Shown here piece after piece: positions 1 through 64,000 of a stretch of 64,000 nt of DNA (positions are counted from its first letter, which is position 1; every line of letters starts with the position of its first letter). The stretch lies in contig NZ_CP113866.1 in assembly GCF_026914305.1 (NCBI RefSeq), forward strand, positions 1,119,501 to 1,183,500, read 5' to 3'. The stretch is from Caldicellulosiruptor acetigenus. GTDB lineage: Bacteria > Bacillota > Thermoanaerobacteria > Caldicellulosiruptorales > Caldicellulosiruptoraceae. A program made the position numbers and the translations under genes. Under the pieces are notes generated by a model. That model saw only the letters and a program-made list of their open reading frames with translations, did not search any database and had not been told where the DNA came from.

Positions 1-1254
1 ATATTTGCAGATATTGGCGATGAGCAGAGCATAATTCAGAGCCTTTCAACTTTTTCAGCACATATGAAAAATATAATTGAGATAACACAAAATGCAGACA
101 GCTCAACACTTGTTCTTTTGGACGAGATTGGTTCTGGCACAGACCCCGAAGAAGGCGCTGCGCTTGCAAAAGCAATTTTAAAGTTTCTCTTTAAAAAAGG
201 CTCTAAAGTTGTTGCTACAACACACTATGGAGAGCTTAAAACATTCGCTCAGCAGGAAGAGAGGTTTGAAAACGCTTCTTGTGAGTTTGATATCAATACT
301 TTAAAACCAACATACAGGCTTTTGATTGGAATTCCCGGTATGAGCAATGCGCTTTATATATCTTCCAATCTGGGTTTGAAAGAAGAGATAGTAGAGCTTG
401 CCAAAAGCTATATGTCTAAAAAGACGCTGGAGCTGACTGACATTATAAACGAGATGGAAAGAAAACGAAAAGAACTGGAAGAGACCCTGGAAAATGCAAA
501 TAAGCTAAAGATTGAGGCAGAGAACTTAAAGAAAACCTTGGAAGAAGAAAGAAGAAGATTTGAAGCAGAAAAGCAAAGGATAAAAGAAAGAGCCTCGAGA
601 GAAGCACGTGAGTTTGTGCAAAGGGTTGAAGATGAGGTTGAAAAGCTATTCAAAGAACTTAGGAAGATTGCAGAAGCTTTAAAGGAAAAAGAGATGTTAA
701 AACAGCTTGAGGAGAAGAAGAGAGAGTATGAAAACCTTGTAAAGAGCATAGAGCAGGCATCACAAAAAGAGGAAAAACTGCAGTCAAAGCTACCTGAAAA
801 CCTTCGGCTTGGGCAAAAGGTATATGTCAAAAGTTTTGATGCAGAAGGGTTTGTTGAGTCACTGCCTGACTCTAAAGGAAATCTTACAGTTAGAATTGGC
901 ATTATGAAACTTTCTGTGAACATATCAGACGTTTTTGAAATAGAGGAAGAAACAGCTACCAAAAACCTGGTTTCTTCTAAAAAAGCGGTTGAAGTCAATC
1001 AAAAAAGTATTGACATGTCCATTGATGTAAGGGGCAAGACAAGCGACGATGCCATTTTAGAGGTTGACAAGTACTTGGATGATGCATACACAGCGGGACT
1101 AAAACAGGTGACAATAATCCATGGGAAAGGTACGGGGGTTTTGCGCCAAGCGATAAGGAATTTTTTGAGACGACATCCGCATGTAAAATCATTCAGAGAC
1201 GGAACATATGGTGAAGGTGAGCAGGGTGTAACAGTGGTTGAGCTGAAAGACTAA
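1..1254 (+). CDS. mutS2: Endonuclease MutS2, C-terminal part (5' end outside window)
   Basis: The reading frame is open from base 1, so the gene begins upstream of the window. The visible 417 residues start inside the MutS ATPase domain (DEQSI, then the Walker B run LVLLDEIGSGTDP). A long charged coiled coil follows, and the protein ends in an Smr nuclease domain with the HGKGTGVLR motif. This order is that of MutS2, which in Firmicutes acts on recombination intermediates or collided ribosomes rather than in mismatch repair. It ends 90 bases before lepB. Identification is firm; only the N-terminal core is missing from view. Confidence 0.95.
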   Translation: MFADIGDEQSIIQSLSTFSAHMKNIIEITQNADSSTLVLLDEIGSGTDPEEGAALAKAILKFLFKKGSKVVATTHYGELKTFAQQEERFENASCEFDINTLKPTYRLLIGIPGMSNALYISSNLGLKEEIVELAKSYMSKKTLELTDIINEMERKRKELEETLENANKLKIEAENLKKTLEEERRRFEAEKQRIKERASREAREFVQRVEDEVEKLFKELRKIAEALKEKEMLKQLEEKKREYENLVKSIEQASQKEEKLQSKLPENLRLGQKVYVKSFDAEGFVESLPDSKGNLTVRIGIMKLSVNISDVFEIEEETATKNLVSSKKAVEVNQKSIDMSIDVRGKTSDDAILEVDKYLDDAYTAGLKQVTIIHGKGTGVLRQAIRNFLRRHPHVKSFRDGTYGEGEQGVTVVELKD

Positions 1255-1344
1255 TGAATTTCTTGATATTGACTTGGCAGATAAATTCAATTAAACTTAT
1301 ATTTAAGCTTCTATTTTTTAACTTAAAAAAGAAGGAGACGAATA

Positions 1345-1905
1345 TTGATGATGGAACAGCAACAAACGCTCAAACTTCAAAACAAAGTGGTAAAAGAAGC
1401 AGTTGAGTGGATTTTATGGATTGGCGGTGCAGTGCTTATTGCTCTTATCCTGCGCACTTATGTCTTTTCACTTGTGATTGTCCCAACCGGCTCGATGCTC
1501 AATACAATTCAGCTAAATGATAAGCTCTTTGTATATAGGCTTGGTTATGTCCTTCATATAGAAGATGTCAAAAGAGGAGACATTGTTGTTTTTAAGTATC
1601 CTGATGATAAAAAGACTTTGTACGTCAAGAGAGTCATAGGTCTTCCAGGCGATACTATAGAAATCAAAGATGGTGTTTTGTACATCAACGGTAAAGTTTA
1701 TAAAGAAAATTATCTGAAAGAACCCATGGTAGGAAGTTTTGGACCATATAAAGTTCCGCCTGGACACTATTTCATGATGGGTGATAACAGGAACGACTCT
1801 CACGACAGCCGGTTCTGGGAACACAAGTATGTTCCAAGAGACGATATTATAGGCAAGGTAGTCTTCAGGGTATGGCCACTCAGCCGCGCAGGAGTAGTAA
1901 AATAG
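1345..1905 (+). CDS. lepB: Signal peptidase I
   Basis: The 186-residue protein has one N-terminal membrane segment (about 20-40). The catalytic serine lies in PTGSMLNTI, the general-base lysine in YVKRVIGLPGD, and the family box GDNRNDSHDSR follows. It cleaves signal peptides of exported proteins on the outer face of the membrane. A GAAGGAG site at 1331-1337 fits the TTG at 1345 (ATG codons at 1348 and 1351 are also possible). It is the first gene of a same-strand run that continues to larC with gaps of 25-100 bases. Length and motifs are typical of the short Gram-positive type. Confidence 0.95.
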   Translation: MMMEQQQTLKLQNKVVKEAVEWILWIGGAVLIALILRTYVFSLVIVPTGSMLNTIQLNDKLFVYRLGYVLHIEDVKRGDIVVFKYPDDKKTLYVKRVIGLPGDTIEIKDGVLYINGKVYKENYLKEPMVGSFGPYKVPPGHYFMMGDNRNDSHDSRFWEHKYVPRDDIIGKVVFRVWPLSRAGVVK

Positions 1906-2004
1906 ATCGAGGCTAAAAACCGCTAATGGCAATAAAAATTTATCTTTATAATAGATTTGTTGTTTTACAAAAATTTGAGTAATTCGGAGGGTTGATTGTA
2001 AGTT

Positions 2005-4025
<2,021 letters not shown>

Positions 4026-4057
4026 TCAGAAGTTTTGAATAGGGGAGGAAAGCTGTT

Positions 4058-4930
4058 TTGGAATTTGTTGAAAAATCATTTGAAAATGGTTTGGAGCTTG
4101 TTAAGATATATTCAAAGACAAAAAATTCATATTTTACAGTTGCACCCGAGCGGGGTGCAATTGTTGTTTTACTCAATCTTTCAGGCAAAGAGATTCTTTA
4201 TTTGAATGAGGCGACACTTTTTGACAGAACAAAAAACATAAGAGGTGGAATACCAGTTTTGTTCCCGATATGTGGCAGAGTTGTGGACGGCAAGATTTTT
4301 TTCAAAGGTCAAGAGTTTGAGATGAAAAATCATGGGTTTGCAAGAGACAGCAGTTTCAACATAGCAGGTTACATTGATATGCCAGATAAAAATGGTATAG
4401 TCTTAAGGCTTTTAAGCAGCGAGTTTACAAAAAGGTTTTATCCGTACGACTTTGAGCTTTTGATGCAATATCTGCTAAGCGATGAAATGTTTGAAGTGAA
4501 GATGATTGTTAAAAATGAGGATAACAGTATAATGCCTTTTTATGCAGGATTTCACCCTTATTTTTTATGCAATAAAGACGAGTTTACTCTCAAGCTTGAA
4601 TGTGAAAAGTGTTTTGACGATGTTGAAAAAAGGTTTATTGACCTTCAGGATTTCAAAGAGATTGATTTTTCAAAACCTGAGGTCAATCTTGACTTTTTGG
4701 ATGTAGGAAGTAGCGAAGTTGAAATTACTCTTGACAGGGACAAAAAAATAGTGCTTTTGAAAGATGAGAATTTCAAAAACATAGTAGTTTGGTCTTTAAA
4801 AGATTTTGACTTTGTATGTGTTGAGCCTTGGATGGGCGAGCATGAAGGATATCTTCATAACAAGTTTTATTACTTAGAACCTGGAGCAATCTTTGAAGGA
4901 TGGTTTGCAATAAAACTTGTAAATGAGTAA
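4058..4930 (+). CDS. Aldose 1-epimerase family protein
   Basis: The 290-residue protein is a galactose-mutarotase-like beta-sandwich. Family marks are RGGIPVLFPICGR, the histidine in MKNHGFARDS, GFHPYF and the late glutamate in CVEPWMG. It probably interconverts alpha and beta anomers of a sugar or sugar phosphate in the cytoplasm; substrate cannot be told. Translation starts at TTG 4058 after GGGGAGGAAAG. It lies 32 bases after guaB and 25 before larE. Confidence 0.85.
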   Translation: MEFVEKSFENGLELVKIYSKTKNSYFTVAPERGAIVVLLNLSGKEILYLNEATLFDRTKNIRGGIPVLFPICGRVVDGKIFFKGQEFEMKNHGFARDSSFNIAGYIDMPDKNGIVLRLLSSEFTKRFYPYDFELLMQYLLSDEMFEVKMIVKNEDNSIMPFYAGFHPYFLCNKDEFTLKLECEKCFDDVEKRFIDLQDFKEIDFSKPEVNLDFLDVGSSEVEITLDRDKKIVLLKDENFKNIVVWSLKDFDFVCVEPWMGEHEGYLHNKFYYLEPGAIFEGWFAIKLVNE

Positions 4931-4954
4931 TTAAAAAAGGCGGGGATTAAAACG

Positions 4955-5761
4955 TTGGTCGATAAAAAAATTGTATATCAAAAACTTGAAAGGCTAAAAG
5001 AAATTATAAAAGGATATGAAAGCGTACTTGTTGCATTTTCGGGGGGAGTTGACTCTACATTTTTGTTAAAGGTTTCGTTTGATGTTCTGGGGGAAAAAGC
5101 CATTGGAGTATTTTCAAGTTCAGTTTTGAGCCCGCAAAGGGAAAAAGAAGATGCAGCAAAGCTTGCAAAAGACATTGGAGCAAGGCTGATTGTTATAGAG
5201 AGAGACGTTTTTTCAAATGAGGATTTTATGAAAAATGATAGGCTTAGATGCTATTATTGCAAGAAAGATTTGATAAAGAGATTAAAAGTATTAAAAGAGG
5301 AGTTAAATCTAAACGAGATAGTTGAAGGTTCAAATATAGATGACCTTCAGGATTTCAGGCCCGGCAGAAAAGCTCTTCAGGAAGAAGGTATCAAAAGCCC
5401 CCTGTTTGAAGCAGGACTTACAAAAGAGGAGATAAGGTATTTGTCGAAAGAATTTGGGCTTTCTACATATCAAAAACCATCTGCTGCATGTTTGGTTACA
5501 AGAATTCCATATGGTGATGAAATTACATTGGAAAAACTTCAAATGATAGAAAAGGCGGAAGATTTTTTGGTTCAAAAAGGATTTTCACAGGTGAGAGTAA
5601 GACATCACGGTAGCACTGCTCGAATTGAGGTTGCAAGGGATGAGATTTCAAGGTTTTTCGACCTTAAACTGATTGATGAAGTTACAAACGCTTTGAAAGC
5701 CTTGGGATTTAAGTATGTGACGCTTGACCTTTCCGGCTACAGAACAGGAAGCATGAACTGA
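4955..5761 (+). CDS. larE: ATP-dependent sacrificial sulfur transferase LarE
   Basis: The 268-residue protein is a PP-loop ATPase (SGGVDSTFLLKV near residue 30). It has RCYYCKKDLIKRL and the segment PSAACLVTRIPYGDE, whose cysteine matches the sacrificial Cys of Lactobacillus LarE. It adds sulfur to the pyridinium dicarboxylate intermediate of the nickel-pincer nucleotide (NPN). Only one cysteine lies in that C-terminal region, which favours the self-sacrificing type over the [4Fe-4S] type. The start is TTG at 4955 behind GGCGGGGA. It is followed by larB and larC in pathway order. Confidence 0.93.
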   Translation: MVDKKIVYQKLERLKEIIKGYESVLVAFSGGVDSTFLLKVSFDVLGEKAIGVFSSSVLSPQREKEDAAKLAKDIGARLIVIERDVFSNEDFMKNDRLRCYYCKKDLIKRLKVLKEELNLNEIVEGSNIDDLQDFRPGRKALQEEGIKSPLFEAGLTKEEIRYLSKEFGLSTYQKPSAACLVTRIPYGDEITLEKLQMIEKAEDFLVQKGFSQVRVRHHGSTARIEVARDEISRFFDLKLIDEVTNALKALGFKYVTLDLSGYRTGSMN

Positions 5762-5788
5762 TTTGACACGAAAGGAAGAAGGTACAAT

Positions 5789-6550
5789 ATGGATGTAAGA
5801 AAAATACTTGAGGATGTCAGAAACGGCAAAATTTCGGTTGACGAGGCATTGAAGGCTTTTGCCAAGATGCCGTTTGAAGACATTGACTTTGCGAAGATTG
5901 ACCATCACCGCAAGCTCAGACAGGGCATGTCTGAGGTCATCTTTTGTGAAGGGAAGACAAAAGAGCAGGTTTTAAAGATTTTTGAGAGGATGATTGAAAG
6001 AGGAGAAATAAACATTATTGGGACAAGGGCAAGCAGAGAGCAGTATGAATACTTGAGAGAACATCTAAAAGATGATGTGGTATATTATGAAACAGGTAGA
6101 ATTATCTGTGCAAAGAGGGTTGAGATTATCAAAAATCCAAAAGGACACGTTGCGGTTGTGTCTGCTGGAACTGCCGATTTGAAGGTGGCGGAAGAAGCGG
6201 CTATAGTTTTGGAGATTTTGGGGAACAATGTAAAGAGGATGTACGATGTTGGTGTTGCAGGAATCCACAGGCTGTTTGCCCACCTTGATGATATTCAGTC
6301 AGCCAACGCAGTTGTTGCAGTTGCCGGTATGGAAGGTGCACTTGCGTCAGTTGTTGCCGGGCTTGTTTCAAAGCCTGTTATTGCTGTTCCAACATCTGTT
6401 GGTTATGGCGCAAATTTTAAGGGGCTTTCAGCCCTTCTTACCATGCTAAACTCGTGTGCAAACGGTGTTTGTGTTGTCAACATTGACAACGGATTTGGTG
6501 CGGCCATTGTTGCCCATATGATAAATTCGCTTGCAAATCAGAACTTGTAA
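5789..6550 (+). CDS. larB: Nickel pincer cofactor biosynthesis protein LarB
   Basis: The 253-residue protein has an N-terminal helical part and a C-terminal PurE-like carboxylase domain (HVAVVSAGTADLKVAEEA, then GMEGALASVVAGLV). LarB carboxylates and hydrolyses nicotinic acid adenine dinucleotide, the first step to the NPN cofactor. AAGGAAGAAGG precedes the ATG. It lies 27 bases after larE and 30 before larC. Length and motifs match the family. Confidence 0.94.
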   Translation: MDVRKILEDVRNGKISVDEALKAFAKMPFEDIDFAKIDHHRKLRQGMSEVIFCEGKTKEQVLKIFERMIERGEINIIGTRASREQYEYLREHLKDDVVYYETGRIICAKRVEIIKNPKGHVAVVSAGTADLKVAEEAAIVLEILGNNVKRMYDVGVAGIHRLFAHLDDIQSANAVVAVAGMEGALASVVAGLVSKPVIAVPTSVGYGANFKGLSALLTMLNSCANGVCVVNIDNGFGAAIVAHMINSLANQNL

Positions 6551-6580
6551 AGAAGGAAGAAAAGAGGAGGAAAAGTTTTT

Positions 6581-7324
6581 ATGATTCTCTATTTTGATGC
6601 AATCTCGGGCCTTGCGGGTGATATGCTTGTTGCATCGCTGATTGACTGTGGAGTTGATTTTGAGTATATAAAATCAAATATTTCACTTTTAAAGCTTGAT
6701 GTAGAGCTTTCGGTTGAAGAGAAATTTGTAAATGGTATTAAGGCAAAAAGGTTTATAGTAAATACTCATTCACATGACCATGAACATCACAGCGATAGCA
6801 CCCATCATCACAGAACTTTTAAAGACATAAAAAAGATGCTTTTAGAGAGCTCTTTGCCAGAGGCTGTAAAAGAAATGTCAATAAAGATATTTGAGAAAAT
6901 AGCCTTGGCAGAGGCTAAAGTGCACAGCAAGAACCCAGAAGAAATTTCTTTCCACGAGGTTGGAGCAGATGACTCAATAGTGGATATTGTTGCATTTTCT
7001 CTTTGTATAGACTATTTAAAGCCTGAAAAAATAATCTTTTCGCCTCTTTGTGACGGCAGAGGTTTTACAAAATCGATGCACGGTATTATTCCCGTGCCAG
7101 CACCAGCTGTTTTGGAGATAGCAAGGCAAAATGGCATTCCACTTTCCACAAAGGATATTGAATCTGAGCTTATAACCCCAACGGGCATTGGGATTGCAGC
7201 AGCAGTTGCAAGCTCCTTTTCACAAATGCCGAGCATGACCATCGAAAAGATTGGGTATGGTGCAGGGACAAAAGAACTTCCTATTCCCAATGTTGTAAGA
7301 GCTATAGCTGGAAAAAAAAACTGA
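6581..7324 (+). CDS. larC: Nickel insertion protein LarC, N-terminal part (LarC1)
   Basis: The 247-residue frame begins MILYFDAISGLAGDM, the LarC N-terminus, and has the histidine-rich stretch HSHDHEHHSDSTHHH (about 66-80), a likely nickel-holding segment. It stops at 7322-7324 right after a run of nine A. The -1 frame continues as the LarC C-terminal domain. LarC inserts nickel into the thiolated cofactor (a CTP-dependent cyclometallase). In Lactobacillus plantarum the gene is also split and joined by programmed frameshifting, so this half probably makes both a short form and the full 6581-7701 product. Confidence 0.93.
   Translation: MILYFDAISGLAGDMLVASLIDCGVDFEYIKSNISLLKLDVELSVEEKFVNGIKAKRFIVNTHSHDHEHHSDSTHHHRTFKDIKKMLLESSLPEAVKEMSIKIFEKIALAEAKVHSKNPEEISFHEVGADDSIVDIVAFSLCIDYLKPEKIIFSPLCDGRGFTKSMHGIIPVPAPAVLEIARQNGIPLSTKDIESELITPTGIGIAAAVASSFSQMPSMTIEKIGYGAGTKELPIPNVVRAIAGKKN
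7315..7321 (+). other. Programmed -1 ribosomal frameshift site in larC
   Basis: The heptamer A AAA AAC sits with zero-frame codons AAA and AAC, directly before the TGA at 7322. This is the canonical X XXY YYZ slippery form. After a one-base slip the frame reads through to ANIDDMTGE, the conserved start of the LarC C-terminal domain. I saw no strong downstream pseudoknot or stem. A sequencing indel in the nine-A run is the alternative, but the exact phase and the known larC1/larC2 case favour a real site. Confidence 0.75.
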
Positions 7325-7368
7325 ACTCTGACGGTGATTATTTTGAGATATTTGCAAACATTGATGAT

Positions 7369-7701
7369 ATGACGGGTGAGCATCTTTCGCTTGCGCTTGA
7401 GAAAATAATGCAAAGCGGTGCTTTGGATGTCTATTTTACTCCAATTTTCATGAAAAAAGGTCGGCCTGCTTACAAGATTGGGGTTATAACAAAAGCTCAA
7501 AACTTTGAGGATGTAGCCTCTGCAATTTTTCGCTGGACATCAACAATTGGTATAAGATTTGTAAAGATGCAAAGAATAGAGATGGAAAGAGAAGTGAGAA
7601 AGGTTAACGATGTTCCCGAAATGAGATTAAAAATAAGCTCTTATAAAGACATAAAAAAAGTAAAACTTGAGTTTGAAGATATCAAAAAGCTAAGTGAATG
7701 A
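7369..7701 (+). CDS. larC: LarC C-terminal part (LarC2), reached by -1 frameshift
   Basis: The frame is open from within the A run, so the fused product reads KKLNSDGDYFEIFANIDDMTGE onward. The first internal ATG is at 7369. It encodes the C-terminal domain of LarC (nucleotide and nickel handling). There is no SD before 7369, which argues against independent initiation. It ends 13 bases before a strong terminator and is the last gene of the run. No larA-like racemase lies in the window, so the client enzyme of the cofactor must be elsewhere. Confidence 0.88.
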   Translation: MTGEHLSLALEKIMQSGALDVYFTPIFMKKGRPAYKIGVITKAQNFEDVASAIFRWTSTIGIRFVKMQRIEMEREVRKVNDVPEMRLKISSYKDIKKVKLEFEDIKKLSE

Positions 7702-7714
7702 AAAGATAAAAAAG

Positions 7715-7748
7715 GGGATGTGCACAAAATCCATCAGCTGCACATCCC
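7715..7748. terminator. Bidirectional intrinsic terminator between larC and ychF
   Basis: Arms GGGATGTGCA (7715-7724) and TGCACATCCC (7739-7748) form a perfect 10-bp stem. ATTTATTTTT follows on the plus strand, and a T-rich stretch follows on the minus strand. It ends the lar run and the convergent ychF. Confidence 0.9.
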
Positions 7749-7780
7749 ATTTATTTTTGAATTTTGAAGAGTTGAAATCT

Positions 7781-8869
7781 TTACACATTAAACCTGAAAA
7801 TGACCACATCGCCATCTTGCATGACGTAATCTTTTCCTTCTGACCTGACAAGTCCTTTTTCTTTTGCCTGGGCAAACCCGCCACACTCTACCAGCACTTC
7901 AAACGGCACAACTTCAGCCCTTATAAATCCTTTTTCAAAATCGCTGTGGATTTTGCCAGCCGCCTGAGGTGCTTTTGTTCCTTTTTTGATTGTCCATGCT
8001 CTTACTTCTTTTTCTCCCGCTGTCAAAAACGAAATTAGTCCTAAAAGCCTGTATCCTGCCTGGATTAGATTGTCAAGTCCCGATTTTTCAATGCCAAGCT
8101 CTTTTAAGAATTCTTTCTTTTCTTCATCTGGCAGTGCAGCAATTTCCTCTTCGATTTTAGCGCAGATGACAATTACTTCTGACCCTTCTTCTGCTGCAAT
8201 TTCCTTTACTACTTTTACATATTCATTTTCTTTTCCAATATCCTTTTCAGAGATGTTAGCTGCATAGATGGTAGGTTTGAATGTAAGAAGATTGAGCGAG
8301 TTTACAAACTTCAAATCGTCTTCATCATCGAATTTGAGCGTTCTTGCCATTTTGCCACTTTCCAGTGTAGAATAAATCTTTTCCATGATTTCAAGTTCAT
8401 GTGCTGCTTCTTTGCTGTTTTTTGCAAGTTTTCTTGTCTTGTCAAGCCTTCTTTCCAGCACTTCCATGTCAGCAAATATCAGCTCTAAATTGATTGTTTC
8501 AATGTCTCTTCTTGGGTTTACACTTCCTTCCACATGGACTATATCGGTGTCGTCGAAACAGCGAACAACATGAACAATTGCGTCAACCTCTCTTATATGA
8601 GACAAAAACTTATTGCCAAGGCCTTCACCTTTGCTTGCACCTTTTACAAGCCCTGCAATGTCGACAAATTCAATAAAAGCAGGTGTCACCTTTTCAGGAT
8701 TGTATATCTTTGCAAGTACATCGAGTCTTTCATCAGGCACTGCAACAACTCCCACGTTGGGTTCAATTGTACAAAACGGGTAGTTGGCAGCTTCTGCACC
8801 CGCTTTTGTTATTGCATTAAACAGAGTACTCTTTCCTACATTTGGAAGTCCAACTATTCCAAGTCGCAT
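7781..8869 (-). CDS. ychF: Ribosome-binding ATPase YchF
   Basis: The 362-residue protein begins MRLGIVGLPNVGKSTLFNAI (G1 motif). It has DIAGLVKGAS (G3), a non-GTP-specific NISEKD in place of NKxD, a coiled-coil insert and a C-terminal TGS domain ending VVIFRFNV. This is the near-universal Obg-related ATPase that binds ribosomes. It is monocistronic on the minus strand and converges with larC. Length and motifs are typical. Confidence 0.96.
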   Translation of the reverse strand: MRLGIVGLPNVGKSTLFNAITKAGAEAANYPFCTIEPNVGVVAVPDERLDVLAKIYNPEKVTPAFIEFVDIAGLVKGASKGEGLGNKFLSHIREVDAIVHVVRCFDDTDIVHVEGSVNPRRDIETINLELIFADMEVLERRLDKTRKLAKNSKEAAHELEIMEKIYSTLESGKMARTLKFDDEDDLKFVNSLNLLTFKPTIYAANISEKDIGKENEYVKVVKEIAAEEGSEVIVICAKIEEEIAALPDEEKKEFLKELGIEKSGLDNLIQAGYRLLGLISFLTAGEKEVRAWTIKKGTKAPQAAGKIHSDFEKGFIRAEVVPFEVLVECGGFAQAKEKGLVRSEGKDYVMQDGDVVIFRFNV

Positions 8870-8968
8870 TTTTCTTTTTTGCCCCCTATGAAAATCTTTT
8901 GTTTTTTACAAATAAACAGTATAGAATACTTTGTGTCAAAAATCAATTTAGAATTGCGCAAAATAAAA

Positions 8969-9010
8969 GCGCCACCCCGCTTTCTTTTGAGCCATTTTAC
9001 AAGGTGGCGC
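8969..9010 (-). terminator. Intrinsic terminator of the small 9.0-kb gene
   Basis: GCGCCACC and GGTGGCGC form a perfect 8-bp GC-rich stem with a loop of about 26 bases. On the minus strand it is followed by TTTTATTTT. It lies just past the stop of the 52-residue gene. Confidence 0.75.
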
Positions 9011-9030
9011 TAAAAAATTTTTAAAACCTT

Positions 9031-9189
9031 TTAATCTTTTCTAAGTTTTTTTCCAATTATCATTCCAATCATCATACCCTTAAAAAGCCCTGTAAGGTAT
9101 GTCCCAAGCATACACAGCATATTCTTTTTTGCTTTGAGCATGCTGTACCTACTTCTTTGGCGATTATACAGCTTTCTTGTTCTGACCAT
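9031..9189 (-). CDS. Small basic membrane protein of unknown function
   Basis: The 52-residue protein has a very basic head (MVRTRKLYNRQRSRYSML), one hydrophobic segment rich in Gly and Met (GLFKGMMIGMIIG) and a KKLRKD tail. The ATG at 9189 is chosen because GGGGGAG lies eight bases before it; a longer frame upstream has no SD. Its own terminator follows. It has no family I recognise. The layout would fit a single-pass membrane peptide. Confidence 0.6.
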   Translation of the reverse strand: MVRTRKLYNRQRSRYSMLKAKKNMLCMLGTYLTGLFKGMMIGMIIGKKLRKD

Positions 9190-9246
9190 CTTTAAATCTC
9201 CCCCTCTTTCTATTAATGTGTGCAACTTATGAGGGGGATTATACAT

Positions 9247-9540
9247 CAGGTTATGAATAGTGCTTAAGCTATTAAAAGCAATTCAAAATTTTATTAAACA
9301 CTATTCTTTATTAGGCTATATTCAGCCTAACTGGGTGTAACCCCACACCCTCTATCCCCTCTTGCAAACGCTTCGGGGAATACTTTCTAATTCTTGATTG
9401 GTTGACTCCCTTATGCACACCATTATTTCGGCGTCTAACTATGCAAGACTAAAAGTCTTACAGTAAGCGAATCCCACCGAGGGGTTCTCAACCTCTGTGC
9501 ATAAGTTCATAGTCCCTTAGAATTAAGAAAGTACAAATAA
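9247..9540 (-). mobile_element. Decayed TnpB-type element: right end with guide-RNA region, tnpB body lost
   Basis: Read on the minus strand, 9387-9247 is about 90 percent identical to the 3' end of the intact tnpB element at 33624-33765. The shared part includes the PEAFA-coding tail, the hairpins GGGTGT/ACACCC and TTAGGCT/AGCCTAA, and the end ...TTCATAACCTG. Upstream (9388-9540) is a nested inverted-repeat region, outer arms near ACTTTCTAATTCT and AGAATTAAGAAAGT, inner arms CTTATGCACA and TGTGCATAAG. A broken frame in it reads VENPSVG, suggestive of another tnpB tail. No transposase frame remains. It may still encode an omega (guide) RNA. Confidence 0.65.
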
Positions 9541-9587
9541 ATTTTAGCAAAATCTTTCATATAATTCAATAAATTTTGTCAGTGTTT

Positions 9588-10253
9588 TTAGTCATATTCT
9601 CTATATTTTTGAGAGTTCAAAAGTACCTTTTGAACATAATTAATGGTCTCATCAAACGGTGGAATTCCACCAAACTTTAAAACATTTGCTGGTCCTGCAT
9701 TGTAGGCTGCCAGTGCAAGTTCAATGTTTCCACCAAACTCTTCAATCTTTTCCTTCAAGTATCTTATACCACCGTCTAAGTTTTCAATAGGGTCATATGG
9801 ATTTACACCAAGAGATTTTGCGGTTTGGGGCATAAGCTGCATAAGACCAATTGCGCCAGCCTTAGAGACTGTATCTTGACGAAAACCTGATTCTGCTTCA
9901 ATTACGCTCAAGACAAGGCTTGGCAAAACTCCATATTGTTTTGCCTTTTGTGTTGCGATTGATATTATATCGTCTTTGCTAAGATTAAATTTGTCGGTCG
10001 AAGGCTCAAAAGAATAGCTTGAGCTTTGCAGGTTGTAGCTGCCAAGTCTTTTGTTCAAAATAATATCTGCAGCTTTTGTCTGTGTGCTCAAAATTGGTGT
10101 ATCAGTTTCTACATTGGTTGTTTGAACGGCATTTTCAAAGCTCTGCACAAATATATCTTTAAAATTTTGGGGCAGGTTAGTTTTGCTTGATATTCTTTGC
10201 GCTATCTGGGAAAATTTCTGCGCAATAAAATCCTGAACATTATAAATTGCCAT
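9588..10253 (-). CDS. Lytic transglycosylase (SLT domain)
   Basis: The 221-residue protein has a variable N-terminal 100 residues and a C-terminal goose-lysozyme-like SLT domain. The catalytic glutamate is in SVIEAESGF, followed by [28 protein letters not shown] and ALAAYNAGP. It cleaves peptidoglycan between MurNAc and GlcNAc. No signal peptide is visible at the N-terminus ([13 protein letters not shown]), as in some flagellar or phage-type enzymes, so export must use another route or the protein acts inside an assembly. Confidence 0.88.
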
Positions 10254-10289
10254 AACAAAATCCCCTCAGCTAATTTCATTTAAAAACAT

Positions 10290-10544
10290 TTAGCATTCAA
10301 GATTCATATACTGAAGTTTCACATGCTCAAGCTGTTTCACATCGTTTTCAAATGCTTTTATTTCATCCTCTGTTGCTTGCATGTGAAGGATGATAAGTCC
10401 CTGGTTTGAACAGCTCTCACCTGCCTCATGAATTCCAAGTCTTGTTTTGATAAGACATCCGTGCTTTGTCAAAATCTCCTGAAGTTTTGGTGCATCGTGT
10501 AGCCTGTTGTCAACTAAAATTGCAGCTATAAAAGTTTTGCACAT
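10290..10544 (-). CDS. Small ACT-like regulator, iron-only hydrogenase regulator type
   Basis: The 84-residue ferredoxin-like fold protein (MCKTFIAAILVDNRLHDAPK, later GESCSNQGLIILHM) resembles the TM1266/NikR-C-like family named for iron-only hydrogenase regulation. That link is by overall pattern only. ATG 10544 is preferred over the upstream TTG because GGGGAGGG sits eight bases before it. It lies 23 bases after the chemoreceptor gene and is probably co-transcribed with it and with the transglycosylase. Confidence 0.55.
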   Translation of the reverse strand: MCKTFIAAILVDNRLHDAPKLQEILTKHGCLIKTRLGIHEAGESCSNQGLIILHMQATEDEIKAFENDVKQLEHVKLQYMNLEC

Positions 10545-10567
10545 TTTCAAAACCCTCCCCTTAATTT

Positions 10568-12385
10568 TTATAATCGGTATTTCGAAAGCTCTTCTTTAAA
10601 TACATTTGAGAGGTTTTCAAGGTCAGCAACCTTGCTCAAAAGATCTTTTATACTCTCTGCATACATAGAAATTGAAGCTGCCATCTCCTGCGCAGATGCA
10701 GAGTTTTCTTGTGATATTGCCGAAAGAGATGTGATTGTTTCAAATACGCTTGAAATCCTTTCAGCTTCCTGCGAAAGAGATTCAATTTGCACAATCAAAG
10801 TCTCAACCACATTTGATATTCTTTCAATGTTTTGGTTGTTTCTATTCACAACGTCATTTAAAGTAGACTCGCTCTTTGTAAGTTTTTCAAACTGCTGAGT
10901 TAAAGTGGTTGAAAGAGTTTCAATTTCCTCAACAAAGGTCTTGAGATTCTTATTAATTGTCTTTGCAAATGACATTGTGCTGTCTGCAAGTTTTCTTATC
11001 TCATCTGCAACAACTGCAAATCCAACACCAACATTTCCAGCCCTTGCAGCTTCAATTGAGGCATTGAGTGCAAGCATGTTAATCTGGTTTGAAATTTCTG
11101 CAACTGTTGATGTTATCTTCATAACCTCATTTGCCTCTTCAGAAAGCTTACTACCTTTTTGAACTATCTCAGAAAACTCTGTGCTAATTATGTTTATATC
11201 CTTTGCAGCTTCACTTATGTCTTTTCCAGAATTGTTAAGTATTTGATTGACGTCTGTCAAAATATCTTTTGTTTGAGTTTGCTGTGACACAATTGATTTT
11301 AGATTTTCAATATTTTCATTCAGAGTTGTTATAGCCTTTTCAATCTCTTCTGCCTGATGTACTGCACCCTGAGCAACATCGTTTACAATGCCAGATACTG
11401 AATCAGAAAGACTTTTCATCTTGTCAGCAATCTCTTTTATGTTCTTTGAGAAATTGTATATCTCGTCACTTCCACCCTTGAGCAAAAGCAAATCTTTTTT
11501 AACAGAAGATTTTGTGGTTGCTAACATTTTTGCAAAGTTTTCTAATTTGTCATTTGTCTTTATAATCAGTGAGCCACTAAAATCCAAGTTCTTAAGAGAA
11601 TTTAACTCATCATAAATAGGCTTTAAAGGTCTTAAGATGAAAAACGCAGCAAAGAATGTGGTTATAAAAGTGAGGCCTGCCGTAAGAAGATGGCTGGCAT
11701 ATTCAGTTTTGTTTGACTCGAATATAAAACTTAAAACTATAACTGCGATTGATGAGAATATAGAAATCTTAAACTCCAAAGACCTTATAAAACCTAAACC
11801 CGCTATTATATTAAAATAAGCTTTTTTAACCTTTCGATTTGTCTTTTCAAATCTAATTCTAATTTTTAAATGATAAAATCCTTCTTCATCTTTAAATCTT
11901 TCAAGCTCTTCAAAATCAAGCTTTTCATTGAAAAATTCAGCGCTTCCTTCAAGAAGACCAAGAAAATAATCGTAAAATCCTCTTTTGGATACATACGTTA
12001 TGTAGGCTTCGTTTGGTGATATCTCTTCAAAGATTATTCGCGGAGGCTTTGCACCTTTTATCATTCGGGTAAGCTGGCTGTGAACATCGTCCATATATTC
12101 CAAAAAGCCTTTGAGAGACAGTCTTTGAAAATATGAAGGGAACCATTTACTAAAGGTTCTTATGTTGTTTTTTCCAATCTCTCTCCACATCTGCGATGGA
12201 AGAATATTTGCCTTTTCGCACGCCTTTTCAATCATCCTGTGAACAAGCTCATCGTCAATATCATCTGTGGGTGAAATTATCACCGATTCGTCAAGTCCCA
12301 TACCTTGCCGTGCATACTTTTTAACATCATCTCCCCATATATTTCCAATTGTTTCAAGCCAGGTTAAAACAACAGTTCCTTTCAA
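10568..12385 (-). CDS. Methyl-accepting chemotaxis protein with N-terminal H-NOX haem domain
   Basis: From the TTG at 12385 (AAGGGGAAATGAAGG before it) the protein is 605 residues. Residues 1-185 are an H-NOX domain with Trp9, Asn74, His102 (in DDVHSQL), Pro115, the Tyr131-Ser133-Arg135 haem-propionate triad and Tyr140. These positions match the O2-binding H-NOX of Caldanaerobacter one for one. Two membrane segments follow (about 205-265), then an MCP signalling domain with the hairpin tip around [18 protein letters not shown]. It likely senses O2 or NO and signals to CheA. A longer frame starts at 12454 but breaks this numbering. Confidence 0.93.
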
Positions 12386-12446
12386 GCCTTCATTTCCCCT
12401 TTCTAAAAAAGTGCGATATATATAAATAATACCACAAAAATTGAAA

Positions 12447-12471
12447 AAGAGCACAACTTTTATGTGCTCTT
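12447..12471 (-). terminator. Terminator hairpin after the 66-residue gene
   Basis: AAGAGCACA and TGTGCTCTT form a 9-bp stem with a 7-base loop. On the minus strand it is followed by TTTTCAATTTTT. The stem overlaps the last codons of the 12460-12660 gene. Confidence 0.6.
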
Positions 12472-12660
12472 CTCAATCCTCCTTTGTGCTTCGCTTTCTA
12501 TAAGTCTATCCAAAAATATAGATTTTTCAAAAACTTCTTTTCGTGCGATAATACCTTTGTCAACCAAAACTTCAATCAGCGAGGTTATCATCAAAGTAGT
12601 CTTATAGTCAACCTCTTTGAGCTGTGAAATCTGAGATAAAATATCAATTGACCCTTTCAT
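12460..12660 (-). CDS. Small helical protein of unknown function
   Basis: The 66-residue protein ([18 protein letters not shown]...) is predicted all-helical with no signal peptide or metal motif. It is preceded by GAGGGAGAGG and lies just upstream of the H-NOX chemoreceptor on the same strand, with a weak terminator between them. I do not recognise the family. Confidence 0.55.
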
Positions 12661-12771
12661 TTGACCTCAATACCTCTCCCTCTGTTTTAAAATTTTTTAA
12701 TTGCTATCATTTTGATTATTGGCTAAAATGTAATTAACTATACATCTGATGAAAACGGAGGGATTCATATA

Positions 12772-13203
12772 ATGAACTATTTGTGGCTAATATTCGGACT
12801 TTTATCAGCTCTGTTTGCATCTCTTGTTGCAATATTTGGAAAGATTGGTCTAAAAGGCATTGATACAAACGTTGCAACAGCTATAAGAGCTGTGATTATG
12901 GCTACTTTTTTAATCATTGTAGTTGCATTTCAGGGGAGACTGAGCAAGGTTTCAGATGTTTTAGCTGATAAAAAGGCTATTTTGTTTATTGTCTTAAGTG
13001 GCGTTGCAGGAGCTCTATCATGGCTTTTCTATTTTTTGGCTCTCAAGAATGGGAAGGTTCAGCAGGTTGCGCCAATCGACAGGCTTTCGGTTGTGTTTGC
13101 AATTGTACTTGCTGCCATTTTTCTTGGCGAGAAGGTTTCATTTTACACAGCAATTGGAGTGTTGCTAATTGCCGCAGGTTCTATATTTGTTGCACTGGGC
13201 TGA
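12772..13203 (+). CDS. Half-size EamA/DMT transporter
   Basis: The 143-residue protein has about five hydrophobic segments. It carries the EamA features A-I-R-A near residue 43, a lysine-containing short loop FYFLALKNGKVQQVAPIDRL, and FLGEKVS before the last two helices. EamA transporters normally have two such repeats (about 300 residues); single-repeat forms like this dimerise. The substrate is unknown. AACGGAGGG precedes the ATG. Confidence 0.85.
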   Translation: MNYLWLIFGLLSALFASLVAIFGKIGLKGIDTNVATAIRAVIMATFLIIVVAFQGRLSKVSDVLADKKAILFIVLSGVAGALSWLFYFLALKNGKVQQVAPIDRLSVVFAIVLAAIFLGEKVSFYTAIGVLLIAAGSIFVALG

Positions 13204-13260
13204 GAAGTTATTTTAGGAAAAATGTAGATTAAAGACTTTTAAGAGGGGAAAGACAGCAGT

Positions 13261-14082
13261 ATGAAGACATGTTTTATAGTCAACACTTCTTTGGAAAAAG
13301 GACTTCCTATTTATCTCAAGAGTGTGGGTTACAATCAGTGTCAAGAGCATATTATCAGAAAGAATGGGCATCCGGATTTTCATTATCTTCATACCGCACA
13401 CGGTAGTGGAGTTTTAATTGTGGATGGGAAGGAATACATTGTTGATGAGTTTACTGCATTTTTCTTGTGGCCAGGTGTGCCTCATGAATATTATGCAATA
13501 TCTTCTGAGTGGTCAACAGTGTGGCTTACTTTCAATGGACCTGCCTCTGAAATGATATTAAAAACTATGGGAATAAAACCTTTTGAAATATTTAAACTCT
13601 CAAGCAAGCAATATTTGGAAGGCATCTTAGAAGCTATTTCAAACAAAGCATCATTTTACAATTATATAGTGTCGATTGAATGTTCACAGCTCATTTATAG
13701 CTTCATCCTTCACATGGCATTAAATCTGCAAAATAAAATTGAGAGAAATTTTGAGAGCAACTATTTAAAGTTACTTCCAATCTTGAAATATATTGAAGAG
13801 AATTATTTTAAAAACATCACCTTAGATGAACTTTCTAAGCAGATTGGTCTTTCACCGCAGCATCTTTGCTCAGTTTTTAAAAAGACTTTTCAAACAACGC
13901 CCTACGAATACTTGATAAGAATTAGGATTCAAAAAGCAAAAGAACTTTTGATAAAAAATCCGATGATTCAAATAAAAGAAGTATGCTATGAGGTTGGATT
14001 CAAAAATCCAAGTTATTTTTGCTACATGTTCAAAAAATTAGAAGGTATAACTCCAATGCAGTTCAAAAGGCTATTTGGTTAA
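13261..14082 (+). CDS. AraC family transcriptional regulator
   Basis: The 273-residue protein has an N-terminal cupin sensor domain (HTAHGSGVLIVDGKEYIV, WPGVPHEYYA). Two helix-turn-helix units are at the C-terminus (LDELSKQIGLSPQHLCSVFK and IKEVCYEVGFKNPSYFCYMF), ending in the family's P-x-Q-F-K-R. Regulators of this layout often sense sugars. Its target is not evident: the neighbours are an EamA transporter and a SIMPL protein. Confidence 0.93.
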   Translation: MKTCFIVNTSLEKGLPIYLKSVGYNQCQEHIIRKNGHPDFHYLHTAHGSGVLIVDGKEYIVDEFTAFFLWPGVPHEYYAISSEWSTVWLTFNGPASEMILKTMGIKPFEIFKLSSKQYLEGILEAISNKASFYNYIVSIECSQLIYSFILHMALNLQNKIERNFESNYLKLLPILKYIEENYFKNITLDELSKQIGLSPQHLCSVFKKTFQTTPYEYLIRIRIQKAKELLIKNPMIQIKEVCYEVGFKNPSYFCYMFKKLEGITPMQFKRLFG

Positions 14083-14183
14083 AAAATTTTCTAAGGAGCA
14101 CAACATTTATGAAAGTGAAGCGTTATATAAGGTAGAGTGAAAAACAAGAAAAAATTGTTTTATGGGAGGGAATTTAATCGAAA

Positions 14184-14912
14184 ATGAAAAACAAAAAGAT
14201 TGTAGCTGTGAGTTTGGCAAGCTTGCTGCTGCTGCTGGCAACTTTTTTGGTATTTTTTGCGCGAAAGGTGGATGCTTCATCTGCATCTGTCCAGCCAAAA
14301 ACAGAGATTACTGTAAAAGGACAGGCATCGGTGTATGTAGAACCTGACATAGCCATTTTGACATTTGGAGTTGTGAGTGAAGATATAAGTGCAGATGCTG
14401 CATACTCTCAGACTGCAGCAAAGATTAACAAAACCATTGATGCAGTAAAAAAGCTTGGAATTGACCCAAAGGATATAAAGACACTCAGAGTAAATGTTTA
14501 TCCAAAATATTCTTACAACAAAGATGACGGCACTTCAAAGATAGTGGGCTTTTATGCATCAACTGATTTGACTGTAACTGTAAGAAATCTTTCTATTGTT
14601 GGGAAGGTGATTGATACTGCATTCAAAAATGGTGTAAATACATTCAGTAGCCTTACATTTGATGTCTCAAACTCATCGTCTTACTACAACCAGGCACTCT
14701 CAAAAGCACTTGAAAATGCAAAGCAAAAAGCATCAACAATTGCAAAAGGGCTTGGCATAAGCCTTGGCAAGCCAAAATCTGTTACTGAAAATAGCTATGT
14801 GAACAATCCTCCTATAGTCTACTACAAAGCAGAAGCTATGGCTTCTTCAACATCAACCCAAATTCAGCCTGGAACAATTGAGATAAAGGCAGAGGTAACA
14901 TTGGTATATTGA
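14184..14912 (+). CDS. SIMPL-domain (DUF541) exported protein
   Basis: The 242-residue protein has a signal anchor or signal peptide (about 5-27, KIVAVSLASLLLLLATFLVF). A SIMPL domain follows with ITVKGQASVYVEPDIAILTFG, AAKINKTIDAVKKLGI and the closing IEIKAEVTLVY. Family members are extracytoplasmic, and some bind ions or have stress roles; no enzyme function is known. GGGAGGG lies 14-20 bases before the ATG. Confidence 0.9.
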   Translation: MKNKKIVAVSLASLLLLLATFLVFFARKVDASSASVQPKTEITVKGQASVYVEPDIAILTFGVVSEDISADAAYSQTAAKINKTIDAVKKLGIDPKDIKTLRVNVYPKYSYNKDDGTSKIVGFYASTDLTVTVRNLSIVGKVIDTAFKNGVNTFSSLTFDVSNSSSYYNQALSKALENAKQKASTIAKGLGISLGKPKSVTENSYVNNPPIVYYKAEAMASSTSTQIQPGTIEIKAEVTLVY

Positions 14913-14932
14913 GATTTTCTAAAATATATGCA

Positions 14933-14964
14933 AAAAGGCGGCAGTTTTATCACTGCCGCCTTTT
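14933..14964. terminator. Bidirectional terminator between SIMPL gene and trxA
   Basis: AAAAGGCGGCAG and CTGCCGCCTTTT form a perfect 12-bp stem with an 8-base loop, giving A/T tracts on both sides. It serves the two convergent genes. Confidence 0.9.
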
Positions 14965-14994
14965 CAGGTAGTTTTTTCAAGTAGCATTAAGATA

Positions 14995-15321
14995 TTACAG
15001 ATTTCTGTTTATAAAGTTTACAAAGTCGCTCTTAGGTCTTGCACCGATAATCTTGTCAACTGCCTTGCCATTTTTAAAGAGCATTATTGTCGGAATGCTC
15101 ATGATTCTAAATGCATATGCTATGTCGCCATAATCGTCAACATTGAGTTTTGCGAATTTTACTTTCCCTGCATATTCCTGAGCAAGCTCTTCTATAACAG
15201 GTGCAACCATTCTGCAAGGTCCGCACCACGCTGCCCAGAAATCAACAACAACAGGAATATCTGATTGCAAGACCTCTCTTTCAAAGTTTTCACTTGTCAG
15301 GGTTACAATATTATTTGCCAT
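14995..15321 (-). CDS. trxA: Thioredoxin
   Basis: The 108-residue thioredoxin fold has the active site [10 protein letters not shown], the cis-proline region [14 protein letters not shown] and normal length. It reduces protein disulfides in the cytoplasm. ATG 15321 is chosen because AAGGGGATG lies before it; an upstream in-frame start at 15342 has no SD. It follows the CsoR-type sensor by 45 bases and may be controlled by it. Confidence 0.93.
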
Positions 15322-15366
15322 CTTTATCACATCCCCTTTCAATTTTTATATATACCCATTTTTTAT

Positions 15367-15636
15367 TTATTTGATAAACCTTAATAAGGTTTCAATCAGC
15401 TCATCAATGCTTTTTTCATTTTCAGTATTTTTGTACTCGGCAATGCATGACTTTGAATACTTTTCAAGTATGATTGCTCCTACCTTGTTGAGTGCAGCTT
15501 TTACAGCTGCAATCTGTGTCAAAACATCGTTGCAAGACTTGTCATTCTCAATCATCTTCTGGATACCCTTAATCTGTCCTTCAATCTTTCTGAGTCTCAG
15601 CAGTAGATTCTCTTTTTCCTTGCTCAGTTCATCCAC
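15367..15636 (-). CDS. CsoR/FrmR-family sensor, CstR-like (Cys-Tyr-Cys)
   Basis: The 89-residue all-helical repressor has LRKIEGQIKGIQKMI, Cys35 and Cys64 (from the GTG at 15636). The copper-sensing CsoR triad is Cys-His-Cys at spacing 25 and 4, and here the His position is Tyr60. With the Cys pair kept at spacing 29, the protein resembles the persulfide sensor CstR more than a copper sensor. GGGAGGG is eight bases from the GTG and only two from an upstream TTG. It probably controls itself and trxA. Confidence 0.85.
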   Translation of the reverse strand: MDELSKEKENLLLRLRKIEGQIKGIQKMIENDKSCNDVLTQIAAVKAALNKVGAIILEKYSKSCIAEYKNTENEKSIDELIETLLRFIK

Positions 15637-15854
15637 TTTCAAACCCTCCCTATACCATATACCCCTATCACTTATTTATTATACCCTCTTTTTTCATTTT
15701 GTCAACATTTTTAAAAATAATTTTTTGCAAAAGATTTCTATAATAAACATTAGATTTTAGGAGATAATTAAAGATAGAATTGGTTTTTCTCAAAAAATTA
15801 AAAAATAATCGTGGATTTTGGTCTTAAATTGCCCGAAATAGGCTTTTTTAATAA

Positions 15855-15882
15855 TTGACAAGTATTCACAGATGGGTATAAT
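15855..15882 (+). promoter_or_regulatory. Sigma-A promoter for the glycosyltransferase pair
   Basis: TTGACA at 15855-15860 and TATAAT at 15877-15882, 16 bases apart, are both perfect consensus. The start codon is 165 bases downstream, leaving a leader of about 150 bases. Confidence 0.85.
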
Positions 15883-15889
15883 GAAAATC

Positions 15890-16030
15890 AAGGAAGGTCA
15901 AAGTAAAACAAGTCAGGGTATAAAGTCAAAGTCTCATGTCGTCTGTGGGTTTCCAGCGGTTTTCGTAAGTAAGGTATAAGTAAAAGTGGCAGTGGGAAAA
16001 ATAATTTTAGCTACAAGCTAAATATTTTTT
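15890..16030 (+). ncRNA. 5' leader with terminator-like hairpin before the GT4 gene
   Basis: The leader between promoter 15855 and the SD at 16034 contains repeated TCAAAGT words (near 15898 and 15929). It ends in a hairpin TTTAGCT-ACA-AGCTAAA (16006-16022) followed by TATTTTTT. A terminator placed just before an SD suggests attenuation. The short AT-rich stem is weak, and I match no known riboswitch. Confidence 0.4.
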
Positions 16031-16047
16031 GAAAAGGAGGGATTGGA

Positions 16048-17208
16048 ATGGCTATAAAGCCAGTGTTTGTAAGCACATATCCTCCGAGAGAATGTGGTAT
16101 TGCCACTTTTACACAGGATTTGGTAAATGCAATTGAAAAATATAATGATGTAAGACGTTGTTATATAATTGCTCTGAGCAAAGACAAGCATATTTATGAC
16201 AATAGAGTAATATATGATATTAACCAAGATAAATTTTCAAATTATGTAAAAGCAGCTAATCTTATTAATATGTCTGACATTGATGTTGTGGTAATTGAGC
16301 ATGAATATGGGATATTTGGCGGGGAGGATGGAGATTATATAATCCCATTTGTGAAGCTTATCAAAAAACCAATCATTACAACATTCCACACAGTTTTGAA
16401 AAATCCAACTGCAAAACAATTTGAGATACTGAAAAAGTTGGCAGATGCAAGTTTCAAGGTCATCACAATGGCAAAAACAACAAAGGATATTCTCATGGAA
16501 GTGTATGACATAGAAGAAGAAAAGATTGAAATTGTTCATCATGGTGTTCCTTATATGGAACTTGAAGATAGAGAGACTTTAAAAGAAAAGTATGGATTAA
16601 AAGGTAGAAAAGTGATATCCACGTTTGGGCTTATTAGCCCTGGCAAGGGTTTAGAGTATGCGATTGAAGCAATGGACAAGGTAAGAAAAGAATTTCCAGA
16701 GGCTGTGTATTTAATTTTGGGTCAAACACATCCAAATATCAAAAGAATAAAGGGCGAAGAGTATAGAGAAAAACTTATGAATATGGTAAAAGAATTAAAG
16801 TTAGAAAACAACGTCCAGTTTGTTGACAAATATCTAACAAAAGTAGAAATAATGGAGTATTTGCGACTGAGCGACATTTACCTGACTCCTTACATAGGGA
16901 GGGAGCAGGCAGTATCAGGTACGCTCGCATATGCTATTGGTTCTGGCAAGGCTATAGTTTCGACGCCTTATACTTACGCTCAGGAGATGCTATCAAGTGG
17001 CAGAGGTGTTCTTGTAGAGTTTGAAGATGCACAGTCGATTGCAGATGGTATATTGATGCTTTTGAAAGATGAAAGTCTCAGGAAAGAGATTGAAAGAAAG
17101 ACATTGGAGATTGGCAAAGAAATGTACTGGCACAATGTTGCAAAGAGAATGATAGATATATTCTATGATGTTGTTGAGATAAATAAGAAGGTAGGGGTGA
17201 TAGCATGA
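16048..17208 (+). CDS. GT4-family glycosyltransferase
   Basis: The 386-residue GT-B protein starts PVFVSTYPPRECGIATF. It has the acceptor-side EHEYGIFGG, the hinge FGLISPGKGLEYAIEAMD and the donor-site region YIGREQAVSGTLAYAIGSG. It transfers a sugar from a nucleotide-sugar donor; acceptor and donor are unknown. AAAGGAGGG precedes the ATG. Its stop overlaps the next start in ATGA, so translation is coupled. Similar GT4 plus helical-barrel pairs occur in mannan- or oligosaccharide-related clusters. Confidence 0.88.
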   Translation: MAIKPVFVSTYPPRECGIATFTQDLVNAIEKYNDVRRCYIIALSKDKHIYDNRVIYDINQDKFSNYVKAANLINMSDIDVVVIEHEYGIFGGEDGDYIIPFVKLIKKPIITTFHTVLKNPTAKQFEILKKLADASFKVITMAKTTKDILMEVYDIEEEKIEIVHHGVPYMELEDRETLKEKYGLKGRKVISTFGLISPGKGLEYAIEAMDKVRKEFPEAVYLILGQTHPNIKRIKGEEYREKLMNMVKELKLENNVQFVDKYLTKVEIMEYLRLSDIYLTPYIGREQAVSGTLAYAIGSGKAIVSTPYTYAQEMLSSGRGVLVEFEDAQSIADGILMLLKDESLRKEIERKTLEIGKEMYWHNVAKRMIDIFYDVVEINKKVGVIA

Positions 17209-18287
17209 AAAGAGGAACAAAAAGGCTTGCCCTTCCTTCTTTGAACACAAAACATCTTTTTAGAATGACAGACTCAACAGGAATTTTGCAGCACGCTAAA
17301 TTCTCAGTCCCAAACTACAAAGAAGGATATACCACAGATGACAATGCAAGAGCGCTGATTGTTGCCTTGAGGCTTTATGAAAAGACAGGAGACAAATCTT
17401 ACCTTGACCTTGTTTACAGATACATGGCGTTTTTATACAATGCTTACACTGAGGATGGCTTTTTCAGAAACTTTATGAATTATTCAAGGGTGTTTCTGGA
17501 CGAGAAAGGCACAGAAGACTGTTTTGCAAGGTCTTTGATTGCTCTTTCGTATGTTTACAGCTCTGAGATACTTGATAGCTCTATTAAAGAGCTTGCGTAT
17601 GTGATGTTAAAACGCTCGCTCAGAAATGTTTTGCATCTCACCTATCCAATTAGCATTGCATATTCAGTGATTGCACTTTCAATACTGCACGACATAAAAG
17701 AGTTTTCAAGTGAAGCAAAAATGTACTTAGAAGCTCTTTCTGAAAAACTTTTAAACTTTTACCACAAACACTCAGATGAAAACTGGAAATGGTTTTCAGA
17801 CAAGCTCACATATGCCAATGCGATAATTCCCTATGCTTTGTTTAGAGCTTTTGCTGTTACAGAAAAAGAAAAGTATTTAAAGGTTGCAAAAGAAGCTCTT
17901 GATTTCTTGTCTGGTATTTTATTTGAAAATGGCTTTTTGAGAGTTATAGGGAACAGAGGATGGTATGAAAAAGGGAAAGAACGTCCTTATTTTGATGAAC
18001 AACCAATTGATGCATGTGACTGTGTGATTGCCTATACTGAGGCTTATAAAATCACTGAAGAAAAAGAATACAAAGAAAAAGCTCTCAAAGCTTTCAGGTG
18101 GTTTTTGGGTGAAAATATTCACAGAAAACCTCTGTATGATGAAAAAACAGGAGGATGTAGAGACGGTATAGAAGAGGATGGCATTAACCAGAACCAGGGT
18201 GCAGAGTCTACCATTTGCTACCTCTTAGCAAGGCTTTTCATTGAAGAGCTTGTTAAAAGTGAAGAAAAGAACAAAGAGGTTGTGTAA
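17205..18287 (+). CDS. (alpha/alpha)6-barrel carbohydrate-related protein
   Basis: The 360-residue protein has regularly spaced helices and motifs TTDDNARALIVALRLYE, NWKWFSDKLTYANAIIPYAL and NQNQGAESTICYL. These are typical of six-hairpin glycosidase-like proteins found next to GT4 enzymes. It may be a glycoside hydrolase or phosphorylase-like partner, but the catalytic residues cannot be assigned. It overlaps the GT4 gene by four bases and ends in a strong terminator. Confidence 0.7.
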   Translation: MKRGTKRLALPSLNTKHLFRMTDSTGILQHAKFSVPNYKEGYTTDDNARALIVALRLYEKTGDKSYLDLVYRYMAFLYNAYTEDGFFRNFMNYSRVFLDEKGTEDCFARSLIALSYVYSSEILDSSIKELAYVMLKRSLRNVLHLTYPISIAYSVIALSILHDIKEFSSEAKMYLEALSEKLLNFYHKHSDENWKWFSDKLTYANAIIPYALFRAFAVTEKEKYLKVAKEALDFLSGILFENGFLRVIGNRGWYEKGKERPYFDEQPIDACDCVIAYTEAYKITEEKEYKEKALKAFRWFLGENIHRKPLYDEKTGGCRDGIEEDGINQNQGAESTICYLLARLFIEELVKSEEKNKEVV

Positions 18288-18309
18288 GTTTCTCACAACC
18301 TCTTTTTTT
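18273..18309 (+). terminator. Intrinsic terminator of the GT4 operon
   Basis: AAAGAGGTTGTG (18273-18284) pairs perfectly with CACAACCTCTTT (18294-18305) and runs into a T tract. The stem includes the last codons of the upstream gene. Confidence 0.9.
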
Positions 18310-18545
18310 CTTCTAATTTTTTAAAAATTGGTGTATTTTGATTTTCTATGGTTGTTTTGAGATTGTTTTGACTATCTTCCTTGCTAAGATTCAAATAGTT
18401 TTGGAATGTTTCTGTTATTCTTTCAATATCACTTGGCTTTTTCATTTCTTTTATTCCTGCTAAGTAAAGTGTTTGATATTATTATTGACAAAAATTATAA
18501 TTGTTATTAGAAAGAAAAAGATAGATTTTGGGGAGAAAGGTTTTA

Positions 18546-19211
18546 GTGATTTCAAAGCGAATTGAGGAAATCATAAATCTATTGGATAGGTGCAATACTC
18601 TTGCTGATATAGGATGTGACCACGGATATGTTGCGGTAGAAGCTATCAAAAGAAAAATTGCAAATAGAGTCTTTGCAGTTGACATCAATCTTCAACCTCT
18701 TTTGAAAGCAAAAGAGCTTTCTAAAAAAGAAAATGTGGATGATAAAATAGAGTTTTTACTTGGCAACGGATTTGACCCAATTGAGGGCAGTGTTGATGAA
18801 GCTGTTATTGCAGGGATGGGAGCAGAAAACATCTGTAGTATTTTATCCAGGGCAAAGGACAGAATATTTAATACCACCTTGATATTGCAGCCAATGAAAG
18901 ATGTTGAGCTTTTAAGAAAATGGCTTTTTGAAAATGGGTTTGATATATTAAAGGAAAAAGTTATAAAAGACAAAAACAGGTTTTATGTTATTATAAAATC
19001 CAGCTACTTGCCGGAAAAAATATCTTTTTCAGATAAAGATATTTACATTGGAAGACACATTCTTGACAGAACAGAAGAAGCTTACGAATTTCTTTTGAAA
19101 ATGAAAGAAAAGATGAAGAAAATCATAGGGATGAAAAAGAAGAGCTTTTTAGATACCTCATATGAAGAAAAGGTTTTAATTATGATTGAGGAGGAATTGA
19201 AAAAGTGGTAA
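18546..19211 (+). CDS. trmK: tRNA (adenine(22)-N1)-methyltransferase
   Basis: The 221-residue class I methyltransferase has RCNTLADIGCDHGYVAVEA as SAM motif I, VDEAVIAGMGAENI and LILQPMKDVELLRKWL, all typical of TrmK (YqfN). It methylates A22 of tRNA. GTG 18546 is chosen because GGGAGAAAGG lies six or more bases before it; a TTG at 18528 in frame has no SD. It overlaps the nif3-like gene by seven bases, the conserved trmK-yqfO pairing. Confidence 0.92.
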   Translation: MISKRIEEIINLLDRCNTLADIGCDHGYVAVEAIKRKIANRVFAVDINLQPLLKAKELSKKENVDDKIEFLLGNGFDPIEGSVDEAVIAGMGAENICSILSRAKDRIFNTTLILQPMKDVELLRKWLFENGFDILKEKVIKDKNRFYVIIKSSYLPEKISFSDKDIYIGRHILDRTEEAYEFLLKMKEKMKKIIGMKKKSFLDTSYEEKVLIMIEEELKKW

Positions 19212-20305
19212 GTGTTCAGGAGATAATTTCGTTTATAGAGACCTATTTTCCCAAAAAGCTCTCATATGAATGGGACAACTGTGGTCTTCAGGTTGGAAGT
19301 TATTCAGACAAATTAGATTCGGTTTTAATCTGTGTTGATATAACAGAAGAGGTTATAAAAGAAGCATTAGAGCTTGGAGCAAAGCTTATAATTTCCCATC
19401 ATCCCCTTATTTTTCAGGGAATCAAAAGCATAAAAGATGACACACCAGAAGGAAGGATTATCATAGATGCTATCAAAAACGGCATAAATATATACTCTGC
19501 TCACACCAGTGCAGATGTCTCGAAATACGGTATAAACCACTGGCTTGCCAATCTCATAGGTCTTAAAAACATTGAAGGTTTGAGCGTCAAACAAAAAAAT
19601 GGGTATTTTAAAGTTGTGGTGTATGTGCCGGTAGACTATGTTCAAAATGTGTTAGAGGCAATGGCAAATGAAGGTGCGGGCTTTGTTGGAAAATACAGCC
19701 ACTGCTTTTTTGCCACAGAAGGTGAAGGAAGTTTTAAACCTCAAGAAGGTGCAAAACCTTTTTTGGGAGAGGTAGGTAAGCTTGAAAGGGTTAAAGAGGT
19801 GAGACTTGAGAGCATAGTACCTGAAGATAAGCTTAAAAATGTGATAAGAGCGATGTTAAAAGCTCATCCTTATGAAGAGGTTGCATATGACATATACCGG
19901 CTTGAAAATGAAATATCATATGAAAGTTTAGGAGTTATTGGTGAAAGAGAGGTTTTGGCAAGAGAACTTATTTTAGAGCTAAAACAAAAACTTGGACTTG
20001 ACTTTGTAAAAGCAAGCATTCAAAAAGATGCTTTTAAGAAGATAGCCATTGTCAGTGGTTCTGGTAAGGATCTTATAAAGGATGCATATTTCAAAGGTGC
20101 AGACTGTCTTATCACAGGGGAAGTTGGTCACCACGGGATTTTGTTGGCAAAGTCGCTATCCATGAGCATAATAGAGCTTGGTCATTATGAGAGCGAGAAG
20201 GTGTTTGTGGATATCGTTTACAGCCTTTTTGAAGACTTTAAGAAAAAAGATGATCTGAAAATATATAAATCCAAAATCAATACCAGCTTTACAAACATTT
20301 ACTAA
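19205..20305 (+). CDS. Nif3-like dinuclear metal-centre protein (YqfO type)
   Basis: The 366-residue protein has a Nif3 core split by a central PII/CutA-like insert (about 130-235). The metal ligands are in ISHHPLIFQG, SAHTSADVS and LGHYESEK. The function is unresolved; a GTP cyclohydrolase I-like role has been proposed for relatives. The GTG start lies inside the trmK 3' end, behind the GAGGAATTG SD. Confidence 0.92.
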   Translation: MVSVQEIISFIETYFPKKLSYEWDNCGLQVGSYSDKLDSVLICVDITEEVIKEALELGAKLIISHHPLIFQGIKSIKDDTPEGRIIIDAIKNGINIYSAHTSADVSKYGINHWLANLIGLKNIEGLSVKQKNGYFKVVVYVPVDYVQNVLEAMANEGAGFVGKYSHCFFATEGEGSFKPQEGAKPFLGEVGKLERVKEVRLESIVPEDKLKNVIRAMLKAHPYEEVAYDIYRLENEISYESLGVIGEREVLARELILELKQKLGLDFVKASIQKDAFKKIAIVSGSGKDLIKDAYFKGADCLITGEVGHHGILLAKSLSMSIIELGHYESEKVFVDIVYSLFEDFKKKDDLKIYKSKINTSFTNIY

Positions 20306-20339
20306 ACCTAAATTTTAAAATTGTAAACAAAGAGGGTGA

Positions 20340-22370
<2,031 letters not shown>

Positions 22371-22376
22371 GTTTGT

Positions 22377-24020
22377 TTGCCAAACACAAAAAGAAAAAGG
22401 ATAAACAGGCTTAAGACTATAATAAATGTCTTTGTAAAACACGGATTTGGCTATATCTTTAGCAGCACACCACTTGTAAAATTTAAAAGGTTTTCTGATA
22501 ACAAGGCAAACAGGGGTCAGAGGCTCAAAAGTGCTTTAGAGGAACTTGGAACAACATTTATAAAGATGGGTCAGCTTCTTGCTAACAGACCTGACCTTGT
22601 GCCAGAAGACATTATAGCAGAGCTTAAAAATCTTCAGGAAAACGTAAAATCATTTTCTTTTGATGAGGCAAAAAGTATTTTGGTCCGAAATGGCATCTTT
22701 GATAAGTTTGAGTATATAGAAAAAGAGCCAATTGCAACAGCTTCAATTGGCCAGGTCCACATAGGTTATATAGATGGCAAAAAGGTCGCTGTGAAAATAA
22801 GAAGACCTAATGTTGATAATGAAGTTAAAACTGATATAGAGATATTAAAAAGAATTAGTTCAATTCTGGACAAGTACTCACCAGTGAAAAATATTGTCAG
22901 TTTTTCTGATATAGTAAACGAAGTTGCAAATGTGCTTTTAAAAGAGATAGATTTCAGGTTTGAACAAAACAATATAAAAAAGCTCAGGAAAGCTCTTTCA
23001 ACAAAAGAAGTTATTATTCCTGATGTGTATGATGAGCTTTGCTCTGAAGAGGTTCTTGTTACAAGTTTTGTTGATGCAAGCACCTTAGGCACTATAGAAA
23101 TTGAAAAAATTCCGTTGATAGAGAGGGTGAAGCTTGGCAAAAAACTTGTAAATCTGTATCTTTCGCAGATATTTGAGCTTGGGACATTTCATGCAGACCC
23201 TCATCCAGGCAATATTTTAATTACAGATAATCACGAGATTGCCTTTGTAGACTTTGGAATGATGGGCTATCTTACCAAACAAGACAGGGAAAATCTTTCT
23301 AACTTGCTTTTGGGAATAGTTCTTAACGACAAAAAAAGGACATTAAAGGCTTTCAAAGAACTTGGAATAATTCAAAAAGGCATTGATGCCAACAAATTTT
23401 ACAATGATATTGAAAGTATTGTTAATCACTATATAAACCAGCCCATCAGTTCTATTAAGGTAGCAGATGTGTTCAATGATGTTTTTAAGCTTACGTTTAA
23501 GTACAAGCTAAAAATTCCGCAGCAGTTTGTTTTGTTTGGCAGGACGCTCAGCCTTCTTGAGAATGACATTGCTCTTTTGAAAGTTGAGTTAAATATTTTG
23601 GAGGCCATTTTGCCCTATGTAAACAGGCTTGTGTTCAAAAATAGGCTTTCCAAACTCAGCATTGCTAATTTGTTTAACATCTTGTCATCTTACTTCAGTT
23701 TACTTGAGTTTTTGCCCAAAAAGACAGAGACAATATTAGAAAAGCTTGAAGAGGACGAACTTACAGTTAATATCGAGATTAAAAACATAGACAAGATTCT
23801 GCACCAAATGGAAAGACTCGCAAACAAGGTTTCGCTTTCGGTTATTCTTCTTTCAGTTAGCATAATAATTGCAGGTATGACGGTTGGAGGGTTATTATCT
23901 CCAGCCTTGTATAAAACAATTTTATCAGCATGGTATTTGTGGGCTTTAAGATTGGGTATATTAATATTGATTGTTCTTATTATCATTATGCTTGTTATGA
24001 TTATCAGAAAAGAAAAATAA
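22377..24020 (+). CDS. UbiB/ABC1-family atypical kinase
   Basis: The 547-residue protein has the family signature KMGQLLANRPDLVPEDI, an alanine-rich loop EPIATASIGQVH in place of a glycine loop, FHADPHPGNI and VDFGMMG. Two C-terminal membrane helices follow. The family controls isoprenoid or quinone-lipid metabolism; without ubiquinone here, the role is unclear. It starts at TTG 22377, six bases after ligA, and is followed by a phasin-like partner, a pairing common in Firmicutes. Confidence 0.9.
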   Translation: MPNTKRKRINRLKTIINVFVKHGFGYIFSSTPLVKFKRFSDNKANRGQRLKSALEELGTTFIKMGQLLANRPDLVPEDIIAELKNLQENVKSFSFDEAKSILVRNGIFDKFEYIEKEPIATASIGQVHIGYIDGKKVAVKIRRPNVDNEVKTDIEILKRISSILDKYSPVKNIVSFSDIVNEVANVLLKEIDFRFEQNNIKKLRKALSTKEVIIPDVYDELCSEEVLVTSFVDASTLGTIEIEKIPLIERVKLGKKLVNLYLSQIFELGTFHADPHPGNILITDNHEIAFVDFGMMGYLTKQDRENLSNLLLGIVLNDKKRTLKAFKELGIIQKGIDANKFYNDIESIVNHYINQPISSIKVADVFNDVFKLTFKYKLKIPQQFVLFGRTLSLLENDIALLKVELNILEAILPYVNRLVFKNRLSKLSIANLFNILSSYFSLLEFLPKKTETILEKLEEDELTVNIEIKNIDKILHQMERLANKVSLSVILLSVSIIIAGMTVGGLLSPALYKTILSAWYLWALRLGILILIVLIIIMLVMIIRKEK

Positions 24021-24040
24021 TATTTATGGAGGTGTAAGAA

Positions 24041-24349
24041 ATGAAAGAATTATTAGAAAAGATTATCAACATTGGGCTTGGAGTTTTTGCCATCTCAAAA
24101 GAAAAGGTAGAAAAATTCGTCAATGAGCTTGCCGAAAAAGGTGAGATTAGCAAAAATGAAGTACAGGAAATGGTAAATAAGATTATGGAGAAGGGCGAAG
24201 AGCAAAAAAAGGAGCTCAACGACTATATTGCAAAACAGGTTGAAAATATTTTAAACAAGATGAACCTTGCAACAAAGTCAGAAGTTATTTCAGAAGAGAG
24301 AATAAGAGAAATAATAAGAGAAGAGCTTTCTAAAATTAACAATCAGTAA
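24041..24349 (+). CDS. Phasin-like coiled-coil protein
   Basis: The 102-residue helical protein (IGLGVFAISKEKVEKFVNEL then long heptads) resembles the phasin/PHA-granule-associated family. In Firmicutes this small gene usually sits behind ubiB, as here, 21 bases away. No polyhydroxyalkanoate genes are near, so a granule role is not implied. GGAGGTG precedes the ATG. Confidence 0.75.
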   Translation: MKELLEKIINIGLGVFAISKEKVEKFVNELAEKGEISKNEVQEMVNKIMEKGEEQKKELNDYIAKQVENILNKMNLATKSEVISEERIREIIREELSKINNQ

Positions 24350-24442
24350 GACCTTTTCTTTAATTTTTTTTGACTGCAAGGATAAAAAAGGATTATAATA
24401 AAATAAAAACATACTATTTCGACTGGAATTGGGGGTATATTT

Positions 24443-25369
24443 ATGATTTATAATAATATCACAGAACTTATTGGCAAAACACCACTTGTAAGATTAAATA
24501 AACTTTCAAAAGAGTATGATGCAGAAATAGTTGCAAAGATAGAATATTTTAATCCCGGCGGAAGTGTAAAGGATAGAATTGGTCTTGCTATGATTGAGGA
24601 TGCTGAAAAGAGGGGCTTGATAAACAAAGACACAGTTATAATTGAGCCAACAAGCGGCAATACAGGTATTGCTCTTGCCATGGTGTGCGCTGTAAAAGGG
24701 TATAAGTTAATACTGACAATGCCAGAAACAATGACTATAGAGCGAAGAAAATTGTTGCGTGCATATGGAGCAGAAATTGTTCTGACACCTGGTGAAAAGG
24801 GTATGAAAGGTGCGATTGAAAAGGCTTTTGAGATTTATAATTCAACTCCTAATGCATTTATGCCACAGCAGTTTGAAAACCTTTCAAACCCTGAAATTCA
24901 CAAAAAAACAACCGCACTTGAGATTTGGAATGATACAAATGGTAATGTTGACATATTTGTTGCTGGGGTTGGTACAGGTGGAACAATCACAGGAGTTGGT
25001 GAGGTTTTGAAAGAGAAAAAGCCGTCTGTTAAGGTTGTTGCAGTTGAACCTTTTGACTCTGCAGTTTTGTCAGGGGAAAAGCCTCGTCCTCACAAGATAC
25101 AGGGAATTGGTGCAGGGTTTGTGCCAAAGGTATTAAATACAAAAATATATGACCAAATAATCAAGGTAAAAGCCGAAGATGCATATGAGATGTCAAGGTA
25201 TTTGGCAAGAGAAGAAGGCATCTTGGTTGGGATATCATCTGGTGCAGCACTCTATGGTGCTTTAGAGGTTGCAAAAAAGCAAGAAAACAAAAAGAAGATG
25301 ATTGTTGTTCTTCTTCCAGACACAGGGGAGAGATATTTGTCTACTGATTTGTTTGATGTCGGGATATAA
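24443..25369 (+). CDS. cysK: Cysteine synthase A
   Basis: The 308-residue PLP enzyme has the lysine in [14 protein letters not shown], the substrate loop [12 protein letters not shown], the phosphate-binding [13 protein letters not shown] and [11 protein letters not shown]. It makes cysteine from O-acetylserine and sulfide. A promoter-like TATAAT lies about 50 bases upstream, and a strong terminator follows. Confidence 0.94.
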
Positions 25370-25375
25370 AATTTT

Positions 25376-25411
25376 GGCTCTATGCCTCTTGATGCGACAT
25401 AGAGCCTTTTT
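25376..25411. terminator. Terminator after cysK, shared with the convergent gene
   Basis: GGCTCTATG (25376-25384) pairs with CATAGAGCC (25398-25406), followed by TTTTT. It also overlaps the stop of the minus-strand gene. Confidence 0.85.
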
Positions 25412-25763
25412 CATTTTCTTCTTTCCATTTTTTGTATGCAATCTTTGCTATACCGCCTGCAATATGGGTTTTTTCACTGCTTTCACCACTTTCTAACTTG
25501 ATCTTTGCATATTCAGGTTTGCTTTGCAAGATTGCCTTTGCTGTTTGACTGCTGATTCCTAAAAACTCAGCAATTTCATCTGCTGATTGGTTCTCTTCGT
25601 TATGAAGATAAATCACAAATATTGCTTCCATCAATGATGCAAGCCATGTAAGCCTCTTGTACTCAACAAGCTTTTTAGGTCCACCTAAGATGTCTATAGC
25701 AATCATAAATATTTCTTTTATCACCTTGTCCATGTCTTGTTTTAAAAGTTCAATCCTTTTCAT
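25380..25763 (-). CDS. KaiC-associated regulatory-domain protein
   Basis: The 127-residue helical protein has a central winged-helix-like stretch (ADEIAEFLGISSQTAKAIL). It lies 35 bases after the KaiC-like gene, an arrangement seen in Thermoanaerobacterales and archaea for the KaiC-associated regulatory domain. ATG 25763 has GGGAGG at the right distance; a longer GTG start overlaps the SD. It may read out the ATPase state, which is inference. Confidence 0.65.
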   Translation of the reverse strand: MKRIELLKQDMDKVIKEIFMIAIDILGGPKKLVEYKRLTWLASLMEAIFVIYLHNEENQSADEIAEFLGISSQTAKAILQSKPEYAKIKLESGESSEKTHIAGGIAKIAYKKWKEENEKGSMSHQEA

Positions 25764-25798
25764 GGCTTGCACCTCCCTTGTTTTACCAGTTTTTTATC

Positions 25799-26737
25799 TC
25801 ATTCCTTTTCACTAGAGTTTTGGTTGGTGAGAGTAGAAAGAGGGTACAGCACTTTAATAAGTCCTGTTTGGTCTATTTCAAACACATATGTTTTTGAGTC
25901 GTGACCGCACATTCTACACCCATCAACTCTCAAAAGACGAATAACCTCACCGATTGGTTTTTTGAAAGTAGAGCTGTCAAACTTGTTCATGATAACCTGT
26001 TTTGAAAATACAATTGTACCATCTACAATGTGGCTTACAGCATATCCACCTGCAGCCTCTGCTGACAGGTGTTCTTGCCCACTTCTTTTTTGTGAAATCA
26101 TAAGAGTGGTAAGTTTTTTTGACTTCAAAAAGTTATAAATTGTCCTTACAATTTCTCGTGCGTAGATTTCTTTAGACTCAAAAAGGCCAGTGATAGAGTC
26201 AATGACAACATTTTTTATGTTAAACTTTGATGCGGCATTATCAATGGTCTTTATAAAATTGTTTGTATTTCCACGGATGTTAAAATCTCTTGTCACGTCA
26301 AGTATATAGATGTTTTCTTCCACTTTAGATTTATCGATGTTCATTGCATTTGCACGAAATAATAATGATGAGTACAAAAACTCAGCAGGTGTCTCAACGG
26401 TAACATACAGGACATTATTTCCTTCATTTGCCTGCACAACAGCAAACTGTTCAGCAAAAAGGCTTTTACCTGTGTCTGCAACACCACTTACGTTTATGAC
26501 CGAGTACGCAGGAATCCCACCGAGTGGTTTTATCACAGGTTTTCCCTGCTCTTTTGAAAACTCAAGCTTGTAAAATAGCTTGTCTATCCCTTCAACTCCT
26601 GTCTTTACACCAAAAAGTTCAGGTGCAGCTTTAGATAGGTCTTTGAGCTTCACAGCATCTTGAAGAATAGTTGTCTCTTGAATTTTTGGAGCTGCTGTGT
26701 CTTGAGTTTTCTGAGCTGCTGTCTCTTTTGCTGCCAC
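25799..26737 (-). CDS. KaiC-like single-domain RecA-fold ATPase
   Basis: The 312-residue protein has an Ala/Thr/Gln/Lys-rich head (about 1-30) and then one KaiC/RecA core. The Walker A is GVADTGKSLFAEQ, catalytic glutamate region VTVETPAEF, Walker B NVVIDSITGLFES. A late Cys pair occurs in DGCRMCGHDS. KaiC proper has two domains; single-domain forms are widespread and of unknown role. GTG start behind AAAGGAGG. No kaiB is present. Confidence 0.8.
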   Translation of the reverse strand: MAAKETAAQKTQDTAAPKIQETTILQDAVKLKDLSKAAPELFGVKTGVEGIDKLFYKLEFSKEQGKPVIKPLGGIPAYSVINVSGVADTGKSLFAEQFAVVQANEGNNVLYVTVETPAEFLYSSLLFRANAMNIDKSKVEENIYILDVTRDFNIRGNTNNFIKTIDNAASKFNIKNVVIDSITGLFESKEIYAREIVRTIYNFLKSKKLTTLMISQKRSGQEHLSAEAAGGYAVSHIVDGTIVFSKQVIMNKFDSSTFKKPIGEVIRLLRVDGCRMCGHDSKTYVFEIDQTGLIKVLYPLSTLTNQNSSEKE

Positions 26738-27032
26738 TTTATTGCACCTCCTTTCTTTCTTAAAGGAGGACCATACAACCTTCCAATATTAAATATTATT
26801 ACAAATTAATACTTTGTCAAGGTCAGAAAAAGTCAAATTTTTTAAAATTTTTTGATTTTTTTGGACATTTGCCGTCTAATTTAGGCTTTTTCTTCTGAAA
26901 ATTATTATTTGCTCTTTTTCTTTATTTCTGAAATGCAAAACTATTGTTGTTGATTTGAAGGATTTTTTGTTATAAAATGTTATTGTTATAAATATTCAAG
27001 CTTAGTTTATAAACAATGAGAGGTGAAGTTTT

Positions 27033-29645
27033 GTGTTTTGGATTAAAATTGTCATAGCAAATTTGGCATTTCTTATATTTTACATCTTAATTATGATTGC
27101 ACTGAAAAAGTATATAATAAGCAGATACGAAAAAAGTGAGGAAAAAGAAAAAGAAGCAACGAGATTGAACACTTTTTTAATAAGAGCAATTTTTATAATT
27201 AGCTTAGCAATGGGAGCAATAGGCGGCTTTTTAGTTGGAATTTTGGATTCAAAAAGACACAACTACTTGGCAGACTTCTTTATATTACTAATTTATGTAC
27301 TTGAAATTTTTATAGTAGCAGTATTTGTGACAACAACTGTACAAGCAAGAATTTTAAATCAGAAAGTGAAAGGTTTATTTTTGGTTCGTCAGTTTGTGTC
27401 TGGACTTTTAGGTTACGTTGTAATGCTGGGTATAATTTTTTTGCCTATTGTTAAAAGTTTAAGAAGCGATAATATTAAATATATTTATTTTCTGCCTGTT
27501 GCCTTTTTTATTGGTAATTATTTGTTTTATATAATATTTTTAAATTTGCAGTATCCAAAAAGAAGACTTAATGAGGGTGAAGAGAAGATTATAAAAAATA
27601 CTTTAAAAAGGTTTGGTATTGAGTCACTCAGAGTGACTGTGCTTGATACACTTGGACAAAAATTTGCAAATCTTTTTGCGGCGGGCATTTTTAAGCCTCA
27701 GCTTTTAGTAACGTCGTATGCTTTGGAAAATCTAAAAGAAGATGAGCTTGATGCAGTTTTGGTTCACGAGATAGGTCATATAAAAGCAAAACATGTGCAG
27801 AAAATTCTATTTGGTTGGCTTATTGCGATACTTTATTATTTAGCACTTGTATTTGGTCTTGAAAGTTTAGCTGGCTATTTTGTTTCAGAATCTAAAATGT
27901 TAAATTTTATAAGATTGGCAATTTTATTGATAGGAGCAATTCAGTTTCTCTTTTTACCAAGTTATATTAGCCGAACTGCCGAAATAGAAGCTGATTTGTT
28001 TGTTTTGGAAAGTGGGGTAAAGAAAGAGGTCTATGAAAATGCTTTAAAAACTCTATATGCTATCAATTACATAAAAGCTGATGTTTCGAACGCTTTAGAA
28101 AAGATTCAGTCACACCCTTCGCTCAAAAATAGAATTAAGATATTAGCTGAAGCAGAAAACAAAGTAGAGAAAGGCGATACTCATAAATTCAAGAAAATTT
28201 ATATTTGTTTGGCGACAGCCTGTGCAATATTTGCCACTGTTTATCTTGCATTTGGTCTGTTTTTGCCCCAAGAAGATGTTAAAAGTTGGTCGCAAAATAT
28301 TGAAAAGATAAAAATAGAAAAGAGTATCCCTACCTTAATCGAAATTGCTGGAAGCAAAAAAGAAATTGACTTGCCAGCTAAAGTAGATATTACTGACAAA
28401 AAAGATATTGAAACTATTGTGAAAAGCATAAATAAAACAAGGAAAAAGTTTAGCTTAGCCAACACAGTTCTTAATAATGATTACCATATTGAAATATTTG
28501 AAAAAAACGGCAAATCTCATTTGTATTCTTATTCCTCAGACTCAGGTACACTTATTAAGTATGTCCCAGCAGTCGATTTTAATAAAGATAAGCCGTGGTG
28601 GGGAGTAAATAAAGAGATAGGGAAGATAATATTAAAGTACTCATATGGCTTCAGTAACTTAGGTAGCGGACAAGAGTCTGTGTCAAGCAGTGTTTATAAA
28701 TGGTTTGTATGTGTTGATAGAGATTGGCCAAAATATGAAAACTCAGCGGCAGTACTTATTGAGAAGGTAAAAGATAAAAATATAGGAATTTGTGCATTAA
28801 AATATGAGATTAAACTGCCACCTTGGGTAAACAGAAAAGATATTGGAGATGCTATCAAAGAAGCATTCAATGTTTATCTGAGAAAAGCAAAACTTTATTC
28901 GATAGCTCCGCTTTCTGAAAAGATTTTTGTGGACTATAAAATTGTGTTTAAAGAGTATGAGAAAAATAAAGTCATGGCTGGGGTTGTGTATTCTTTTGCG
29001 GGTTTTTCTTTTGTGAATAGTGAATTTGCTGCAGAGGCCTTAGGGGGGCTTGAAGTTGCAAAGGGTGAAATTCTTCTGAATAGTGATGGTAGTATAAAGA
29101 GTATTTTTCTTACAATACCTACAGGACAGGGGAAGTATTTTTCAAAGTCAATCGAAAGAATATTTGGAAGTGAAAAGACAAAGAAGCTTCTTTTGAATTA
29201 CCAGTTTTCAGAAAAAATCTATGACTACGCTAAAGAATATTTGAAAAGCATTGGCAAGGAAAATGTTAAAATAGCAAGATATGTTCAAACAAAGCCTTCT
29301 AACAACTGGTATTTTCAACAGGCATATAACCTTTTACTAAAAGTTTCAGAGATAACAGGATGGAACTTTATAGAATCAGGAAGCATCAAGAGGCTTTATA
29401 TGATTTACAATTTTCAAACTCCTATAGAATGTACACACAAAACTGTATTTGAAAAGTTTAACGACAATGAGGCTTTGATTTCATTTTACAACATATGGGA
29501 TGTTAAAATTAATGGAAAACCAATTCAAAGCTATTGGAAATTTAGGCTTAACATGGATGGGACATATAAACTTGTTGACAAAAATGACCAGACAGGTCTT
29601 TTGCTTGAGATTGTCAGAAGGATTGAAAAAAAGAGTGAGTCCTAA
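27033..29645 (+). CDS. Large M48-family membrane metallopeptidase
   Basis: The 870-residue protein has five to seven membrane segments in the first 320 residues. The zinc site is HEIGH at 245-249 with the third ligand in EIEADLFVLESG, as in HtpX/CAAX-prenyl protease M48 enzymes. A further helix lies near 395, followed by a 450-residue extracytoplasmic domain I do not recognise. M48 enzymes are usually 280-430 residues, so the C-terminal half is an unusual addition. It likely acts in membrane protein quality control. Start GTG 27033 after GAGGTGAAG. Confidence 0.85.
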   Translation: MFWIKIVIANLAFLIFYILIMIALKKYIISRYEKSEEKEKEATRLNTFLIRAIFIISLAMGAIGGFLVGILDSKRHNYLADFFILLIYVLEIFIVAVFVTTTVQARILNQKVKGLFLVRQFVSGLLGYVVMLGIIFLPIVKSLRSDNIKYIYFLPVAFFIGNYLFYIIFLNLQYPKRRLNEGEEKIIKNTLKRFGIESLRVTVLDTLGQKFANLFAAGIFKPQLLVTSYALENLKEDELDAVLVHEIGHIKAKHVQKILFGWLIAILYYLALVFGLESLAGYFVSESKMLNFIRLAILLIGAIQFLFLPSYISRTAEIEADLFVLESGVKKEVYENALKTLYAINYIKADVSNALEKIQSHPSLKNRIKILAEAENKVEKGDTHKFKKIYICLATACAIFATVYLAFGLFLPQEDVKSWSQNIEKIKIEKSIPTLIEIAGSKKEIDLPAKVDITDKKDIETIVKSINKTRKKFSLANTVLNNDYHIEIFEKNGKSHLYSYSSDSGTLIKYVPAVDFNKDKPWWGVNKEIGKIILKYSYGFSNLGSGQESVSSSVYKWFVCVDRDWPKYENSAAVLIEKVKDKNIGICALKYEIKLPPWVNRKDIGDAIKEAFNVYLRKAKLYSIAPLSEKIFVDYKIVFKEYEKNKVMAGVVYSFAGFSFVNSEFAAEALGGLEVAKGEILLNSDGSIKSIFLTIPTGQGKYFSKSIERIFGSEKTKKLLLNYQFSEKIYDYAKEYLKSIGKENVKIARYVQTKPSNNWYFQQAYNLLLKVSEITGWNFIESGSIKRLYMIYNFQTPIECTHKTVFEKFNDNEALISFYNIWDVKINGKPIQSYWKFRLNMDGTYKLVDKNDQTGLLLEIVRRIEKKSES

Positions 29646-29952
29646 TAATAAAAAAATATTTTTTATTAGCCGTTTGCAAAATAGGTGGTGATTGAAGGGA
29701 AAAGATGCCAGTATAAACAGGAAATACAATTAAAATATAAAAAGAAGAGAAGGATTGAAACCATATATTATCAATGATAACAAAAGTATTCAGGAGCAAA
29801 TATACGACAAGGATTGAAAAGTTCAAAAAAGACAATAGCATCCTAAGCCTTCTAAACTCTAAGTTTTAGAAGGTTAAATAAAAAACAAAATCATAAACCT
29901 TTAGTTAGTAGGTTAACTTTAGTGGATTAATTACTCAAGAAAAATTGTAGTT
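29646..29952. other. Non-coding gap before the transposase
   Basis: This gap holds an AT hairpin right after the M48 stop and three GATTGAA words at 29690, 29753 and 29812 (two extended to GGATTGAAA). A hairpin CCTTCTAAAC / GTTTTAGAAGG lies at 29848-29873. The GGATTGAAAC form resembles the end of type I-B CRISPR repeats, but the 5' parts do not match each other. No gene is visible. Confidence 0.4.
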
Positions 29953-31383
29953 TTAAGCTATAAGTTTTTTAAGTTTGCTCAGTTTTTTGATAGTTAATTT
30001 AGAACAATAGAGTTTAATGTTGTGAGCAAGGATAAATAAGAGCGAATAAGTAATAGCAGAGAGCAAGAAATCAGAGAAAATAGGAATATGATCAAGAGTT
30101 TGTGTTGTATCAGAGCCCATGTAGGATTTTAGGTGGTAAATAGTCTGCTCTACAGCGACACGTTTTTTGTAGAGGTCAAAAAACTCTTGGGAATTTCTGT
30201 TGATTCCTGGGAAAGAGCGAAAGTTATCTGGGTATGTATAGAACATTCTGCCCGATTTAGAGGTAGTACAAGGCTGAGGGCAAGAGCAGATGCGTTTGCC
30301 GTCTTTGTAACAAGACATAGGGCAAATCCATTTAAAGCGCAATGAGCGATTTTTGCCTTGACATTTGCCTTCAGGTTTAAAAGGTTTATTGAACTTTTTG
30401 CAGATTGGGACACCATCTTCAGATATAACGATATTAGGGTCTGAAGTAGGTGTAGTATTTTTAGAGGCTCTTGTATTTAGAGGGATAACAATTTTGGAGA
30501 AGTTGAAAGAATTTTTTAAAGTGGAGTAGATGTTGTGTGAATCCAAGGCACTGTCAGCGATGAAAGTAGAGAAATTTTTAGGTAGATAAGAGAATAGAGT
30601 TTCGAGTGAAGGAATTAAAGCTTTAGAGTCAGAGATAGCTTTATGTTGCAGTGGGTCTGACGAAGGAGAATCAGAGTCAAACAGAGGAACTAAAGCTAAA
30701 GGAATACCGAGAGCGTTGGTAATGACAGCAAATTTTAAAGCCCAGCAGAAATGGCCATTTACGAACATAAGGCGGATATTAGAATTAGCGTTAGCAGTTT
30801 TAGGCAAAGAAGAATAAACAAGAGAGTAGATTTTGTCAGAAGACAGCTCAGGGTTAGCTTTTGAGGTATTTTTCAAGAGTGATTGAATGAATTTAGGGTT
30901 GTTTTCACGAACCTTTGGGACAATACCGGTTGTATCGAAGACTAGGATTGAAGCAAGTTCAGGGCATTGTTGGATAGAGATATTGTGTGCATGGATAGAG
31001 ATATTTTGGAAAAGTTTTTGGATTTCGCTTGCAAATATTTTTCTGAAGCGAGAGAAAGTAGAGATAGAAGGGACATTGCCATGTAGATTACAAAATGAGC
31101 GAAGTTCATATGAGTTAAGCAAGACAGCGCGAAGTTGGGTTAAGGTATTGAGTTTAAGGATTTTTTGGACAAAAAAGCAAAGAAGCATAGATTCTAAAGA
31201 GAAGTATCTATGCTTACCGAAGTATTTGTAGTAGGCTTTGTAGAAAGAAGAAGGTATGTAGTTGGACAAGTCGATGAATTTGTTGAACAAGCCCAAGAGG
31301 CTTTCAGGCTTGTAAAGAGCCGAGGCCTTTATGTGGGAATACAAGTCTAAAAATGAAAGCTGATTAGGTTTGTTTTTGAACAT
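29953..31383 (-). CDS. DDE transposase (IS1182/IS4-like)
   Basis: The 476-residue protein has an InsH-like N-terminal domain (HRYFSLESMLLCFFVQKIL) and DDE residues in LVFDTTGIVPKV, FIADSALDSHNIYS and KKRVAVEQTIYHLKSYMG. A cysteine-rich insert (CPMSCYKDGKRICSCPQPC) precedes the glutamate. It is full length and apparently intact. The family placement within the IS4/IS5/IS1182 group is uncertain. It separates the core region from the defence island. Confidence 0.85.
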   Translation of the reverse strand: MFKNKPNQLSFLDLYSHIKASALYKPESLLGLFNKFIDLSNYIPSSFYKAYYKYFGKHRYFSLESMLLCFFVQKILKLNTLTQLRAVLLNSYELRSFCNLHGNVPSISTFSRFRKIFASEIQKLFQNISIHAHNISIQQCPELASILVFDTTGIVPKVRENNPKFIQSLLKNTSKANPELSSDKIYSLVYSSLPKTANANSNIRLMFVNGHFCWALKFAVITNALGIPLALVPLFDSDSPSSDPLQHKAISDSKALIPSLETLFSYLPKNFSTFIADSALDSHNIYSTLKNSFNFSKIVIPLNTRASKNTTPTSDPNIVISEDGVPICKKFNKPFKPEGKCQGKNRSLRFKWICPMSCYKDGKRICSCPQPCTTSKSGRMFYTYPDNFRSFPGINRNSQEFFDLYKKRVAVEQTIYHLKSYMGSDTTQTLDHIPIFSDFLLSAITYSLLFILAHNIKLYCSKLTIKKLSKLKKLIA

Positions 31384-31386
31384 TTT

Positions 31387-31455
31387 GGACCCTCCTCATA
31401 GTAGAAAATTTGTTTTATATACACATATTTTACTACAACTATGAGGAGGGGGTCC
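31387..31455. repeat. Inverted repeat at the 5' side of the transposase gene
   Basis: GGACCCTCCTCATAGT (31387-31402) faces ACTATGAGGAGGGGGTCC (31438-31455). The arms match except for two extra bases. They bracket the transposase promoter and SD (the left arm supplies GAGGAGGGTCC before the ATG). This may be the IS end or a transposase operator. I found no matching terminal repeat on the 29.9-kb side. Confidence 0.6.
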
Positions 31456-31552
31456 AGACTTTTTTGATTCTATATAAAGCTTGATAACGCTCATCTTGAG
31501 CGTTTCTGCAAAAGGCTAAAATATTTTTTATTATTGCGAGGGGGTAGCTAAA

Positions 31553-31756
31553 ATGAAATTTGGCATGAGAAAACCAAGTATAAGGAAAAGCATAGCTACC
31601 AGGACGAGTGTTAAGAGATTTATCAGGCACAGTTTGGGTTTAAAAGCACCACGTGGTTATGGCTGGGTGACTAATCCCAAGAAGTACGTGTACAACAAAA
31701 TATACAATAAAACAACTTTTAGCATATTTACTCTTTTGAAAAAGCTGTTTAAATGA
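31553..31756 (+). CDS. Small basic conserved protein, phage/ICE-type
   Basis: The 67-residue basic protein begins MKFGMRKPSIRKSIATRTS and has GLKAPRGYGWVTNPKKYVYN. This small protein pattern recurs in Firmicute genomes and mobile regions, but I know no function. GCGAGGGGG precedes the ATG. It ends 12 bases before the DUF4846 lipoprotein start, so the two were likely co-transcribed. Confidence 0.65.
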   Translation: MKFGMRKPSIRKSIATRTSVKRFIRHSLGLKAPRGYGWVTNPKKYVYNKIYNKTTFSIFTLLKKLFK

Positions 31757-31768
31757 GGAGCTGATTCA

Positions 31769-32311
31769 ATGCCTATGCTAAGGAAAATAATGCAGTTAGG
31801 GGCAGCAGCTGTCCTTATTTTTGCTTTAATGGTTGGATGCACATCTGAACAATCCCAATTGAATAAAAAAACTGAAATTGCAGAAAAACCAAAGTTAGAA
31901 AAGAAGAATGGTATTTCTTCCCTGCCAAATACACCAGAACAAAGTTACAAAGAAAGTCTCATAAATAGCCATGGCAAAACGATAGGCGAAGGAATAAAAG
32001 TACCAAAAGGGTATGAAAGAGTTGAAGTTCCAAGAGGATCTTTTGCTGAATACTTGAGGAATCTACCATTCAAGCCCCATGGCACAAAAGTGAGGTACTA
32101 TAATGGTGAAGAAAAACCAAACGACGTATATGTTGCAGTAATTGACATAGATGTTAGCACAAGAGATCTGCAGCAGTGTGCAGATGCTGTCATAAGGCTC
32201 TATTCAGAGTATCTTTATAAGAACAGGCAATATGATAAAATTCATTTTAACTTCACAAATGGGTTTAGAGCTGATTTTAAGAAATGGATGCAAGGCGATT
32301 TATGGAAATGA
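31769..32311 (+). pseudogene. DUF4846 lipoprotein, N-terminal part (gene interrupted)
   Basis: The frame has a lipoprotein signal (FALMVGC). The first part of a DUF4846 domain follows: AEYLRNLPFKPHG, DIDVSTRDLQQCADAVIRLY, FTNGFRADFKKWMQG. It stops at 32311, about 110 residues short of the family's usual length. The family C-terminus lies beyond the tnpB element at 33766-33903, and a stretch of about 80-90 residues is missing. The 90 bases between the stop and the IS do not encode it. DUF4846 proteins are extracytoplasmic and uncharacterised. Confidence 0.75.
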
Positions 32312-32503
32312 GTTTGACGAGTATTGGACGCAAGTAATTTATAAAAGAAAAGAAAAATTTTATAATCCAATCAGGCAAAACTATGGTCATATGGTGCTAG
32401 AAAATAATAAATGTATTTAACATATTAAAGTTTTTTAATAAAATATGTTTACTTCACTTTGTGGGTGATACAAATATGAAAGCAAAATTAGAAAGCGGGG
32501 TGT

Positions 32504-33700
32504 TTGAAGATAATAGTCAAGAGAGTGGAGAGAATACAAATAAATAGAAATCATGAATTGTGGAATTATTGTGATGAAACATGTTTTGCAGCAAAAAACT
32601 TATATAATTATTCTAACTACATTGTAAGACAGGAATTTATAAACAATGGCAGGTGGATAAGATATAGAGAACTTGATATAATGTTAAAAGAACATGAGGT
32701 TTATAAAAACTTGCCTGCCCAAACATCACAGCAAATCTTAAGACTTCTTGAAAGAAATTGGAAAGCATTTTTTAGATCTATAGAAGAATGGAATAAAGAT
32801 AAAAGTAAATTCTTAGGTAGGCCTAAATTGCCAAAGTATAAGAAAAAAGATGGCAGGAGTATAGCTGTATTTACTAATCAACAGTGCAAAATCAAAGATG
32901 GATATTTATCTTTTCCCAGAACAGATTTAAAGCTCAAAACAAGGGTGGAAAACAGATTAAAAGAAGTGAGAGTAATCCCAAAAGGAAGTGTTTATGTTAT
33001 TGAAATAGTTTATGAAAAAGAGATAGCTGAAACAAAAAAACCTTCAAAGAGGATAGCAGGTATAGATTTGGGACTTAATAACTTTGTAACTTTAGTAAAT
33101 AACATAGGCATAAAGCCTATTGTTATTAATGGCAAAGTTATTAAGTCGATAAACCAGTATTACAACAAGAAAAAGGCAGAATTGATGAGTTATGTAGGCA
33201 ACAGAGGCAGTAGCAGAAGGATAGAGAAGTTGACTTTAAAGAGAAATAACAAGATTAAGGATTACATGCACAAAGTAAGCCGTTTTGTAGTCAAATGGTG
33301 TAAAGAACACGAAATAGACACCCTTATAGTTGGTTATAATCCAAACTGGAAACAGGAGATAAAGTTAGGGAAGGTAAATAATCAAAATTTTGTGAGTATT
33401 CCTTATTATCAGTTCATAGAGATGCTCAAGTACAAATGCGAAGAAGAGGGAATTAATCTAATAATTACCGAAGAGAGCTATACAAGTGGATGCAGTTTTT
33501 TAGATGGAGAAGAAGTGGGCAAAGAAAATTATGATCCAAGTCGCAGGATAAGAAGAGGGCTATTTAGAAGCAACAAAGGAATATTAATAAATGCTGATGT
33601 AAACAGCGGATATAACATTATAAGAAAAGTATTCCCCGAAGCATTTGCGGAGGGGATAGAGGGTGTGGGGTTACACCCGGTTAGGCTGAATGTAGCCTAA
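32504..33700 (+). CDS. tnpB: RNA-guided nuclease TnpB, zinc-ribbon-less variant
   Basis: The 398-residue protein has the RuvC residues Asp188 (GIDLGLNNF), Glu324 (ITEESYTSG) and Asp365 (LINADVNSGYNI). The usual Cys4 zinc ribbon between the last two is absent: only Cys330 remains in SGCSFLDGEE. This belongs to the TnpB branch with ESYTSxxSFLD. TnpB uses an RNA from its own 3' end to cut DNA. The catalytic residues look intact. Start TTG 32504 after AAAGCGGGG. Confidence 0.88.
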   Translation: MKIIVKRVERIQINRNHELWNYCDETCFAAKNLYNYSNYIVRQEFINNGRWIRYRELDIMLKEHEVYKNLPAQTSQQILRLLERNWKAFFRSIEEWNKDKSKFLGRPKLPKYKKKDGRSIAVFTNQQCKIKDGYLSFPRTDLKLKTRVENRLKEVRVIPKGSVYVIEIVYEKEIAETKKPSKRIAGIDLGLNNFVTLVNNIGIKPIVINGKVIKSINQYYNKKKAELMSYVGNRGSSRRIEKLTLKRNNKIKDYMHKVSRFVVKWCKEHEIDTLIVGYNPNWKQEIKLGKVNNQNFVSIPYYQFIEMLKYKCEEEGINLIITEESYTSGCSFLDGEEVGKENYDPSRRIRRGLFRSNKGILINADVNSGYNIIRKVFPEAFAEGIEGVGLHPVRLNVA

Positions 33701-33765
33701 CAAAGAATAGTGTTTTAATAAAATTTTGAATGGTTTTTAATACTTTAAACACTATTCATAACCTG
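33624..33765 (+). ncRNA. Putative omega (guide) RNA scaffold and element right end
   Basis: This block overlaps the last TnpB codons and is repeated at 9247-9387 on the other strand at about 90 percent identity, despite one copy having lost the protein frame. It holds stems GGGTGT/ACACCC, TTAGGCT/AGCCTAA and AATAGTGTTT/AAACACTATT. Known TnpB guide RNAs map exactly here, with the guide supplied by the bases after the right end (from 33766). The RNA role is inferred from the family. Confidence 0.6.
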
Positions 33766-33903
33766 CCAGCCCAAGACATTCACATCTTAAAAAACCCAGC
33801 AAACGAAGATGGCAATCCCTGGTATTCAATAAACTTTGGTGATGTTTTAATAACACCAGAGTGGCAGTTTATAAAAGATCAGGTTTATAGGTTTGGGGAG
33901 TAG
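33766..33903 (+). pseudogene. DUF4846 lipoprotein, C-terminal remnant
   Basis: Directly after the IS right end the frame reads PAQDIHILKNPANEDGNPWY and then SINFGDVLITPEW, ending at 33903. This is the conserved C-terminus of DUF4846 proteins, whose N-terminus is at 31769. It has no start of its own. Confidence 0.75.
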
Positions 33904-33929
33904 AATTCACAACATATCAAAGAAAGTAT

Positions 33930-33957
33930 TTGTCATTTCCTGCAGGATTGATATAAT
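33930..33957 (+). promoter_or_regulatory. Promoter of the defence module
   Basis: TTGTCA (33930-33935) and TATAAT (33952-33957) are spaced by 16 bases, 130 bases before the DUF499 gene. It is the only good promoter I see ahead of the four-gene operon. Confidence 0.7.
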
Positions 33958-34088
33958 GAAATTAAAGAAAAATTTAAAATTATTAGTGAAGAAAAGCAAG
34001 GGGAAAATGGTCGTTAGAAAGAGTTTATTTACAACATAAATGCAGTAAATTATAAATAAAAACCAAAATTCACTGGAGGTAAACACCC

Positions 34089-37000
34089 ATGAAAACCCTT
34101 TTCGAACTTTGTAAACCCAGGGATGATGTGTTCACAACAAGAAGCTCAGAAGATGTGCAAGAGATTTCAGACCTTCTTTCTGACAAGATCAACCCAGAAA
34201 AGTTTTTTGAACAAACTTATATAACAAATGGTATGAAAAGACTATTTGATGTTGCTTTTAAAAGGTTTAAAGGTATTGACGATGAACAAGGCATGATTGT
34301 TTTAAGGCAAGCAATGGGTGGTGGCAAGACCCATAACATGATTGCCTTGGGTCTTTTGGCAAAATACCCAGAGCTCAGAAAAAAGGTTTTAGGTGATGAT
34401 TATCCATATATGTACACAGGTAGAATAAGACTTGCAGTATTTACTGGGCGGTGGACAAATTCTATTCCGTGGGTAGAGATTGCCAATCAACTGGGCAAGC
34501 AGGAGGTTTTGAATAAAGCCCTTCAGAACCATATGTTTGCACCGGGTGATAGAGAGTGGACTGAGCTTCTTGCAGGAGATCCGCTTTTGATATTGCTTGA
34601 TGAGCTTCCGCTATATCTTGAGTATGTCCAGAGTATCCCGGTTGGTGAGAGCAACTTTGGAAAGGTTGTTTCAATTGGGCTTTCGAATCTTTTCAATGCA
34701 ATCCAGAAAAAAGAGCTTTCAAACGTAATGGTGGTTGTGGCAGACCTTCAAGCAGCGTATGAGCAAGGAGGGAAGCTTTTACAAAGTGCTTTAGCGACTG
34801 AGCTTGACAAAGAAGCAACCCGTGTTGCCTCTTCTATCCAGCCGGTTGATATGGTCACAAATGATGTATACTGTATTTTGAGAAAAAGATTTTTTGAAGA
34901 GTATCCTCAAGACCCTGAAAATGATCCAGATGTAGAAGAGATTGCAAAAGCCTACAAAGAGGTTATTGAAGAAGGCAACAAAAAAGGGCAGACCACAGTT
35001 GAGCCTGAGAGAATTTACACAGAGATAAAAAGAACATACCCATTTCACCCAGCAATAATGGAGCTTGTTAGCAGGTTCAGAGAAAATGTCAATTTCCAGC
35101 AAACACGAGGACTTATTCGTCTTATGAGGCACTACATAAGATATCTTTACAGTGAAGATGGGAAACTTGCAAAGCAGAAGTATCTCATTGAACCGTATGA
35201 CTTTGACCTAAGCGATTACAATACACGCGAAGAGATTACAAACATAAAACAGAGTTTAGAAAATGCTGTCATGCATGATGTTTATTCAACAGCTCACATT
35301 ACAACTGCGAAGGCTATTGACCAAAAATACAATACGAACTTAGCAAGTGAAGTTGCAAAACTGATTTTGCTGTCTTCGCTGTCTGAAATTACAAAATCTC
35401 CATTAGGTCTTACAACAAGTGAGCTTTTTGCATATATGAGCTCTCCAAACAAAGATTTAAGCAGTCTTGCGAACATAATTGAAGAATTTAAGCAAAATTC
35501 ATTGCACACAAGAATAGATGCAAATGATAGAATATATCTCACACCAATGGAAAATGTAATTGCGCGTATAAGAAAGTTCAAAAGCATGTATACCTTAGAT
35601 GAAGCAGAGGCAGTGTTAGAGAGGCTTCTTTATGAGTATTTCTCACCGAGGAACCTAAACTGCTATCAAAAGGTGTACCAGAAAATCATCGCTTTACCAA
35701 ATGACATATCCAAAATCAATGTGGATATGAATAGTGTAATATTGGTAATTTCAAAGCCTTATGACTCAAAAGGTTCTCTTAACCCTACGCTGATTGGTTT
35801 TTGGCAAAATCAAACTTACAAAAATAGACTTCTCTTTTTGACAGGCTCTACCACTATGTATAATGCACTTTTGGAAAAGATAAGAGAGTACATGTGTTGG
35901 GAAAACGTGCTAAGTGAGCTCAGAAAAGAAGGTGTACCAGAGACAGACACAGAGTATCAACGTGCAGAAAATGAGCAGAGTAAGATGAGAAATTCAGTTT
36001 TATCAGCATTAAGAGAGACTTTCAACAAGATTTACTATCCACAAAGGCCATATACCAAGCAGACTGCTGAACTTATCCCTGAGGATTTAAAATATCTGCC
36101 AGCAGGTGAAAATAGTGATTCTCAAGGTACAAAAGGGTTAGATGGAGTTAGGGCTCTTCTTGGCAACAACCGAGATGGAGAGATTGTCATACAAAAAGTC
36201 CTACTTGGGAAAAAATACATAGAAGTAAATGACATTGACGAGTTTCGCGAAAAGGTAGAAAATCTTTTGTTCACAAGAGAATCAATGAGCTGGAACGAGA
36301 TTATTGAAAGAGCAGCGCGGGATGCAAGGTGGTTCTGGCATCCGCCAGAAGCTCTTGAAAACTTAAAGCGCGAGATGCTTTCAAAAGGCTTGTGGAAAGA
36401 AAGTGCAGGGCTTGTTTTAAGAGGTGAGGCAGCAAAAGACAAAACAACAGTAAAGGTCAATTTTCTGTCTGCTGACTTTGACACAGGTGAAGTAGTTTTA
36501 AAACTCATTCCAATGTTTGGTGATGTTGTACACTATGAAGAAGGTGATAAGGAAGTAACCGAAAACTCACCGGTTGTGCCAAATGTCAATGAGTTCAGGA
36601 CAAAAGCTGCTAAAGTTAATTTTCTTTGCATCGATTCCACAGGGTATCATCCAAAAGGTGATGTCGTAAAATACGTGTGCCCGATTTTAATTGATGACAA
36701 TGTGAGGTTTACTGACCAAGAAGGGAGAGCTCATATAAAAGTACGAACAGCACCACAGGCTACTGTAAAATATACAACTGATGGTACAAACCCGCGCTAT
36801 GATGGGAAAATTGCTGAAAATGGTGATATTGTAATTCCGGATGATGCAAAGGTTATTATTGTAGTTGCAGAAAAAGATGGCGTTTTTTCAGAGACAAAGA
36901 ATATTCCTGTGAAAAGAGATGTTACAGGAAATATATTAATTAAGCAAATTGAACTTGATTATACAAAACATGTAAGATTAAAACTTTTAAATAAGAAGAA

Positions 37001-37331
37001 AATTCTAATTTACGGTTTAGAAGAACTTAAAAGAGAGATTGAACTTTTAAAAAATTGCAATGGGAAACTTGTTAGCTACTCTCTTGACGTATATAAAGAT
37101 GATGACAACTATATTGTGCTAACCTGCAAAAAACCACAAGGCACAGACCCTGAAGAAGTGTTTGCGCTTATTGAAAAAGTTAAGTCTGATTTTTATAACG
37201 AAGGTATTCAAAATGTAATAGGAGTTATTACAGAGCTCTTATTTGAAGAAGCAAAAGATTTTGAAGAATGGGCAAAACAGAAAGGGAAAGCTCTGCAGGA
37301 CTTCAAGGAGGCAATAACACAGGATGAGTAA
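34089..37331 (+). CDS. DUF499 AAA+ ATPase of a candidate anti-phage module
   Basis: The 1080-residue protein has Walker A QAMGGGKTH (74-82), Walker B LLILLDELPLY (about 165) and the DUF499/COG1483 body. These are large ATPases related to PglY/BrxC of PGL and BREX. Near residue 895 is an insert reading VKYTTDGTNPRYDGK, a pattern of CHB_HEX C-terminal beta domains that may bind a partner or substrate. CTGGAGGT precedes the ATG. It overlaps the DUF3780 gene by eight bases and opens the operon with DUF1156 and the PLD-helicase. Confidence 0.88.
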   Translation: MKTLFELCKPRDDVFTTRSSEDVQEISDLLSDKINPEKFFEQTYITNGMKRLFDVAFKRFKGIDDEQGMIVLRQAMGGGKTHNMIALGLLAKYPELRKKVLGDDYPYMYTGRIRLAVFTGRWTNSIPWVEIANQLGKQEVLNKALQNHMFAPGDREWTELLAGDPLLILLDELPLYLEYVQSIPVGESNFGKVVSIGLSNLFNAIQKKELSNVMVVVADLQAAYEQGGKLLQSALATELDKEATRVASSIQPVDMVTNDVYCILRKRFFEEYPQDPENDPDVEEIAKAYKEVIEEGNKKGQTTVEPERIYTEIKRTYPFHPAIMELVSRFRENVNFQQTRGLIRLMRHYIRYLYSEDGKLAKQKYLIEPYDFDLSDYNTREEITNIKQSLENAVMHDVYSTAHITTAKAIDQKYNTNLASEVAKLILLSSLSEITKSPLGLTTSELFAYMSSPNKDLSSLANIIEEFKQNSLHTRIDANDRIYLTPMENVIARIRKFKSMYTLDEAEAVLERLLYEYFSPRNLNCYQKVYQKIIALPNDISKINVDMNSVILVISKPYDSKGSLNPTLIGFWQNQTYKNRLLFLTGSTTMYNALLEKIREYMCWENVLSELRKEGVPETDTEYQRAENEQSKMRNSVLSALRETFNKIYYPQRPYTKQTAELIPEDLKYLPAGENSDSQGTKGLDGVRALLGNNRDGEIVIQKVLLGKKYIEVNDIDEFREKVENLLFTRESMSWNEIIERAARDARWFWHPPEALENLKREMLSKGLWKESAGLVLRGEAAKDKTTVKVNFLSADFDTGEVVLKLIPMFGDVVHYEEGDKEVTENSPVVPNVNEFRTKAAKVNFLCIDSTGYHPKGDVVKYVCPILIDDNVRFTDQEGRAHIKVRTAPQATVKYTTDGTNPRYDGKIAENGDIVIPDDAKVIIVVAEKDGVFSETKNIPVKRDVTGNILIKQIELDYTKHVRLKLLNKKKILIYGLEELKREIELLKNCNGKLVSYSLDVYKDDDNYIVLTCKKPQGTDPEEVFALIEKVKSDFYNEGIQNVIGVITELLFEEAKDFEEWAKQKGKALQDFKEAITQDE

Positions 37332-37926
37332 ATCAAAAAAGAAAAATGCTGTAGCATCAGTTGGCTTTGGCTATGTACCAGAGGAGACGCAGCATCACTT
37401 TATGGTAGTTATTCCTCAAGGGAAAAATGAAAAAGTATTGGTATACGAAAGATTTATCTGGGATAAAGACAAAGATATACAAGATATTAATGAGGGCAGC
37501 CCTCTTCGCAACCAACTCAAAGTAGCTGTTCCTAAATGGTTGTGGCAGAGGGTTGCACCGTATGTTGCACAGGAGTTCAATTTCAGGCTTGAAAAGGAGG
37601 GTTTTAAGAAATCTAAGTGGAAGGTTGGGCAAAACCCCGTTCACAGGCTTTTGGGAAAAGAACTTGTGGTTTTGCTTTGGGCACTGGAAGATTGCACCGA
37701 TGATTCGCAGGTGCCTGTTGCGATTGTCAACTGGCAAGGTTTGCGACCTGAAGAGAGATGGTGGTTGTACGGAGTTACAAATGCTGCAACAGGCAAGGTA
37801 AATGACAGAAAAGGCTGGAGAATGGCACTAAAATATGCCTTGCTTGATAATCCAGTAAGTCAAAAGCAGATTGAACAGCTTGACTTTGAAAGTATCAAAG
37901 GACAAACAGTTATATATGAAGAATAA
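37324..37926 (+). CDS. DUF3780 protein of the anti-phage module
   Basis: The 200-residue soluble protein begins SKSKKKNAVASVGFGYVPEE and has LLGKELVVLLWALEDC and LRPEERWWLYGVTNAA. I recognise it as DUF3780, found with DUF499 and DUF1156 genes; its function is unknown. No catalytic motif is visible. Its SD CAAGGAGG and start lie inside the end of the DUF499 gene, so the two are translationally coupled and probably needed in fixed ratio. Confidence 0.82.
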   Translation: MSKSKKKNAVASVGFGYVPEETQHHFMVVIPQGKNEKVLVYERFIWDKDKDIQDINEGSPLRNQLKVAVPKWLWQRVAPYVAQEFNFRLEKEGFKKSKWKVGQNPVHRLLGKELVVLLWALEDCTDDSQVPVAIVNWQGLRPEERWWLYGVTNAATGKVNDRKGWRMALKYALLDNPVSQKQIEQLDFESIKGQTVIYEE

Positions 37927-37965
37927 TACTGACAAAAAATTTTTGACTTAAGGAGATGGAAAAAG

Positions 37966-40863
37966 ATGGAGAAATCTTTAATAGAGGTTCAATTTCCAGT
38001 TTCAAAACTTTCAAAGGAGGCATTTAAAGAGCGAAAAGCAGGTGCAGGGCAGACATTAACAGGTCTTGGAAAATGGTGGGGCAGAAAACCTCTTGTGCTT
38101 GTGCGCGCACTACTTTTGGGGCTTCTTTTGCCTGCAACAGATGACCCCAAAAAAGATATGAAAATTTTTCTTAAGCTTATGACTATGGATGAAGAGGGAT
38201 TGAAGCTAAGAAGAAAAAGCAGCATATCAGCAAAGGATGCTTATGAGTTTGCAACAGAAGAAGAAAAGGCAAAATATTTTGATGTTGCAGATGAGGGGAA
38301 AATAAGCTACAAAAAAGATTTAAAAAAAGCTGAGAGGGAAGAATTTCAAGAAAGAATATTTAAAAGGATGCCATATGAACAGAAGCTAAGATATTGCAAG
38401 CGTCCCGAAGAGGTAGAAAATCTACCCAAAAGCGCTTGGGATGAGATAAATGAGCATCTTGGAACAAACGCATATTCATATCAAGCCCTTGTTGAAGAGC
38501 TTGGCAAAAAAAGATTTGGGCAGATTCCAACAGTTGGAGATTGTTTTTGCGGTGGAGGGAGTATTCCATTTGAAGCAGCAAGGCTTGGGTTTGGTGTTTT
38601 TGCATCAGACCTAAATCCAATTGCAATGCTTCTTACATGGGCAGCTTTGAATCTTTTGAGTCTGCCCGAAGATGAGATTGAAAAGCTAAAAGATTTTCAA
38701 AAAAGAGTATTTGAGCAGGCAGACAAGATTGTAACGGAATGGGGGATTGAGCACAACTCAAAAGGGCATAGAGCAAATGCATATTTATACTGCACAGAAA
38801 CAATTTGCCCTGAGTGTGGGTTCAAAGTACCTCTTATACCCTCTTTAGTAATTGGCAAAAATTCTAAGACCATTGCAGTATTGCACGAAAACCCAGCTAA
38901 AAAAGGGTTTGATATAGAAATCAAAATGAATGTCAGCCAATCAGAGCTCGAACAAGCAGCCAAAAATGGGACTGTAAAGGATGGTTATCTAATTTGTCCA
39001 CATTGTAAAATGGAGACAAGTATTTCGTCAATTAGGGGAGATAAGGTTGATGAAAGTGGCAAAACAATTTGGGGACTAAGACGCTGGGAAAAACATGAAT
39101 TTATACCAAGAGAAGATGATGTTTTTCAAGAAAGATTGTACTGCATAAGATATGAGGATGAAAAAGGGCAAAGATACTACAAAGCCCCGGATGATGAGGA
39201 TTTGGAAAGGGAAAAGAAAGTTATAGATCTTTTGAAAGAAAGATTTGATGAGTGGCAGCAAAAAGGTTATATTCCAAGTGATATGATTGAAGAAGGTGAA
39301 GAAACAAGCAGATTGTACAGAGAAAGAGGTTGGGCATATTGGCACCAGCTTTTCAATCCACGACAGTTACTTTTACATGGGCTTTTGATGGAGCTGATTG
39401 ACAAAGAAGCAAAGACAAAAGAGGAGAAGATTGTGGGGTTGTTGGGGGTAAATAGGTGCTGTAATTGGAATTCTAAACTTTCAAGATGGATTAGAAAGAA
39501 CGAACAAGTGATAGATACCTTTTATAATCAGGCTTTAAATACGCTTTATGATTATTCAACTATGTCATTTCTATACTTAAAGGGGCATATTATTATTGGA
39601 CTTAACAATCTTTTTGATACTACTGAAAATAAAGTTTTTATGATGTTATCCGATGCCCGCGATATAAATCTACCTTGCCACATTTGGATAACAGATCCAC
39701 CTTATGCTGATGCTATAAACTACCATGAGCTGTCAGAGTTCTTCTTAGCATGGGATAAGAAGTTTTTGAAAGAGGTTTTTCCAGAGTGGTATACAGACAG
39801 TAAAAGAGCATTGGCAGTTAGAGGTGAAGCACAGCAGTTCAAAGAAACTTTTACAGGAATTTTAAGAAACATTGTGTCAAGTATGCCTGAAAATGGCTAT
39901 TTTGTTCTAATGTTTACTCATCAAGACTCACAAGTTTTTGCAGACCTAACAGAGATTTTGCTTGAATCTGGGCTTTTGTCTGTCAATGCATGGAGCGTTG
40001 CAACAGAGAGAGAGGACAATATGTCAGAGGGCAATTTTGTACAGTCAACTGTGTGTGTTGTCTTAAAAAAGATTGATAGAACTCAGCTTGAGCCTGTATT
40101 TATTGAGGAGTTATATCCTTTTGGCAAAGAAGAGGTTGAGAGGCAGATAAAGCTGATGTACGAGCTTGACAAGGATGAGGCAGAACCTAATTTTAGTCCA
40201 ACAGATTTGGAACTATCAGGCTACTATGCAGCACTGCGCGTTTTGACATCCTGCAATCTTAAAGCTACAAATCAAAAGATTAAAGAGTTTTTGGATTCTA
40301 TGCGCGAATATGCAAGCAGCTACATAGTACCAGAAGGTTTGAAATACCTTGGGTTTGATCAAGATACCATTTATGAGATTTGGCGCAAGATGGAAAGCTA
40401 TGAGAAGTTTTATATAAGAGGCATAGAGTTTGAAATAAGAGGCGAAAAAAGAATAGGTGCATATCAAGATGCTGCAAGGAGTCTTGGTGTTGCTGATTAT
40501 GATGAACTTTTTGCAGTCAAGAAATCAAATTCGGCAAGACTTAAGACAGCAAGCGAGCTTGGTCAAGATTTGGTTGATACAAAACATGCATTTAGCACAA
40601 CAATCTTGCGCTTGTGTCTTTTGGCTATAAATAGTGCAATAAAAAAGGACCAGGAAATAAATGACACTGCCGAGGCAGTTGCTCTTTCACATGAGATGTT
40701 AAAAACCAAACTTGGCACAAAGTACTGGAACAACAAAAGCAAGATAGAAATAATATTTAGATATCTTGCGAAGCTTGAAGAAATAAGCGGAATGGAGCAT
40801 TGGCAAGACGACTCAAAAATAGCGTCATATCTTGCTGAGCGTGTGGCAAACGATAGGTTGTAA
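37966..40863 (+). CDS. DUF1156 DNA methyltransferase of the anti-phage module
   Basis: The 965-residue protein opens with the DUF1156 segment GLGKWWGRKPLVLVRALLLG. SAM motif I GDCFCGGGSIPFEAA is near 191, two CxxC pairs (CPECGF, CPHCKM) form a zinc-ribbon insert, and the amino-methylase catalytic motif DPPYADAINY is near 575. A helical C-terminal third follows. It should methylate exocyclic amino groups (N6-A or N4-C) to mark host DNA. AAGGAG precedes the ATG. No matching nuclease is fused; the restriction function may lie in the ATPase and PLD-helicase. Confidence 0.88.
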   Translation: MEKSLIEVQFPVSKLSKEAFKERKAGAGQTLTGLGKWWGRKPLVLVRALLLGLLLPATDDPKKDMKIFLKLMTMDEEGLKLRRKSSISAKDAYEFATEEEKAKYFDVADEGKISYKKDLKKAEREEFQERIFKRMPYEQKLRYCKRPEEVENLPKSAWDEINEHLGTNAYSYQALVEELGKKRFGQIPTVGDCFCGGGSIPFEAARLGFGVFASDLNPIAMLLTWAALNLLSLPEDEIEKLKDFQKRVFEQADKIVTEWGIEHNSKGHRANAYLYCTETICPECGFKVPLIPSLVIGKNSKTIAVLHENPAKKGFDIEIKMNVSQSELEQAAKNGTVKDGYLICPHCKMETSISSIRGDKVDESGKTIWGLRRWEKHEFIPREDDVFQERLYCIRYEDEKGQRYYKAPDDEDLEREKKVIDLLKERFDEWQQKGYIPSDMIEEGEETSRLYRERGWAYWHQLFNPRQLLLHGLLMELIDKEAKTKEEKIVGLLGVNRCCNWNSKLSRWIRKNEQVIDTFYNQALNTLYDYSTMSFLYLKGHIIIGLNNLFDTTENKVFMMLSDARDINLPCHIWITDPPYADAINYHELSEFFLAWDKKFLKEVFPEWYTDSKRALAVRGEAQQFKETFTGILRNIVSSMPENGYFVLMFTHQDSQVFADLTEILLESGLLSVNAWSVATEREDNMSEGNFVQSTVCVVLKKIDRTQLEPVFIEELYPFGKEEVERQIKLMYELDKDEAEPNFSPTDLELSGYYAALRVLTSCNLKATNQKIKEFLDSMREYASSYIVPEGLKYLGFDQDTIYEIWRKMESYEKFYIRGIEFEIRGEKRIGAYQDAARSLGVADYDELFAVKKSNSARLKTASELGQDLVDTKHAFSTTILRLCLLAINSAIKKDQEINDTAEAVALSHEMLKTKLGTKYWNNKSKIEIIFRYLAKLEEISGMEHWQDDSKIASYLAERVANDRL

Positions 40864-40875
40864 ATTTTAAGTAAG

Positions 40876-40941
40876 AAGGAGGTGTCAAAAAAGGCAGTAT
40901 CCTGCAAAAAGGATGCAGGGTATTGCCTTTTTAAAAATATG
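40876..40941 (+). promoter_or_regulatory. SD, 18-bp hairpin and start codon of the helicase gene
   Basis: AAGGAGG (40876-40882) has no start codon at normal spacing; the GTG at 40882 overlaps it. From 40888 to 40932 is a hairpin with arms GGCAGTATCCTGC and GCAGGGTATTGCC, extended by A5/T5, 18 bp in all with two G-U pairs. The ATG at 40939 lies just beyond. Unfolded, SD and ATG are 56 bases apart; folded, about 11. The same structure with its T run also looks like an intrinsic terminator inside the operon. Confidence 0.55.
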
Positions 40942-43608
40942 CTTGAAAGATATTCATCGCGTCATATTGACCTTGCAGAGGGGTTTTTGAACAAACACCT
41001 GCGAAATGCTAAAAGCTATGATAGACTTGCAGGCTATTTTAGCTCATCTATTTTAGAAATTGCAGGTGAGGCAATTGAGAGCATAGAAGGAATTGCAAGG
41101 GTTGTTTGCAACTCTGAGGTTGAGAGCAAGGACGTTTTAGTGGCAAAGCTTGCAAAACAAAAGCTTGTCAGAGAGTGGTTCAAATCAAAACCTGAATTAA
41201 AGGCTGAACAGTTTCCAGATAGGTTTAAAAAACTCTATGAACTTCTAAAATGCGGAAAACTCCAGGTAAGGGTTGTACCAAATGATGTGTATGGACTTGT
41301 ACATGGCAAAGCTGGTGTCATCACCCTATCAGATGGCGGAAAGATTGCATTTGTTGGAAGTGTCAATGAAACGCTACCTGCCTGGAAAGGAAACTATGAG
41401 ATACTTTGGGCAGATGACAGTATTGAGAGCGTGGAGTGGGTGCAAAATGAGTTTGACTTTTTCTGGAATAGTCCTTATGCCTGTGAGCTTTGTGATTTAA
41501 TAATTGAAAACATAGGAAGGCTGGCAGAAAAGAATGTTGTTAGCGTTGAAGAGTGGCAAAAATGGCCTGACCCTGCTTCACCCGTGATAGAAGCACCTGT
41601 TTACCGAGAAGGTTTTGGGCTTTGGAATCACCAGAAGTATTTTGTAAAAATGGTGTTTGAAGAGCACTGCAAAGATGGGGCAAGATACATTCTTGCAGAT
41701 GAGGTTGGGCTTGGCAAAACTGCCCAGCTTGGTATGATTGCTCAGCTAACAGCACTCTACGGGGACAAACCTGTTTTGATAATTGTTCCAAAGACACTTT
41801 TGTGGCAATGGCAGGATGAGCTCAAAACAATGTTTGACATACCTTCTGCTGTGTGGGACGGTAAAAAGTGGATAGTTGAAACAGGGCAAGAGTATAGGCC
41901 ACAGGCAAATGGGATTCCACCAATATTGCAGTGTCCAAGGCGAATAGGAATAATTTCCCAGGGTTTGATTACTTCTAATTCAGATATTACAAAACCACTG
42001 CTTGAAATTGATTATGAATGCGTGATTGTTGATGAGGCACACAGGGCAAGGCGCCAAAATCTAAATAAGCCTGCTGAAAAGCCAGAGCCCAACAACCTTA
42101 TGAAGTTTTTGCTTGAGCTTTCGCAAAGGACAAAAACAATGATTTTAGCAACTGCAACTCCGATTCAGCTGCATCCTGTTGAAGGTTGGGACCTTTTATA
42201 CATACTTGCACAAGGCTCACCAAAGGTTTTAGGCAATGAGTTCAGCCTTTGGTATCAAAGACATTTAGAAGCAATTGATTTAGTACGCGGACAAAAGGAG
42301 ATTTCAAGCAAGGCTTATTACTGGGGATGGATAAGAAATCCTTTGCCTCCTTCAAAAGAAAATCCATTTACAATTGGGAAACTCAGAAGATCACTTGGTA
42401 TGAGCGATGATGAGTATGTTTCGTATGATGATTATGATGCTCTTTTGCCATCCCAGCAGGATATTGTAGATGAGTTGATAGAAGAAAACTTCATGGAAAA
42501 GTATAATCCTTTTATCAGGCACATTGTTAAGAGAAAGAGATCCACGCTTGAAAATACAATCGATCCAGAGACAGGCGAGCCTTACCTTAAAAAGATTGAT
42601 GTGCTACTTTATGGTGAAGGGGATGATGAAGGACTTGTACTTTCTGCACCGCTCAAAAAAGCTTATGAGTATGCTGAGGAGTTTACAAATTTATTGAGGC
42701 AAAAAACAGGTGCTAAGGGATTTTACAAAACACTTCTTTTGCGAAGGATGGGTTCTTCCATGCAGGCGGGCTTGAACACTGCAAAGGCAATTTATGAAAA
42801 GAGGGCGATCGTCAAAGACGACTTTTCAGAAGATGATGAAGACGATGAAATGCCGGATAGGATTAACATCACAGGCAGGGATGAGCTTTTCTGTTTAGAG
42901 GAAATAATAGAGCTGCTTGAATTTAACAAGGACAATGATCCAAAGCTAAATATGATTTTGCATATCTTAAAGAATATGGGATGGCTCGAAAGAGGCTGCA
43001 TAATCTTTTCTGAGTATTTTGACACAGCATGGACTGTTGCACAAAAATTGTCTTCATCTTTGCCAGATGAAAGGATAGCAATTTATGCAGGTGGCGATAA
43101 ATCTGGCATATTCAAAAATGGAGTTTATTCAAAGGTTGAACGAGATGAAATAAAAGAACTTGTATTGGATGGGAAAATTAGACTTATGATTGGAACAGAT
43201 GCAGCTGCAGAAGGTTTGAACTTGCAAACACTTGGCACTCTTATAAATGTCGACCTTCCATGGAACCCTATCAGACTTGAACAGCGCCAGGGAAGAATAA
43301 GGAGGATAGGTCAGCAATTTGACAAGGTATATGTGTATAACTTAAGATACAAGGATTCTATTGAAGATAAGATTCATGCGGTTTTGTCTGGCAGAATAAA
43401 AGCTACATATGACATGATTGGATCACTTCCAGAGATTATAAAGGATGAGTGGATGGAAATAGTCAAAACGGTCGAGATACTAAATTCCGAACACCCATTT
43501 GATATAAAATATAAGGATCATGTCGAAAAAGTCGACTGGGAGAGTTGCAAAAGAATTTTGGACAATGAACAAAGAAAAGAGTGGTTGTGTAGGGGGTGGA
43601 GTGAATAG
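40939..43608 (+). CDS. PLD-nuclease-like/SNF2 helicase of the anti-phage module
   Basis: From the ATG at 40939 the protein is 889 residues (a GTG at 40882 would add 19). The N-terminal 190 residues are phospholipase-D-like, with HGKAGVI and later FVGSVNET (HxK and GSxN). The SNF2 engine follows: Walker A DEVGLGKTAQ (about 254), DEAH (about 365), LATATPIQ, and the C-terminal lobe GTDAAAEGLNLQTL with RQGRIRRIGQ. DISARM carries a PLD protein and an SNF2 helicase as separate genes; here they are fused. It likely translocates on and cuts invading DNA. Confidence 0.87.
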   Translation: MLERYSSRHIDLAEGFLNKHLRNAKSYDRLAGYFSSSILEIAGEAIESIEGIARVVCNSEVESKDVLVAKLAKQKLVREWFKSKPELKAEQFPDRFKKLYELLKCGKLQVRVVPNDVYGLVHGKAGVITLSDGGKIAFVGSVNETLPAWKGNYEILWADDSIESVEWVQNEFDFFWNSPYACELCDLIIENIGRLAEKNVVSVEEWQKWPDPASPVIEAPVYREGFGLWNHQKYFVKMVFEEHCKDGARYILADEVGLGKTAQLGMIAQLTALYGDKPVLIIVPKTLLWQWQDELKTMFDIPSAVWDGKKWIVETGQEYRPQANGIPPILQCPRRIGIISQGLITSNSDITKPLLEIDYECVIVDEAHRARRQNLNKPAEKPEPNNLMKFLLELSQRTKTMILATATPIQLHPVEGWDLLYILAQGSPKVLGNEFSLWYQRHLEAIDLVRGQKEISSKAYYWGWIRNPLPPSKENPFTIGKLRRSLGMSDDEYVSYDDYDALLPSQQDIVDELIEENFMEKYNPFIRHIVKRKRSTLENTIDPETGEPYLKKIDVLLYGEGDDEGLVLSAPLKKAYEYAEEFTNLLRQKTGAKGFYKTLLLRRMGSSMQAGLNTAKAIYEKRAIVKDDFSEDDEDDEMPDRINITGRDELFCLEEIIELLEFNKDNDPKLNMILHILKNMGWLERGCIIFSEYFDTAWTVAQKLSSSLPDERIAIYAGGDKSGIFKNGVYSKVERDEIKELVLDGKIRLMIGTDAAAEGLNLQTLGTLINVDLPWNPIRLEQRQGRIRRIGQQFDKVYVYNLRYKDSIEDKIHAVLSGRIKATYDMIGSLPEIIKDEWMEIVKTVEILNSEHPFDIKYKDHVEKVDWESCKRILDNEQRKEWLCRGWSE

Positions 43609-43646
43609 GTTTTTTATTTTAAACTTTATTTATATAATTTCGACAA

Positions 43647-43666
43647 AAATCGATATATTTCGATTT
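43647..43666. promoter_or_regulatory. Palindrome upstream of the OLD nuclease
   Basis: AAATCGA (43647-43653) and TCGATTT (43660-43666) form a perfect inverted repeat spaced six bases, about 90 bases before the gene. It is of operator size. A weak TTGAAT...TATAAT-like pair follows near 43698-43712. Confidence 0.4.
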
Positions 43667-43755
43667 AAATAATTTGCTAAAATAATATCAGTTATTTGAA
43701 TTTGCGTATAATTAAGGGAAGAAGTTTATAAATCTTATGGAAGGAGGCAAAAGTA

Positions 43756-45669
43756 ATGTACTTAAATTATTTGATGGTAAAAAATTATAAAAGTTTAAAA
43801 GAGTTAGAAATCAAATTTTCGAAAGGAAAAAATATTATTATAGGACGAAACAATGCCGGAAAAAGTAATATTATAAAAGCAATTGATTTGGTGTTGGGAG
43901 AAGCTAACCCTGTTTACAAAAACATTAGAATCGATGATTTTTACTATGATAAAGAAAGGAATGATTTTGAAAGCAAATTGATGATTTATTGTGATTTGAG
44001 AAAATCGGAAAGTGAAAATTTTGAGTTCGAAAAAGCAAATGAAGAAAGAGTTTTCTATGTATTTAATATATCTTCATATAAACCCACTTTTAATGAACTG
44101 GAAAGAATAACTGAATTTTTTAGAGATGATGATTTTTCAGATAGAAATGGAGTGGATTTCGAAAAAAAGAAATTTACATGGGAGCAAATAATTAAAAATT
44201 ATCAGCATTATGCCTTTCTATTTTTTGCCATTAGAAATTGTGAAAATTTGAGTAAAAAACTATTATTTTTTGTTTTTGATCATTCTCAACAAGGAACAAC
44301 CTCTTTATATGTTTATCCTTACTTTCCAGTTATTAAAAATAGTTTAATTAAGAGTTTTGTTATGCCTTCGTTTAGGAGTCCCAACGAACAATTAAAGTTA
44401 AATAATTATAGTTGGTCTGGAAAGTTATTCAAAAATTTAATTGATAAGACTTCTGATAATGAATTAAAAAAAATAATTAATGCCTTAAATATTAAGAGTG
44501 ATATTATATTTGAAAATATAAAAAGTCAAATACAGAATGAAATATTTGTAATTGGTTTTCCTGAAACAGATGTTAATTTTCAAATGTGTAATGATACAAT
44601 TGATGATTTGTATAAGAATGTAGAAATATTTGTTGATGATGGTTTTAAAAGTGAGTTAACACAGAAAGGAAGCGGAATTCAGAGTGCTGTAATTATTGAT
44701 TTATTTGCATTTTATACAAAACATACAACCAATAAAACATCTTCTTTACTTTGTATTGAAGAACCGGAATTGTTTTTGCATCCGCATGGTTGTAGAGTTA
44801 TTAACAAAAAGATCAATGAATTTCTATATAATACTCAAAATGAAGAACAACCTTTTAATCAAGTTATTATGACAACACATAATGTTGAGTTCTTAAAAGG
44901 AGCTGATAAGAAGAGCACAATATATATAGTAACAAAAGTTGGTAATTCAACGAGAGCAAGAGAAATTAAATTGGAATCCTATAAGCATTTACTTCTTGAT
45001 AATAATCAGAATGAGCTTTTTTTTGCTGAAAAAGTTATACTATGTGAAGGATATGATATGTATTTAGTAAAATTTGTAGCTGATGAAATTATGCCTTATC
45101 AATTAGATTTATATAATGTTTCAGTTATAGAGACTGGTGGAAAAAATAATTTTATTAGATATTTAGAACTCATAAAGGAAAAGTTGGGTCTGAAATGTGC
45201 TATTTTAGCTGACTTTGATTATCTTCTTCGTGATGAAAAACGAGATGAAAATGGACGGATTGTTAAAAAATCAAATATTGAAGATATTGAAAAATTTTTT
45301 TCTGATAATAAGGATATATTTGTAGCTCTAAAGGCTTTAAGAAAGAAGATAAAACAAAAATATCCAGGTGAATTTGAAAAAGCAAAACATATATCAAGCT
45401 TTGAAAATGATAAAGAGATTTATTATAACTTGATGCAATTAATAAATGATCTAAAGAAACTAGGGGTATTTATATTATATGGAGAAATAGAAGATTTATT
45501 TATAGACGAACAAGTTAGAAATAGATACTGCGATAAAGAGAAAAATAAATTATCTTTGGCATCGATTTTGGAGATAAACAATGATATTTTAGGTGGAGGC
45601 AAAAAAATAAGTGAAATTATAAATATCAAACCTATTGAAGAATTGGTTAAATTTGTTATCAATATATAA
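43756..45669 (+). CDS. OLD-family ATPase with TOPRIM nuclease domain
   Basis: The 637-residue protein has an SMC-like ATPase: Walker A GRNNAGKSNIIKA (about 32-44), signature KGSGIQSA and Walker B LLCIEEPELFLHPHG. The C-terminal TOPRIM domain has the glutamate in VILCEGYDMYLV (about 430) and DFD near 485, with a late GEIEDLF. This is the overcoming-lysogenisation-defect architecture, metal-dependent nucleases that act in phage defence alone or as GajA. No GajB-type helicase follows, so it is probably a stand-alone OLD. AGGAGG precedes the ATG. Confidence 0.87.
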   Translation: MYLNYLMVKNYKSLKELEIKFSKGKNIIIGRNNAGKSNIIKAIDLVLGEANPVYKNIRIDDFYYDKERNDFESKLMIYCDLRKSESENFEFEKANEERVFYVFNISSYKPTFNELERITEFFRDDDFSDRNGVDFEKKKFTWEQIIKNYQHYAFLFFAIRNCENLSKKLLFFVFDHSQQGTTSLYVYPYFPVIKNSLIKSFVMPSFRSPNEQLKLNNYSWSGKLFKNLIDKTSDNELKKIINALNIKSDIIFENIKSQIQNEIFVIGFPETDVNFQMCNDTIDDLYKNVEIFVDDGFKSELTQKGSGIQSAVIIDLFAFYTKHTTNKTSSLLCIEEPELFLHPHGCRVINKKINEFLYNTQNEEQPFNQVIMTTHNVEFLKGADKKSTIYIVTKVGNSTRAREIKLESYKHLLLDNNQNELFFAEKVILCEGYDMYLVKFVADEIMPYQLDLYNVSVIETGGKNNFIRYLELIKEKLGLKCAILADFDYLLRDEKRDENGRIVKKSNIEDIEKFFSDNKDIFVALKALRKKIKQKYPGEFEKAKHISSFENDKEIYYNLMQLINDLKKLGVFILYGEIEDLFIDEQVRNRYCDKEKNKLSLASILEINNDILGGGKKISEIINIKPIEELVKFVINI

Positions 45670-46079
45670 TTAATAGTAACAAAAGGCAAACTACTATCAT
45701 CATTTTTAGAGAAGCTTAAGGAGTTGTTATTAATAAAACGCTTAATTGGAGCTGATGCTATTATATCCGACTATGGTTACTTTCCAACATTTCATGATGA
45801 TATAATTGAGGATATTACAATATTACCAAAATAAGAATAACTATTAAAATGTAAACATTGCCTTACAATCCCAAATCACAACCAAAGTTAAGTTTTATTT
45901 GTAGAAATGTTTACAAATTTGAGTTTTCTTACGAAAAGATAAAAATCGATGAGGGAGAATTGGATCAAATTTTTAAATTGTATTTTGAAAAAAGTGAAGA
46001 TTACATAACATTAATAATAAGTGGAATCTATTTAAGTGGCTTTATAATTTGTGAAAACATTCAGATTTTAAAGTTATGA
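45670..46079 (+). pseudogene. Decayed small gene, possibly Imm50-like
   Basis: After the OLD stop, in the same frame, 45670-45834 reads LIGADAIISDYGYFPTFHDD, with a GYxPxFHD motif like that of Imm50-type immunity proteins. A frame change leads to 45858-46079, ending YLSGFIICENIQILKL, similar in style to the family's C-terminal strands. No complete frame or good start remains. The family link rests on short motifs only. Confidence 0.35.
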
Positions 46080-46168
46080 TAATTCAATTTATTTTATTTT
46101 TGAATAATTGTTTTATTACAAGCGTTCTTACATTTTGTAAGGTGAAAAAATAATAGGAAAATAAATAC

Positions 46169-46197
46169 TTGCACACCAAACAAATGTATGGTATAAT
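46169..46197 (+). promoter_or_regulatory. Promoter of the methylase-nuclease pair
   Basis: TTGCAC (46169-46174) and TATAAT (46192-46197) are spaced 17 bases, 40 bases before the methylase ATG. The leader is very short. Confidence 0.75.
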
Positions 46198-46236
46198 CAA
46201 ATCAAAACTAATTTAATCAGTGGAGTTAGATTTTCA

Positions 46237-47109
46237 ATGAGAACACAAATAACTTTTCTACCACAAAAGGTTTCGCCAATTGTAAAATGGGCAGGGGGCA
46301 AGAGACAGATAATAAAAAGTTTGTTTAAAAAACTGCCCAACCACTTTTCTACATATTTTGAACCATTCTTAGGTGGCGGAGCACTTTTAATAGAGCTTTA
46401 TAATAAAGGAATTTTAAAGAGTGCTGTAGTTTCAGATATTAATCTTGATCTCATAAACCTCTACACTGCAATTAGAAATTGTCCAGATGAGGTAGTTTAC
46501 TATATTAAAAATTTAGATTTTAAAAACACTGAAGACGATTACTATAAGGCAAGAGAACTTTACAATTCTATTAAGATAAAAAGTCTGAATACAATTGAAA
46601 ATGAAAATTTACTCAAAGCAGTATTATTGCTTTATTTGAACAGACACTGTTACAATGGGCTTTACAGAGTAAATTCAAAGGGCGAATTCAATGTTCCTTT
46701 TGGAAGATATAAAAATCCTAAGTTGCCAAGTAGAGAAGAAATATTTGCCTTTTCAGAAATGCTGCAGTCTGTTGAAATTTTACATGCAGACTTTGAAGAA
46801 GCGGTTAAGAAAGCTTCTGAGTTTGATTTTGTATATTTTGATCCTCCATACATGCCTGTGTCCAAAACAGCTAATTTTACTGACTACACAGTTGCAGGTT
46901 TTACAAAAGAAGAGCAGGTAAGGCTGAAAAATGTTTGTGATAATCTTAGCAAAAAGGGTTGTTTTGTTATGATAAGCAACTCAGATTCAGAATTTATAAG
47001 AGAACTTTATAAAAGTTACAACCTTGAGGTAATAGAAACAAAAAGGCTTATTAATTCAAGTGCTGGAAAGAGGACAGGTCATAAAGAAGTTATTATAACT
47101 AATTATTGA
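46237..47109 (+). CDS. DNA adenine methylase, Dam/DpnM type
   Basis: The 290-residue alpha-class amino-methylase has SAM motif I PIVKWAGGKRQ, FEPFLGGGALLIELY, and the catalytic DPPYMPVSK preceded by FDFVYF. The close Dam/DpnM layout suggests N6 methylation of adenine, probably in GATC. The SD is weak. It is paired 15 bases upstream of a small PD-(D/E)XK-like protein, so it most likely protects against that enzyme. Confidence 0.9.
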   Translation: MRTQITFLPQKVSPIVKWAGGKRQIIKSLFKKLPNHFSTYFEPFLGGGALLIELYNKGILKSAVVSDINLDLINLYTAIRNCPDEVVYYIKNLDFKNTEDDYYKARELYNSIKIKSLNTIENENLLKAVLLLYLNRHCYNGLYRVNSKGEFNVPFGRYKNPKLPSREEIFAFSEMLQSVEILHADFEEAVKKASEFDFVYFDPPYMPVSKTANFTDYTVAGFTKEEQVRLKNVCDNLSKKGCFVMISNSDSEFIRELYKSYNLEVIETKRLINSSAGKRTGHKEVIITNY

Positions 47110-47124
47110 AAAGAAGGTGTTATT

Positions 47125-47550
47125 GTGTCACCAGGTGGTAGAGGTACTCGAACGGGAAGAGTTCATGAAAAACTTATCAAACAAGCGTTATTAGAAAATT
47201 ACGCTGGTGCTTTTAAAGAACAGGTTGTAATTGGCAATGATCTCTTCGGGAATAAATATAAAGCTGATTTTGTTTTAAATGATGAGATAATTATAAGTGC
47301 TAAATGGCAGCAAACACGTGGGACTGCAGAGCAAAAAATAGTTTATGAGATAATGACTTTAGTAAAAATTTTAAAAGAAAATCCAAGGTATAAAAAAGCT
47401 TATATTGTAATTAGTGGAACAGGATATACTAAGAAAGCAAAAGATTTTTATCTAAATCAAAAGCACGTTGACTACATAAAAGAGGGGGACTTAGTAGAGA
47501 TATTATCTTTTGAAGATTTTGTCAAAAGATCAAATTTAAAATTGCTGTAA
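47125..47550 (+). CDS. Short PD-(D/E)XK-like nuclease, putative type II restriction enzyme
   Basis: The 141-residue protein has GNKYKADFVLNDEIIISAKW followed by GTAEQKIVYEI. The order D - (E/x)xK-like IISAKWQ - Q/E fits a PD-(D/E)XK core in which the catalytic lysine is in SAKW. It starts at GTG 47125 right behind the methylase. At 141 residues it is about half of DpnII/MboI, so it is either a minimal restriction enzyme or a Vsr-sized nuclease. The frame appears intact. Confidence 0.65.
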   Translation: MSPGGRGTRTGRVHEKLIKQALLENYAGAFKEQVVIGNDLFGNKYKADFVLNDEIIISAKWQQTRGTAEQKIVYEIMTLVKILKENPRYKKAYIVISGTGYTKKAKDFYLNQKHVDYIKEGDLVEILSFEDFVKRSNLKLL

Positions 47551-47574
47551 AAGTAGAAAGATATTAAAAAAACC

Positions 47575-47617
47575 AAAAAGGGCTAAGTACACATCTGGTG
47601 CCGCCTTAGCCCTTTTT
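47575..47617. terminator. Bidirectional terminator closing the defence island
   Basis: AAAAAGGGCTAAG (47575-47587) pairs perfectly with CTTAGCCCTTTTT (47605-47617). It serves the restriction pair on the plus strand and the DUF815 gene on the minus strand, overlapping the latter's stop. Confidence 0.88.
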
Positions 47618-48928
47618 CATTTTCTGGTTTGCCTCATACCAGTCTACAAACTGCTTTGCAGTTCGAGGTGACCGGCCATTGTAGTTCATCTCCCACTGCA
47701 GTGCAAGCCTGTGCAGCTCTTCTGTAATCTCAATTCCTCTTTTCTTTGCAATCTCCTCAACAATTGCAAGGTATTCCTGCTGGGTTGGGGATGGGTATGT
47801 GACTATTATTCCGAATCTGTCAGCAAGAGAAAGTTTTTCTTCTAAAGTGTCCTGCCAGTGTACTTCATCATCAGAAAAACTGCTTCTGTCGCTAAACCTT
47901 TCTTTTACCAGGTGTCTTCTGTTTGAAGTTGCATATATCACAACATTTTGAGGCATTGCTTCTAAAGATCCTTCTAATATGGCTTTTAGTTTGGTATAAT
48001 TTTCCTCAATATCTTCAAAAGACAAATCATCTACAAAGATTATAAACTTAAGCGGGACATCTCTTAAGATTCTTATTAATTTTGGAAAAGTGTAAAGCTG
48101 GTCTTTGAACACCTCAACAACTCTCAAACCTCTGTGAGAAAATTCGTTCAAAAGAGCCTTTACAGTTGATGACTTTCCAGTCCCTCTGCTGCCATAGAGC
48201 AAAATATTGTTGACCTTCTTACCATTTAAAAACGCCAAAGTATTTTCAACAACAATCTTCTTTTGCCTTTCAATATTTACAAGGTCATCAAGTCTTATTG
48301 GGTCTAAATTTTCAATACCCACAAGATTATTTCCGTCCCATGAAAAACCTTTGTACCTTGCGAAAATTCCAAAGCCATTTTGCTTGTGGAATTCTATAAG
48401 CTCCTCAATTAAACTGCTCCAAGGAGTTATATTCAAAAATTTTTCAATGATGGTTTTTGTAGAATTATCAATGGTGTTGTGCAACATGGTATTTGTGACT
48501 TTAAACTCTAAAAAACTTTCAGCTAAAAAGTCTGATAAGGTGGCACAATCTTTTAAGTAATCCCTTATCTCTTTTCCTGAAAAGTTTGATATAAACTCAA
48601 GACAATCTAAATCATGAGCTGTGGCTTTTTTAAGACTTTCGTCTATTGCTATATTGTTAATACTTTTTGCTGCTAATTTTGTAAAAGTATTTTCACTAAA
48701 GAGAATTTTCGCAATAATGTATTCTTTTAAACTGCACCTTTTCCCGGCTTCTAAAAGATTGTAATAAACTGTGCTGTAAAGATTTATAACTTTTTTCAAA
48801 TCATGATTTCCATCGTCAATATAGCAGATAAGATTATACAGCTTTTCAAGAACACTATCATGAAGAAGGTTTCGATAGACTTTTAGACTTTCAAAACACA
48901 GCCTGTATAGCCCTATTTTCTCTTCCAT
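47606..48928 (-). CDS. DUF815 AAA+ ATPase
   Basis: The 440-residue protein has a helical N-terminal half. The AAA+ core follows: NILLYGSRGTGKSSTVKAL (Walker A), FIIFVDDLSFE (Walker B), VVIYATSNRRHLVKE (sensor 1) and a C-terminal GRSPRTAKQFVDW. DUF815 proteins are broadly conserved in Firmicutes and proteobacteria with no assigned role. ATG 48928 has AAAGGAG 10-16 bases before it; an upstream TTG overlaps that SD. Confidence 0.88.
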   Translation of the reverse strand: MEEKIGLYRLCFESLKVYRNLLHDSVLEKLYNLICYIDDGNHDLKKVINLYSTVYYNLLEAGKRCSLKEYIIAKILFSENTFTKLAAKSINNIAIDESLKKATAHDLDCLEFISNFSGKEIRDYLKDCATLSDFLAESFLEFKVTNTMLHNTIDNSTKTIIEKFLNITPWSSLIEELIEFHKQNGFGIFARYKGFSWDGNNLVGIENLDPIRLDDLVNIERQKKIVVENTLAFLNGKKVNNILLYGSRGTGKSSTVKALLNEFSHRGLRVVEVFKDQLYTFPKLIRILRDVPLKFIIFVDDLSFEDIEENYTKLKAILEGSLEAMPQNVVIYATSNRRHLVKERFSDRSSFSDDEVHWQDTLEEKLSLADRFGIIVTYPSPTQQEYLAIVEEIAKKRGIEITEELHRLALQWEMNYNGRSPRTAKQFVDWYEANQKMKKG

Positions 48929-49005
48929 TGTAGCACGTCTCCTTTGTACCAAAATTAGAATCTTTTGTAATAAAAGTTATACTCAAATTTCCTTTGATTT
49001 TTAAC

Positions 49006-49278
49006 CTAAGAGCCATTAGCTACTGAGGGATTTTCCAAGCACTCAATGGTATCTATCTCGCATTCCATTCCAATTTCAACAAGTTTTCCTATTACAATCT
49101 TTGCTTTTGTATTCTCAATATATTTCATCACAATTAATTCTGATTCAAGAAATAGAAAAAAACATTTAAAGATACTTAGTAAAAATGGTATTCTCTTTAT
49201 CTCTACATTTATTTTAGAACACCCAATCTCTTTTGAAAAGTCTCTTTTATTAAATTCAAAATTTTGATTGACAAACTC
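49006..49278 (-). pseudogene. Open but start-less frame in the gap before the TPR locus
   Basis: The 48.95-49.47 kb gap has no convincing gene. On the minus strand 49278-49006 is open for 90 codons (KRDFSKEIGCSKINVEIKR, later KIVIGKLVEIGMECEID) without a start or SD near its 5' end. It could be the tail of a lost gene or chance in AT-rich DNA. I do not recognise it. Confidence 0.25.
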
Positions 49279-49376
49279 TTAACAATCAAGATAATTTTTG
49301 ATTAAATTCAAATATATTCATAATTAAAAAACACCACAGCTTTTCAAAGTGGAGCTTCTAACAATTACTATTTTGT

Positions 49377-49390
49377 GTTATAATTATAAC
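49377..49390. promoter_or_regulatory. Palindrome upstream of the membrane-TPR locus
   Basis: GTTATAATTATAAC is a perfect 14-base palindrome 83 bases before the first gene of the locus. It includes a TATAAT-like core, so it could be a -10 element or an operator. It is not repeated before the second copy of the locus. Confidence 0.35.
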
Positions 49391-49472
49391 AATATAACTA
49401 AAATTTATATAAAATAATAGTTGTGATTGTGAATGCAAGAGAACTTAAAATTAAAGAGAGGGGAATTGGGGG

Positions 49473-49793
49473 ATGGAAAACAATAACCTTCTTTTTGAAC
49501 CTTCATTGGAAAACTTTAAAGAAAGAAGAATATACGATTCAAGAAAATTTATCTGGGTTGCAATACTTGCAGGTCTTCTTCCATTGACTGTTGTATGTAT
49601 TTCTAATTTAAAAACACTTGGTTTAAGTAAAAGAGTTATAAATACGTTTTTAGTTCTTGCCATTTTGATTTTTGCAGTTGAATTTGGTTTTTATTACTAT
49701 ACTACTAAATTATTGATACATAAAGAAAGAGGTTATAGTACTATTGAGGAGTACAGAAAAGGCATTTTAGAGGAAAAAAAGAAAGAGAAATAG
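49473..49793 (+). CDS. Membrane protein of the TPR locus, copy 1, first part
   Basis: The 106-residue frame begins ENNNLLFEPSLENFKERRIY and has two membrane helices (about 28-42 and 57-75). It aligns with residues 1-100 of the intact 182-residue protein at 52566 (GNQELFEPILENYESKRIY). It stops at TAG 49791 just after an A-rich stretch. The remaining domain continues in the -1 frame at 49811. GAGGGGAATTGGGGG precedes the ATG. Confidence 0.7.
   Translation: MENNNLLFEPSLENFKERRIYDSRKFIWVAILAGLLPLTVVCISNLKTLGLSKRVINTFLVLAILIFAVEFGFYYYTTKLLIHKERGYSTIEEYRKGILEEKKKEK
49775..49781 (+). other. Candidate -1 frameshift heptamer in membrane protein copy 1
   Basis: A AAA AAG lies with zero-frame codons AAA and AAG, the same heptamer and phase as the dnaX frameshift site. 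A -1 slip continues ...REIAGIYKSMFRLGQ into the second part. The alternative is an ordinary one-base indel that split the gene. No clear downstream stem-loop is seen. Confidence 0.45.
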
Positions 49794-49810
49794 CAGGAAT
49801 TTACAAGAGT

Positions 49811-50014
49811 ATGTTTAGATTGGGGCAAAAATTACTCGATGTCTTATATCTTCTTCTGTATAAAAGAATAGAAAGGAAACAAATTCTATACTATTACATT
49901 TCTAAAAATAATCTATATAAACCAATGATAGGTTTGGTAATAGGTATAGTGGTTATTGAATTCTCAGTAGTAGCTTTCTTGTATGCAATATCAAATATTT
50001 TTAGCGGTTTTTAA
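49811..50014 (+). CDS. Membrane protein of the TPR locus, copy 1, second part
   Basis: The 67-residue frame matches the C-terminal third of the intact copy (LLDVLYLLLYKRIERKQI versus LFNVLYLLLYRILEKRQI) and ends in a glycine-rich membrane helix. Its first ATG has no SD, so it is probably made only as a frameshift fusion with the first part, or not at all. It ends 15 bases before the TPR gene start. Confidence 0.6.
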   Translation: MFRLGQKLLDVLYLLLYKRIERKQILYYYISKNNLYKPMIGLVIGIVVIEFSVVAFLYAISNIFSGF

Positions 50015-50029
50015 TTGGGGGATGAAATA

Positions 50030-50917
50030 ATGGAAGATAGAAGTTTAATATCGTTTTACATTGACAAGGGTGATTATGAAAAAGCAAAAGATTTGATTTT
50101 TGGCCTGCTAAAAGAAAATCCGTATGATATTAGTTTATATTTAAACCTTGCTTTAATTGAAATTAGAGAAAAAAATTTAAAGAAAGCAGAGGAGTATGCT
50201 AAGCAAGCGCTAAGTATAGATGCTAATCATAAAGGTGTGTGGGCTGTTTTAGGCAAAATATATCATTTAAAAAAGGAATATTCTCAGGCAGAAAAATGTT
50301 ATTTACAGGCTTTGAAAATAGACAGTGCCTTTGTGGAAGTATTAGTTTCTTACAGTGAACTTTTGATTGAGACAGGCTTTGTTGAAAAAGGGTTAGATAT
50401 TTTAAAATATGCCCAATCATTAGAACCTACAAATTCGCTTATTTTACAAAATGAATTTTATGTAAATCTTTACCAAATGAATTATCAAAAAGCAAATGAA
50501 AGTATCAGAAAGCTGTTTTCATCTACCATGGATATTGAGAATATTTATGTGTTACTAATTTTATATGAATACAATCGGTCAAATTTCAAGAAAGCATATG
50601 AATATGCAAAACTTGCTTTTAAAGAAAGACCAACAGATTACAATTTATTGAAGATAATGGAATACTTAAAAATGATTAATTCACCTTTGTTTTTTATAAA
50701 TCGATTAGCCAGCAAAATTTCCTCAGAACTACTATATATTATTTTTGTTGGAATTTCTTTAATACTTTATTTACTTAAACAATATTCAGCTTTGACTATT
50801 TGGAGTGTGTTTGTTCTACTTATCAGTATTTTGAGCTATTTATCTACATATATCTATAGACTAATCCAGTATATCAAAAAGATATTTACAAGAGTGTTAA
50901 ATAATAAAAAATTTTGA
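50030..50917 (+). CDS. TPR protein with C-terminal membrane hairpin, copy 1
   Basis: The 295-residue protein has about four TPR units in residues 1-150 (YEKAKDLIFGLLKENPYD, NLKKAEEYAKQALSIDANHK, YSQAEKCYLQALKIDSAF). A further helical part and two membrane helices near 235-275 follow, then a basic tail. It is paired with the membrane protein before it and is a paralogue of the gene at 53118. ATG 50030 follows GGGGG at good spacing. TPRs suggest a scaffold at the membrane. Confidence 0.82.
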   Translation: MEDRSLISFYIDKGDYEKAKDLIFGLLKENPYDISLYLNLALIEIREKNLKKAEEYAKQALSIDANHKGVWAVLGKIYHLKKEYSQAEKCYLQALKIDSAFVEVLVSYSELLIETGFVEKGLDILKYAQSLEPTNSLILQNEFYVNLYQMNYQKANESIRKLFSSTMDIENIYVLLILYEYNRSNFKKAYEYAKLAFKERPTDYNLLKIMEYLKMINSPLFFINRLASKISSELLYIIFVGISLILYLLKQYSALTIWSVFVLLISILSYLSTYIYRLIQYIKKIFTRVLNNKKF

Positions 50918-51088
50918 GATTGAAAAATTTATCATCTGATAACAAATATCTATTTTTAAGCTGTTAAGTAATGATGTCATGGAAAAACTAATAGTTGTAA
51001 CCAAGCACTTTTTAAAACACATCTTCTTTCTGACAGTAATATAGCTTTTTTGTTCCACAATCTCTCATAATAGCTTTTAATCCTCATA

Positions 51089-51118
51089 TTGACATGTTAG
51101 CTAGGTATAGTATATAAT
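51089..51118 (+). promoter_or_regulatory. Promoter of the TPR-AAA ATPase
   Basis: TTGACA (51089-51094) and TATAAT (51113-51118) are perfect boxes spaced 18 bases. The start codon is only 34 bases from the -10, and no SD is visible before it, so the leader is very short. Confidence 0.75.
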
Positions 51119-51151
51119 TTAGGCAAACTTTATATAAAAAATATAAAAAAT

Positions 51152-52546
51152 ATGAGCAAGATAAGAGTACTTGAAAAATTGCTTCAAGAAATGCCTGATA
51201 AAAGTGAAATACTTTATTTGCTCGGGCTTGAATACGCGGAAAATGGAAATAGTACTGCTGCCATGAATTATTTTATAGCAGCGTTGAAAAATTGCAATGA
51301 GGAAGATCTTAAGCTTTTAATAGTAGCTGCTATGAGTAGTGTTGTTAAAAAAGAGAAGGCTCCACAAACGGATTTAAAGGAGAATTCTAAAATTTCAGAT
51401 ATACAAGAGGACAAAAAGGTGGTGAAAATTGAAGAGTATTCAAATCCCAAAAAGGAATGCATAGAAATAAACCATGAATTTGAGGCAGATGGTGAATTTG
51501 ATGAGGATGAAGAAATTGTAAAAGAAGAGGAGTATGAAGAAGCTGAAAAGGAAGAATTAGAAGAGGAATTTGAAGAAGTCGAAGAAGCAAATGGTAATGA
51601 TGAACATTTAGAAAATGTTATTGACTTTCAAGTTTTTAAAACTAAAAGAGAAATACACAAATTTATTGAAGAAAGAGAAGAAAAGTTTACTTTTAGTGAT
51701 ATTGGCGGCTATGAGGAGTTAAAAAACATACTAACTATAAGGATTATAAAACCTCTTTTTAATCCATCTATTTTCCAGAAATTTAGGAAAAGGATAGGTG
51801 GGGGTATTCTCTTTTATGGTCCACCAGGCTGTGGTAAGACATTTTTTGCACGGGCTTTAGCAGGTGAGTGTAATTTGCCTTTTTTAGCTGTTAACATTTC
51901 TGATATACTTGATCCATATTTTGGACAAAGCGAAAAAAACTTAAAAGAAGTTTTTGAGTATGCTCGCTTTCACAAACCGTGTGTACTTTTCTTTGATGAA
52001 GTTGACACATTTGGTTATAGCAGAGTAAAACAAAGACAAGAATCCTTCCGAGTGCTCACAGATGAATTACTGTTGCAGATGGATGGATTCAAATCTGAAA
52101 ATGAAGGAATACTTATTATTGGTGCTACTAATACTCCATGGGATTTAGACATGGCTTTGTTAAGACAAGGAAGATTTGACAGACTTATATTTGTTCCACC
52201 TCCTGATTTAGAAGCCCGACGAGAAATTTTCAGAGTAAAGTTGATGGGAAGACCTGTGGATGGTGAGATAAATTACGATTTATTAGCGCAAAGGACTTCT
52301 TTTTTCTCAGGAGCGGATATTGAAAATGTAGTAGAAACTGCTGCGGAAGCGATTATAGATGAAATATTGAGCGGAGGGAAAGAAAGAGGAATAACTACTG
52401 GAGATTTGCTCAAAGCAATTGAAAAGGTTAAACCTTCTACTATTGAATGGCTGCGAATCATGAAAAACTATATTACTTTCGCAAATGAAGATGGAAGGTT
52501 TGATGATGTTGCAAAGTTTATTAACAAATACTGCAGACATTTATAA
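51152..52546 (+). CDS. TPR-AAA+ ATPase of the membrane-TPR locus
   Basis: The 464-residue protein has one or two TPR units (about 1-50), a strongly acidic linker (about 110-155) and an FtsH/CDC48-type AAA domain. That domain has FSDIGGYEELK, Walker A GPPGCGKTFFARALA (about 224), Walker B CVLFFDEVD (about 279), the second region GATNTPWDLDMALLRQGRFDRL and sensor 2 GADIENVV. A second AAA ring or protease domain is absent. It is flanked by the two membrane/TPR pairs and probably remodels a client at the membrane, which is inference. No SD precedes the ATG. Confidence 0.85.
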   Translation: MSKIRVLEKLLQEMPDKSEILYLLGLEYAENGNSTAAMNYFIAALKNCNEEDLKLLIVAAMSSVVKKEKAPQTDLKENSKISDIQEDKKVVKIEEYSNPKKECIEINHEFEADGEFDEDEEIVKEEEYEEAEKEELEEEFEEVEEANGNDEHLENVIDFQVFKTKREIHKFIEEREEKFTFSDIGGYEELKNILTIRIIKPLFNPSIFQKFRKRIGGGILFYGPPGCGKTFFARALAGECNLPFLAVNISDILDPYFGQSEKNLKEVFEYARFHKPCVLFFDEVDTFGYSRVKQRQESFRVLTDELLLQMDGFKSENEGILIIGATNTPWDLDMALLRQGRFDRLIFVPPPDLEARREIFRVKLMGRPVDGEINYDLLAQRTSFFSGADIENVVETAAEAIIDEILSGGKERGITTGDLLKAIEKVKPSTIEWLRIMKNYITFANEDGRFDDVAKFINKYCRHL

Positions 52547-52565
52547 ATATAGGTGGTGAGAAGAG

Positions 52566-53114
52566 ATGGAAGGGAACCAGGAACTTTTTGAACCCATATT
52601 GGAAAATTATGAGAGTAAAAGAATTTATAAGTCTCAAAACTTTTGGTGGGTGGCTATTCTTGCGGGCATTATTCCTTTAGCAGCTGTTTGTATTGGAAAT
52701 TTAAAAACAATGGGTGTTGGCAAGAAAATAATTAATGTGTTTATATTATTAGCTATTTTATTCTATGCTGCTGAAGCTTGTGTTATTACTTATGAAACAA
52801 TTACAGAAGTAAGAGAGAGAAAGACTAAAGAGAAAATTGTTGACATCAGAGAACGGTTAAAGAAATCAAATGAGATTACGAATGAAAGAAAAAATGATAT
52901 TAAATCTTACAGGAAAATTATTGTAAGATTATTTAATGTACTATATTTGCTTCTTTATAGAATCTTAGAAAAGAGACAGATTGTATATTATAATGCTGTT
53001 AAAAATGGTTTTTACAAGCCAATGGCAGCTGTTGTGTTCGTGGGAATTTTAATACAAGTAGGCATAGGATTAGCTATAGGAGCAGTAGTTGCTAAATTAG
53101 CAGGGGGGTTATGA
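52566..53114 (+). CDS. Membrane protein of the TPR locus, copy 2 (intact)
   Basis: The 182-residue protein starts EGNQELFEPILENYESKRIY. Two membrane helices lie near 27-42 and 57-75, a charged cytoplasmic helix (RERKTKEKIVDIRERLKK) follows, and a final glycine-rich helix is near 155-178. It is the complete form of the gene split at 49473/49811. It starts 20 bases after the ATPase and ends four bases before the TPR gene, so the three form an operon. I recognise no family. Confidence 0.75.
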   Translation: MEGNQELFEPILENYESKRIYKSQNFWWVAILAGIIPLAAVCIGNLKTMGVGKKIINVFILLAILFYAAEACVITYETITEVRERKTKEKIVDIRERLKKSNEITNERKNDIKSYRKIIVRLFNVLYLLLYRILEKRQIVYYNAVKNGFYKPMAAVVFVGILIQVGIGLAIGAVVAKLAGGL

Positions 53115-53117
53115 GGT

Positions 53118-54002
53118 GTGCAGAGAGACCTTGTCTTGCATTATTTAGAAAGTGGAAATTATGAAAAAGCACGTGAAGTTATTCAAAACATTTTACAAGA
53201 AGACCCTTTAAATGCAGAAGCATATATTCAACTTTCAGTTATAGAATTGGAATCTGATAATCTGAAAAAAGCAGAAGATTATGCTAAAGAAGCTCTGAGA
53301 ATTGATTCTAATAATAAAGTTGCATGGGCTGTTTTAGGGCAGATATATCACCATCAAAAAGATTATTCTCAGGCTGAGAGATGTTATTTGCAAGCTTTAA
53401 AGATAGATAATGTTTATGTAGAAGTCTTAGCTTGTTACAGCGGACTTTTGATTGAAACAGGTTTTATTGAAAAGGGCTTAGAAATTTTAAAATATGCCAA
53501 GTCTTTGGAACCCACAAATGATTTAATTTTAGAAAATGAATTTTTTGTAAATCTTTACAATAGAAATTTTGAAAAGGCTAACAAGACAATTAAAAAATTG
53601 TTTGCATCTTCAGGCAAAATTGGCAGTATATATAAGTTATTAGTTTTGTATGAAGTCAATAGAGGAAACTTCAAAAAGGCGTATAATCATGCTAAGCTTG
53701 CTTGGCAAGAATATCCAAATGACAAAGATATGCTTATGGTTTTGGAGTATTTGAAAATGCTTAACTCGCCTTTGCTATACTTTAACCGCCTCTTTTTGAA
53801 GTTACCATATGAATTATTTTATATCTTATTTTTGGGTGGTTTTTTGTTATTAAGTCTAATAAAAATGTATATACTGGCTGCTGTTTGGGTTATTATATTT
53901 AGCTTTATTTATATGATGGTATTTGTGATGCCGAGTGTATATAAATTTAGCAAATTTGTTAAAAAAGCTTTTATAAGATTATTTTGTAAAAGAAAATATT
54001 AA
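53118..54002 (+). CDS. TPR protein with C-terminal membrane hairpin, copy 2
   Basis: The 294-residue paralogue of the 50030 gene has the same TPR order (YEKAREVIQNILQEDPLN, DYSQAERCYLQALKIDNVY, GLEILKYAKSLEPTND), with two membrane helices near 233-265 and a basic end. Copies differ throughout, so the duplication is old enough to diverge while the frame of this copy stayed intact. Start GTG 53118 after GGGGGGTTATGAG. Confidence 0.82.
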   Translation: MQRDLVLHYLESGNYEKAREVIQNILQEDPLNAEAYIQLSVIELESDNLKKAEDYAKEALRIDSNNKVAWAVLGQIYHHQKDYSQAERCYLQALKIDNVYVEVLACYSGLLIETGFIEKGLEILKYAKSLEPTNDLILENEFFVNLYNRNFEKANKTIKKLFASSGKIGSIYKLLVLYEVNRGNFKKAYNHAKLAWQEYPNDKDMLMVLEYLKMLNSPLLYFNRLFLKLPYELFYILFLGGFLLLSLIKMYILAAVWVIIFSFIYMMVFVMPSVYKFSKFVKKAFIRLFCKRKY

Positions 54003-54031
54003 TATTAATACCATGCATTACATATGGTTAA

Positions 54032-54160
54032 CTAAATGAGCATACCAAGAGAAATTTTCTTGTCATATTCGCACTTTCAACAGGTGCAGAGATTCTTCTT
54101 TTGGATGAGCCAACGCAAAATCTTGACCTAAGCATTATTCGTAACCTACTTGATCGATAG
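54032..54160 (+). pseudogene. Fragment of an ABC transporter ATPase
   Basis: The frame reads LVIFALSTGAEILLLDEPTQ and then NLDLSIIRNLLDR before a stop. This is the Walker B and D-loop region of an ABC ATPase with no Walker A, signature motif or start. It is a short relic between the TPR locus and the next small genes. No matching partner remains nearby; the ABC operon at 55-57 kb is a different gene. Confidence 0.6.
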
Positions 54161-54220
54161 GCAAAGAAAAAGGTTTTTTAATTAAGTGATTTCCGGCATC
54201 ATCGATGAAGAAGATAGAAT

Positions 54221-54535
54221 TTGACTGACTATGTGTTGTTAATCTTTATATTTTCATTAGTAACTATTTTGTTTATTGACCTACTACCATTGAAATCTTT
54301 AAAAATTGGGAATAAGAGTTTTAAAGAATATGCTGAGGTACTTCCTTTTGAGTTAAAGAATTTGTCTAAGCGTGAGCAGTTATTATATGATATGCTCAAA
54401 TGTGAAGATGAAAAGCTTTTTAAAATCTATCTTAATAAGCTAAAATCCAAATATTTAGTTGTTTGGACTGAGGAATATGGCAATGGCAAAAAAATAGGTG
54501 GCATACATATGGGAAACAATTATAGAAAATACTAA
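54221..54535 (+). CDS. Small membrane-anchored protein of unknown function
   Basis: The 104-residue protein has one N-terminal membrane helix (DYVLLIFIFSLVTILFIDLL) and then a charged soluble part (KEYAEVLPFELKNLSKREQL). The SD is poor (AAGAAGA). It overlaps the next frame by 38 bases. I recognise no family; it may belong with the preceding membrane-TPR locus. Confidence 0.45.
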   Translation: MTDYVLLIFIFSLVTILFIDLLPLKSLKIGNKSFKEYAEVLPFELKNLSKREQLLYDMLKCEDEKLFKIYLNKLKSKYLVVWTEEYGNGKKIGGIHMGNNYRKY

Positions 54536-54878
54536 TGAGGTTGAAGTGGGAATTTTATATTTGAAAGATGGCAAGTATTCAATATATACTATTGATAAGA
54601 ATGGTACTTCAACAGTTGAACCTATAAAAATGTCGGCATTGTCGGAAAAGGAAGATAAAACGATAATAATTACTCCCTTAGCGAGAGTTAAAAATGATCA
54701 ACCGTTTGTTTTATCTTTAGTGGCTGTAGGGAAAAAAGATAAGAATAATAGCAGTGTTGAAATAATTACAGACAATAGTCTTTATCTCAAATATGATAAC
54801 AAATTTTTAGAACAGATTGCCAAAAAATATAAACATATTTTTATTGTGGCGGCAAAGTTAACTAATAAGTTGCAATAG
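54498..54878 (+). CDS. Soluble protein of unknown function
   Basis: The 126-residue strand-rich protein (GILYLKDGKYSIYTIDKNG, VEIITDNSLYLKYDNKFL) starts at GTG 54498 inside the preceding gene. A stop lies immediately before the GTG in this frame, so it is a separate start or the product of reinitiation. No family is recognised, and no membrane segment is present. Confidence 0.5.
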   Translation: MAYIWETIIENTNEVEVGILYLKDGKYSIYTIDKNGTSTVEPIKMSALSEKEDKTIIITPLARVKNDQPFVLSLVAVGKKDKNNSSVEIITDNSLYLKYDNKFLEQIAKKYKHIFIVAAKLTNKLQ

Positions 54879-54914
54879 TAAAAATTTAAATAAACAACTT
54901 TAAAAGCAAATAAG

Positions 54915-54950
54915 AATGGGCTGCGTGTGTGGTGATTTTCGCAGCCCATT
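54915..54950. terminator. Terminator of the ECF-ABC operon
   Basis: AATGGGCTGCG (54915-54925) and CGCAGCCCATT (54940-54950) form a perfect 11-bp stem. It lies just past the permease stop on the minus strand and also faces the 54498 gene. Confidence 0.85.
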
Positions 54951-54953
54951 TTG

Positions 54954-55811
54954 TTATGTTAAATCCTTTTTTCCAAACTTTTTAACACTCAAGAATAGCA
55001 AAATAAAAATATAAGTAAACCAATATATTTTCATGTAGACGCTATTTTTTGATATACCTGCAAATGGGTCTATGGTTGAAAAGTCAATCAAATTAGATTT
55101 AAAAAGAATGTTTGCCATTTCGCGGTAGATGTTGTCGGTTGGCAAAATCAAGCTTGATACAATACCTATTGTTTGAAGTGTTGTTGAGGCATCTGAAGAA
55201 TTTGCTATTGCATAGCCAATCTGCTCCAAAAAACCTCCTATCATTGCAAATCCAAACAGGAGTACAACAAGTATCCCAGTTGCAAGGGTTGAGAACGATG
55301 TGCTGAAGAATGTTGTAACTGTCAAAAGCACAATAGCAATTAATTCAAACAAAAGCCATCCCAAAACTACCTGTGATATCGGGTGCTCAATAGAAAATCC
55401 TAATGTCTTGTTAATAGTATATATGCTAAAAAATATTGCAGTTGAATATAAATTTATAAAAATCAAGGCACCTGAGTACCTTGCCAACACATATTTCCAC
55501 CGTGGAATTGGGCGAACAATGATTGTGTGCACATTGTAATTTTCAATCTCAGACGAAATTATCCCTGATGTTGCAAACACAACCAAAAAAGCAACCATCA
55601 GGTGTGAAAAGTAAAAACCAAGCGATGAAAATACAGTAACCTGCTGCATTGCAAATGTCATCATGCCTTTTTGCTGTTTTAGATTTTCTGCTATTTCTTT
55701 TAACCCCCAACTGTATAGAAACAAAAAAGCTACAGACATCACAATTGTAATCAAAAATATCTTCTTTCTCAAAAGTTCTTTAAAAGAGTATCTTATTATT
55801 GCCAACATCAA
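54954..55811 (-). CDS. ABC-2 type transporter permease
   Basis: The 285-residue protein has six membrane segments and the ABC-2 feature IIVRPIPRWKYVLARYSGALIF-like loop (a short cytoplasmic basic stretch, RPIPRWKY). Its start overlaps the ATPase 3' end by 32 bases. With the ATPase it forms an exporter, of lipid, peptide or antibiotic type, under ECF sigma control. The substrate is unknown. Confidence 0.85.
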   Translation of the reverse strand: MMLAIIRYSFKELLRKKIFLITIVMSVAFLFLYSWGLKEIAENLKQQKGMMTFAMQQVTVFSSLGFYFSHLMVAFLVVFATSGIISSEIENYNVHTIIVRPIPRWKYVLARYSGALIFINLYSTAIFFSIYTINKTLGFSIEHPISQVVLGWLLFELIAIVLLTVTTFFSTSFSTLATGILVVLLFGFAMIGGFLEQIGYAIANSSDASTTLQTIGIVSSLILPTDNIYREMANILFKSNLIDFSTIDPFAGISKNSVYMKIYWFTYIFILLFLSVKKFGKKDLT

Positions 55812-56706
55812 AATACCCCTCTCCTATAACCTGTAAGAACACATTTTCAAGTTCTTGTGATTTTTTAACCTCATATATCTTATAACCACTTCTCACAAAT
55901 TCTTCAACAAGGATGGGTACATCTTCATGTGACGAAAGTTCTAACTCTAAAGTAGTTTGCGAATGATTCAAGATATTTATATTTTTCAAACTTATAATCT
56001 CAAATAATTTGCTGTCCACTTTATCTAACACAAAAGTTACCTTTAAAGCTTTTCTTGTCAGCTCATCAATTGTTCCCATTGCAACAATATAGCCGTTGTT
56101 AATAATAGCAACCTTGTCGCAAACCTTTTCGACCTCAGACAAAAGGTGTGAGTTTAAAAAAACTGTTGTTCCTTGGTTTTTTAGTTCGATTATTATATTT
56201 CTCACATCAATTCTGCCAATTGGGTCAAGTGCAGAGGTTGGCTCATCTAAGAATATTATCTCTGGTCTATTTAGCATACTGACGGCAAGTCCAAGCCTCT
56301 GTTGCATTCCTTTGCTAAACAACCTTATCTTTTTGTCTTTGTGCTCAATTATTCCTACCTTCTCAAGTAGAGAATAAATCTCATTTTTGTAGTTTTTCAT
56401 TTTTAAAAGCTGGCAGTGGAATTCCATAACTTCATAAGCTGTCATCCAGTCAGGGTATTTAAAATTTTCAGGAAGATAGCCTATTTTTGATTTAATGACA
56501 ATATCATCAAAAGGTTTTCCAAGCAAAAAAGCCTTTCCCCTTGTGGGTCTCAAAAGCCCCACAAGGGTTTTTACAAGTGTGCTTTTGCCAGCACCATTTG
56601 GCCCTAAAAGGCCAAAGACCATAGGTTTTTCTATTTCAAGGTTTATATTAAAGCACCCGTTTTTAGATGAATACTCTTTTGTAAGGTTTTCTGTTTTCAA
56701 TATCAA
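55780..56706 (-). CDS. ABC transporter ATP-binding protein
   Basis: The 308-residue protein has Walker A GLLGPNGAGKSTLVKTL, signature LFSKGMQQRLGLAVSML, Walker B EIIFLDEPTSALDP, and the C-terminal extension usual in drug/bacitracin-export ATPases. It powers the permease encoded next. It lies 29 bases after the anti-sigma gene, so the four genes form one unit. Confidence 0.92.
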   Translation of the reverse strand: MILKTENLTKEYSSKNGCFNINLEIEKPMVFGLLGPNGAGKSTLVKTLVGLLRPTRGKAFLLGKPFDDIVIKSKIGYLPENFKYPDWMTAYEVMEFHCQLLKMKNYKNEIYSLLEKVGIIEHKDKKIRLFSKGMQQRLGLAVSMLNRPEIIFLDEPTSALDPIGRIDVRNIIIELKNQGTTVFLNSHLLSEVEKVCDKVAIINNGYIVAMGTIDELTRKALKVTFVLDKVDSKLFEIISLKNINILNHSQTTLELELSSHEDVPILVEEFVRSGYKIYEVKKSQELENVFLQVIGEGYFDVGNNKILF

Positions 56707-56735
56707 ATATCATCCCTGCCTTTTTTATTTTCCAT

Positions 56736-57887
56736 TTATTTTAGCAAATTTGCAAGTTCAAGAAGTTTTTGCTCAGAAGCAGACTCTGCTTTAATATATT
56801 TTACACTATTATTGCCGTCTACCCATACAATAGTGCTATCATTAGGATTGTTTTTATGGTAAACGATCAGTCCGTCATTGCCTGCAATACTGACTTTCTT
56901 ATAATCGTATTCATCTTTATTCACAGGAATAGGGAGTGTTGAAAGAGGGTCTTTGATTGAAAGAAGCTGAGACCTTATATTGTTTGGAACAAATGGTAAG
57001 TTTGCTATTGTTTCATATATTTTAACCTTATCTAATTCAACTGGGGTTGTTAACTTTGGAACTTTTACAATTCCTATTTCTAATGAAGGTATCATATATA
57101 CAGTAGATTTTTTGGACTCTTCAGAATTTTTTACAGGGTAGAACATTAAATTAAGTGCACCTTCCATGGTAAGCACAAACTCTTTTTGGTCAAGTGCTTG
57201 AGGTAGCAGGGTTTTAGATCCAAGTGATTTTAAGAGCTGGTTTACTTTGTCAATGTCAAGTCTGAATTCTAATTCTATATTTGGATTTTCATTTATCATC
57301 ATGCTTTTGATATTTTCTTTTTGCCAAAGATAAGCTATTTCATCGGGGGTTATATTGTATTTTTTAAAGATATTCTTTGCAGATTCAAATTCAGCTGAGT
57401 TTAATGATTCCACATATATGCTGTGATTTTCTGAACTTTTGAATTGGATTTTTCCAAACTGTTTTAAATCAATTGTAGAATTAGCGTTAATCTGCTGCAG
57501 CTTGCTTTCAATTTCCTGAAGATCAGAAATAGTAATTGCAATTGGCTCAACAGACGATGCTCTGAAAATCCTCAAGGCATCCGACAAAGCCTTTCCAAAA
57601 GGTGTAAATATTATGCTGACTAAAAAAATAACTGCTAATGTTGCTGTAAGAACAACTTTTCTATTTTTATTAAGCATACCCAATAACCCTCCCTTTTTAT
57701 TATTTGCGGTTGAATTAAGTACTTTTTGGATTTTCATAGATACAAACTCATTTGTTTTCTTCAGTTCATTGTAGAGTTTTCTGCATTTTCTGCACACAAG
57801 AAGATGTTTTTTGACTTGCAAACTTTCTTCTTTAGAAAGTACCCCATCAATGAGCTCTTGGAGCTTTCCTTCGCTATAGCACATCAA
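56736..57887 (-). CDS. Zinc-finger anti-sigma factor with extracytoplasmic domain
   Basis: The 383-residue protein has an N-terminal zf-HC2 finger (HLLVCRKCRKLY), a single membrane helix (KVVLTATLAVIFLVSIIF, about 74-91) and a large outer domain with no motif I can place. This is the layout of a membrane anti-sigma that binds the ECF factor encoded three bases upstream. The outer domain probably senses the envelope signal. Confidence 0.82.
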   Translation of the reverse strand: MMCYSEGKLQELIDGVLSKEESLQVKKHLLVCRKCRKLYNELKKTNEFVSMKIQKVLNSTANNKKGGLLGMLNKNRKVVLTATLAVIFLVSIIFTPFGKALSDALRIFRASSVEPIAITISDLQEIESKLQQINANSTIDLKQFGKIQFKSSENHSIYVESLNSAEFESAKNIFKKYNITPDEIAYLWQKENIKSMMINENPNIELEFRLDIDKVNQLLKSLGSKTLLPQALDQKEFVLTMEGALNLMFYPVKNSEESKKSTVYMIPSLEIGIVKVPKLTTPVELDKVKIYETIANLPFVPNNIRSQLLSIKDPLSTLPIPVNKDEYDYKKVSIAGNDGLIVYHKNNPNDSTIVWVDGNNSVKYIKAESASEQKLLELANLLK

Positions 57888-57890
57888 ATA

Positions 57891-58349
57891 TCACTCTCCT
57901 TCCCCCTCTTCATAGATTTTTCTGAACTTTCTTTGAGCTCTTGCAATCATAGTGCCGACAGAATTCGGGTTTATATTCATAATCTTTGCTATCTCTTCAT
58001 ATGTATATCCAGAGTATTTCAAAATTAGCAGGTCTCTTTGTTCCTCAGGCAGCTTTTCAAGTGTCATTTTGACCTGAAGTATTTCAATCTCATCTTGTGG
58101 GGTTTGAGAGCAGAGCAGATACTTTTCTCCGATAGAAATTCTCTTTTGCGATTTTAAGTAGTTTATTGCAAGGTTTTTTGCAACAGTAATAAGCCATCCT
58201 TGAATATTATCCTCGCGAGGGGGATTTTTAATGAGCTTGTAGAAAACTTCCTGCGCAATGTCTTCTGCCTCTTTTGAAGTCTTCAACATGAATGTCAGGT
58301 AATTTAGCACCTTTTGATAGTATTTAGAATAAATCTGCTCGAAGTCCAG
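57891..58349 (-). CDS. ECF-type RNA polymerase sigma factor
   Basis: The protein has region 2 (SKEAEDIAQEVFYKL, WLITVAKNLAINYLKSQ) and region 4 (LPEEQRDLLILKYSGYTYEE, NPNSVGTMIARAQRKFR). The shortest standard start is GTG 58310. The frame upstream reads DFEQIYSKYYQKV, the conserved N-terminus of region 2, which needs a start at CTG 58349 with AAAGGGGG ten bases before it. I therefore extend to 58349. It heads the operon with its anti-sigma and an ABC exporter. Confidence 0.85.
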   Translation of the reverse strand: MDFEQIYSKYYQKVLNYLTFMLKTSKEAEDIAQEVFYKLIKNPPREDNIQGWLITVAKNLAINYLKSQKRISIGEKYLLCSQTPQDEIEILQVKMTLEKLPEEQRDLLILKYSGYTYEEIAKIMNINPNSVGTMIARAQRKFRKIYEEGEGE

Positions 58350-58545
58350 CGACCCAAAACCCCCTTTGTTTTTTGCTTTCTAATATTATAAACAATTTGA
58401 ACACAGGATTTGTGACATGTTTTAAAGAATATAAAATATTTTTTAAAATTTCTGCATGCTAATTTAAGATGTATTTGATATACTGCTTCTAAATCAAAAG
58501 AAAAAATTGTTGAAAGAATTTTTATGAAAGGATGATAGAGCAGGT

Positions 58546-59901
58546 ATGAAAATAAGCAAGAGTATAAAAGAAGCAATGTTAAAGGGAATAAAAATTATTA
58601 AAGAACATATTAGCGGGGAAGATATTTATAGTGCTTTGCCTGAATCAGACAAGTTTGAAATTGAGTTTTGCATAGAAATAGAAAAAAGTGGTTATTACAA
58701 TCTTTATTTAAAATCCAAAATAGAAAAGTACGCAATGGCTGTTTATCTTGTGGATATAGATGGATTGTGTTATGGCGATGTTAGATTGAATTCTGAATCA
58801 AGTGAAGTTTCAAAAGTGAAGATTGGGAGGGTTTTCTTAGAAAGCGGTCAGAAAAAAATCAAAATTTATGCTGGATGGGGAATGGCTCAAGTATATGGGA
58901 TTGAAGTTGAAAAAACAGATTTTCAAGGTGGTATTCCTTCATTTGAGCTTGCAAACAAAAATGCCTCCGATAAATGCAAAATCTTAATGGAATATTTTTC
59001 GGAAATTTATGGCAAGGCAATTGTTGCTGGCCAGCACACAAACACAGCAGTAGGACCAGAAATTGCATATTTAGAATATCAAACAGGCAAAAAGCCAGCT
59101 CTTCGTGGCTTCGATTTTCTCGGCTATACAAAACACACCATTACTGATAATATGACATATGATGCAATGTTTGAAGTTATGATGAATAGGGGTTCTGTTG
59201 AAGAAGCAATTAAATGGCACAAAGAGTTTGGAGGAATTGTGACATTTTGCTGGCATTGGTTCTCTCCAACAGGAGGCAGCGACAAGACTTTTTATACCAA
59301 AAACACCGATTTTGACATAGAGGCTGCTCTTTGTCCTAATACTAAAGAAAACAAGCTGCTGATGGAGGACATATATGAAATTGGCAAGTGGCTAAAAATC
59401 ATGGCAGATGCAGATGTGCCTGTTATTTTCAGACCTCTTCATGAAGCTGATGGCAGATGGTTCTGGTGGGGAGCAAAAGGGTCTGAAGCCTACAAAAGGC
59501 TTTACTATCTTTTGTATGATGTGTATACTAATTGCTTTAAGCTAAACAATCTTATATGGGTTTGGAATGCACCACATCCTGATTGGAGAATAGAAAAAGA
59601 CTACTATGATGTTGCAGGGGTTGATTTTTATGCCCCACCCCAAAACTATGGTCCTCTTTCGTTTTGGTATGATTATGTTTATGAGCTGACAGAAGCTAAA
59701 AAACCCATAGCTTTGACAGAAAACGGACCAATCCCTGACCCAGATGTTTTGCAAAATACAAAAACTTATTGGCTTTGGTTTATGCCTTGGTGGGGTGGAT
59801 TTACAACTGATGGCAAGATAAATTCATTTGAACATCTGAAAAAGGTTTATAGTCATCCTTATGTAATAACACTTGATAGATTCGACTTGTTTAGAGGATG
59901 A
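58546..59901 (+). CDS. GH26-family beta-mannanase, cytoplasmic
   Basis: The 451-residue protein has an N-terminal carbohydrate-binding-like beta domain (about 1-125) and a GH26 TIM barrel. The acid/base is Glu300 in FRPLHEADGRWFWWG, and the nucleophile Glu392 is in ALTENGPIPDP. No signal peptide is present, so it probably acts on imported manno-oligosaccharides. The SD is AAAGGATG. A terminator follows. The GT4 pair at 16 kb is too far away to be linked. Confidence 0.88.
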   Translation: MKISKSIKEAMLKGIKIIKEHISGEDIYSALPESDKFEIEFCIEIEKSGYYNLYLKSKIEKYAMAVYLVDIDGLCYGDVRLNSESSEVSKVKIGRVFLESGQKKIKIYAGWGMAQVYGIEVEKTDFQGGIPSFELANKNASDKCKILMEYFSEIYGKAIVAGQHTNTAVGPEIAYLEYQTGKKPALRGFDFLGYTKHTITDNMTYDAMFEVMMNRGSVEEAIKWHKEFGGIVTFCWHWFSPTGGSDKTFYTKNTDFDIEAALCPNTKENKLLMEDIYEIGKWLKIMADADVPVIFRPLHEADGRWFWWGAKGSEAYKRLYYLLYDVYTNCFKLNNLIWVWNAPHPDWRIEKDYYDVAGVDFYAPPQNYGPLSFWYDYVYELTEAKKPIALTENGPIPDPDVLQNTKTYWLWFMPWWGGFTTDGKINSFEHLKKVYSHPYVITLDRFDLFRG

Positions 59902-59917
59902 GAAAAAATAAAAATCA

Positions 59918-59961
59918 AGGCTGCCATTTGAGAAACGTCAACTATTCAAAATGGCAGCCTT
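59918..59961 (+). terminator. Terminator after the GH26 gene
   Basis: AGGCTGCCATTTGA (59918-59931) pairs with TCAAAATGGCAGCCT (59945-59959) with one bulge, then TTGAATTTT. It is a GC-rich stem just past the stop. Confidence 0.8.
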
Positions 59962-60068
59962 TGAATTTTGTGATGCTAATAATTAAAATAATTGCTTTTA
60001 TTACTTCATTCTCAAAAACACTGCTCATTTTACAAGCACTCTCCTTTCGCAAGAAATTTCAAGAAAAT

Positions 60069-61784
60069 TTAGTTTTCTAATTTCAAAACTCTAAAACTTG
60101 TTGGTTCTAAGTTGATTTCATAGATATTTTCATTTTCTGATATCATAGAGACTTTAAGTTCAAAAGCCTTTAGAGGATCAATAAGTTTTTTGTTTTTGTT
60201 CTTAATGTGTAGGTTTACCTTAGTTCTGTAAGGCAAGAAAGACTCTATTATGAAAGTTCCATTGCTGTATGCAAAAATGGCTATCTTTTCCTCGGATTCG
60301 ATGTAAAAATCAAAATTTTTCATAAATACCTTTCGAATCTCTGTTAATACCTCAGGTGGCCAGTTGTAAATGTCAGAGTAGTTTTCTGGTACAGTCAACG
60401 TATAAATAGTCCCTTTGCCATAAGAGTCCTTCATCAGAATAGGGAAGTTGTTTTCACCTGAGATTGCGACAATCTCTTGCCATGATGCGTTTGTCCTGTG
60501 TTCTAAAATGGGAATTAGTATTTCTTTATTGCCATATACATACTTTGAAAATGAACAGACTTCTGTTTTGATTGCAAAGAAGTTTGTAAAAACCTTTTTA
60601 TCTGTTACTCTTACAGAGGTCAAATCTTCAATTCCTTTTCCTTGCATGGCTTTTAAAAAACCAGAGGTCATTATTACGTCTTTTCCAGCTAAGAGATGAT
60701 TTTTAATCTTCTGCAGGATATCTTTGTCATTTGCACAGTCAGCTGTAACAAAAACAATATTACTGTTTTCGGGAAAATGTGGTGTAAGTTCAAAGGGTAT
60801 TCCAACCATTCCCAAGTAGTCATAAATATGGTCTTCACCGTATGAATTAAATGGATGATAAACAGGAATTCCTATAGGATTTTCAATGTATTTACAAATC
60901 TCATCAAGATGTTGAAGCAGAAAGCCAAGTGCTGGGACAAATACAGAGTTTCTCAGGTGTGAAAAGTCAAACAAGGTTATCTCTTTTGCCTTTGCAAATA
61001 CAGTTAAATTTGCTTGTTCAAGATAGCTACCAATGTTGTATAGGCAATCTAAAGAGTCAAACCATCCACCAAAGTTTTTGCCTGGCTTTAGATTTTCAAA
61101 CCATCTCAAAAGTGAATAGCTTGCATACCTTGGAAGATGCTGCTGTGTGTGTACAGGGTCGCGGGTTTCTGTACCTGTGTAGACATAGTCAAAAATCTCC
61201 GCTTGAGTTTGAGGGTTGTAACCTGTTTCTTGATACGACTCTATCCAATTTGGATATTTGATTATTAATTTTACATTCGGATTGGCTCTTTTTGCAGGTT
61301 TTATCACATACTCTCTTGAAACCTCTGTCATTAAATTTAATCTGAATTCGCTCCAGCTGAGATTTCCTTTTGCATCAATACAAGATGGGCATGTGCAGGC
61401 AGTGAAGAAAAAGTCGTCTAAGATAATTTCATCAAATAAAGAAGATGTGTATTCCACAATCTCTTTTAGCATTTCTAAATGCTTTTGGTTTGTGTAACAA
61501 AAAGTGTTTAAGATTCTATAATAATCAAGTTCTTCATTTCCAAATACCACAGTCGCAGTAATACCACCAGAAGTTTTGATATTTCTTTCTTCAAAAAACT
61601 CTTTTATTCTGAGCATCTTTTCTCTTGGGATGGTATCTGCACCTCTGTGCATTTCAAGATATACCTTAGAGATGTCTAAATATCTTTGGAAGAACTCTAA
61701 ATCTTTTTTAAGTGTTTCAAACTCTACATTTTTCAAAAATCCGGCAGGACAGTATATTGCCAATTTGAAGTTATCATATGCCAT
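60069..61784 (-). CDS. Predicted TIM-barrel carbohydrate-active protein of unknown function
   Basis: The 571-residue soluble protein has an N-terminal barrel-like half (YLDISKVYLEMHRGADTIP, EIILDDFFFTACTCPSCIDA). A middle GATase-like part (IVFVTADCANDKDILQKIK) and a C-terminal beta-sandwich (FRVLKLEN end) follow, the order seen in GH42-like enzymes. The CTCPSC pair after the acidic LDD is unusual. No signal peptide or membrane segments are present, so permease labels for such proteins would be wrong. The LacI-type operator before it suggests sugar control. Confidence 0.6.
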   Translation of the reverse strand: MAYDNFKLAIYCPAGFLKNVEFETLKKDLEFFQRYLDISKVYLEMHRGADTIPREKMLRIKEFFEERNIKTSGGITATVVFGNEELDYYRILNTFCYTNQKHLEMLKEIVEYTSSLFDEIILDDFFFTACTCPSCIDAKGNLSWSEFRLNLMTEVSREYVIKPAKRANPNVKLIIKYPNWIESYQETGYNPQTQAEIFDYVYTGTETRDPVHTQQHLPRYASYSLLRWFENLKPGKNFGGWFDSLDCLYNIGSYLEQANLTVFAKAKEITLFDFSHLRNSVFVPALGFLLQHLDEICKYIENPIGIPVYHPFNSYGEDHIYDYLGMVGIPFELTPHFPENSNIVFVTADCANDKDILQKIKNHLLAGKDVIMTSGFLKAMQGKGIEDLTSVRVTDKKVFTNFFAIKTEVCSFSKYVYGNKEILIPILEHRTNASWQEIVAISGENNFPILMKDSYGKGTIYTLTVPENYSDIYNWPPEVLTEIRKVFMKNFDFYIESEEKIAIFAYSNGTFIIESFLPYRTKVNLHIKNKNKKLIDPLKAFELKVSMISENENIYEINLEPTSFRVLKLEN

Positions 61785-61811
61785 TTGTCAAAACCTTCCT
61801 TTCAATATTTA

Positions 61812-61827
61812 AGTAAATCGATTACAA
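61812..61827. promoter_or_regulatory. LacI-family operator-like palindrome
   Basis: On the minus strand TTGTAATCGATTTACTT is centred on ATCGAT and matches the general LacI/GalR operator shape (TGTAAnCGnTTACA) with one mismatch. It lies 28 bases before the ATG of the 571-residue protein, where a repressor would block it. No LacI gene is in the window. Confidence 0.55.
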
Positions 61828-61899
61828 AGAATATTATATCACTAAAGATTCTTATTACAACCCTTTTGTTAGCTGTTCATTAGCACCACAGTAGAGTAA

Positions 61900-62040
61900 A
61901 CAATAACAAAAGATGCAACTTATGGTCTATCAGGGATCAAAAGAGAAGGAGTGCTAAAACTCAGAACAGACGACCAAAGAGTATATATAAGCGGCAAGGC
62001 AATTACTTTTTTCAAGACAGAAATAAAGGACTGCCGATAG
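61900..62040 (+). pseudogene. C-terminal fragment of a PhzF-like gene
   Basis: The frame reads YGLSGIKREGVLKLRTDD and then QRVYISGKAITFFKTEIK before a stop. This resembles the last strands of PhzF/diaminopimelate-epimerase-fold proteins (VYISGKAVT). It has no start and is cut 47 codons from the end. The family call is from a short motif. Confidence 0.35.
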
Positions 62041-62071
62041 CATGCCGATAGCATCAGTTCAGGCAGTCCTT
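62026..62071 (+). terminator. Terminator hairpin with a tandem 11-mer in its loop
   Basis: AAGGACTGCC (62026-62035) pairs with GGCAGTCCTT (62062-62071), followed by GTTTTCTTCTTT. The loop contains GCCGATAGCAT twice in tandem, of which the first copy overlaps the stem. It terminates the PhzF-like relic. On the minus strand past the flavin reductase stop there is a short open frame (INNPTGKCFAAVVKEAFE) I cannot place. Confidence 0.7.
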
Positions 62072-62148
62072 GTTTTCTTCTTTAATCCTTGTAGCCCTTT
62101 CAAATGCTTCTTTGACAACAGCAGCGAAGCACTTTCCAGTTGGATTGT

Positions 62149-62661
62149 TTATCTCTCCTTCTTTAGCACTTTGACAATCTCCCCAATAAACATTCTATGA
62201 TAATCTTTTGCAGGGTAAAAATTGTCAATGCTTTTGTCCAGAAAGTTCTCAGGGATTATATCTTGAAAATAAATCTTTTTGCAAATCAAAACGAGATTAG
62301 CCTGTTCAAAAAACACTGTTTTGAGCTCTTCATCTTCTTTGGGAGTGAGCTTTGCCATCTCGGGCTTATTAACATCTTTGCCAGAGTATTTGCCGCAGAT
62401 TTCAAGAGCTGATCTGTACTCCTCATTAAAAAATGATAATGTGAAAAATTCGTTTTCCTCAACAAACTTTCTTGTGAATCTCTGTGGTCTTATGACACAA
62501 GATGCAATAGGTCTTGCCCACATGTAGCCTAAGCTTCCCCAGCTTGCAGTCATTGTGTTAAAGGAATTGATGTTGCCTGCTGTGATAAGCATCCACTCAT
62601 TTCCTATCAAAGTAAAAGGGTTGAAGATTAGCTTTTCTATTGAGATTGTCTTGTGTGCCAT
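62149..62661 (-). CDS. Flavin reductase-like FMN-binding protein
   Basis: The 170-residue split-barrel protein has MLITAGNINSFNTMTASWGSLGYMWARP (quoted in two parts: MLITAGNINSFNTM and TASWGSLGYMWARP), TRKFVEENEFFTLSFF and a CGKYSGKDVNK loop. This is the flavoredoxin/flavin reductase family, which binds FMN and transfers electrons. GAGGTGATG lies before the ATG. No redox partner is adjacent. Confidence 0.85.
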   Translation of the reverse strand: MAHKTISIEKLIFNPFTLIGNEWMLITAGNINSFNTMTASWGSLGYMWARPIASCVIRPQRFTRKFVEENEFFTLSFFNEEYRSALEICGKYSGKDVNKPEMAKLTPKEDEELKTVFFEQANLVLICKKIYFQDIIPENFLDKSIDNFYPAKDYHRMFIGEIVKVLKKER

Positions 62662-62852
62662 TTTACATCACCTCGTGAAAAATTCAGAGTTAGAAATTTG
62701 CGATTTTTTGCTTTGAATTAAATATTACTACAATGAACTTTAATTTTCAAACCATTTAGGGCACAAAATTCGGTTGATACTGTAACTCAAGTAGTATTTT
62801 TCATTGGGTAAGCAAAACTCTGAATGCTAATTGAAGACTATCTTTAATAGTA

Positions 62853-62881
62853 TTGCAAAAATAGTTGTAATGATGTATAAT
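62853..62881 (+). promoter_or_regulatory. Promoter of pepF
   Basis: TTGCAA (62853-62858) and TATAAT (62876-62881) are spaced 17 bases, giving a leader of about 70 bases. Confidence 0.7.
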
Positions 62882-62930
62882 TTATACCAAATTGAATGTA
62901 TAAAAGTACACATGAATACAATTTTAAGAA

Positions 62931-62963
62931 AGGGGGAAAGCGGCAGTTGCCGCGAACAAAATG
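62931..62963 (+). promoter_or_regulatory. SD, small hairpin and start codon of pepF
   Basis: AGGGGG (62931-62936) is 24 bases from the ATG at 62961, too far for direct use. Between them lies the perfect hairpin GCGGCA-GT-TGCCGC (62940-62953). If it folds, the gap becomes about 10 bases. No other in-frame start or SD is closer. Confidence 0.5.
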
Positions 62964-64000
62964 AAGAGAGTGCATTTAAGAAAACTTTTAGTCTTTGCTG
63001 TCATCTTCTCTTTTATTGTCACGACAGTTATTGGTTTTGCTTCTGAAGGTGTGAAAAAGAGAAGTGAGATTCCTGACAAGTACAAGTGGAATCTTGAAGA
63101 CATCTATAGTTCACCAGAAAAATGGAATGAAGATCTAAACAAGGTTCTAAATTATTATATTCCTAAATTTCAAAACTATAAGGGTAAGCTTTCAGACAAA
63201 AATAAGCTACTTGAATGTTTAAAGTTAAGAGATGAAATGATGAGAATTGCAGATAAAGTCTACGTTTATGCTCATATGAAGGCTGATGAAAATCAGGCTG
63301 ATAACAAGGCAAATGAAATGAGATCAAAATCTGAGACAATGTATGCGCAAGTCTCGGCAGCGGTTTCGTTTATCCAGCCAGAACTTTTGCGTTTGCCTGA
63401 AAAAACTTTAAAATCCTATATGCAAGATAAGAGTTTTGCAGATTATAAAATGTATCTGGATGCTGTTCTAAAGCAAAAGCCTCATACACTATCCCCAGAG
63501 GGTGAAGAATTATTAGCGTTAGCTCAGGATTTTGCAGGCTCACCATACAATATATTCACTCAGCTAAAGTATGCAGATTTAACATTCCCAAAGATTAAGG
63601 ATGACAAGGGTAATGAGATTCAACTTACCGAGGCAAGCTATGGAAAGTATCTTGAGAGCAAGGACAGAGATTTCAGAAAAAGAGCATTTGAAGGTATATA
63701 CTCCTCATTTGACAAAGTTAAAAATACATTGGCAGCTACATTGACTGCTGAGGTTAAGAAGAATGTGTTTTTTGCAAAGGCAAGAAAATATAATTCAGCA
63801 TTAGAAGCTTCTTTAGCACAAGAATTTATTCCAAGGAGTGTTTATGATAATCTCATCAAGGCAGTCAATAACAATATTAAGTATTTGCATAAGTATGTAG
63901 AGCTCAGAAAGAAGGTACTTAATCTTGACAAAGTTCATATATATGATATGTATGTCCCGCTTGTAGCAAATTATGAAATGAACATTGATTATGAACAGGC
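62961..64000 (+). CDS. pepF: Oligoendopeptidase F, secreted form (3' end outside window)
   Basis: The frame runs from ATG 62961 through the window end (346 residues seen). A signal peptide (KLLVFAVIFSFIVTTVIGFA) is followed by the PepF N-terminal domain: KYKWNLEDIYSSPEKWNED, LSPEGEELLALAQDFAG, ALEASLAQEFIPRSVYDNL. The zinc HEXXH site would lie beyond the window. PepF is usually cytoplasmic, so the clear signal peptide is notable and suggests a lipoprotein-free exported peptidase that feeds peptides to uptake. Confidence 0.9.
   Translation, partial: MKRVHLRKLLVFAVIFSFIVTTVIGFASEGVKKRSEIPDKYKWNLEDIYSSPEKWNEDLNKVLNYYIPKFQNYKGKLSDKNKLLECLKLRDEMMRIADKVYVYAHMKADENQADNKANEMRSKSETMYAQVSAAVSFIQPELLRLPEKTLKSYMQDKSFADYKMYLDAVLKQKPHTLSPEGEELLALAQDFAGSPYNIFTQLKYADLTFPKIKDDKGNEIQLTEASYGKYLESKDRDFRKRAFEGIYSSFDKVKNTLAATLTAEVKKNVFFAKARKYNSALEASLAQEFIPRSVYDNLIKAVNNNIKYLHKYVELRKKVLNLDKVHIYDMYVPLVANYEMNIDYEQ

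Follow-up and report, generated by a model that had tools for sequence, protein, structure and literature searches.

The window (the whole stretch of 64,000 nucleotides from Caldicellulosiruptor acetigenus that was analysed; source genome size 2.74 Mb) harbours a three-gene operon, AAA–MEM2–TPR2, which encodes a TPR-AAA ATPase, a small membrane protein and a membrane-anchored TPR protein and is the working unit of the locus studied here. Its products are proposed to constitute a membrane-tethered, Cdc48-like unfoldase or segregase to which the TPR partner would present clients, a reading that is given even chances. The upstream gene pair MEM1–TPR1 is an old tandem duplicate that was functional until recently and is now decaying and dispensable.

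Operon structure and gene content

Five genes on the plus strand follow each other in the order membrane protein, TPR protein with transmembrane segment, TPR-AAA ATPase, membrane protein and TPR protein with transmembrane segment. This order, already claimed in an earlier note on this DNA, was borne out, with Pfam detecting TPRs in TPR1 and TPR2 and assigning an AAA domain plus lid to the ATPase. Neither MEM1 nor MEM2 could be assigned to a Pfam family above cut-off; the only match, to DUF6773, was sub-threshold.

The operon begins with the ATPase gene (464 aa; 51152–52546, +), which is separated by 19 bases from MEM2 (182 aa; 52566–53114, +), an intact gene for a small membrane protein with 3–4 transmembrane helices, and MEM2 is followed after only 3 bases by TPR2 (53118–54002, +). 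Between genomes G000 and G005, dN/dS amounted to 0.15 for AAA, 0.31 for MEM2 and 0.21 for TPR2. A sigma-70-like promoter (TTGACA-N18-TATAAT; 51089–51118, +) serves AAA–MEM2–TPR2, leaving 33 bases between its end and the ATPase start. That the ATPase has its own promoter had been proposed earlier and agrees with the 12/12 match of this site and its retention in 4/4 genomes carrying the ATPase gene. Since promoter-like sites in the region are not more numerous than in shuffled sequence, weight is placed on the perfect match and the four-genome conservation rather than on site counts. Despite the perfect promoter, the ATPase start (51119–51152) lacks a Shine-Dalgarno-like sequence in 4/4 genomes.

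The structural model of TPR2 displays six TPRs and a C-terminal two-helix hydrophobic hairpin (pLDDT 92), the transmembrane hairpin comprising residues 231–290 (53808–53987, +) according to hydropathy and the AF2 helices 231–247 and 251–290. By the positive-inside rule and the C-terminal KKAF...KRKY, the TPRs are predicted to face the cytoplasm. Fold searches with TPR2 retrieved generic TPR superhelices only. For MEM2, four long helical elements were modelled (pLDDT 80), and no match in the PDB was obtained, either by sequence or by fold (Foldseek).

Decay and recurrence of the duplicated gene pair

The paralogous nature of the two pairs, as earlier recognized, is evident from about 47 % identity over 97 aa between MEM1 and MEM2, from 54 % identity between TPR1 and TPR2, and from the motifs LFEPxLEN and SQAExCYLQALKID, both of which were found in the paralogues. 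The first membrane protein gene, formerly taken as intact, is however frameshifted. MEM1 (49473–50014, +) runs in frame 0 from 49473 to 49793, where the reading frame breaks after 106 codons, and its second half continues in the -1 frame to 50014; compared to the whole gene of G005 (179-aa ortholog), one base is missing from an A-run. At the frame junction, this single-base loss has created the heptamer A_AAA_AAG (49775–49781, +). A_AAA_AAG is a classic slippery sequence, and it is possible that full-length MEM1 is produced by programmed slippage there. TPR1 (50030–50917, +), coding for a TPR protein with a C-terminal transmembrane hairpin, retains a whole open frame in the source genome.

The situation is reversed in G005, where MEM1 is whole and TPR1 is frameshifted by a two-base insertion, while the upstream pair is missing without trace from G004 and G008, in which homology to the other two genomes begins just 5' of the -35 box of the ATPase promoter. 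AAA–MEM2–TPR2 therefore stands alone in two genomes. With a dN/dS (G000 versus G005) of 0.16 over most of the gene, TPR1 was selected until not long ago, and the frameshifts are of recent origin; the corresponding value for MEM1 was about 0.4. A sequencing error in one base is possible, but the separate lesions in two genomes and the loss in two more are mutually consistent.

The persistence of both copies, from which a heteromeric ring had been suggested, does not apply to Caldicellulosiruptor: independent frameshifts and absence from sister genomes led to the rejection of two working copies acting as a heteromer in this genus. The suggestion retains some room elsewhere. In the tree of TPR proteins, the two Caldicellulosiruptor copies cluster together (100/100), two Clostridium copies cluster separately and both Lysinibacillus copies fall inside their own clade, indicating that the TPR (or MEM plus TPR) part was duplicated in tandem at least three times, whereas the ATPase stayed single throughout. 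Because the tandem pairs of Clostridium and Lysinibacillus arose independently, heteromeric membrane scaffolds are conceivable in these two genera. Decay of the module also occurs outside Caldicellulosiruptor, as evident from broken copies in G140, where the TPR gene is interrupted by an in-frame TAG (L038, 3144–4022), and in Heliobacterium mobile, where the ATPase gene is broken (L061).

Domain architecture and family placement of the ATPase

The ATPase is composed of N-terminal TPR (about residues 1–52), an acidic linker (about residues 105–155), a Cdc48-like AAA domain and a C-terminal tail. The acidic linker noted earlier is indeed present and is longest in Caldicellulosiruptor, the only genus in which the linker is both long and acidic; across the family it is variable, and its acidity is no family trait. 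Among solved structures, the AAA domain is nearest to Cdc48/p97 D2, and alignments confirmed a D2-like core with Walker A/B, sensor and arginine-finger regions. Across 32 family members, Walker A (GPPGCGKT; 51818–51841, +; invariant or nearly so), Walker B (FFDE; 51989–52000, +), the pore-loop Tyr-x-Gly region and the arginine-finger region (RxGRF) are conserved. The family-defining feature is the C-terminal signature tail PSTxEWLRTxKNYxxxANxxGxYxDVxxYL (52433–52543, +), which, as judged from inspected alignments, is not shared by the other AAA families encountered. The ATPase has neither an M41 match in Pfam nor an HExxH motif, and its 464-aa sequence ends about 115 residues past the AAA core; lacking a protease domain, the ATPase itself would not degrade its substrates.

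Scores against curated NCBIfam models remained far below the respective cut-offs, i.e., 206.5 bits for FtsH (AAA part only; cut-off 600), 195.6 bits for CDC48 (cut-off 802; one AAA domain instead of two) and 114.3 bits for IetA (cut-off 510). Being far below the cut-offs for FtsH, CDC48, PAN and IetA, the ATPase is not a member of these families. The best LapB score was 26.6 bits (cut-off 363–474), and the 62.9 bits of TPR2 with type_IV_pilW (cut-off 154) represent a generic TPR match and not PilW/PilF. The source genome also holds an FtsH-like locus (L037).

A known secretion or pilus system was considered and rejected, as no NCBIfam model was matched at its curated cut-off and only generic TPR matches were obtained.

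Distribution and linkage of the module

Using the tail (PSTxEWLRTxKNYxxxANxxG) as family marker, 42 loci were retrieved from 84,980 species genomes. They include members of Lysinibacillus, Bacillus, Robertmurraya, Gottfriedia, Paenibacillus, Saccharibacillus, Brevibacillus, Clostridium and Heliobacterium, as well as MAGs labelled Pseudomonadota, Myxococcales and Armatimonadota; ATPase relatives with an adjoining TPR gene were also detected in Nonomuraea and on large plasmids from Streptomyces and Actinomyces. The AAA plus TPR core hence spans Bacillota, Actinomycetota, Armatimonadota, Myxococcota and proteobacterial MAGs, with unrelated flanks.

As in the window, the tail-bearing AAA gene adjoins a TPR gene in 38 of the 42 usable loci (37 by script, plus L090, the TPR gene of which the script overlooked since open frames run together). 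Among the four exceptions, the ATPase gene is broken in two (L061 and L065); the complete locus L072 has no adjoining TPR gene. The module with all three genes was recovered from Lysinibacillus, Bacillus, Brevibacillus, Paenibacillus, Clostridium and others, and most Bacillota loci share the gene order MEM–TPR–AAA. No neighbour gene beyond AAA, MEM and TPR recurs across lineages.

The complete triad AAA–MEM2–TPR2 occurs in 4 of 12 Caldicellulosiruptor genomes, and distant searches with TPR2 revealed the same partners in G140, G225 and G139. Among 398 sampled Bacillota genomes, the tail was found in 8, and matches to the MEM profile of at least 69 bits were confined to 6 of these 8, the best match in the 390 tail-negative genomes reaching 28 bits. 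G225 has its MEM gene roughly 640 bases short of a contig end, with TPR–AAA at the start of another contig, as is consistent with one operon split by assembly. G139 and G296 possess an ATPase without MEM, this ATPase being short and devoid of the N-terminal TPR. ATPases without the N-terminal TPR form a divergent branch (L040, L127). Outside Bacillota, no MEM was detected at the search sensitivity applied. The module is thus rare, patchy and co-inherited as a unit, and with 4/12 Caldicellulosiruptor and 8/398 Bacillota genomes it is not a core proteostasis machine. The AAA–TPR adjacency together with the co-occurrence of MEM and AAA rules out that these families exist only as isolated, unlinked genes, an outcome that the earlier note had named as speaking against a common system.

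Genomic surroundings and the question of a defence role

In the window, the module adjoins genes for an OLD/GajA-like protein, an adenine methyltransferase and a PD-(D/E)XK protein, which are real, and in Caldicellulosiruptor it always resides at the methyltransferase–PD-(D/E)XK–DUF815 locus. The DUF815 AAA protein (47606–48952, -; 321 bits) is encoded in 12/12 Caldicellulosiruptor genomes, mostly beside the methyltransferase locus; 2 of these genomes encode it twice. In G005 (L117), the module is located between two paralogous methyltransferase–PD-(D/E)XK–DUF815 cassettes (6936–9647 and 16608–19289) arranged as direct repeats, recombination between which could delete it; members of the genus without the module have no second cassette beside that site. 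On the 3' side of TPR2, a short open stretch (54058–54163, +; LVIFALSTGAEILLLDEPTQNLDLSIIRNLLDR) represents the remnant of an ABC-transporter ATPase.

From these surroundings a defence or abortive infection system could be envisaged, in which phage complexes are sensed or taken apart by the AAA ring and the effector role falls to the membrane subunits. The patchy distribution, the neighbouring OLD/GajA-like, methyltransferase and PD-(D/E)XK genes in Caldicellulosiruptor, the weak AAA similarity to IetA and a type I methyltransferase among the scanned flanking genes of other lineages would all suit such a role. The IetA similarity, however, is not only far under its cut-off but also below the FtsH and CDC48 scores, and neither an IetS subtilisin-like protease gene among the annotated genes of the window nor any linked protease family recurring in flanks elsewhere was found. 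Moreover, flanks in other lineages mostly comprise metabolic, transport, germination and housekeeping genes, only a handful of 60 flanking genes matching PADLOC models at 1e-10, and no relatives were retrieved from IMG/VR, phage records giving FtsH-like partial matches only. A defence role, which had been left open in view of the neighbouring island, is on this evidence improbable; the island setting looks local and better explained by a variable integration site.

Two related candidates were dismissed. A known defence system is contradicted by PADLOC matches to IetA/TRIP13 that are weak and reflect the AAA fold only, and by flanks elsewhere not enriched in defence genes. Phage or plasmid origin is at odds with the FtsH-like nature of the phage matches and the empty IMG/VR search, the plasmid matches being Actinomycetota relatives on mostly large replicons.

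Proposed function

We infer complex formation, topology, substrate class and extraction activity along the following lines. The ATPase would form a ring, as is common to its family, would hydrolyse ATP, as suggested by the motifs present, and would dock via its own N-terminal TPR and C-terminal tail onto TPR2, which the two-helix hairpin would hold at the cytoplasmic face. The multi-pass MEM protein would serve as membrane subunit or client-recognition partner, and the clients that the ring would pull or remodel would be proteins residing in the membrane or bound to it. A soluble ring tethered in this way through TPR contacts to a scaffold in the membrane would be the most economical mechanism. 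The previously advanced view, in which a TPR scaffold at the membrane feeds an unfoldase, fits the anatomy best.

In a more far-reaching version, the module would be a bacterial membrane-protein segregase, i.e., a Cdc48-like ring that docks on TPR and multi-pass membrane receptors of its own to extract or dislocate membrane proteins, a counterpart of Msp1, Pex1/Pex6 or Cdc48-driven ER-associated degradation, spread across at least 5 phyla by gene loss or transfer. This version is put forward tentatively, as possible rather than probable. The main rival of the unfoldase/segregase reading is a dedicated chaperone that would assemble or activate a single envelope enzyme complex, resembling SpoVK, which has been reported to activate MurG (PMC10659427), rather than a general extractor. 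Dedicated, co-inherited membrane partners, the missing protease domain, the frequent service of TPR scaffolds in assembly and a patchy occurrence befitting a niche client would agree with such a chaperone; yet the neighbourhoods of the module share no conserved third-party client gene across lineages, and SpoVK is absent among the NCBIfam models listed for the ATPase. This function is considered rather unlikely.

The TPR-AAA protein could alternatively unfold membrane clients for degradation by FtsH or another separate protease, comparable to LapB feeding FtsH. The adjacency of a membrane TPR adaptor to an AAA protein of FtsH-like score (206 bits) and locus L037 in the same genome point in this direction. 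However, none of the lineages examined has a protease gene linked with the module, and the ATPase apparently shows no known protease-docking motif; an adaptor-fed front end is considered improbable.

If the membrane-tethered unfoldase is real, it would be an undescribed bacterial machine acting on proteins at the cell membrane. Being compact and present in culturable hosts, among them Caldicellulosiruptor thermophiles and Lysinibacillus, the three-gene operon renders bacterial extraction or remodelling of membrane proteins without FtsH testable, and the ATPase tail provides a clean marker for finding the system, next to a MEM family without Pfam model. No description of the module was found in the open-access literature, subscription journals and bioRxiv lying outside the scope of the search.

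Comparison with known systems

To our knowledge, it is from eukaryotes that Cdc48-type AAA proteins lacking a protease and served by dedicated membrane receptors are known. With Cdc48/p97, the ATPase shares the nearest solved AAA domain (D2), its Walker A/B, sensor and arginine-finger regions and the lack of a protease domain, but it has a single AAA domain where Cdc48/p97 has two, carries N-terminal TPR in place of the Cdc48 N domain, ends in a distinct C-terminal tail and has dedicated membrane partners in the operon. Likeness to IetA of the antiphage system IetAS is confined to an AAA ATPase beside defence genes in the window, whereas the score is 114 bits against a cut-off of 510 and no IetS protease is present.

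An AAA motor combined with a membrane-anchored TPR protein is also found in FtsH and LapB/YciM, the latter being a membrane-anchored TPR adaptor that works with FtsH (PMC7157816, PMC8745692). In contrast to that pair, the ATPase described here has neither an M41 domain nor membrane helices, its TPR partner is anchored C-terminally, and the NCBIfam scores are far under both cut-offs. Msp1/ATAD1, a single-AAA unfoldase acting on membrane proteins (PMC9273213), has its single AAA domain and a related clade in common with the present ATPase. The anchors of the latter would be separate proteins. Msp1, in contrast, bears its own N-terminal membrane anchor.

In the peroxisomal system, the soluble Cdc48-type AAA proteins Pex1/Pex6 are recruited to the membrane by the alpha-helical, C-terminally anchored Pex15/PEX26 (see peroxisome reviews, e.g., PMC4133648). 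The present module may be analogous in combining a soluble Cdc48-type AAA protein with a C-terminally anchored partner, while Pex1/Pex6 differs as a eukaryotic heterohexamer with two AAA domains. By analogy, the ATPase may work like Msp1, Pex1/Pex6–Pex15 or LapB–FtsH, as a motor paired with a membrane receptor.
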